DNA of 28,233 nt from a virus: IMG/VR virus record IMGVR_UViG_3300006735_000169, positions 1 to 28,233 of that record. One strand, given 5' to 3'. Position 1 is the first letter of the stretch. Every line of letters starts with the position of its first letter. The position numbers and the translations under genes are program-made. The notes under the pieces are model-generated. The model saw only the letters and a list, made by a program, of their open reading frames with translations, had not been told where the DNA came from and did no database searches. Shown here one piece after another: positions 1-28,233 of the stretch.

Positions 1-380
1 TCTGGTTCCTTAATAGGTGAATTTCTATCAGTAACATCATTCATTACTTTTAATTCAGATACAGGTACAATATGTCTTTCAAATCCTGAACTACTTGTTA
101 CTGTTTCATATTCTTCAGCCCAATGAGCATTGTGTTTTAATAAATACAATGTTCTTTTAGGATCTTCTGAATCATACTCAATACTAACAAATTCTGTGTA
201 GATATCTCTACCCTTTTGTAATTCACTTGGAAAGAAAGATACATGTAACTCATCTTTACCTGATGGTCTATATGCCATTTTTGGTATATATAGAGCATTA
301 ATAGTTCCAATTGTTTGGAAATAATCTTCATGCTCTTTTCTTAATTCTTGTACTTTTGCTTTACGTTCTTGTGGTGTCAT
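1..380 (-). CDS. Conserved-looking hypothetical protein, 3' end outside window
   Basis: An open frame runs leftward from an ATG at 378-380 to the window edge without a stop, giving the first 126 codons. The protein starts MTPQERKAKVQELRKEHEDY and continues as a mixed, soluble-looking sequence with no obvious motif, signal peptide or membrane segment. It begins 4 bases after the stop of the DnaB-type helicase gene, so it is probably the next gene of the same leftward operon. I do not recognise the family. A shorter ORF in another frame (137-331) is a shadow of this gene. Confidence 0.75.
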   Translation of the reverse strand, partial: MTPQERKAKVQELRKEHEDYFQTIGTINALYIPKMAYRPSGKDELHVSFFPSELQKGRDIYTEFVSIEYDSEDPKRTLYLLKHNAHWAEEYETVTSSSGFERHIVPVSELKVMNDVTDRNSPIKEP

Positions 381-384
381 ATAA

Positions 385-1341
385 TTATCTTCTTTGTTCT
401 TGAGGTGGTGTATCCATCTCATGTATTTCCATTCTTTCAAATGCTGCTTTAAAGAAACTCATACGTGTATCACCATTCCTTGCTTTTAAGAAATGTAACA
501 CAAGAGTTCTATCATCCTCTATTATATATCTATCAGGTCCATAGAATCTAATCTTTTGTTTAGCAGGTCGGTTAATACCTATTAAAGTATCAGCATGTTG
601 TAACATAGCATCTGAACCAAATATATCTGATTCTAATACATAGTTACCATACTTACCATTAACTGCTCTGTCTGGATTATCTATATTTCTATTTAATTGT
701 GATAAACATATAAACAAACAAGGATAGTCTCTTTTACATTGAGTAAAAAACTCACCTAATTCAAATAACATATCTAATCTGTTATTTTGATACGGTGCTC
801 TCTTTACTAAAATACTATGATCAAGAGTTATAATAGTTTTTTTACCTTTATGCATATTCATGTAAATATCAACTTGATCTCTCATTTGATTTACAGTCAT
901 TGGTGTAGTTATTTGATCTACAGGACTTTTAATTCTATTTTTAGAATAAGCATGACATTTATCAAATGTTTCTTTATCTAATACAGTTCCTGCACTACAT
1001 AATTCTTTATATGTTTTACCTGTAATAGATGAAAATTCTCTTAATGCTGTAGTTCTACCTACCATTTCAAAACTAAATTCTAAAACTCTAAAGTCTTCAG
1101 CTGGATTAAGAATGAAAGACTCTCTAATAATCTGGTCTTTTATCAAAGTCTTACCCGACCCTGGTCTTCCCCCTATTACTGTAAGAGTATTCCATTCTAA
1201 TCCTTCTGTTATAGCATCATTAAATTTAGGCCATGGAGTTTGTATAGATTTCTCTTTACCACTCTGCCTAGCAAGCATATATTTCAGTGCTTCATTAAAA
1301 GCATGATATTGTCCATCCCATTCTTGTTTAATTTGACTCAT
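385..1341 (-). CDS. DnaB-type replicative helicase (RecA-fold domain only)
   Basis: Replicative DNA helicase core, expected to unwind the phage fork as a hexamer. Walker A GGRPGSGKT lies at residues 57-65, the DnaB 'FSxEM' motif (FSFEM) at 89-93, Walker B TIITLDHS at 169-176 with D174, the sensor motif LSQLNR at 213-218, and the arginine-finger region KARNGDTR at 286-293. At 318 residues it corresponds to the C-terminal ATPase domain and lacks the N-terminal scaffold domain of cellular DnaB (about 450-470 residues). That could mean primase or loader contacts are made differently. Its start overlaps the end of the 1338-1937 gene by 4 bases (ATGA), so the two are probably translationally coupled. 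The motif set makes the family assignment secure; its exact role in this phage is inferred. Confidence 0.93.
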   Translation of the reverse strand: MSQIKQEWDGQYHAFNEALKYMLARQSGKEKSIQTPWPKFNDAITEGLEWNTLTVIGGRPGSGKTLIKDQIIRESFILNPAEDFRVLEFSFEMVGRTTALREFSSITGKTYKELCSAGTVLDKETFDKCHAYSKNRIKSPVDQITTPMTVNQMRDQVDIYMNMHKGKKTIITLDHSILVKRAPYQNNRLDMLFELGEFFTQCKRDYPCLFICLSQLNRNIDNPDRAVNGKYGNYVLESDIFGSDAMLQHADTLIGINRPAKQKIRFYGPDRYIIEDDRTLVLHFLKARNGDTRMSFFKAAFERMEIHEMDTPPQEQRR

Positions 1342-1937
1342 ACTACTTTTTCTTTAAAATGATCATTATTATCAGTTTTTACACCATCACGGATCATATC
1401 ACAGTAGTCAGCTAATTCTGAAATTTTTACTTTATTTTTATCTGATTTACATATAAAATATTGACTTGTTTTCATATACATATAGTCTTTATCTTTATAT
1501 TCATTGACATACATAACTGTTGCATGTGCAACTTCATCCCATGTATAATCATAAGTATCAAAGAACCATCTAAATGCATTTTCTAATGTCTTAACATTTT
1601 GTCTACCTGGTTTACCACTTGGTAATTTACCTGCAGGAAACGCTTCTCTATATACTTTAAGCATTTCTACATAACCTTCACCTAATAATTGTCTACTAGT
1701 TCTTTTTTTAGCAACTCTAAAATATTGATCATATTTAGCACAAATTCTTGTACCTTTTGGTGTCAATGAATACATTGGTCCTTCTTTATATGCTATTAAA
1801 CCTAATTTAATTAATGCTCCTGCATCATATTGTTTGTCTTGTATAGGAAAAGAAATACTATTCTTTATCCCATATAAGAGAAGTAATTGGTTCGGTGTAA
1901 GCTTGTCTTTTAATATTTTCTGGAATAGTTCTAACAT
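1338..1937 (-). CDS. Putative winged-helix replication accessory protein
   Basis: A 199-residue soluble protein lying between a DnaA-domain-IV-like gene and the DnaB-type helicase. The N-terminal 60 residues (LTPNQLLLLYGI ... LIKLGLI ... YSLTPKG) read like a winged-helix domain: helices followed by a 'YSLTPKG' wing. The C-terminal half has an aromatic helix (FRWFFDTYDYTWDEV). The chosen ATG gives an 80-base overlap with the upstream gene; the next Met (MYSLT) would cut through the winged helix, so I keep the long form. By position it could be a helicase loader or replication-initiation partner. That is inference, and I recognise no named family. Confidence 0.72.
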   Translation of the reverse strand: MLELFQKILKDKLTPNQLLLLYGIKNSISFPIQDKQYDAGALIKLGLIAYKEGPMYSLTPKGTRICAKYDQYFRVAKKRTSRQLLGEGYVEMLKVYREAFPAGKLPSGKPGRQNVKTLENAFRWFFDTYDYTWDEVAHATVMYVNEYKDKDYMYMKTSQYFICKSDKNKVKISELADYCDMIRDGVKTDNNDHFKEKVV

Positions 1938-2409
1938 AATTTTTAATATTTTTTTTTAATTCATCATATGCCTCACAAATTTGTTTATCATTTATTTCTA
2001 ATAAACCTTCTATCTGTTTAATACTATGTATTACACTTGCATGATGTTTATTAATATGTGCCCCTGTGTATTGTAATGTAAAACCCATTTTATTACACAT
2101 AAAGCAAAAGAGTTGTTTAAATATTACAAATTCTCTTTTTCTACACTCTTTTCCAAGAGTTCTCCATCCTTTATATTCTGGATATAATGTACGCATTGTA
2201 CCTAATACTAATTTTTCAAGTATTTCTATTGTTTTAATTTGATGAGCTGATTTCATTGCTTGAATTTCATCTTCCCATTTTTTAACATCTACAACGATGT
2301 TTGATTTATCACTTATAAGTATACTAATATTTTTTTCATACTTTGATTCAAATCTGTTTTTAAACTTTTGAATCTCATTAGTCATTTTTAAAATATCTTC
2401 TTGAAACAT
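1858..2409 (-). CDS. Protein with a DnaA domain IV-like DNA-binding helix-turn-helix
   Basis: A 183-residue protein. Residues about 92-135 resemble the C-terminal DNA-binding domain of DnaA: KREFVIFKQLFCFMCNKMG, then a gap, then HHASVIHSIKQI (122-133). The last block matches the DnaA signature in which a His-Thr/Ser-Val-x-His helix contacts the DnaA box. No AAA+ ATPase domain is present; the first 90 residues are a lysine-rich, probably helical or coiled segment. It is first in a three-gene run with the wHTH-like and DnaB-type proteins, and a palindromic promoter-like site lies immediately upstream. A role in recognising the phage origin and recruiting helicase, or in competing with host DnaA, is inferred. 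Family match is by eye, moderately sure. Confidence 0.72.
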   Translation of the reverse strand: MFQEDILKMTNEIQKFKNRFESKYEKNISILISDKSNIVVDVKKWEDEIQAMKSAHQIKTIEILEKLVLGTMRTLYPEYKGWRTLGKECRKREFVIFKQLFCFMCNKMGFTLQYTGAHINKHHASVIHSIKQIEGLLEINDKQICEAYDELKKNIKNYVRTIPENIKRQAYTEPITSLIWDKE

Positions 2410-2425
2410 ATTGATTTATTTAAGG

Positions 2426-2457
2426 TTTGTAAAGATACTAAATTTATTGTATCTTTA
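2426..2457. promoter_or_regulatory. Divergent promoter region with 8-bp palindrome
   Basis: This sits between divergent genes starting at 2409 (minus) and 2481 (plus). On the plus strand a TTTG (2426-2429) is followed after 20 bases by TATCTTTA (2450-2457), close to the Bacteroidota -33 TTTG / -7 TAnnTTTG pattern. AAAGATAC (2431-2438) and GTATCTTT (2449-2456) form a perfect inverted repeat, so a similar -7-like box faces left at 2430-2437. The symmetry could be an operator or simply back-to-back promoters. Confidence 0.5.
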
Positions 2458-2480
2458 TGTATAATTAAATACTATTTATA

Positions 2481-3011
2481 ATGGCTAAAAAGAAAAAAAC
2501 AACCACTAAAGAAACTGAAGAAAAAAAACTACATGCTGATCCTATTACACAAGAGCAAAGAGATAAAGCAGTAGATAAACTTAAACAACTTAAAGAAGGA
2601 AATGTTGTTACAATTCCTGCAGATGCTATTGTAAACGTACCTATATCAGGTAGTTTTAGAAAAGCAATTGAAGGTGTTTTATATTATTTAATGGAACCAT
2701 TAAATGCAAGTCAAATTATAGCATCAATGTCTAAAGTAAAAACTAACTTTGAAGATCTTGAACCAGAACAAGTTAATGATACGGATAGAGCTATATGGTG
2801 TATTATGTCACTACTCTCTGAACTTCATTGGCAAGCTGCTCAACAAGGTAAAGCAGTAGAAACAGATCAAAAAATTGATGAAACTATTTCCACTATGATA
2901 GCTGGAATAGATGGTGCTACTGAAGAATTTGCAAAAAAAGCTCAAGAGGTAAAATCTAAAATTACAAAAGACAAGCCGGGAGAATTAAGATTAAAAAAAG
3001 ATAAATCTTAA
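2481..3011 (+). CDS. Hypothetical Lys-rich, helical protein (isolated plus-strand gene)
   Basis: A 176-residue protein and the only rightward gene in the leftward block. It begins with a lysine tract (MAKKKKTTTKETEEKK), has a central hydrophobic helical part (about residues 55-120, e.g. FRKAIEGVLYYLMEPLNAS and WCIMSLLSELHWQ), and ends in a charged, probably coiled tail. No catalytic motif, signal peptide or membrane helix is evident. It has its own promoter-like site at 2426-2457 and its stop overlaps the convergent oxygenase gene by 4 bases. Its orientation matches the late genes, which might mean expression with virion proteins; that is a guess from strand alone. Confidence 0.8.
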   Translation: MAKKKKTTTKETEEKKLHADPITQEQRDKAVDKLKQLKEGNVVTIPADAIVNVPISGSFRKAIEGVLYYLMEPLNASQIIASMSKVKTNFEDLEPEQVNDTDRAIWCIMSLLSELHWQAAQQGKAVETDQKIDETISTMIAGIDGATEEFAKKAQEVKSKITKDKPGELRLKKDKS

Positions 3012-3736
3012 GACACCCAACCTGTTATTGATAATCTAGGTTTTTTAACACCAATAGATACTGGAGAAACAAAATGAGGAATTCCTATTCTATTTTCTTC
3101 AGGTAAATTCATTAATGTTAATGCTAATCTATTATAAGATGATAGAACTACTTTTTTTATTGTTCTCCAATCATCTTCTAATAAATATAAATTGCCTCCA
3201 TATTGTGGTTTCCAATTTTTAGATAAACTATATACAAAGTTTATAGTTCCTTTATCTATATCATGATGAGGAGATAAAAATTGTCCTGATGTATATCTAC
3301 TACAAAATACTTCTCCAGACATTGACATGTCTATTTTTGTAATATCTTTTATGAATTTCTTAAAATTATCACTTTTTAAGAATTCTTTATATTCACATTC
3401 TAAACAATTACAATTTTCTGCATGATTTATACTTCTATCAAATATATATGTAAATAATTCTTCACCAAAATCTTTATATGCATGCATATATAAATTATTT
3501 ATTTTATTATCATTTTTTGGTAATTTTCTAATTACTTTCATATTATCTCCAGATAATGATTGTATGCAATAAGAAGTATACCACCAATCTTCTGGCATTT
3601 CAAATGCTAAAAAGTTATATAACTTATCTGCAGATCTTCTATCTAAAAAATTTTCAATAATCACTGTTTTGTTCTTTTTAAAATCAGATCTTAATTTCTT
3701 TATATTTAATTTATTATTTATTTTAAAATTTTCCAT
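3008..3736 (-). CDS. 2-oxoglutarate/Fe(II)-dependent oxygenase (prolyl-hydroxylase-like fold)
   Basis: A 242-residue enzyme with the jelly-roll iron-binding triad of 2OG-Fe(II) oxygenases. HxD is at H157-D159 (SPHHDID), the distal His is H221 (IPHFVSPVS), and a 2OG-binding Arg is at about R234 (PRLSITGW). The strand GGNLYLL (180-186) is typical of the prolyl-4-hydroxylase-type branch. Such enzymes hydroxylate proteins or nucleic-acid bases; the substrate cannot be read from the sequence. A small Cys cluster (C109, C111, C114) is extra. It overlaps the 3736-4119 gene by one base and converges on the 2481-3011 gene. 2OG oxygenases are common in marine phages, and a role in modifying virion proteins or DNA is only inferred. 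Confidence 0.85.
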   Translation of the reverse strand: MENFKINNKLNIKKLRSDFKKNKTVIIENFLDRRSADKLYNFLAFEMPEDWWYTSYCIQSLSGDNMKVIRKLPKNDNKINNLYMHAYKDFGEELFTYIFDRSINHAENCNCLECEYKEFLKSDNFKKFIKDITKIDMSMSGEVFCSRYTSGQFLSPHHDIDKGTINFVYSLSKNWKPQYGGNLYLLEDDWRTIKKVVLSSYNRLALTLMNLPEENRIGIPHFVSPVSIGVKKPRLSITGWVS

Positions 3737-4119
3737 TATCTAAGATTTATACCAGTAAAGTCTCCCATTTCAATTAATTCTTGAATTACAAGATTTAACT
3801 CTTGTTTACTACATTTAGCAAAAGATTTACAATATTCTGATCCTCCTTTGTTTATACATAGTCCTGCTTTTCTTTTGACTTGTAATTTCATTTCACCAAA
3901 ACTATATCCTATATCATTAGCTAGTTCTCTAATCATAGCATGAATCTTTGCAATTTGTGCAGCAGTTCCATTCTCAGTAGATATACTAGCAAATATTTCT
4001 ATTTTAGTTCCTTCAGGTAATTCTTTAATCCAATTTTCATAAAGAGTGCCTTTAGCCTTTATAGTGTGAATAAGTTCTCCATCCACTTTTTTTAATATTG
4101 AAAAGAAATTATTTTTCAT
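3736..4119 (-). CDS. Hypothetical, possibly NinB-like recombination/replication protein
   Basis: A 127-residue protein. Residues 50-75 (GTAAQIAKIHAMIRELANDIG) followed by an EMK...K segment and a late KCSKQELNLVIQELI helix recall small phage proteins annotated as NinB-like or ssDNA-associated, where an 'xxAQ...' helix precedes a 'S..EL...I' helix. The resemblance is loose. It lacks signal and membrane segments and carries three cysteines (in AGLCIN, EYCKSF and AKCSKQ). Genes on both sides overlap it by a few bases, so it is expressed within the leftward operon. Confidence 0.75.
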   Translation of the reverse strand: MKNNFFSILKKVDGELIHTIKAKGTLYENWIKELPEGTKIEIFASISTENGTAAQIAKIHAMIRELANDIGYSFGEMKLQVKRKAGLCINKGGSEYCKSFAKCSKQELNLVIQELIEMGDFTGINLR

Positions 4120-4313
4120 ATCATTTCATTTTGACGTTCATTAATAATTTCATTAACAGCATCTATTTTACCGGTTAAATGTAACCATCTATTTATATGT
4201 TTTCTTTTTGTCCAAATAGTAACAGATGCTTTGTCTTCTTGTATAGCTTGAATAGCACGTTGTAATCTTTCCCAATCATTTTTGGATAAGGTGTACTCTT
4301 CAAGTATTTTCAT
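4116..4313 (-). CDS. Small hypothetical protein
   Basis: A 65-residue helical, charged protein (MKILEEYTLSKNDWERLQRAIQ...). Its stop overlaps the start of the downstream gene by 4 bases, and its start lies inside the 3' end of the 4300-4560 gene (14-base overlap). That packing supports it being a real operon member. No recognisable domain. Confidence 0.65.
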   Translation of the reverse strand: MKILEEYTLSKNDWERLQRAIQAIQEDKASVTIWTKRKHINRWLHLTGKIDAVNEIINERQNEMI

Positions 4314-4560
4314 GATCCTCTGTTATTTCTTTTTCTATTTCATACATAACATCAGGACATAATTCATAAAAGAAATCAGCCATATCAACTTGTTCATCAG
4401 TTGATGTATTAATTTCATCATTCCATAAGTAAACAGCATGTACTTCTACTGTTGATCCTGTACCAGGATAGTCATGCGTAGCTGGTTCAGCTGGTACATA
4501 GTTATATTCTATATCTAGATCCCATTCATTTATTTTTTTTGAGTAAGTGTTTTTTGGCAT
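4300..4560 (-). CDS. Small acidic hypothetical protein
   Basis: An 86-residue protein with a short basic start (MPKNTYSKK) and an acidic rest (...EIEKEITEDHENT). The central part (STVEVHAVYLWND) looks like beta strands, followed by a helix (DMADFFYELCPDVMYEIEKEI). There is no signal peptide or known motif. It overlaps genes at both ends in the leftward operon. Confidence 0.7.
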   Translation of the reverse strand: MPKNTYSKKINEWDLDIEYNYVPAEPATHDYPGTGSTVEVHAVYLWNDEINTSTDEQVDMADFFYELCPDVMYEIEKEITEDHENT

Positions 4561-4627
4561 TTTCTTGTTTTTTTAATAATTTTTTTAAATATTCTGCGGG
4601 CGTACCTTCCCATTTTTCATTCTTCAT
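4526..4627 (-). CDS. 33-residue basic micro-ORF
   Basis: An ATG at 4625-4627 opens a 33-codon frame starting MKNEKWEGTPAEYLKK and ending in a Lys-rich helix. It overlaps the stop of the zinc-ribbon gene by 11 bases and the start of the 4300-4560 gene by 35 bases, bridging what would otherwise be a 56-base gap in the operon. Its amphipathic, ordered beginning looks coding, but the length gives little statistical support. Confidence 0.45.
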   Translation of the reverse strand: MKNEKWEGTPAEYLKKLLKKQENAKKHLLKKNK

Positions 4628-4817
4628 TTGAATGAATATGTTTTTCATCTTTCCCATACTTTTTTTTTATTTTGAATAACTCTATTCTTACAGGAAGAAC
4701 GTGATCTGCATTACAGTCATCACAACATTTTCCTTTTTCTTTTATAGGGTTAGGGTTGTTACCATAACCATAAGTTGTAAAACCACATATACAGCATTTA
4801 AAATAATTACCTGTCAT
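4617..4817 (-). CDS. Small zinc-ribbon protein
   Basis: A 66-residue protein with two cysteine knuckles, C8/C9-x-C11 and C31-C32-x-x-C35, separated by a 'GYGNNPNPIKEKGKCC' loop. This spacing and loop are typical of short phage zinc-ribbon proteins that carry a 'YGNNPxP' turn. The second half is a basic helix (VLPVRIELFKIKKKYG). Function unknown; nucleic-acid or protein binding is plausible. It overlaps neighbours on both sides. Confidence 0.75.
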   Translation of the reverse strand: MTGNYFKCCICGFTTYGYGNNPNPIKEKGKCCDDCNADHVLPVRIELFKIKKKYGKDEKHIHSNEE

Positions 4818-4932
4818 TTTTAAAGTATTTATAAATATTTTTCCAATTATTTATACTTAATTGTGTAAAGTAATTATCCCAAAATAACCATTTTATTGGT
4901 GCAATAAATATATAATATAGTATCTTTTTCAT
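4807..4932 (-). CDS. 41-residue aromatic/basic micro-ORF
   Basis: ATG at 4930-4932, stop at 4807-4809. The peptide starts MKKILYYIFIAPIKWLFW, a hydrophobic N-terminus that could insert in a membrane, followed by a polar Asn/Lys-rich tail. It shares an ATGA start/stop overlap with the 4929-5018 ORF upstream and runs into the start of the zinc-ribbon gene. The chain of coupled overlaps is the main evidence that it is real. Confidence 0.5.
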   Translation of the reverse strand: MKKILYYIFIAPIKWLFWDNYFTQLSINNWKNIYKYFKNDR

Positions 4933-5018
4933 TCAAAATTACTTTTAACTAAACGCCAGATAATAAAAGCAATTATACTTAATATCATAAGGGCAATTAA
5001 TTTTTTAAATATTATCAT
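4929..5018 (-). CDS. 29-residue single-pass membrane micro-ORF
   Basis: ATG at 5016-5018, stop at 4929-4931. The peptide MIIFKKLIALMILSIIAFII is almost entirely a transmembrane helix, followed by WRLVKSNFE. It is linked by ATGA overlaps to the ORFs on both sides. A tiny membrane protein is plausible; function unknown. Confidence 0.5.
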   Translation of the reverse strand: MIIFKKLIALMILSIIAFIIWRLVKSNFE

Positions 5019-5140
5019 TTTTTAATTTGTTTTTCTATCCAATCACTTATTTGTGTTGTAATATATATTCCAATAGCAATACCTGCCATTAATGCTAGAC
5101 TAACGGCAGTTATTACTACTACATAATTAATTATCTCCAT
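5015..5140 (-). CDS. 41-residue single-pass membrane protein
   Basis: ATG at 5138-5140, stop at 5015-5017. The peptide begins MEIINYVVVITAVSLALMAG and has a clear transmembrane helix, then a charged end (QISDWIEKQIKK). Its start overlaps the end of the His-rich exported protein gene by 10 bases and its stop overlaps the next ATG. It fills a gap that otherwise has no annotated gene. Small phage membrane proteins often serve as lysis regulators or superinfection factors; no specific role can be assigned. Confidence 0.55.
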   Translation of the reverse strand: MEIINYVVVITAVSLALMAGIAIGIYITTQISDWIEKQIKK

Positions 5141-5607
5141 CTTTGTATGTTGTTTTTAATTTTTCTACTAAAATAACGTCTTAAAGATTCAGGACAATCA
5201 TATTCCCAATAACCATCTCTATGTACTATTACACTATAATCATGCATAGTATAATCAGGATGATCAAATGTTGCAACAACACGAGGTTTACCATACTCTA
5301 AAAAGTATGAAGCTTGTACATGTCTTCTTTTTCTTTCTAAAGTCCATTCATCTCTTCTTGGAATATATCTAAAATGCATTTCCATAACAGTATTATCACT
5401 CCACCCATAGTCATTATAATAATGATTAGGTCTATTGTTATTACCTATTACATCTAACAGTGCCATACCAAACCAAAAATTATAATTAGGTTTGTGTACA
5501 TGATGGTTATGGTGTTTACCTTTATGACCATGTTTGTTTTTATGTTTTGGTTTTTGTGCAAAACATATACTTGTAGCTAATAAAGCCAATAGAATTATTT
5601 TTTTCAT
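5131..5607 (-). CDS. Exported His/Lys-rich protein
   Basis: A 158-residue protein with a classical signal peptide (MKKIILLALLATSICFAQ, cleavage near residues 17-18; a Cys at 15 also makes a lipoprotein reading worth testing). It is followed by a His/Lys-rich segment at 19-39 (HKNKHGHKGKHHNHHVHK) that could bind metal ions or polyanions. The rest is rich in aromatic and charged residues with no named fold. The AQ ending of the leader is common in Bacteroidota exported proteins. In this early block it may act on the periplasm or cell surface, for instance in superinfection exclusion, but that is speculative. It starts 4 bases after the SF2 helicase gene in the opposite direction of reading, i.e. 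just downstream of it. Confidence 0.85.
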   Translation of the reverse strand: MKKIILLALLATSICFAQKPKHKNKHGHKGKHHNHHVHKPNYNFWFGMALLDVIGNNNRPNHYYNDYGWSDNTVMEMHFRYIPRRDEWTLERKRRHVQASYFLEYGKPRVVATFDHPDYTMHDYSVIVHRDGYWEYDCPESLRRYFSRKIKNNIQRWR

Positions 5608-5610
5608 TTT

Positions 5611-6717
5611 TTAATTTTTTAAAGGATTATAATACTTAATTTTATCTTTATCAAAAGTAGATAGTGCGGAGTTTACCCATTTTACATCCTGAGTATTTTT
5701 ATAACACAATATATGGCAAGTAGCAGTCTCACTTGGATTTAGGCGCAGCAAACGTCCTATTCTTTGTGCTGACTTACGTTCATTACCATATGCATGCATT
5801 ATAATACCTTGACGTAAATTAGGTATAGTAACTCCTTCACTTAATTGTAATACACAAGACAGCTTATCTATTCTACCATCACTGAATAACTGTAAGTTAT
5901 CTTCTGATGCAATATTTTTAGAATGATAGCTGTGTTGACACATTCTATCAGCTTGTGCTTGTGTATTAGCAAAGACAATACATTTCTCACCAACATTTCT
6001 TATCAAACCTTTAGCATATTCTTCTTTGGTTGGATAGTCCATCATGGATTTCATACGCATAATAGATAAGAATTGTCTTTGTTTTGGTACTTGAGCATCA
6101 CCCAAAGCACCTGTATAGTACTGATAATCAGCTAGTTCTGAAGTATACCATGTTCTTCCATCTTTAGTAGATTTTTTAACATTCTTTACTTTAGATAATT
6201 CTAATTCATGTACTATAATTTGATAGTCATTAAGTATGTTACTGTCAGCTGCATCATCTACACTAAATGTGTATCTAACAGGACAATATCTATTAACCAT
6301 TTTAAGTTTCTCTCCTGATTTAGGTGGTGTACCAGTTAAACCTAGTATTCTACCTTTAAATTCATTTAAGAAATCTTCATGACTTTCTAATAAACTATGA
6401 CATTCATCTAAATAGACTGTATCATAATCATTTGCTTTCTTTTTATTTAATGATAAATATGTTGTAAACTCTATGTGATTTAATAAAGTTTGTTTACCCA
6501 TTAAATTTATCTCATTGACCCATGAGTCTTTAACAGACCATTTTGGAACAACAACTAAAACTCTTGTGAAAGCATCAAAGAGTTTTTCTAAATGATATAG
6601 TGCAATTCTAGTTTTACCAACACCCATTGATATTGCTAGTGTGCCTCTTTCATATTCAAGTGCTTTAGATAAAGCCTTAAGTTGTACTTCTTCTCTTGAT
6701 ATTTCTTTCACTTCCAT
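5611..6717 (-). CDS. SF2 DNA helicase (SNF2/SSL2-like)
   Basis: A 368-residue superfamily 2 helicase or translocase. Visible motifs: motif I MGVGKT (31-36), motif II DECH (104-107), motif III LTGTP (127-131), a second RecA domain starting near KCIVFANT (245-252), and motif VI SAQRIGRLLR (316-325). It is compact for the family, with little beyond the two RecA domains. Similar helicases recur in crAss-like and other Bacteroidota phages near replication genes. It could remodel forks or recombination intermediates. It directly follows the 6718-6981 gene with no gap, so it is in the same leftward operon. Confidence 0.92.
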   Translation of the reverse strand: MEVKEISREEVQLKALSKALEYERGTLAISMGVGKTRIALYHLEKLFDAFTRVLVVVPKWSVKDSWVNEINLMGKQTLLNHIEFTTYLSLNKKKANDYDTVYLDECHSLLESHEDFLNEFKGRILGLTGTPPKSGEKLKMVNRYCPVRYTFSVDDAADSNILNDYQIIVHELELSKVKNVKKSTKDGRTWYTSELADYQYYTGALGDAQVPKQRQFLSIMRMKSMMDYPTKEEYAKGLIRNVGEKCIVFANTQAQADRMCQHSYHSKNIASEDNLQLFSDGRIDKLSCVLQLSEGVTIPNLRQGIIMHAYGNERKSAQRIGRLLRLNPSETATCHILCYKNTQDVKWVNSALSTFDKDKIKYYNPLKN

Positions 6718-6981
6718 TTAATTTAAACTTATGTCATTATCTTTTAATAGATCATATATTTCTGAATTAAATCTTACTTGATCTATTTCATTAAATCTTT
6801 TTTCCATTTCTTTAAACTCACTGTCACCCATAGTTCTCATTTCCTGTCCGTCAACTTCATTTACTATGTGTAGAAATGCTTCCTGATCTATCATCTCAGG
6901 ATTTTTTGATATTATATGTGCAACCTCTAATAATTGCTCTGGTTTTAAATTGTTTGCTAAATATTTTAATAATTCTATCAT
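6718..6981 (-). CDS. Hypothetical helical acidic protein
   Basis: An 87-residue, mostly helical acidic protein (MIELLKYLANNLKPEQLLEVAHII...). Its start overlaps the HNH gene by 4 bases and its stop abuts the helicase gene. No motif recognised. The 'LKPEQLLEVAHIISKNPEM' repeat of short helices may be a protein-binding module; that is a guess. Confidence 0.75.
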   Translation of the reverse strand: MIELLKYLANNLKPEQLLEVAHIISKNPEMIDQEAFLHIVNEVDGQEMRTMGDSEFKEMEKRFNEIDQVRFNSEIYDLLKDNDISLN

Positions 6982-7241
6982 ATTCTTTTAATTGAAAATC
7001 CTAATTCTTCTGCCTCTATTGGATTAAGTTCTATCCAATTGTGACATGTTCTACATACTGATAACCAGGTACTTACATCATTGTGATAAATTCCTCTACC
7101 TTTTTTATGATGTACATCTGTTGATCTGTGAGTGCATCTAGGAAGTGCAGCTTGACACATAGGATATTTACTAAGGAATGTCAGCCTTAGTTTACTATAC
7201 TTTGCATCAAGTTTCTGCATCTTCTTTGATTTTTGTCTCAT
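6978..7241 (-). CDS. HNH endonuclease
   Basis: An 87-residue nuclease of the HNH (beta-beta-alpha-metal) family. Zinc-type cysteines occur at C29 and C36 and again at C63-x-x-C66. The catalytic part reads DVHHKKGRG (42-50), then N54 and CRTCHNWIE (63-71). The short, free-standing form with two Cys pairs is typical of phage HNH proteins next to replication genes, and differs from the long homing HNHs. It may cut DNA during replication, recombination or packaging. Overlaps of 4 bases on both sides tie it to the leftward operon. Confidence 0.88.
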   Translation of the reverse strand: MRQKSKKMQKLDAKYSKLRLTFLSKYPMCQAALPRCTHRSTDVHHKKGRGIYHNDVSTWLSVCRTCHNWIELNPIEAEELGFSIKRI

Positions 7242-7747
7242 CTTACACTTAAATAATTTGTTGGTAATAAACCTTTACCCATAAACTTTAAAATTACATC
7301 TTCATAGTTTATACCTAATTCCTGAAGAGTCATTTTATTTTTATAATCAGGAATATATTCAAAAGGCATCTCATATATTTCTCTACCAAGTTCTGATTTA
7401 GCAAATATACGAAATATTGGCTTAACTTGTTGAAATGCAACATATTGTTTAAGTTCATTTATTGTGTTTTGACCACGTTTCCAAACTTTAGTTATTCTTC
7501 TTTTCTTGTCCCAATGCATTTCAGATATTTCACTAGATTTATACATTCTTAATCCATGTAATATTCTTTTAAATAAAAAATGTTGCTTTGGGTTAAGTTT
7601 AGAATATACTATTTTTTGTCTTGATTCTTTTAAATATAATTGATATTCAGAAAGCATTCCAAGATATGTATATCTAGCTATTTTTCTTTCATCTTCAAAT
7701 TTATCTAAAGTAGGTTTGAGTTTTTGTATTTGTTTTTCACTAAGCAT
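7238..7747 (-). CDS. Hypothetical basic protein
   Basis: A 169-residue, strongly basic protein (KQIQKLKPTLDKFEDERKIARYTYLG...). Helical charged segments and several Trp/Tyr residues (EMHWDKKRRITKVWKRGQ) would fit nucleic-acid binding. No named domain seen. It is the first gene after the terminator at 7777-7804, so a promoter for the HNH-helicase operon may lie in 7748-7776. It overlaps the HNH gene by 4 bases. Confidence 0.78.
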   Translation of the reverse strand: MLSEKQIQKLKPTLDKFEDERKIARYTYLGMLSEYQLYLKESRQKIVYSKLNPKQHFLFKRILHGLRMYKSSEISEMHWDKKRRITKVWKRGQNTINELKQYVAFQQVKPIFRIFAKSELGREIYEMPFEYIPDYKNKMTLQELGINYEDVILKFMGKGLLPTNYLSVR

Positions 7748-7776
7748 TGTTTTAATTATTAAATGAGTTTATAAAA

Positions 7777-7804
7777 GAGAAAAGGGCCCATTCGGACCCT
7801 TCTC
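7777..7804 (-). terminator. Rho-independent terminator after the SSB-like gene
   Basis: Read leftward, a hairpin with arms GAGAAGGG and CCC-TT-TTCTC, inner U-G and two C-G pairs and a 4-base GAAT loop, is followed by TTTTAT. It lies 61 bases beyond the stop of the 7865-8458 gene, the right place to end that transcript. Confidence 0.8.
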
Positions 7805-7822
7805 AACAATAAAAAATTTAAA

Positions 7823-7864
7823 CTAGTATTACTACTAGATGTGATCAGTCAAAGTTGATCAGTC
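7823..7864. repeat. Small hairpin and 9-bp direct repeat after the SSB-like gene
   Basis: CTAGTA (7823-7828) and TACTAG (7833-7838) form a 6-bp hairpin with a 4-base loop. TGATCAGTC occurs twice, at 7842-7850 and 7856-7864, right against the stop codon. These sit between the SSB-like gene and its terminator and might be a protein-binding or mRNA-stability site. Confidence 0.45.
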
Positions 7865-8458
7865 TTATAATTCAAAAGTTTCATCTTCCATTACTACTTC
7901 TTCTTCTTCTTTAATTTCCTCAACTACCTCTTCTTTCTTTGACTTCTTATTTTTATCTAAGATGTCATTCAGTTGAGATTGAGATAAAGTTTTCTTCTTG
8001 CTTGTAGTTTCAGTACCATTAGCTTCTCTAATTTCATCACCATTAATATGTGGAATAGAAACAGATTTTTGTAATCCTGTTGGATCATAGAAACTTTTTC
8101 TGTAAATATCTTTTACTTCACCTGTTTCTTGATCTACACCTTTACATACTATACCAGTTTCACCAGCTATTTTAAGGTCTCTTTCAGAGTCATTAGTATT
8201 AAATGCTGTTAATTGTTCTCTTACAATTATATTACCATCTAATTCCATATTAGCTTTGAATTCTAGATCATTAAGATCTTCTACAGTACCATGTATTAAA
8301 GTACTTAATTGTTTTTTATTTACCCAACCTTGTGCATTAAATTGTACTGAGTTTTGAACTATTCTTACGTGTCCATATTCAGGATTATTTTTAGATACTC
8401 TGATTGCGTTACCTTGCTCATCTGGAGCAACAGTTACTTTACTTGAAGTTGATTTCAT
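7865..8458 (-). CDS. Putative single-stranded DNA-binding protein
   Basis: A 197-residue protein with a beta-rich first 145 residues (e.g. HVRIVQNSVQFNAQGW, GNIIVREQLTAFNT, TGIVCKGVD) compatible with an OB-type fold. A Lys-rich linker follows, then a very acidic tail (EEIKEEEEVVMEDETFEL) ending in hydrophobic residues. That layout is the hallmark of SSB proteins, whose acidic tip recruits replication partners. There is no sequence-level match I can name, so the call rests on architecture and on its place beside helicases. It is a monocistronic-looking unit: a 47-base gap upstream and a strong terminator downstream, as expected for an abundantly made protein. Confidence 0.6.
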   Translation of the reverse strand: MKSTSSKVTVAPDEQGNAIRVSKNNPEYGHVRIVQNSVQFNAQGWVNKKQLSTLIHGTVEDLNDLEFKANMELDGNIIVREQLTAFNTNDSERDLKIAGETGIVCKGVDQETGEVKDIYRKSFYDPTGLQKSVSIPHINGDEIREANGTETTSKKKTLSQSQLNDILDKNKKSKKEEVVEEIKEEEEVVMEDETFEL

Positions 8459-8505
8459 GTTTTTAAAAAATTAGTTATTAAAATTATTATTGATTGTGTG
8501 TGTGA

Positions 8506-8781
8506 TTATGTGTCATCACGATGGAAGTATTTGTCTTCCATTTTTTCTATATCCTTGATTTCATCAAGATTTGGTTCTCTTTCATTAAATTCCCAGACTT
8601 CTGGTTCATCTGCTTTTTCTTTTTGATTACTCTTTAAAACAGATTTATGAAAAGGATTAGTTATTTCAGATGTATATTCTTTACCAAGACCGTTTAATTC
8701 TCTTATCTCAATATCATCCATGTCTAGATATTGTTCTAAGCTTAACTCTATAATACGTCCGTTAGGCAATTGGTAAATCAT
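8506..8781 (-). CDS. Hypothetical acidic protein, possibly leaderless mRNA
   Basis: A 91-residue acidic protein starting MIYQLPNGRIIELSLEQYLD. The 'MIYQLPNG+xIxLSxEQYL' opening is familiar from short uncharacterised marine-phage proteins, but I know of no function. The C-terminal half is highly charged and probably disordered. A TACATTTG box (8786-8793, minus) ends only 4 bases before the ATG, so the transcript may start at or very near the start codon. Confidence 0.75.
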   Translation of the reverse strand: MIYQLPNGRIIELSLEQYLDMDDIEIRELNGLGKEYTSEITNPFHKSVLKSNQKEKADEPEVWEFNEREPNLDEIKDIEKMEDKYFHRDDT

Positions 8782-8785
8782 AGCA

Positions 8786-8793
8786 CAAATGTA
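8786..8793 (-). promoter_or_regulatory. Bacteroidota-type -7 box
   Basis: TACATTTG on the minus strand matches TAnnTTTG and is followed after 4 bases by the ATG of the 8506-8781 gene. A TTTTTTG lies about 25 bases upstream, somewhat farther than the usual -33 spacing. A 5-bp hairpin (TAGTC/GACTA) around that TTG may be an operator. Confidence 0.45.
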
Positions 8794-8861
8794 TACTATT
8801 TTATTTAGTTTACATAGTCAAAAAACCTGACTAGTGAACAAATAGAAGAGTAGTATAGCTA

Positions 8862-9101
8862 TCATGCTACAATAAATCTTCTACCAATCCTTTTTATATA
8901 TCCTTTTTCCTTTAATTCTTTAATTTTTCTACTAATTGTGCGTGGATGCACATCACATAGATCAGCTAAAGTATTTACTGAAGGAAAACAAGTTCTACTT
9001 TTATTACAATAAGTGCATATAACAGCATATACACCTTTTGCTTGTATAGATAACTCTGGATCAGTAACTACATCTTTATTTACTATTCCAAAGGTCTCCA
9101 T
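8862..9101 (-). CDS. Winged helix-turn-helix protein (replication-initiator/DnaD-like N-domain)
   Basis: A 79-residue protein that is essentially one wHTH domain. The opening 'FGIVNKDVVTDPELSIQAKGVYAVICTYCN' followed by 'CFPSVNTLADLCDVHPRTISRKIKELKEKGYIKRIGRRF' is the helix-turn-helix seen at the N-terminus of phage and plasmid replication initiators and in DnaD-like proteins. It lacks the C-terminal half of those proteins, so it could be a stand-alone regulator of the early operon or an initiator accessory. It overlaps the 9083-9544 gene by 19 bases. Confidence 0.82.
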   Translation of the reverse strand: METFGIVNKDVVTDPELSIQAKGVYAVICTYCNKSRTCFPSVNTLADLCDVHPRTISRKIKELKEKGYIKRIGRRFIVA

Positions 9102-9544
9102 AATCCCATAATATTAGATCTCTTTACTCTTATTTCTTTATTTGCCATATTTGTATCCATATCAAGTGTAGCTCCAGTTCTTATTGTAGCAAACTGAATT
9201 TTAATTTTATATTCAGTTGCATAAGGACTACAACCATCTTGATAATTTGTATCATCTATGATTACACCTTTAATAAAACCATGTTCATCCATCATTATAG
9301 CATCTTTCATCATGTCATCTTCATAACAGTCTTTTAGATCATATTTATTATCTTTAGGATCAATCCATACTTCATCTCCTTTTTTAAATAATAAACTTTG
9401 TCTTTCATTTACTATTTCATCTAATACTGCACCTCTTTGCTCATCAGTTAAATATGATATTAGCATTTTAACTATAAATGGACTGATTGTTCCGTTTTCA
9501 AGTGTATCTTTTACTAGTTTATATGTTATTTTTTCTATATTCAT
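9083..9544 (-). CDS. Hypothetical protein (beta-rich C-terminus)
   Basis: The frame opens at 9592, but the first 16 residues (MSILLLNKNKNKNNNQ) come from an A/T repeat. I prefer the Met at 9544 (MNIEKITYKLVKDTL...), which follows an A-rich leader as is usual for Bacteroidota starts, giving 153 residues. The N-terminal part is helical (FIVKMLISYLTDEQRGAVLDEIVNE). The rest has a 'KKGDEVWIDPKDN' segment like a small beta-barrel and an IKVKRSN-type end. No family recognised. It overlaps the wHTH gene. Confidence 0.75.
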   Translation of the reverse strand: MNIEKITYKLVKDTLENGTISPFIVKMLISYLTDEQRGAVLDEIVNERQSLLFKKGDEVWIDPKDNKYDLKDCYEDDMMKDAIMMDEHGFIKGVIIDDTNYQDGCSPYATEYKIKIQFATIRTGATLDMDTNMANKEIRVKRSNIMGLWRPLE

Positions 9545-9592
9545 TTGATTATTATTTTTATTTTTATTTTTATTCAGTAAAAGAATGGACAA

Positions 9593-9748
9593 AGGGAATT
9601 AAATCCCGTAACTATTCTTTCATTAATTCCCTCTATCACTACTCACTTAAACAGAATAGGCTTCTCAACCTATTCAAATGTAAACAATAAGGATGAGTAG
9701 GTATATTATACCCCCATGTAGCTATTACCTACTCTTTATCCTATTGTT
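9593..9748. other. Intergenic cluster of three strong hairpins
   Basis: This gene-free stretch carries, in order, three structures. AGGGAATTAA/TTAATTCCCT (9593-9602 / 9623-9632) is a perfect 10-bp inverted repeat. GAATAGG/CCTATTC lies around 9654-9675. A long imperfect hairpin pairs 9683-9689 with 9742-9748, GGAT with ATCC, and AGTAGGTA (9696-9703) with TACCTACT (9726-9733), close to 20 pairs with a loop of about 22 bases. Read leftward these precede the 9083-9544 gene and could be attenuators, processing sites, or an outlying part of the structured region to the right. Confidence 0.6.
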
Positions 9749-9774
9749 ATGGTATTGTTAGTTAGACATACGTG

Positions 9775-9900
9775 TCACTTTTTTTTCTTTTTTTTCTTTA
9801 CTAGATTAAATCTTTCTTTTTCTGATGTAATTATTCTATCATTAAGATCAGATAATATTTCCAAAGCTAACTTTGGATTGGAGTATGTAAATTTTTTCAT
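9775..9900 (-). CDS. 41-residue basic micro-ORF
   Basis: ATG at 9898-9900, stop at 9775-9777. The peptide starts MKKFTYSNPKLALEILSDLN, forms one probable amphipathic helix and ends in a run of lysines. It lies on the coding strand of the early block between two structured stretches. The ordered helix supports coding; length does not. Confidence 0.5.
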   Translation of the reverse strand: MKKFTYSNPKLALEILSDLNDRIITSEKERFNLVKKKKKKK

Positions 9901-9958
9901 TTATTATTGTTTTAAAGTAAGTACATATTTTGCACGCAATATGTTAGCGTTAGAAAGT

Positions 9959-9984
9959 ATAAGAGGACATTACTGCCCTCTTAT
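9959..9984 (-). terminator. Hairpin, possible terminator of the small membrane-protein gene
   Basis: ATAAGAGG (9959-9966) and CCTCTTAT (9977-9984) make a perfect 8-bp stem with a 10-base loop, 24 bases beyond the stop of the 10008-10235 gene. The T run after it on the minus strand is weak (ACTTTCT), so termination is likely but not certain. Confidence 0.5.
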
Positions 9985-10007
9985 GGTTTACTTAGTGTTC
10001 CTCAACC

Positions 10008-10235
10008 TTAATTAAAAGGTTTAAATAAGAGTTTAACAAACCCCATAGTATATAAGATATAAACCAATATCTCATAAACATTCCACAATGTGTATTCAGA
10101 TACTGTACCTTCAGCACATAATACTGAAAGTGTAGCTGATGTAACAACACATGTGACAACAGTGAATAGTGGCGGCATTATAAATAGTATAGCCAACTTC
10201 ACTGGTAAAATAAGTCTTTGCAAAAAGTTTTTCAT
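10008..10235 (-). CDS. Small two-helix membrane protein
   Basis: A 75-residue protein with a short basic start (MKNFLQRLILPVK), a first membrane helix at about residues 12-36 and a second at about 50-70, ending KLLFKPFN. Such small phage membrane proteins can be holins, antiholins or immunity proteins; nothing in the sequence decides. It is the first clear gene of the leftward block and directly adjoins the structured non-coding region, of which it may even be the downstream gene on the same transcript. Confidence 0.65.
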   Translation of the reverse strand: MKNFLQRLILPVKLAILFIMPPLFTVVTCVVTSATLSVLCAEGTVSEYTLWNVYEILVYILYTMGFVKLLFKPFN

Positions 10236-11530
10236 AATTATATATTTAAGTGAACATTAATTAAATGATTTACTACAGTTTACTCTGTTAGTTTTCCTAG
10301 TTCACTATTACCGTGTGTGGTTCCTAGGTGAATTTATCCACTTTATATCTGCCCATAAAACCGTTTTAGCTTATCTAATTATGGCACAGTTTAATTTAAA
10401 CAGTTTACTCTGTTATAATAAATAGTACAATGAGTGATGAGCAAACTACTCTCACAATGATGACTCTTGGGTTCCCCCTTTGTATTCATTAACCCTATGC
10501 AGGCGATTAACCTTTATACTCATTATGTTCTCAATATTGATTAGATACCAAGGTTATAACATTGTATAGTTCTGTTAAGAACTTCATAAGTTGTCAGGAC
10601 TTGAAGATGGCCCTATAACATTAATGATTTCAAAGTAAGTTAATAATTAAATTACTTTATTCATCATACTCCAATTGATACACTACATACGATCATACAA
10701 TTATTTAACTGTACGACCACCCATCACAGGCCAATCAGATGCACTAACCCCTTTGAGAAGGTTTATTGTGCGACACTCAGGATACGTTGGTAGCTAGCCG
10801 TTGTATCCCTTGTACTATTATAATTAGGAAGTTTAAGGTGTTTCACCAAGGTTCACTAGACCTTCCAAACCCAGACCTAACAGTTTATAGTCCCTGGTAC
10901 TTTGAGACTTATCACACCAACTAACTCCACACTCCCGAAGGCATATTATAGTTGTAACTAATTTTACAGGTATTATCAATACAGACATTTGCTATCCTGT
11001 ATCAATAGTTAGTTGGTTTAAATGTTGCGGTTACTATGTCTCTTATCCTATAGAGAGAGAACATAAGTATTATATAGACTACAACTAGAGTTAGAACATG
11101 TTAACACTAGTACCATGTGTTAATATACGAGTAACCTCCATGTTCACACCCAATTGAATGTTTATGCTCTAGTTATAGCTATATTATATATTATGGAGTT
11201 AACCATTATATTATTTCTTGCAAGGTGGTATAATGTGGGAATTATGACCACCTACATTCAGTGCAACACACAACACCAAACAGAATTTTATTACCAGTTA
11301 GTGGACAATTCAACCATTATCACAGGGATTGTGTCTAAGTTGAGAATAAAACTCTGTTTAAGTGAGTATATTGTGGATAGTCTAATGAATTTGTCTGGAC
11401 TTTAACCAGTAAGTATACCCTTGACGGAAGATACTTAGAGCTTACCCATGGGCTATCACCTCCATGGTTGGGCTTTGTTACTCTTGAGGAACACACCAAG
11501 CAACAGGGTGCGAGGGAAGACTTAGCTCTG
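10236..11530. ncRNA. Candidate large structured non-coding RNA (about 1.3 kb)
   Basis: There is no credible gene here and GC is visibly above that of the neighbours (many 60-base rows at 40-50%). Stems follow one another along the stretch: 10434-10441/10449-10455, 10508-10514/10550-10556, 10632-10638/10652-10658, 10741-10744/10768-10771, 10780-10808 (GGATAC/GTATCC), 10916-10926/11007-11017 (11 bp), 11029-11035/11130-11136, 11083-11090/11167-11174, 11094-11100/11139-11145, 11101-11107/11117-11123, 11223-11253 (12 bp, one bulge), 11278-11292/11345-11359 (15 bp, one mismatch), 11411-11416/11431-11436 and 11439-11474. Strand is uncertain. Two stems need U-G pairs that exist only if the plus strand is the RNA; one prefers minus. 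No tRNA, rRNA, tmRNA or intron core could be identified. Giant phage RNAs such as GOLLD and ROOL are the closest known concept; an origin or genome-end region is the alternative. Confidence 0.5.
10275..10415. repeat. Direct repeat of a 16-base palindromic element
   Basis: ACAGTTTACTCTGTTA occurs at 10275-10290 and again at 10400-10415, 125 bases apart. Each copy is itself an inverted repeat (ACAG...CTGT around a 6-base TTTACT loop), so it could be a repeated RNA hairpin or a duplicated protein-binding site at the left edge of the structured region. Confidence 0.6.
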
Positions 11531-11845
11531 CTAATCTTCCTCTGCACTATTGTCATAGGGCTCTGCCCAATACAACCCAGTCTCCTCCTTGGATTCTTGA
11601 TCCAAGACAGGAGAGTCAGATAGTCTGACTCCTGGAATAGGTTGATTGAATTCAAACCCATACTGACGAGGGTCAACAGTGTTGCCATCCTCGTCACATA
11701 TGACAAGTAAGCCAAACTTAGCAGAACCTTGTGTTCTGGTAAATCCAGGCTTACCATTGAAGGTCATTTGAGACCTAGCAATGGGTGCAGACTTCACGAT
11801 GATAGTGTTACTATCTTCGGGAATCTTGTGGAAATAAACATCCAT
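11531..11845 (-). CDS. Atypical 104-codon ORF embedded in structured sequence
   Basis: The frame encodes a soluble-looking, natural-reading protein (MDVYFHKIPEDSNTIIVKSA..., GLLVICDEDGNTVDPRQYGF, acidic end YDNSAEED). Its codon use differs from every other gene here: frequent C/G third positions (CCC, GTC, GAG, AAG) and about 45% GC. The same DNA also forms at least seven hairpins: 11515-11540, 11588-11606, 11613-11631 (8 bp, 3-base loop), 11665-11695 (two nested stems), 11722-11738, 11754-11784 and 11801-11815. It may be a recently acquired gene, a coding segment within a structured transcript, or a chance ORF inside a large RNA. I recognise no family. Confidence 0.45.
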   Translation of the reverse strand: MDVYFHKIPEDSNTIIVKSAPIARSQMTFNGKPGFTRTQGSAKFGLLVICDEDGNTVDPRQYGFEFNQPIPGVRLSDSPVLDQESKEETGLYWAEPYDNSAEED

Positions 11846-11978
11846 ACCTTGTATTTGTTTTTGCCACCCAATTAAACAGGGGGTAGCAACCTGCCAATTT
11901 AAAGCGGGGGAGCAGAACAGTAGGACCCACTAAGAATGCAAAACACGCAATAAAACTTTTTTGGGAAAAAAAATTTGA

Positions 11979-11993
11979 GTATATTATATATAT
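11979..11993 (+). promoter_or_regulatory. Late promoter-like A/T motif shared with the scaffold gene
   Basis: GTATATTATATATAT is identical, all 15 bases, to 26859-26873 upstream of the scaffold-like gene, and in both places follows an 'AAAACTTTT' within about 30 bases upstream. Here it runs into the ATG at 11992, so the message would be leaderless or nearly so. A TTTTTTGGGAAAAAA hairpin sits just before it. Confidence 0.45.
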
Positions 11994-12378
11994 GAAGAAT
12001 CTATTATATGCATTTGCTTTTTTTATAGCAGGGTTTGTGCAGGCCCAAGATTGTGCCACATCATATGTGTGGACATATATTGAATGGAGAGGTGAACTCC
12101 TTTATGATTGTTACACTCCTGTACCTAATGCTTTATGTAATGATGCTTCTGTTAGTATTTATCCTAGTTATTGGCAATGTTGCGCTGGTTCTGTAGATGA
12201 ACCAGGGTTTTCATTAACACCATGTCAGCAACAAATAGGTTTAGAAGAAAATAAAATAACTACTCTTGAGGGTATATATTATGATATGTTGGGTAGGAAC
12301 TATGATTCGTATGAATCTATTCCTGATAATGTCGTATATATTCATGATGGTCGTATTTATATAAAACTAACTAAATAA
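11992..12378 (+). CDS. Exported Cys-rich protein with type IX sorting-like C-terminus
   Basis: A 128-residue protein with a signal peptide (MKNLLYAFAFFIAGFVQAQ, cleavage near A18). Six Cys residues lie in the mature part (21, 40, 49, 63, 64, 78), suggesting disulfides. The last 35 residues, with YYDMLGR (96-102), a 'ESIPDNVVYIHDG' stretch and a final basic beta strand, resemble the 'Y-D-x-x-G-R ... G-x-Y-I-x-x-G' pattern of Bacteroidota type IX secretion C-terminal sorting domains, though shorter than the usual 70-90 residues. It is the first gene of the rightward block. A protein displayed on the infected cell or shed into the medium is possible. The signal peptide is seen; the sorting role is inference. 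Confidence 0.8.
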   Translation: MKNLLYAFAFFIAGFVQAQDCATSYVWTYIEWRGELLYDCYTPVPNALCNDASVSIYPSYWQCCAGSVDEPGFSLTPCQQQIGLEENKITTLEGIYYDMLGRNYDSYESIPDNVVYIHDGRIYIKLTK

Positions 12379-12446
12379 TGTTCAGAGGGTAGCGTTTGGG
12401 AAAGTCCCTTATGTCCTCTTATGTAATTTTTAAAAATTTTTTAATT
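12379..12446 (+). other. Intergenic hairpins before the 12447 gene
   Basis: AGAGG (12384-12388) pairs with CCTCT (12415-12419), enclosing GGGA/TCCC (12398-12401 / 12405-12408). There is no T run, so this looks more like an mRNA leader or processing element than a terminator. A T/A-rich leader (TTTTTTAATT) precedes the ATG at 12447. Confidence 0.4.
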
Positions 12447-12878
12447 ATGGCTACAGTAAATAATAGTAATTCAGAAAATTACTTTTTTTTCTTAGATGGT
12501 GCAAACACTGATCTAGCACTTAAAGCATCTGATCTTATGTATATGGCAAAAGATGGGGCAACAGAGTTACACTTATGGTTTAACATGTCTCCTTGGTACC
12601 ATGCAGAAATAGATCAAGATACGGATAGAACTAGTGATCCACAATGGAAGTTCCGAAGACAACTTAAAGTTGTTTTGAGTGTTGCAACTGGAAAAGGAAA
12701 AAGAGTAATGCAGCAAATAGCTTTGGCTGCAAATACTCCAGTTACTGTTGGTGATCCAAATTCTAGATTTGATAGAGGATGGATTGTAGTTGCTGATGAT
12801 GTTAATAGTGCATACTTAGACGCTGATATTACAGGCGTTGCATGGACTATTGATGCTGCTGGCAACACTCCAACGTAA
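12447..12878 (+). CDS. Hypothetical protein, candidate virion component
   Basis: The frame is open from 12396, but the first 17 residues are encoded by the structured leader. The Met at 12447 (MATVNNSNSENYFFF...) follows an A/T-rich Bacteroidota-type leader and is preferred, giving 143 residues. The protein is beta-rich, neutral, with Trp and Gly/Asp loops (ELHLWFNMSPWYHAEI, KVVLSVATGKGKR, GWIVVADDVNSAY) and no signal peptide. It stands alone between two structured intergenic segments, as highly expressed structural genes often do. A role as a decoration or minor capsid protein is a guess. Confidence 0.78.
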   Translation: MATVNNSNSENYFFFLDGANTDLALKASDLMYMAKDGATELHLWFNMSPWYHAEIDQDTDRTSDPQWKFRRQLKVVLSVATGKGKRVMQQIALAANTPVTVGDPNSRFDRGWIVVADDVNSAYLDADITGVAWTIDAAGNTPT

Positions 12879-12990
12879 TAGTTGTTGAAGATTACAGGGA
12901 CCTCTGTTGGTTGGGCCCAATCTTGTTATCACACACTGACAAGTCCCTTTCTTCATTTATTTTTTATATATTAGCAAAAATTTTAAATAC
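12879..12990 (+). terminator. Structured intergenic stretch with probable terminator
   Basis: After the TAATAG stops, GATT-(ACA)-GGG pairs with CCC-AATC, using the perfect palindrome TTGGGCCCAA near 12912-12921. A second hairpin, CTTGT/ACAAG, follows, and GGGAC can pair with GTCCC across both. A T-rich run (TTTCTTCATTTATTTTTT) comes next, fitting termination of the 12447 gene. TATATATTAG before the next ATG may be its promoter. Confidence 0.55.
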
Positions 12991-13296
12991 ATGAGTGAAA
13001 AAGAAAATGAAGATGGTCTTAATAATTTAACAGAAGCAGAAAAGTATGAAATGGAACAAATAATGGTCCAAAAAGCTTTTGAAAATTCTTATAAGATCGT
13101 AACTAAAAAAATGACCTTTGATGATTTGTTAGATGTAACAAGTGTATTTGGTCATAAAATGCAAGCAATATTAATTTATGATCCAAGTGATGGATGGGAT
13201 GATGAGGTTTTAGTGGATCTAATTCAGTATTTTGAAGATGAAGAAGAATATGAGAAATGTGCTGAGTTAAAAAAAATATTAGATGATTATGTATAA
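12991..13296 (+). CDS. Acidic hypothetical protein
   Basis: A 101-residue strongly acidic helical protein (MSEKENEDGLNNLTEAEKYE... to ...EYEKCAELKKILDDYV). It overlaps the nuclease gene by 14 bases and so is probably co-translated with it. An acidic partner that masks a basic nuclease, or a small scaffold, would fit, but there is no direct evidence for either. Confidence 0.78.
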   Translation: MSEKENEDGLNNLTEAEKYEMEQIMVQKAFENSYKIVTKKMTFDDLLDVTSVFGHKMQAILIYDPSDGWDDEVLVDLIQYFEDEEEYEKCAELKKILDDYV

Positions 13297-13660
13297 TTAT
13301 AACGCAACATGCATCAAAGTAGTAGACGGTGATACTATTGACGCAGATATAGATCTTGGCTTTGGTGTTAAGATTAAAAAAAGAATAAGATTAGCTGGTA
13401 TTAATGCACCAGAATCTAGAACTAGAAATAAGGTTGAAAAGAAATTAGGGCTAGCTGCAAAAGAAAGATTAATTGAAATAATGGATGGAGCTGCTAATTG
13501 TTTTGAGTTGGAATCACAAGAACTTGGTAAATATGGTAGAGTTCTTGGTAGATTACATATAAATAAACTTGCAGGCAAAGATACATTAACGCAAGTTTGC
13601 GTAAATGATTGTCTCGTAAAAGAAGGTCATGCCGTTGAATATAACGGTGGTAAACGTTAA
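13283..13660 (+). CDS. Thermonuclease (SNase) family nuclease
   Basis: A 125-residue calcium-dependent nuclease of the staphylococcal nuclease fold. Counterparts of the active site are visible: D17 in VDGDT, R36 in RIRLAG, E44 in NAPE, and R86 in KYGRVLGR. The calcium-ligand Asp of the classic enzyme (D40) is Asn here (N41), a change seen in various family members. LVKEGHAVEY near the end is the usual terminal helix. No signal peptide is present, so it acts in the cytoplasm or the virion. The true start may be the Met at 13289. Such enzymes could degrade host DNA or process phage DNA. Confidence 0.9.
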   Translation: MIMYNYNATCIKVVDGDTIDADIDLGFGVKIKKRIRLAGINAPESRTRNKVEKKLGLAAKERLIEIMDGAANCFELESQELGKYGRVLGRLHINKLAGKDTLTQVCVNDCLVKEGHAVEYNGGKR

Positions 13661-13671
13661 ATAAATAAATT

Positions 13672-13833
13672 ATGGCAAAGAAAGCAAATAAAGTAAATTG
13701 TGAAGGTTATAAAGATCATATGATGTATAACCCTAAAACTGGTAAAGGTAAAATGACAAAATCTTGTCAAGACCATTTAGACTTAAGTGCTAAAGGTTGG
13801 GGACATGATAAACCTAAAAAGAAAAAGAAATGA
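13672..13833 (+). CDS. 53-residue Lys-rich small protein
   Basis: ATG at 13672, stop overlapping the next gene's ATG (ATGATG arrangement at 13830-13833). It starts MAKKANKVNCEGYKDHMMYN and ends KPKKKKK, with two cysteines. It belongs to a run of five small, mostly basic genes in the same orientation, which supports it being real despite its size. DNA or protein binding in the virion is plausible. Confidence 0.7.
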   Translation: MAKKANKVNCEGYKDHMMYNPKTGKGKMTKSCQDHLDLSAKGWGHDKPKKKKK

Positions 13834-14144
13834 TGAATCCAGTTTATAATAATAAAGGTACTCGTGTTCCAGGTATGTATAAAAAAGGAGGATCTACTCC
13901 TGCATGGCAACGTAAAGAAGGTCAAAGTCCTTCTGGTGGATTAAATGCTAAAGGCAGGGCATCTGCAAAAAAACAAGGAGATAATTTAAAACCTCCTGTA
14001 ACTGAAAGTAATCCTACAGGCAAAAAGAAAAAAAGAAAAAAATCATTCTGTGCTAGAATGCGTGGTATGAGAAAAAGACAAAAACCTAGTAATAATACAG
14101 GGAAAGACAGACTAAGCTTATCTCTAAAAAAATGGAACTGTTAA
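13830..14144 (+). CDS. Small basic protein resembling DUF6321
   Basis: A 104-residue basic protein. 'GLNAKGRASAKKQGDNLKPPVTESNPTGKKKKRKKSFCARMRGMRKRQ...' and the terminal 'LSLSLKKWNC' follow the pattern of the widespread uncharacterised family I know as DUF6321 (GLxAKGR ... LKPPVTExNPxGK ... SFCARMxGM ... LRKWNC), found in marine phages and also giant viruses. No activity is established. Cys residues in SFCARM and at the very end may bind metal or form disulfides. It is clustered with two other families that commonly accompany it. Confidence 0.82.
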   Translation: MMNPVYNNKGTRVPGMYKKGGSTPAWQRKEGQSPSGGLNAKGRASAKKQGDNLKPPVTESNPTGKKKKRKKSFCARMRGMRKRQKPSNNTGKDRLSLSLKKWNC

Positions 14145-14145
14145 T

Positions 14146-14319
14146 ATGAGTGTTTTAAAAAAAGTATTAGAAGATAGAAAAAAAGGTGGATCAAAAGATG
14201 CATGTTATAGTAAAGTAAAATCCAGATACAGTGTTTGGCCTTCTGCTTATGCTAGTGGTGCATTAGCTAAATGCCGTAAAGTTGGTGCTGCTAACTGGGG
14301 TAATAAAAAGAAAAAATAA
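14146..14319 (+). CDS. 57-residue 'WPSAYASGALxKCRKVG' family protein
   Basis: Short gene opening MSVLKKVLEDRKKGG and containing DACYSKVKSRYSVWPSAYAS followed by GALAKCRKVG. This is a very recognisable motif of small uncharacterised phage proteins that often sit beside, or are fused to, DUF6321-like and DUF5872-like segments. It is highly basic with two conserved cysteines. It starts 1 base after the DUF6321-like stop. Function unknown; a virion or DNA-binding role is inferred from charge and neighbours. Confidence 0.8.
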   Translation: MSVLKKVLEDRKKGGSKDACYSKVKSRYSVWPSAYASGALAKCRKVGAANWGNKKKK

Positions 14320-14320
14320 T

Positions 14321-14398
14321 ATGTGTATACCGTGTCCAATGTGTATAGCAGCAACAGTTATTGCAGCTATAGGTGTTATTAAAATAATTAAAAAGTAA
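14321..14398 (+). CDS. 25-residue CxxC membrane micro-ORF
   Basis: ATG at 14321, one base after the previous stop; its own stop is directly followed by the next gene's ATG (14399). The peptide MCIPCPMCIAATVIAAIGVI is a Cys-bearing hydrophobic helix followed by KIIKK. The exact abutment on both sides is the evidence; such a tiny product needs protein-level confirmation. Confidence 0.5.
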   Translation: MCIPCPMCIAATVIAAIGVIKIIKK

Positions 14399-14698
14399 AT
14401 GGCTGTACGTAAAACAAAAAAAGGATTAGCTCTTAAACGATGGTTTAAAGAAGATTGGAGAACACCATCTGGTGATAAAGACTATAGTGGTGGAGATACT
14501 ACTTTTAGACCTACAAAAAAAGTTAGTAGTAAAACACCTTCTACATGGAGTGAATTAAGCCCTTCTGAAAAAGCTGCTGCTAAAAAAGAAAAGAAAACTA
14601 AAGGTAGAGTTAGTAGATATAAAAAAAAGGAAGGTGGTGCAGTACAAGGATGTGGATGTCCTTACGGAATGCAAATAGGACCTAATAATGTATTATAA
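14399..14698 (+). CDS. Small basic protein resembling DUF5872
   Basis: A 99-residue basic protein: 'KKGLALKRWFKEDWRTPSGDKDYS' then 'FRPTKKVSSKTPSTWSELSP' and a Lys-rich run. This order (LKRWFKExW ... RPxxRVSSKTPxTxSEL) is that of a family I know as DUF5872, again shared by marine phages and large eukaryotic viruses. The C-terminal QGCGCPYGMQIGPNNVL tail is an addition. With the two preceding genes it makes the familiar trio in one operon. Function unknown. Confidence 0.8.
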   Translation: MAVRKTKKGLALKRWFKEDWRTPSGDKDYSGGDTTFRPTKKVSSKTPSTWSELSPSEKAAAKKEKKTKGRVSRYKKKEGGAVQGCGCPYGMQIGPNNVL

Positions 14699-14910
14699 TG
14701 AAAATATTTAAAGATAATAATGATTGGAATGAAAAAGCTATAGTTGGTTTTGTAGCTTTTATAATCATGTGTATAATAATGATTGCTGATCTTGCCACTG
14801 GTTGGTACGGTTATGATCTTGTAATTAATGAATTTGTTTATGATTCATTTGTTTGGGTTGTTCTCGGCTGCTTTGGTATTAGTGGCGTTGAGAAATTTGC
14901 CAAAAAATGA
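14698..14910 (+). CDS. Two-helix membrane protein, holin candidate
   Basis: A 70-residue protein with a short charged N-terminus (MKIFKDNNDWNEK), two transmembrane helices (about 14-32 and 48-64) and a basic C-terminus (EKFAKK). Size, topology and the location in the late operon just before the fibre gene fit a class II-type holin. No family-level match can be claimed. Its first base is the last base of the previous stop and its stop overlaps the fibre gene by 4 bases. Confidence 0.7.
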   Translation: MKIFKDNNDWNEKAIVGFVAFIIMCIIMIADLATGWYGYDLVINEFVYDSFVWVVLGCFGISGVEKFAKK

Positions 14911-17126
14911 AATGGATAGGAAAACACCCTGTATTTAGTGATTTACTTATTGGAGGAGTTCTTCTTTCACCTCCAGATAATCAATATTCTTATGAATTAA
15001 CTTTACCTAATGATGATGGTACTACAGGACAAGTACTAACTACTGATGGTAATGGTTTACTTACTTGGACTACGGTTAGTTCTAGTAGTGGTACTGTTAC
15101 ATCTATTACTCCTGCAGCAGACTCAGGATCAGGAACAGCAATTACAACTTCAGGTACACTTACATTTACAGGTGGTACAAACGTTACAACAGCAGTATCA
15201 GGCACAACAGTTACTATTAATTCAACTGATCAGTATGCAGGTACTGTAACTTCTGTAGGTGGTACAGGAACAGAAAATGGATTAACATTAACAGGTACTG
15301 TAACTTCATCAGGTAATCTAACTCTTGGTGGAACTCTTGCAATTAATAATGATGATTGGTCAGGAACTGATCTAGCTATTGCTAATGGTGGTACTGGTCA
15401 AAGCACTGCACAAGCAGCAATAGATGCTTTAACACAAGTAAGTAGTGCAAGTTCTGGTCAAGCTTTAACAAAAGACGGTAGTGGAAATGCAACCTGGAAT
15501 ACACAAATAAATACTACATATACAGCAGGAGATGGTTTAGATCTTTCTGGTACTGAATTTAGCACTGATGTTAAAGCAAATAGCGGAATAATTATAGATT
15601 CTACAGAATTATCAATGAATCTTGGAGCTAGCAATATTCAAGGTACTTTAGCTATAGGAGATGGAGGAACAGGACAAACTACACAACAAGGTGCTATTGA
15701 TGCCTTAACTGCAGTTAGTGGTGCTAGTGCTGGTCAAAGATTAACTAAGGATGGAAGTGGTAATGCTACATGGGCAGATGCTACTACAGGTACTACAATA
15801 AATGGTACAACAGCTAATGGTGTAGCAACATATGGGGGTGCTAATACAATTGATATTGAATCTACATTAACATATAATAGTAATGTCTTAAGTATAGGAT
15901 TACCTACTAATACTAGTGTAGGTATAACTACTCCTGGAAGTCTTGCAGGACAAGCTGGTGATCGTTTTACTATTGCGTGTTCTAATTCAGGAGCAGGAAC
16001 TGATATAGCAGCAGGTCAACAAATATTTGACTCTGGTATAGGTACAGGAAGTATTCCTGGTGGAATGTATACTTTTATGGGAGCACCTGCTGCAAATATA
16101 ACGGGAGGATCAGGTACATCAAGACCAGAAGCATTATTTCAAATTTATGCTCAAGCTGGTGCTGCTAGCTCGTCATTTACAAAATTATATGATGTAAATG
16201 ATATAAGAAATTACTTTACTACAGAAGTTAAAGGAAATGGTGAAACTGTTTTAACAACCGTTGATAATGCTTCACATAATGCAGATCTTACTATTGTAGC
16301 AGATGGTAAAGTAGCTATTGCTTCAACTGATGCATCTAATGATATACTATTAGATTCAGCAGGAGAAATAGAATTAAATGCTGATGGTGGTAATGTAGAT
16401 ATTAAAGATAATACTAATCATTTTGCTAAGTTTCATACTGCTTCTAGTGCAGGTAAATTATCTTTATATGGTGGTAGTTCTGGAGGAAGAGATGCTACTG
16501 GTTCAGTAGATTTTTATGAAGATACAGCATATGCTACTAACCATATTACTCTAAAAGCATATGATAATGCTGCATTATCATCAGATAAAACAGTTGAGCT
16601 ACCAAATGCTAATGGAATTTTAGCTTTAACTGATGATGAAACTGGTGGACAGTATTGGCATCAAATAGTTCCTGGTTATAGACAAAACAACACAAGTACA
16701 ACTTTTTACTATACATTTTATAGAAATTGGTATGAGAATTGGAGTAATGGAGATAGTAGTCCTACTAGTATATCATATACTGATTCATTTAGTAATTTTA
16801 TGATAGCACCAAGAGCTGGAAAAATAACAAATATAAAAATACAAGGAACTGCTGCAGATACAGGAGCAACAGATCCTTTTAAATTCTATTTAATGAAAGG
16901 AGCAATGTCAAATGGTTCAGCTAGTGTTAGTCTTACTCATATGTTTAATACTTCAGCAATAACACCTCCTGCAGTAAATCAAACATGGAGTCATACAGAA
17001 GATTTTACTTCAAGTAATACATTTGCAGAAGATGACATGTTATTTATTTGGTTAAAGAAAGATAGTAATAGTGGTAATCAAGATTTATTTTTTAATATTA
17101 ATATTAATGGAGTTTATACAAATTAG
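14907..17126 (+). CDS. Tail fibre / receptor-binding protein
   Basis: A 739-residue Gly/Ser/Thr/Ala-rich protein. The N-terminus (MKWIGKHPVFSDLLIGG) is followed by fibre-type strands (GQVLTTDGNGLLTW) and 'GTVTS' repeats. Two copies of a module with core 'GGTGQ[ST]TxQxAIDALT' then 'GQxLTKDGSGNATW' begin near residues 160 and 252. A middle region with 'DASNDILLDSAGEIELNADG' is typical of trimeric phage fibres. The last 150 residues, aromatic and Asn-rich (YYTFYRNWYENWSNGDSSP ...), form the likely receptor-binding tip. No peptidase-like chaperone tail is visible. The next two genes encode further fibre-like or small structural proteins. Confidence 0.88.
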   Translation: MKWIGKHPVFSDLLIGGVLLSPPDNQYSYELTLPNDDGTTGQVLTTDGNGLLTWTTVSSSSGTVTSITPAADSGSGTAITTSGTLTFTGGTNVTTAVSGTTVTINSTDQYAGTVTSVGGTGTENGLTLTGTVTSSGNLTLGGTLAINNDDWSGTDLAIANGGTGQSTAQAAIDALTQVSSASSGQALTKDGSGNATWNTQINTTYTAGDGLDLSGTEFSTDVKANSGIIIDSTELSMNLGASNIQGTLAIGDGGTGQTTQQGAIDALTAVSGASAGQRLTKDGSGNATWADATTGTTINGTTANGVATYGGANTIDIESTLTYNSNVLSIGLPTNTSVGITTPGSLAGQAGDRFTIACSNSGAGTDIAAGQQIFDSGIGTGSIPGGMYTFMGAPAANITGGSGTSRPEALFQIYAQAGAASSSFTKLYDVNDIRNYFTTEVKGNGETVLTTVDNASHNADLTIVADGKVAIASTDASNDILLDSAGEIELNADGGNVDIKDNTNHFAKFHTASSAGKLSLYGGSSGGRDATGSVDFYEDTAYATNHITLKAYDNAALSSDKTVELPNANGILALTDDETGGQYWHQIVPGYRQNNTSTTFYYTFYRNWYENWSNGDSSPTSISYTDSFSNFMIAPRAGKITNIKIQGTAADTGATDPFKFYLMKGAMSNGSASVSLTHMFNTSAITPPAVNQTWSHTEDFTSSNTFAEDDMLFIWLKKDSNSGNQDLFFNININGVYTN

Positions 17127-17132
17127 ATAATT

Positions 17133-17669
17133 ATGGCAATAACAAAATTTACAGATGTAGCAGATTCAGGATATGATATTGCTATAAATAAAGATACTGC
17201 TCATCAAACTGAACGTGATAAGTTTTTAGCAGGATTAGTAACTAAGATAGATGAGTTAACTGATCTTATTAATACTCATATAACTGATATGGCAGCTAAT
17301 AATGCTAAAACTGGAATAACAACAGCACAAGCAAATGCTATAACAGCTAATACTGCAAAAGATAGTATGGTGTTAGGGACAACAAATAAAACAGCTTTAG
17401 CTGGTAATACAACAACTATAACTGGAACACAGGCTGCTGCTATAACAGCTAATGAAAAAGCTGTTACTAGTAATACTAGTAGTATAACAGGTCTTACTAA
17501 TGATATGAAAGTTGTTCAGCAAAATTTAACTGTTAGTACAGCTACTGGTATAACAGCTAGGTTTGATAATTTAAAAGTAGGTTTAAAAAGTAGCACAATA
17601 GACTTAGCGATAACAGATAATACTGGGAAAAGTCCTGTAACACGTAGAGCAACAATAACAATACAATAA
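17133..17669 (+). CDS. Fibre-associated, trimeric coiled protein
   Basis: A 178-residue protein of Ala/Thr/Asn-rich repeats (ITTAQANAITANTAKDSM, TQAAAITANEKAVTSN) like those in coiled stalks of phage fibres, ending in a beta-rich 45-residue cap (GLKSSTIDLAITDNTG...). It starts 6 bases after the fibre gene. A tail-fibre stalk, adaptor or distal fibre subunit is likely. Confidence 0.75.
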   Translation: MAITKFTDVADSGYDIAINKDTAHQTERDKFLAGLVTKIDELTDLINTHITDMAANNAKTGITTAQANAITANTAKDSMVLGTTNKTALAGNTTTITGTQAAAITANEKAVTSNTSSITGLTNDMKVVQQNLTVSTATGITARFDNLKVGLKSSTIDLAITDNTGKSPVTRRATITIQ

Positions 17670-17680
17670 TAAAATAAGAT

Positions 17681-18022
17681 ATGATATATAATATAAAAGC
17701 AAATCATACAGGTACTACAGATAATACATTATTAGGTCATATTAAACAATCTAATAACAGAACATATAGAGTTCATTCTTGTAAAATAACTAATACAGAT
17801 TCAACTAATGTTTATATACATGTTAGAATACATGATGGTACAAATTCTATTGATGTTGTAAGAAATTTTTATATAAGAAAAGGATATACTGTAGAACTAT
17901 TTGATAAACCTTTTGATTATCCTGATAAATATGATCTTATGATAGCATTAGATAATATTAATTATCAAGTAAGTTGGATTACACAAACAGAGGTGTTAGA
18001 TGAGCATAGTCACATTGAATAA
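17681..18022 (+). CDS. Small beta-rich structural protein
   Basis: A 113-residue beta-rich protein (TYRVHSCKITNTDSTNVYIHVRI..., KGYTVELFDKPFDYP..., YDLMIALDN). The arrangement looks like a single jelly-roll or Ig-like sandwich. Similar short proteins follow fibres in marine phages and may cap fibres or decorate virions. It has its own small intergenic gap upstream (11 bases) and a longer A/T-rich gap downstream. Confidence 0.75.
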   Translation: MIYNIKANHTGTTDNTLLGHIKQSNNRTYRVHSCKITNTDSTNVYIHVRIHDGTNSIDVVRNFYIRKGYTVELFDKPFDYPDKYDLMIALDNINYQVSWITQTEVLDEHSHIE

Positions 18023-18033
18023 AATATTTTTAC

Positions 18034-18071
18034 TTTAAACTTTTTTTATTTAAACTTTTTATATATATTTG
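18034..18071 (+). promoter_or_regulatory. Promoter-like region before the 18100 gene
   Basis: TTTAAACTTTTT occurs twice (18034-18045 and 18049-18060), followed by TATATTTG (18064-18071), an exact TAnnTTTG -7 box, 28 bases before the ATG at 18100. A clear -33 TTTG is not visible. Confidence 0.5.
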
Positions 18072-18099
18072 CTATTATTAATATTAAAAATATAAAATC

Positions 18100-18417
18100 A
18101 TGGCGGATAATAAAGAAAATCCAAAAGACAAAGTTGAACTTTCACAAGAAGAGTTAGCTGCAAAAAGAGATGAGATTACAAACTATTATAGTGATCATAT
18201 TCCTCATCTAGAAAAACAATTAGAATATGAAAATTTATTAAGAGATATTGAAAAATGTCGTGCAGAAAGAATGCAGGCACAAATGTTTATGACTAAGATG
18301 GCAGCTACGCCACCTGAGCCAGAAATTAAAACTCAATTTGACAATGCAAAAATGACAACTCCACAACCTGCACCAGAAGTCAAAAGATCTCTTAAAAAAG
18401 CTGTTAAAAGTGAGTAG
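18100..18417 (+). CDS. Coiled-coil hypothetical protein
   Basis: A 105-residue charged protein. Residues about 15-70 are a continuous amphipathic helix (LSQEELAAKRDEITNYYSDH..., LEKQLEYENLLRDIEKCRAE...), then a Pro-rich tail (PPEPEIKT...TTPQPAPEVK). It overlaps the wall-enzyme gene by 8 bases. It may be a structural or chaperone-like small protein; no family recognised. Confidence 0.78.
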   Translation: MADNKENPKDKVELSQEELAAKRDEITNYYSDHIPHLEKQLEYENLLRDIEKCRAERMQAQMFMTKMAATPPEPEIKTQFDNAKMTTPQPAPEVKRSLKKAVKSE

Positions 18418-19066
18418 TCAAATAAACGTTACTAGAGAACAGATTGAACAAACCATTAAAAGAGGCACTGAATATGTCTGGTTTGAAAAGGGAGATTATA
18501 ATCTTAATATTGTAGGTATTAGAAATTCTAGTACAGATAATGAGGTTACAAACCGTTTTGATGATAAAATTACTTTATCATATAAAACAGGAACTCATCC
18601 AAAAACAGGTGAGGGAGGTGTTTGGAATTTTCATTGTTTTGATTGTACTACTGATCCTGGAACTCATTGGGTGGAGAATATAATGAGAGAGGATGGTGTT
18701 GCAATATTAAAACCTGGTCAATATAGAGGTTCTCATATTATTAGAAAACATCAAGGTAGATATGAAGCTTTAGGTCAAGATAGACCTGTGCAAGTTTATA
18801 GAGATGACAACCGTGATCCATGGTATAATCTTTTAGAAGAATCTGTACAAGAAGGGAATTTTGGAATAAATATTCATAGAGCTACTAAGTGGGCTAATAA
18901 AAAATCTAGTCAAGTAGATAAGTGGTCTGCAGGATGTCAAGTAATAGCAGCTAATGATGATTGGAAGCTATTTATGAAAATCTGTAGAAAAGCTAGAGAT
19001 ACTTGGGGTAATAGATTTACCTATACTTTATTAGAAAGCAATAAGATATTAAAAACATGGCTATAG
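18410..19066 (+). CDS. L,D-transpeptidase-like (YkuD-type) peptidoglycan enzyme, putative
   Basis: A 218-residue protein. Its catalytic pattern is FGINIHRA (H156) followed by VDKWSAGCQV (S173, C176), matching the His...Ser-x-Gly-Cys core of L,D-transpeptidase/carboxypeptidase-type enzymes, where the Cys is nucleophile. The N-terminal 150 residues hold aromatic strands (GGVWNFHCFDCTTDPGTHWV) and an 'ILKPGQYRGSHIIRKHQGRYEAL' stretch also seen in phage proteins of this type. There is no signal peptide, so it would need a holin, or it rides in the virion. Cutting or remodelling peptide cross-links during entry or lysis is the inferred role. It overlaps both neighbours. Confidence 0.65.
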   Translation: MSSQINVTREQIEQTIKRGTEYVWFEKGDYNLNIVGIRNSSTDNEVTNRFDDKITLSYKTGTHPKTGEGGVWNFHCFDCTTDPGTHWVENIMREDGVAILKPGQYRGSHIIRKHQGRYEALGQDRPVQVYRDDNRDPWYNLLEESVQEGNFGINIHRATKWANKKSSQVDKWSAGCQVIAANDDWKLFMKICRKARDTWGNRFTYTLLESNKILKTWL

Positions 19067-19428
19067 TTAATAAAGTAGACAAAAAAGTAAGAATGAGTAG
19101 GGATGATATAATTAAATATCAAATCCTTACTCACTGCTTTTTGAATGATATACAGATTAGTAATTCTGATCTTGAATGTTTAGCTGAATTAGCTAAAGAA
19201 GGAAGAAAAGAATTAACAGCTTTTTGTAAATTAATATCTTCTAAAGGAATATTTAAAAGTAAGCAATCTGCTAGAAATGCTATAACAAAATCTGAAAAGA
19301 AAAAATTAATTGTAAAAAATGGATCTAATAAAAAAACAATATATCTTAATCAAGATTTAAATGTACAAACTGAAGGTACTATATTATTAGATTATAAAAT
19401 TTTAGGTATTGAAACCAAAGAGTCATAA
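19057..19428 (+). CDS. Conserved-looking wHTH-like protein near terminase genes
   Basis: A 123-residue protein (RMSRDDIIKYQILTHCFLND, then NSDLECLAELAKEGRKELTAFCKL, then SKQSARNAITKSEKKKLIVKNG). The helices followed by a 'KLIVK..NKKTIYLN' wing resemble a winged helix. I have seen this layout in uncharacterised proteins of Bacteroidota phages near terminase, but know no function. Overlaps of 10 and 20 bases join it to its neighbours. Confidence 0.78.
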   Translation: MAIVNKVDKKVRMSRDDIIKYQILTHCFLNDIQISNSDLECLAELAKEGRKELTAFCKLISSKGIFKSKQSARNAITKSEKKKLIVKNGSNKKTIYLNQDLNVQTEGTILLDYKILGIETKES

Positions 19429-19768
19429 ATATTTTTTTAAATCAGTGGCTGAAGAAGTAAAAGTACATAAAGATGTTGTAGATGATTTTGTTACTTTTTA
19501 TTATGGTAAGGTAAGAAAAAATTTATCTGAATTATCAGATCCTAATATTAATGTTGCAGGTTTAGGTACCTTTAGTTTAAGAAAAAATAAATTAGAAAAA
19601 TCTATTAAAAGACAAAAAGATATATTAGGTAATCTTGAAAAAATGACTTATAAAGGTTATGAGAAATATGTTCCAGTTAAAAGTAAGATTGAACAAATGG
19701 AATTAGCTTTGGGTAAACTAAATGAAAATATAAAAAATAAAAAAAAGTTCAAAAATGAGAATAAATAA
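19409..19768 (+). CDS. HU/IHF-like DNA-binding protein
   Basis: A 119-residue protein whose first 60 residues fit the HU/IHF family: two helices (FFKSVAEEVKVHKDVVDDFV, then YYGKVRKNLSEL) and the diagnostic 'NVAGLGTFSLR' (48-58), equivalent to the V-x-GFGTF of HU. The arm is replaced by a long Lys-rich helical tail (to residue 119). HU/IHF-like genes are a recurring feature of crAss-like phages. It may bend or compact phage DNA for packaging or regulation. It overlaps both adjacent genes. Confidence 0.75.
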   Translation: MKPKSHKYFFKSVAEEVKVHKDVVDDFVTFYYGKVRKNLSELSDPNINVAGLGTFSLRKNKLEKSIKRQKDILGNLEKMTYKGYEKYVPVKSKIEQMELALGKLNENIKNKKKFKNENK

Positions 19769-20090
19769 AATTATTGGAGCTTTTGGTAATATAAAACAAA
19801 TAGTAGAAGGAGTTAAAAATAAAGTCTTTAAAAAAGAAGATGTAGAGCAAATTGCAGATTTAAGATGGTCATATTGTGTTACATGTCCTGAATTAGATAG
19901 TAAAGGAGATAAATGTGCTGTTAATGGAACTCAACCATGTTGTGGAGATTGTGGTTGTAGTTTAGGGTTAAAACTTAGAGCCTTGTCATCAAGTTGTCCA
20001 AAAGGAAAATGGCCTGCTGTTGTTGATGCTAAATCTGAAAAACTTATTAAACAACAAATAAAACAAAAAGAAAATGGCAGTAATATTTAA
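19755..20090 (+). CDS. Cys-rich probable zinc-binding protein
   Basis: A 111-residue protein. Its centre has a dense cysteine pattern: YCVTCPEL, GDKCAVNG, PCCGDCGCSLGLK, then SSCPKGKW. That supports two zinc sites. The ending 'CPxGKW' is shared with small conserved proteins of phages and Bacteroidota. N-terminal residues 1-35 are a basic helix. Function unknown; it is sandwiched by overlapping genes between the HU-like protein and a nuclease, so a DNA-related role is plausible. Confidence 0.75.
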   Translation: MRINKIIGAFGNIKQIVEGVKNKVFKKEDVEQIADLRWSYCVTCPELDSKGDKCAVNGTQPCCGDCGCSLGLKLRALSSSCPKGKWPAVVDAKSEKLIKQQIKQKENGSNI

Positions 20091-20904
20091 AGAAGATGGT
20101 CATATATATGAGAGTCTTAATGAAGATCTTAAAAAAGATCAGATTAAATGGACTAGTGTTACATCATTTGTAGGTATGTTTAAACCTAAATTTAATGCAG
20201 AAGCACAATCTAAAAAATCATCTAAAAATAAAAGATCAAAGTGGTATAAGATTCCTCCAAAAAAAATTTTAGATATTTGGAATAAAGAATCAGAAAGAGC
20301 TATTGAACTTGGTAATTGGTATCATAATGAAAGAGAAAAAAGATTATTAGAATTTTCTACAATAGAAAGAGATGGTGTTGAAGTTCCAATTATTGAACCT
20401 ATTACTGATCAAAATGGAATTAAAATTGCACCAGAACAAAAATTAAAAAATGGTGTATATCCAGAACATTTTGTCTATTTAAAATCTGCAGGATTATGTG
20501 GACAAGCTGATCTTGTTAGTATAGTAAATGGTAAAATAAATATACTTGATTATAAGACTAACAAAGAAATAAAGAAAAAAGGTTTTACTAATTGGGAAGG
20601 AATAACATCTAAAATGTATAAACCTGTAAATCATTTAGATGATTGCAATTTAAAACATTATAATCTTCAATTAAGTTTATATGCTTATATTATTAAAAAG
20701 CATAATCCAAAACTTAAAATTGGAGATTTAAAAATACAACATGTAATATTTGAAGAAGAAGGAAAAGATGAATATGGATATCCAATAAGTAAATATATTA
20801 ATGGGGAACCTGTTGTAAAAGAAATTATTATTTATGAATTACCATATTTAAAACAAGAAATACAAAGTTTAATAATGTGGTTAAAAGATAATCCAATATG
20901 TTAA
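20074..20904 (+). CDS. PD-(D/E)XK nuclease (Cas4/RecB-like)
   Basis: A 276-residue nuclease. The fold's markers appear in order: helix with ELGNWYHNE (79-86), E131 in YPEHFVY, GQAD (D146), the core NILDYKTNK (D159, K161) and the QLSLYAY helix (199-205) of the RecB/Cas4 branch. It lacks the four Cys of an Fe-S cluster. Similar nucleases are frequent in crAss-like phages. Roles in DNA-end processing, recombination or degradation of host DNA are possible. It overlaps its neighbours by 17 and 7 bases. Confidence 0.88.
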   Translation: MAVIFKEDGHIYESLNEDLKKDQIKWTSVTSFVGMFKPKFNAEAQSKKSSKNKRSKWYKIPPKKILDIWNKESERAIELGNWYHNEREKRLLEFSTIERDGVEVPIIEPITDQNGIKIAPEQKLKNGVYPEHFVYLKSAGLCGQADLVSIVNGKINILDYKTNKEIKKKGFTNWEGITSKMYKPVNHLDDCNLKHYNLQLSLYAYIIKKHNPKLKIGDLKIQHVIFEEEGKDEYGYPISKYINGEPVVKEIIIYELPYLKQEIQSLIMWLKDNPIC

Positions 20905-21416
20905 TAAAATTATTTGATATACAAAATAACAAAGTTGTACCTAGTGAACATTGCTATACATTAAAATCTTTAAAAACAATTATGGAAAAATATCCAGATA
21001 CTTATTTATCTGTATATCAATATGTATTTTATATGACATGTCCTGATCCTGATTTAAATCCTTTTTTTAATTTACCTGAACATGAAAAAGAAGATATGAT
21101 TATAGAAGAAATACAATTTGAAGAATCAAGTGAAGATGGTGCAATAAGACATGCTATAGATACTTGTAAAGAGTTATATGAAACTCCTACATATAGAGCA
21201 TATAAAGGAATAAAAAGTATGTTAGATAGATTAGCTAGGTATATGGAGACTACATCTATTGATCACGGTAGAGATGGTAATTTAACTGCATTAGTTAACA
21301 CTGCTGCTAAGTTTGATCAAATTAGACAATCTTTTAAAGGAGCATATACTGACATGAAAAATGAACAACAAAGCTCTGTCCGCGGTGGGCAGGGATTAGC
21401 TTATGATCAATTATAA
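20898..21416 (+). CDS. Hypothetical protein upstream of terminase (small-subunit candidate)
   Basis: A 172-residue protein: an N-terminal alpha/beta part with 'KYPDTYLSVYQYVFYMTCPDP', an acidic middle, then a long helical C-terminus (FDQIRQSFKGAYTDMKNEQQ). The last residues, VRGGQGLAYDQL, look like a conserved tail. Its place two genes before the large terminase suggests a DNA-recognition small terminase subunit, but no HTH is evident and the call is positional. Confidence 0.78.
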   Translation: MLIKLFDIQNNKVVPSEHCYTLKSLKTIMEKYPDTYLSVYQYVFYMTCPDPDLNPFFNLPEHEKEDMIIEEIQFEESSEDGAIRHAIDTCKELYETPTYRAYKGIKSMLDRLARYMETTSIDHGRDGNLTALVNTAAKFDQIRQSFKGAYTDMKNEQQSSVRGGQGLAYDQL

Positions 21417-21427
21417 ATTTTAAAACT

Positions 21428-21730
21428 ATGATAAAAGAAAATGTTAAAAACTATAAAGTAATACCTATTGGTAAAAGAATATTAGTAAAACCAGTTGAAA
21501 AGGTAGAACAAACTAATTCAGGAATTATTCTTCCTGATTCTCAAGTTCAACAAAAACCTCAAGGTACTATTGTTGCAAGAGGTCCAGAAGTATTTGATGA
21601 TCTTCAAATTGGAGATTTTGTACAATGGATTATTAATATGTCAGTTGATGATAAAGAATTTATTCACAATGGAGAACGTCATATTTTATTAACTCAGGAT
21701 GCAATAGTTTGTAAATTAGAAGATGTATAA
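21428..21730 (+). CDS. GroES-like co-chaperonin
   Basis: A 100-residue protein the length of Cpn10. Signature pieces are all there: VIPIGKRILVKPVE, TNSGIILPDSQVQQKPQGTI (the mobile loop and following strand), VARGPEV, IGDFVQW and HILLTQDAIVCKLE. It should cap the host GroEL chamber to fold phage proteins, as T4 gp31 does for its capsid protein. It sits immediately before the large terminase (8-base overlap), in the morphogenesis genes. Whether it replaces or only supplements host GroES cannot be told. Confidence 0.85.
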   Translation: MIKENVKNYKVIPIGKRILVKPVEKVEQTNSGIILPDSQVQQKPQGTIVARGPEVFDDLQIGDFVQWIINMSVDDKEFIHNGERHILLTQDAIVCKLEDV

Positions 21731-23912
21731 AAAAGTTCCTACATATAAAAATGGTGAATGGGACTACAAAGAATTTAAAGAAAAAGAAGACTTTGTAAAT
21801 TTTATTTTAACACTTTTTAAAGAGCCAGGGCAGTATCAGTTTGATGAAACTGCCCTTCTTTTTAATGAACAAGCTAGAATATTTAATACTCAAGGTTATT
21901 ATTGTAATAAACCTTTTAGATCTAAAGATTATATAAAGTATTGGAATTCTGAAAAAGAAAAATGTCAAGAAGGTGTTTTATATTATGGTGAGAAAAATAT
22001 ATTTTATCTTACAAGAGATTATTATATGTGGTTAAATTTCTTACCAATCTTTGATAAAGAAGAAAAAAAGTACGGATTTGCTAAAGTAAGGGATGCACAG
22101 TATCATATGGCTTTATATGAATTACTTGCAGAATTACATTATAGACATGTAGCTATTCTTAAAAAACGTCAGATAGCTTCTTCTTATTTTCATATGGCTA
22201 AAGTATTAAATCAATTTTGGTTTGAAGAAGGATCTATATGTAAAATAGGTGCATCACTTAAAGATTACATAAATGATAAAGGATCTTGGAAATTTTTAGA
22301 AGAATATAAAACATTTCTCAATGAACATACTGCTTGGTATAGACCTACTAATCCAGCTAAAGTATTATTATGGGAACAAAAAATTGAAGTTAGAGTTAAC
22401 AATAGAAAAACACATAAAGGTTTAATGTCAAAAATTCAAGGTGCTTCTTTTGAAAAAAATCCAACAACTGGTGTTGGTGGACCTTGTACTTATTTCTTTC
22501 ATGAAGAGGCTGGTATTGCTCCTAAAATGGATCAAACATTTGAGTATATTAGACCTGCAATGACATCAGGTATGATAACTACTGGTATGTTTATTGCAGC
22601 TGGTTCTGTTGGTGATCTTGATCAATGTAATCCATTAAAACAAATGATATTAAATCCAGAAGGAAATGATATATATGCAGTAGAAACAAACTTAATGGAT
22701 GAAAAAGGAACTATAGGTAAAGCAGGTTTATTTATTCCTGAACAATGGTCTATGCCTCCTCATATAGATAAGTACGGAAATTCATTAGTTGAGCAAGCTC
22801 TCAATGCTATAAAAGAAGAAAGAGCACAATGGAAAAAAGATTTAAACCCAGAACAATATCAATTAAGAATATCACAAAAACCAATAGATATTGCAGAAGC
22901 TTTTGCATATAGAAAAGAAGCAATATTTCCACAAGCTATAATATCAAGACAACTTAAAAGAATTGAAGAAAAAGAATATGCATATGAATTTGTAAAATTA
23001 GAAAGAACATCTAATAGTATTAAAGCTAGTAAGTCTAATAAGCTACCTATTTTTAATTTCCCTGTTAATAAAAAATTAGAAGATAAATCTGGAGTATTAG
23101 TAGTTTGGGAGAAGCCTGTTAAAAATCCTTCATTTGGTATGTACTATGCTTCTATTGACCCTGTATCAGAAGGTAAAACAACTACATCAGATTCTTTATG
23201 TAGTATATTTGTTTATAAAAATCCTATTGAAGTAACTAGACAAAGTAAAGATCAACCTGAAGCATTTATAGAAGGTGATAAAATTGTAGCATCTTGGTGT
23301 GGTAGATATGATGATATAAACAAAACACATGAACAATTAGAATTAATTATTGAATGGTATAATGCTTGGACATTAGTTGAGAATAATATATCTCTTTTTA
23401 TCCAATACATGATATCTAAAAAGAAACAAAAATATTTAGTACCAAAACAACAGATAGTATTTTTAAAAGACTTAGGATCTAATCAAAATGTTTTTCAAGA
23501 ATATGGTTGGAAAAATACTGGTACACTATTTAAAAGTCATCTAATATCTTATGCTATTGAGTTTGTTAGAGAAGAGATAAATCAAGATACAGATGAGCAT
23601 GGAAATGTATTAAAAACAAATTTAGGAGTTGAAAGAATTCCAGACAAAATGTTATTAACAGAAATGATGCAATACTTCCCTGGATTAAACGTGGATAGAC
23701 TTGTAGCATTTTCTGCATTAATTGCATTTGCTAGGATACAACAGTCTAATAGAGGCTATATTAAGCATAAAGAAGAAGATATGTCAAGAGATAACTTGGA
23801 AAAATCACAAAATTTGTATAAATTATCTATGAGGCCTTTTAAAAATTTAGCTAGAAAAAAAAGACTTGGATCTACTAAATTTAAGAAGTCTGCATTTAAA
23901 AATATTAAATAA
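21723..23912 (+). CDS. terL: Large terminase subunit (packaging ATPase/nuclease)
   Basis: A 729-residue packaging motor. The ATPase domain has a Walker-A-like LKKRQIASSY (146-155) and Walker B TYFFHEEAG (256-264) with the catalytic E pair at 261-262, then a motif III-like AAGSVGD. The nuclease domain begins at YYASIDPVSEGK (D479) and shares the RNase H-like fold; RLVAFSALIAFAR lies near the end. Walker A departs from the usual G-K-T/S, with Ala-Ser-Ser in place of Gly-Lys-Ser/Thr. It follows the GroES-like gene and precedes the portal. Function is packaging of DNA into proheads through the portal. Confidence 0.93.
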   Translation: MYKKVPTYKNGEWDYKEFKEKEDFVNFILTLFKEPGQYQFDETALLFNEQARIFNTQGYYCNKPFRSKDYIKYWNSEKEKCQEGVLYYGEKNIFYLTRDYYMWLNFLPIFDKEEKKYGFAKVRDAQYHMALYELLAELHYRHVAILKKRQIASSYFHMAKVLNQFWFEEGSICKIGASLKDYINDKGSWKFLEEYKTFLNEHTAWYRPTNPAKVLLWEQKIEVRVNNRKTHKGLMSKIQGASFEKNPTTGVGGPCTYFFHEEAGIAPKMDQTFEYIRPAMTSGMITTGMFIAAGSVGDLDQCNPLKQMILNPEGNDIYAVETNLMDEKGTIGKAGLFIPEQWSMPPHIDKYGNSLVEQALNAIKEERAQWKKDLNPEQYQLRISQKPIDIAEAFAYRKEAIFPQAIISRQLKRIEEKEYAYEFVKLERTSNSIKASKSNKLPIFNFPVNKKLEDKSGVLVVWEKPVKNPSFGMYYASIDPVSEGKTTTSDSLCSIFVYKNPIEVTRQSKDQPEAFIEGDKIVASWCGRYDDINKTHEQLELIIEWYNAWTLVENNISLFIQYMISKKKQKYLVPKQQIVFLKDLGSNQNVFQEYGWKNTGTLFKSHLISYAIEFVREEINQDTDEHGNVLKTNLGVERIPDKMLLTEMMQYFPGLNVDRLVAFSALIAFARIQQSNRGYIKHKEEDMSRDNLEKSQNLYKLSMRPFKNLARKKRLGSTKFKKSAFKNIK

Positions 23913-24014
23913 ATGAATAATTACTGGACAACTACATCAACCGCAAATATTCCATCTTGGAAAACTAATAGCACATTTGAAAATGCTGTTATCACCTATA
24001 CTATAAAGAAATAA
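23913..24014 (+). CDS. 33-residue micro-ORF between terminase and portal
   Basis: ATG at 23913, directly after the terminase stop; its own stop is 4 bases before the portal start. The peptide starts MNNYWTTTSTANIPSWKTNS and is Thr/Asn-rich with no charge pattern or membrane helix. The tight spacing suggests translation, but nothing else supports a function. Confidence 0.5.
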   Translation: MNNYWTTTSTANIPSWKTNSTFENAVITYTIKK

Positions 24015-24018
24015 TGAT

Positions 24019-26790
24019 ATGAGAGTACTTAATGCTTTACAAATGAAGAAAGGTGCAAAGGTTGATAGTGGTGACTATCCAGCTTCATCAAGTCTTACAC
24101 AACCTATACAATTTTTATCAGCTAAGAAAAAAGATGATGATTGGGCTGCTTGGAATTTGGATTGGTTAGAGTTACAAGGAATGGAATACCTTAAACATAA
24201 TGCAAGAAAAATTCTCAAAAACTATAAGCTTGCAAAAGGTATTATTGATAAAACTGATTATATAGTTGAAGAAGATAATGACTATAAAGATCTTATGGAG
24301 GTTTTAACTAAGTCAGATGAATCTGCATTAGAACTTAAATTTTATCCTATTATACCAAATGTTGTAAATGTTCTTACAGGAGAATTTTCCAAAAGATTTT
24401 CTAGAGTTCAATTCAGAGCTGTTGATGATCTTTCTTACAATGAAATGCTTGAGCATAAAAGAAAAATGATTGAAGAAAATCTATTAGCTGATGCAAAAGG
24501 AAAGATGTTATTAGAAATGATTAAAATGGGTATGGATCCTAATTCAGAAGAAGCTCAACAAAAATTAGATCCTCAACAATTAAAAACATTACCTGAAATA
24601 GAAGACTTTTTTACTAAAGATTATAGAAGTTTAGTTGAAGAATGGGCAACACATCAAATGATTGTTGATGAAGAAAGATTTAAAATGCAAGAATTAGAAG
24701 AAAGAGGTTTTAAAGATATGCTTATTTGTGACAGAGAATTTTGGCATTTCAGAATGATGGAAGATGATTATGAAGTAGAATTATGGAATCCTGTATTAAC
24801 ATTCTATCAAAAGTCTCCTAATTCAAGATATATATCAGATTCTAATTATGTAGGTAAATGTGAAATGATGACTGTTTCAGATGTTGTAGATGCCTATGGA
24901 TATCTTATGACAGAAAAACAATTAAGATCTCTTCAGAAAATATATCCTGCAAAAGATGTTAAATATGCTACAATGGGGTATCAAAATGATGGTACATTTT
25001 ATGATCCAACTAAATCTCATAAATGGAATACTAATATGCCTTCATTAGGTTACAGACAATTTGTTAGTAATTGGCAAAATAATTCTGGTGCTGGTGATGA
25101 TATTGTAAAGTTTATACTAAGCAATGGTGAGGATATGTATCAATGGGGAGAACGAAATATGCTTAGAGTATCTACAATTTATTGGAAGACTCAAAGAAAA
25201 GTTGGACATTTAACAAGAGTTTTAGAAAATGGTGATGTTGTACAAAAGGTTGTTGATGAAACTTTTGAGCTTACAGATAAACCAATCTATAACACACAAT
25301 TATTTAAAGATAAAACAAAAGATAATCTTGCTTTTGGAGAACATGTAGATTGGATATGGATTAATGAAGTATGGGGAGGAGTTAAAATTGGACCTAATAT
25401 GCCAGCTACATGGAGACAATCATCAACTGAATTAAATCCAATATATATTGGTATTAATGAAACTAAACCAGGAAGAATACAATTTCAATTTAAAGGAGAA
25501 AATTCTTTATATGGTTGCAAGTTACCAGTAGAAGGAAGAGTATTTTCAGATAGAAATACTAAATCAACTTCATTAGTAGATCTTATGAAAGCATATCAAG
25601 TTGGTTATAATATGGTAAATAATCAAATAGCTGATATACTTGTAGATGAACTTGGTACTGTTATCATGTTTGATCAAAATGCATTACCACGTCATTCAAT
25701 GGGAGAAGACTGGGGTAAGAATAATATGGCAAAAGCATATGTAGCAATGAAGGATTTTGGTATGTTACCATTAGATACTTCTATTACTAATACAGAAAAT
25801 GCTACAAATTTTAATCATTATCAAACATTAAACTTAGAACAAACAAATAGAATAATGTCTAGAATACAATTAGCTAATCATTTTAAACAACAAGCATTTG
25901 AAGCTATTGGTATTAATCAACAAAGAATGGGAGCTCCTGTGGCACAACAAACAGCAACTGGTGTTACACAAGCAATGCAACAATCTTTTTCTCAAACTGA
26001 AATGTATTTTATTCAACATTCAGATCATCTTATGCCAAGAGTGCATCAAATGAGAACTGATCTTTCACAATACTATCATAGTACTAATCCTAATATTAGA
26101 TTAAACTATATATCTAGTGAAGCAGAAAAAGTCAATTTTCAAATGAATGGTACTGATCTATTATTAAGAGACTTTAATGTTTTCTGTACAACTAAAACAA
26201 ATCACAGAGCTATATTAGATCAACTTAAACAAATGGCAATGACTAACAATACTACAGGTGCTACTATATATGATCTTGGAAATATTGTTAAAGCTGAATC
26301 TATTGCTGAAGTAAGTGATATACTTAAAGAAGCTGAAGCTAAACAACAACAGCAACAGCAGCAACAACAGAAGCAACAGCAAGACATGCAACAACAACAA
26401 CTTCAAGCACAAGCTCAAGAAAAACAAGCTGAACGTGATTTCCAATCACAAGAAAATGAAAAAGAAAGACAGAAGGATATTATGGTTGCTGAAATAAGAG
26501 GTGCAAGCTTTAGTGGTCAAGTTGATATGGATCAAAATCAACAAGGTGATTTTAAAGATGCAATGCAAGATATGCGTAAAAGAGATGAGTATAGAGAGCA
26601 AATGAACTTTAAAAGAGAAGAATCTGCTCAAAGAAATGCTACAGATCAAGCAAAACTTACTGTTGATAGGGAAAAACTAGCAACACAAAGGGATATTGCT
26701 AACAAAAATTTACAAATTGCACGTGAAAATAAAAACAAATATGATGTGCAAAGTAAAGCAAAAAAGAATACAAAGGATAGTAAAAAATAG
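24019..26790 (+). CDS. Portal protein with Gln-rich C-terminus
   Basis: A 923-residue head-tail connector. The first 750 residues carry typical portal features: an N-terminal helical part, long Trp-rich core strands (DREFWHFRMMEDDYEVELWN), and a helical wing/stem (IMSRIQLANHFKQQAFEAIG). It follows the terminase as in crAss-like phages and is longer than the 700-800 residues common for the family, the extra being a C-terminal extension. That extension has about ten Gln in a row near residues 775-790, more Gln to about 810, then a charged coiled coil (REKLATQRDIANKNLQ...). Low complexity of the Q tract may be a barrel extension or a disordered tail. Confidence 0.9.
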   Translation: MRVLNALQMKKGAKVDSGDYPASSSLTQPIQFLSAKKKDDDWAAWNLDWLELQGMEYLKHNARKILKNYKLAKGIIDKTDYIVEEDNDYKDLMEVLTKSDESALELKFYPIIPNVVNVLTGEFSKRFSRVQFRAVDDLSYNEMLEHKRKMIEENLLADAKGKMLLEMIKMGMDPNSEEAQQKLDPQQLKTLPEIEDFFTKDYRSLVEEWATHQMIVDEERFKMQELEERGFKDMLICDREFWHFRMMEDDYEVELWNPVLTFYQKSPNSRYISDSNYVGKCEMMTVSDVVDAYGYLMTEKQLRSLQKIYPAKDVKYATMGYQNDGTFYDPTKSHKWNTNMPSLGYRQFVSNWQNNSGAGDDIVKFILSNGEDMYQWGERNMLRVSTIYWKTQRKVGHLTRVLENGDVVQKVVDETFELTDKPIYNTQLFKDKTKDNLAFGEHVDWIWINEVWGGVKIGPNMPATWRQSSTELNPIYIGINETKPGRIQFQFKGENSLYGCKLPVEGRVFSDRNTKSTSLVDLMKAYQVGYNMVNNQIADILVDELGTVIMFDQNALPRHSMGEDWGKNNMAKAYVAMKDFGMLPLDTSITNTENATNFNHYQTLNLEQTNRIMSRIQLANHFKQQAFEAIGINQQRMGAPVAQQTATGVTQAMQQSFSQTEMYFIQHSDHLMPRVHQMRTDLSQYYHSTNPNIRLNYISSEAEKVNFQMNGTDLLLRDFNVFCTTKTNHRAILDQLKQMAMTNNTTGATIYDLGNIVKAESIAEVSDILKEAEAKQQQQQQQQQKQQQDMQQQQLQAQAQEKQAERDFQSQENEKERQKDIMVAEIRGASFSGQVDMDQNQQGDFKDAMQDMRKRDEYREQMNFKREESAQRNATDQAKLTVDREKLATQRDIANKNLQIARENKNKYDVQSKAKKNTKDSKK

Positions 26791-26858
26791 TGTTAGCTAT
26801 ATACTAACATAAATTTTAAATTTGAAAAAAATTTTTAAGGTTTAGTGACAAAACTTTT

Positions 26859-26873
26859 GTATATTATATATAT
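26859..26873 (+). promoter_or_regulatory. Late promoter-like motif before the scaffold gene
   Basis: GTATATTATATATAT, identical to the motif at 11979-11993, lies 23 bases before the ATG at 26897 in a 106-base gap after the portal. CAAAACTTTT immediately upstream and TTTAGTG further upstream may complete the element. Confidence 0.5.
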
Positions 26874-26896
26874 AACCATTAAAAACCAAAATAATT

Positions 26897-28204
26897 ATGG
26901 CTGAAAGTAAAGAAACCAAAACAGTTGAAACTAAGGTTGAACAAGTAGATGTTAATCTTGATGATATATTTAATGCAGCTCCTGGTGGGGAATCAATAAC
27001 TCTTCCAGAAGAAACTGAAAAGAAACCAAATTTATTCAGTAGAAAACCAGATGTTGATACAAGTTTTCTATATAATGAAAATAAAAAGGAAGAAGTAAAA
27101 GAAGAAGTAAAAGAAGAAACTGAAAAAGAAACTACTGATGAAAAAGTAGAAGAGCCTAAAAAACAACAACCTAAAGAAACTTCTAAAGATGAAATAGATG
27201 TTGATAAAGTTTTAGGTTTAGTTGAAGGAGATGGAGAAGAAACAAGTACAGAAGAATCTCCTAAAAGAGGTAGAAAAAAAATAGAAGGAATTAGTGATGT
27301 ATTTTCTAAACTAATTAAAGAAGAAAAAATAATTCCTTTTGATGATGAAAAAGAACTGGATGAATATAGTGCTAAAGATTGGGAAGAATTAATAGCAGCT
27401 AATTTAGAGGAGCAAGCAAATACAGTTAGACGCGAAACTCCTAAACAGTTTTTTAATAGTTTACCAGAAGAACTACAGATAGCAGCAAGATATGTTGCAG
27501 ATGGAGGTAAAGATTTAAAAGGTTTATTTGGAGCTTTATCAAGAACAGAAGAAGTTAAAGAACTGGATGTAAAAAAAGAAGATGATCAAGAGCGTATAAT
27601 TAGAGAATACTTAGGCGCAACTGGTTATGGTAATGCAGAAGAAATTGCAGAAGAAATAGAAATTTGGAAAGATTTAGGTAAGCTTGAAACACAAGCTAGT
27701 AAATTTAAACCAAAGTTAGATAAGATGCAAGAGAAGGTTGTTGCTAAAAGATTGGAAGAGCAAGAAATGAAAAAGAAACAACAACAACAAGCTTCAGAAA
27801 ATTACATGAATAATGTATATGAGACTTTAAAAGGAGGACAAGTAGGAGAAACTAAAATAGATAAAAAGACTCAATCATTATTATATAATGGACTTGTTAA
27901 TCCAGCTTACCCTTCAATAAGTGGTAAGAATACAAATTTATTGGGACATCTTTTAGAGAAGTACCAATTTGTAGAACCAAATTATCCCATAATAGCAGAA
28001 GCATTATGGTTACTAGCAGATCCTAAAGGATATAAAGCTAAGATAATGGAAAAAGGAGAAACTAAAGCTGTTGAAAAAACAGTTAGAAAACTTAAAACAG
28101 CTCAGTCACAAAAAGGAAATAGTGCTGCAGCAGTTAAAGAAGAAAGTAAAGGTAGGACTTCAAGAAAACTACCAAGAAATAAAAATATATTTAAAAGGTT
28201 TTAA
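26897..28204 (+). CDS. Putative scaffolding / head assembly protein
   Basis: A 435-residue, very Glu/Lys-rich protein. The first 140 residues are disordered and acidic (EEVKEEVKEETEKETTDEK). The middle is helical (KDWEELIAANLEEQANTVRR..., EEIEIWKDLGKLE) with coiled coil around 265-300 (KLDKMQEKVVAKRLEEQEMKK). The C-terminus is basic (SRKLPRNKNIFKRF). Charge layout and position right after the portal fit a scaffold that binds capsid protein through its basic end; the capsid gene would be expected next, beyond the window. No protease motif is visible. It has its own promoter-like motif, as expected for a protein made in large amounts. Confidence 0.75.
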   Translation: MAESKETKTVETKVEQVDVNLDDIFNAAPGGESITLPEETEKKPNLFSRKPDVDTSFLYNENKKEEVKEEVKEETEKETTDEKVEEPKKQQPKETSKDEIDVDKVLGLVEGDGEETSTEESPKRGRKKIEGISDVFSKLIKEEKIIPFDDEKELDEYSAKDWEELIAANLEEQANTVRRETPKQFFNSLPEELQIAARYVADGGKDLKGLFGALSRTEEVKELDVKKEDDQERIIREYLGATGYGNAEEIAEEIEIWKDLGKLETQASKFKPKLDKMQEKVVAKRLEEQEMKKKQQQQASENYMNNVYETLKGGQVGETKIDKKTQSLLYNGLVNPAYPSISGKNTNLLGHLLEKYQFVEPNYPIIAEALWLLADPKGYKAKIMEKGETKAVEKTVRKLKTAQSQKGNSAAAVKEESKGRTSRKLPRNKNIFKRF

Positions 28205-28233
28205 TATATTAATTAATGTTTAACAAATAAAAA

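Follow-up and report, generated by a model that had tools for sequence, protein, structure and literature searches.

How a phage sets its replicative helicase onto DNA when the DnaA-like protein encoded in the same operon carries no ATPase domain is the question raised by a locus in a 28,233-bp virus record (IMG/VR IMGVR_UViG_3300006735_000169), the whole of which is referred to here as the window. The original prediction placed three overlapping genes at 385-2409, and all three reading frames were confirmed there; on the minus strand, 1858-2409 comes first, followed by 1338-1937 and then 385-1341, with overlaps of 80 nt and then 4 nt. They encode a DnaA domain IV-like protein of 183 aa, a winged-helix protein of 199 aa, and a DnaB-family replicative helicase of 318 aa.

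On the relatedness of its terminase large subunit (window 21723-23912) in a sequence search, the source phage is a marine crAss-like phage, a relative of the gut crAss phages of the order Crassvirales: 121 phage records were matched, all 12 matches listed are crAss-like (24.6-26% identity to these 12, E values down to 3e-42), and the host counts include Flavobacterium phages too. When the helicase was searched, gut crAss-like phages again ranked first, mostly at 28-36% identity. Much closer relatives of the three operon proteins were found in IMG/VR, at 7, 80, and 70 loci, the search for relatives having taken the best 80 of 593 in that scan and the best 80 of 577 in another; the alignments (A1, A2 and A5) were built from non-redundant selections of these loci. 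Fifteen long relatives were selected for length, not for known completeness. Two loci (L004 and L005) lie on a single IMG/VR contig (3300030098_004828, 245,646 bp) as non-identical operon copies ~125 kb apart, and this contig is probably two related phage genomes fused by assembly.

The product of 385-1341 is, as had been proposed, a DnaB-type helicase without the N-terminal domain. Pfam DnaB_C (PF03796) matches residues 42-293 (1.5e-17), the Walker A motif GRPGSGKT is at residue 58, and the RecA-like C-terminal domain has its motifs intact. The DnaB N-terminal domain (PF00772) found no match in the window helicase, in which only residues 1-41 precede DnaB_C, nor in any of the 15 long relatives. 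The match to the best PHROG (phrog_19, DnaB-like helicase, 2e-30) starts only at position 307 of 621, and the helicase also matches phrog_243, a short DnaB-like family. In the relatives, a primase, RusA, and a Sak4-like (AAA_24) P-loop protein follow downstream in the same operon. A PolB-like gene was detected in 15/15 long relatives at E ≤ 0.001 (2 of them above the Pfam cut-off), and a profile search for PolA matched none of the 15.

The operon is preceded by a promoter of the host type, a Bacteroidota-type -7 box, TATCTTTA, at 2431-2438 on the minus strand, and a divergent copy at 2450-2457 on the plus strand is placed for the neighboring gene at 2481-3011; the consensus behind this identification is what we take to be the Bacteroidota type. 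Most of 48 DnaA-like genes have a TAT-TTTG-like box ahead of them. An operator role was considered for the inverted repeat AAAGATAC/GTATCTTT between 1858-2409 and 2481-3011 and rejected, as in relatives it proves to be two promoter boxes of the Bacteroidota type, set back to back and facing outward. The neighbor at 2481-3011 (176 aa, plus strand) is divergently transcribed and syntenic with the operon, and its homologues flank the operon even where the DnaA-like gene is absent; its product matched no PHROG, and no Pfam family scored better than E 0.06. An Rfam search of the window returned no match. Between this neighbor and a NinB-like gene, the window carries a 2OG-Fe(II) oxygenase gene at 3008-3736 (1.7e-10).

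The first protein of the operon (1858-2409) had been described as a DnaA domain IV-like helix-turn-helix protein without an AAA+ module, and the family match, the fold, and the absence of a Walker A motif agree on this. As a single sequence, it matches Bac_DnaA_C at 2.3e-6 and 28 bits, just below the Pfam cut-off of 31.5 bits, and all 32 aligned relatives match the same family at E ≤ 0.01 (best 3.3e-10). Full DnaA models are matched by most of the 32 relatives (26 of them for the commonest model), and in the window protein such a match spans only the C-terminal, domain IV part. The AlphaFold model has a mean pLDDT of 73.5, rising to ~90 across residues 60-150, and consists of an N-terminal helix, a domain at ~59-159, and a poorly predicted C-terminal stretch of ~25 aa. 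Structure prediction of this product recovered the DnaA domain IV fold: in VIA comparisons, it superimposes on the DNA-binding domain of Mycobacterium tuberculosis DnaA with DNA (3pvp_B; Z 14.8, 1.7 Å, 93 residues) and on Escherichia coli domain IV with its box (1j1v_A; Z 13.9, 1.9 Å, 91 residues), the six top rows are all DnaA, and the next, unrelated row has a Z of 6.2. A Walker A motif was found in 0/32 aligned relatives, and the AAA+ domain III (PF00308) in neither the window nor any of the 15 long relatives. An N-terminal segment, FESKYEKNISILISDKS, was considered as a remnant of the DnaA Walker B region and rejected; its HMMER alignment reached only 4.9 and 0.8 bits, which is not evidence of such a leftover. 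By family match and predicted fold, the 183-aa protein is a real DnaA domain IV detached from the ATPase domain.

Residue equivalences to E. coli DnaA were taken from a HMMER alignment to 1j1v, and the residues compared are those that we take to contact DNA in the E. coli protein (R399, Q408, D433, H434, and T435). The equivalents of R399 and H434 are invariant in 32/32 rows, and that of Q408 is Gln in 28/32. The T435 equivalent is Ala or Ser in all 32 rows, and the D433 equivalent is His in 19, Asp in 6, Asn in 6, and Gly in 1. These changes suggest that the specificity has shifted and does not simply reproduce that for the host box, and the protein probably has a target sequence of its own.

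The second protein (1338-1937) had been predicted to be a winged-helix protein, and the structure model bears this out for its N-terminal part. Taken alone, the 199-aa sequence gave only a weak winged-helix match (0.003), and none of the PHROGs fell below E 0.22. Modeled from 72 sequences (pLDDT 88.4), it divides into a MarR-like winged helix at residues 1-78 (VIA, 2fxa_A: Z 10.9, 2.6 Å, 77 residues) and a separate helical domain at residues 79-187, which has no recognized fold and is more conserved than the winged helix. Of the 20 tail types listed from 72 rows, nearly all end in six residues that fit the pattern [FY]x[ED]x[VI]V, and 0/72 aligned relatives have a Walker A motif. When Foldseek and VIA were aimed at the helical half, with the question of a DDBH2 fold, the result rows were occupied by the winged-helix half; a PDB sequence search with the family profile gave no lead (best E 0.38).

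Profile comparisons connect this protein to the Crassvirales. In hhalign, the winged-helix family aligned with gp86 of crAss001 at a probability of 98 over 162 columns; the homology covers the helical domain, and gp86 sits immediately upstream of gp85, which is annotated as the replicative helicase. The Kolpuevirus protein annotated as a replisome organizer ("frurule"), whose gene lies upstream of DnaB, aligned at a probability of 96. In a Foldseek search of viral models, the top three matches were crAss-like proteins, the best of them from Cellulophaga phage phi14:2 (6e-7). These profile alignments relate the winged-helix protein to the Crassvirales replisome organizer, the crAss001 gp86 family. 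The "ScpB" protein of cr125_1, encoded upstream of its helicase, was rejected as a homologue (hhalign probability 0.2), and it may still be an analogue.

The likeness of the N-terminal domain to MarR proteins raises the alternative that the protein is a MarR-like transcription factor and that its adjacency to the helicase is regulatory. We consider this very unlikely: winged helices are generic, the protein has in addition the more conserved helical domain and the conserved tail, a relative carries the replisome organizer annotation, and the linkage of its gene to the helicase is nearly absolute. Of the 201 loci with enough downstream DNA, 197 have the helicase immediately after the winged-helix gene. 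One of the four exceptions (L106) has an insertion of ~2.6 kb; the other three are crAss001, Kolpuevirus, and a Leptolyngbya phage, in which the helicase misses the profile yet adjoins the winged-helix gene or lies one small gene off, these diverged helicases being recognized by annotation in two cases and by PHROG in one. Both the winged-helix gene and DnaB_C are present in 15/15 long relatives. As far as gene content and order can tell, the winged-helix protein and the helicase are a conserved unit across crAss-like phages.

The DnaA-like gene follows a different pattern. It is present in 9/15 long relatives and missing from 6/15 while the winged-helix/helicase pair persists, and it was found in 78 of the 186 loci having more than 650 nt upstream; by scan, the counts are 76/110 in the first three and 0/71 in the fourth. 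On a helicase tree of 68 distinct rows (44 with the gene and 24 without), from which 14 of 82 distinct helicases were omitted as shorter than 300 aa or not covered in their upstream region, its presence needs 4 changes, of which at least 3 are forced by well-supported branches. In the clade that lacks the DnaA-like gene, the gene abutting the winged-helix gene is often one for a uracil-DNA glycosylase, and in two loci that retain both (L085 and L106), the stretch upstream of the DnaA-like gene reads by eye as a glycosylase C-terminus. Another crAss-like relative (L054) encodes a GroEL-type chaperonin of 546 aa (6184-7824; Cpn60_TCP1 6e-78) ~1.5 kb ahead of its winged-helix gene. Placed on this tree, the DnaA-IV gene is accessory, having been gained or lost about four times. 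The idea of a three-gene minimal initiation set survives in part: the genes form a phage replication operon, but the set is not fixed, and some lineages lack the DnaA-like gene.

A DnaA initiator binds TTATNCACA boxes clustered at an origin; such boxes number 4 in the window against 6.1 expected, and 11 against 11.6 when one mismatch is allowed. Neither the window nor three long relatives showed an excess or cluster of DnaA boxes or an iteron array, either of which would have made an obvious origin, and the true site may differ from the sequences searched. The one k-mer cluster looked up in each of three relatives (G001, G005, and G010) proved to be part of the repetitive coding sequence for a large protein. 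In G001 (70980-74462) and G010 (28016-30871), large proteins contain degenerate repeats that encode many short similar units. A 16-bp element, ACAGTTTACTCTGTTA, occurs at window positions 10275-10290 and 10400-10415 in a non-coding strip of ~0.9 kb between the transcription arms. It is also found in relatives: 25 of 235 loci have its 14-bp core, once each, and relatives differ by exchanges of the DNA that flanks the element. None of the DnaA-lacking loci examined has it; by hand count, it is absent too from 10 contigs that have the DnaA-like gene, and the element is therefore only a lead. On its position and distribution, we regard ACAGTTTACTCTGTTA as a candidate origin, promoter, or recombination site.

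These observations bear on what the DnaA-IV protein does. It may act outside the start of replication, as a regulator of its own promoter or as a blocker at host DnaA boxes, with its place in the operon reflecting timing. Several findings fit this role, which we hold to be possible though somewhat less than probable: the repeated gain or loss of a gene without which the pair persists, its position as the first gene behind the operon promoter, the lack of a box cluster in the phage DNA searched, and the conserved R399 and H434 equivalents, which would permit box-like recognition. The altered T435 and D433 equivalents speak for a different specificity instead, the DNA-contact roles of these residues being those assumed above, and the overlap of the DnaA-IV and winged-helix genes suggests a common function. 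We treat the role of origin marker and that of regulation or interference with host DnaA as nearly equal readings. A more specific version of the former divides the job of DnaA in two, with the detached domain IV recognizing the origin and an ATPase-free winged-helix partner melting the DNA and placing the helicase, no AAA+ protein being involved; the recognition sequence could be new, possibly ACAGTTTACTCTGTTA. This version we think doubtful.

The original prediction also held that the loader ATPase is missing or unrecognized. Profile searches of the 15 long relatives detected no DnaC/IstB (PF01695), no DciA (PF05258), and no DnaD/DnaB_2 protein (PF07261, DDBH2), the last of these being absent also from the 25 families listed, of 36, for the winged-helix family; control genomes were positive in each of the searches for DnaC/IstB, DnaA AAA+, DciA, DnaB_2, and the DnaB N-terminal domain. 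The part of the claim that stands is the absence of these loader types and of a DnaA AAA+ domain in the 15 relatives. Against it, all 15 encode a MoxR-like AAA+ ATPase, in a region that falls outside the window, which ends 384 nt beyond the helicase. In L023, the one relative measured, this gene lies downstream of the helicase at a distance of ~5.6 kb. When G001 was scanned for Walker A motifs, the scan retrieved only the helicase, the Sak4-like protein, the MoxR-like AAA+ protein, and one likely chance match.

The MoxR-like protein, which would be the "AAA domain ATPase" in the replication block of crAss phages, could be the loader, in which case the winged-helix protein would only recognize DNA or couple helicase to primase. 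Its surroundings speak against this: adjacent MoxR and VWA genes are the arrangement of MoxR-VWA chaperones, and the phage gene likewise adjoins a VWA (DUF2201) gene; nor was any similarity to DnaC/IstB detected. In favor of such a loader are its presence in every long relative, the scarcity of other P-loop proteins in G001, and the naming of an AAA+ ATPase, in one study (PMC7886860), among four highly conserved crAss-like replication genes. On balance, we rate this explanation as unlikely.

The reading that we prefer, and to which we give about as much credence as doubt, is that these genes head the phage's replication operon, the winged-helix protein loading the helicase without an ATPase and the DnaA-IV protein, where present, directing the pair or regulating the operon. 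The N-terminal domain of the winged-helix protein would bind phage DNA or a replication structure, the C-terminal domain and/or the tail would hold the helicase, and the helicase would be set onto single-stranded DNA without ATP hydrolysis, in the manner of a replisome organizer, lambda P, or DciA. The DnaA-IV protein would recognize a double-stranded site and either guide the pair there or regulate the operon; it would itself be unable to melt DNA or to oligomerize via the DnaA AAA+ route. Fork progress would then rely on a DnaG-type primase and PolB, both encoded by the phage. We infer ATPase-free loading by the pair from analogy, and because the fold of the helical domain was not recognized, it is the gene context that suggests a helicase-binding role for the winged-helix protein. 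Counting against this mechanism are the 6 long relatives that manage without the DnaA-IV gene, the lack of a DnaA-box cluster or iteron array in the window and three long relatives, and the conserved AAA+ ATPase of all 15, which could be the loader.

Loading of a helicase without an ATPase has precedents. Phage lambda P is such a loader, and the proposed system would share with it the delivery of a DnaB-type helicase without an AAA+ domain. The same likeness would hold for DciA, for which ATPase-free loading is already described (PMC5109545), but no DciA sequence match was found in the 15 long relatives, and the putative helicase-binding part of the winged-helix protein has no recognized fold. 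With a MoxR-like ATPase in all 15 relatives and ATPase-free loading already known, the claim of a missing loader is only half right.

The pairing of a winged-helix replisome organizer with DnaB is itself already known in the Crassvirales. The genes that Yutin et al. (PMC7886860) give for crAss-like phages include Rep_Org, DnaB, DnaG primase, and an AAA ATPase, and we equate their Rep_Org with the winged-helix family, provisionally, via the Kolpuevirus annotation only. The gut members crAss001 (gp86-gp85) and Kolpuevirus share with the marine clade a homologous winged-helix protein beside a DnaB-type helicase, and in the Crassvirales block a primase and a Sak4-like protein likewise follow downstream, but these gut members have no DnaA-like gene in front; the gene added by the marine clade is a variant of the known arrangement. 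The added protein has the fold of bacterial DnaA domain IV, its signature helix-turn-helix, and the invariant R399 and H434 equivalents, and differs from bacterial DnaA in lacking AAA+ domain III and Walker A and in its altered recognition-helix residues. Manatee Spring podovirus ctfjg026 encodes a 189-aa Bac_DnaA_C protein, which was not seen before a winged-helix/helicase pair. According to another study (PMC6006769), some TnpA-REP transposases carry a C-terminal Bac_DnaA_C domain, whose target sequence the authors suggest is probably new; these too place DnaA domain IV outside DnaA, and they were not seen to precede such a pair. In the open-access literature, searched with a limited set of terms, we recognized no paper on crAss-like phages that describes a free-standing gene for DnaA domain IV.

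The crAss-like phages are among the most abundant phages, and in the literature covered we did not find the start of their replication established. The two-gene core, present in every long relative tested, now has a structure model and a conserved C-terminal tail to mutate, and the lineages with and without the DnaA-IV gene offer a natural contrast.
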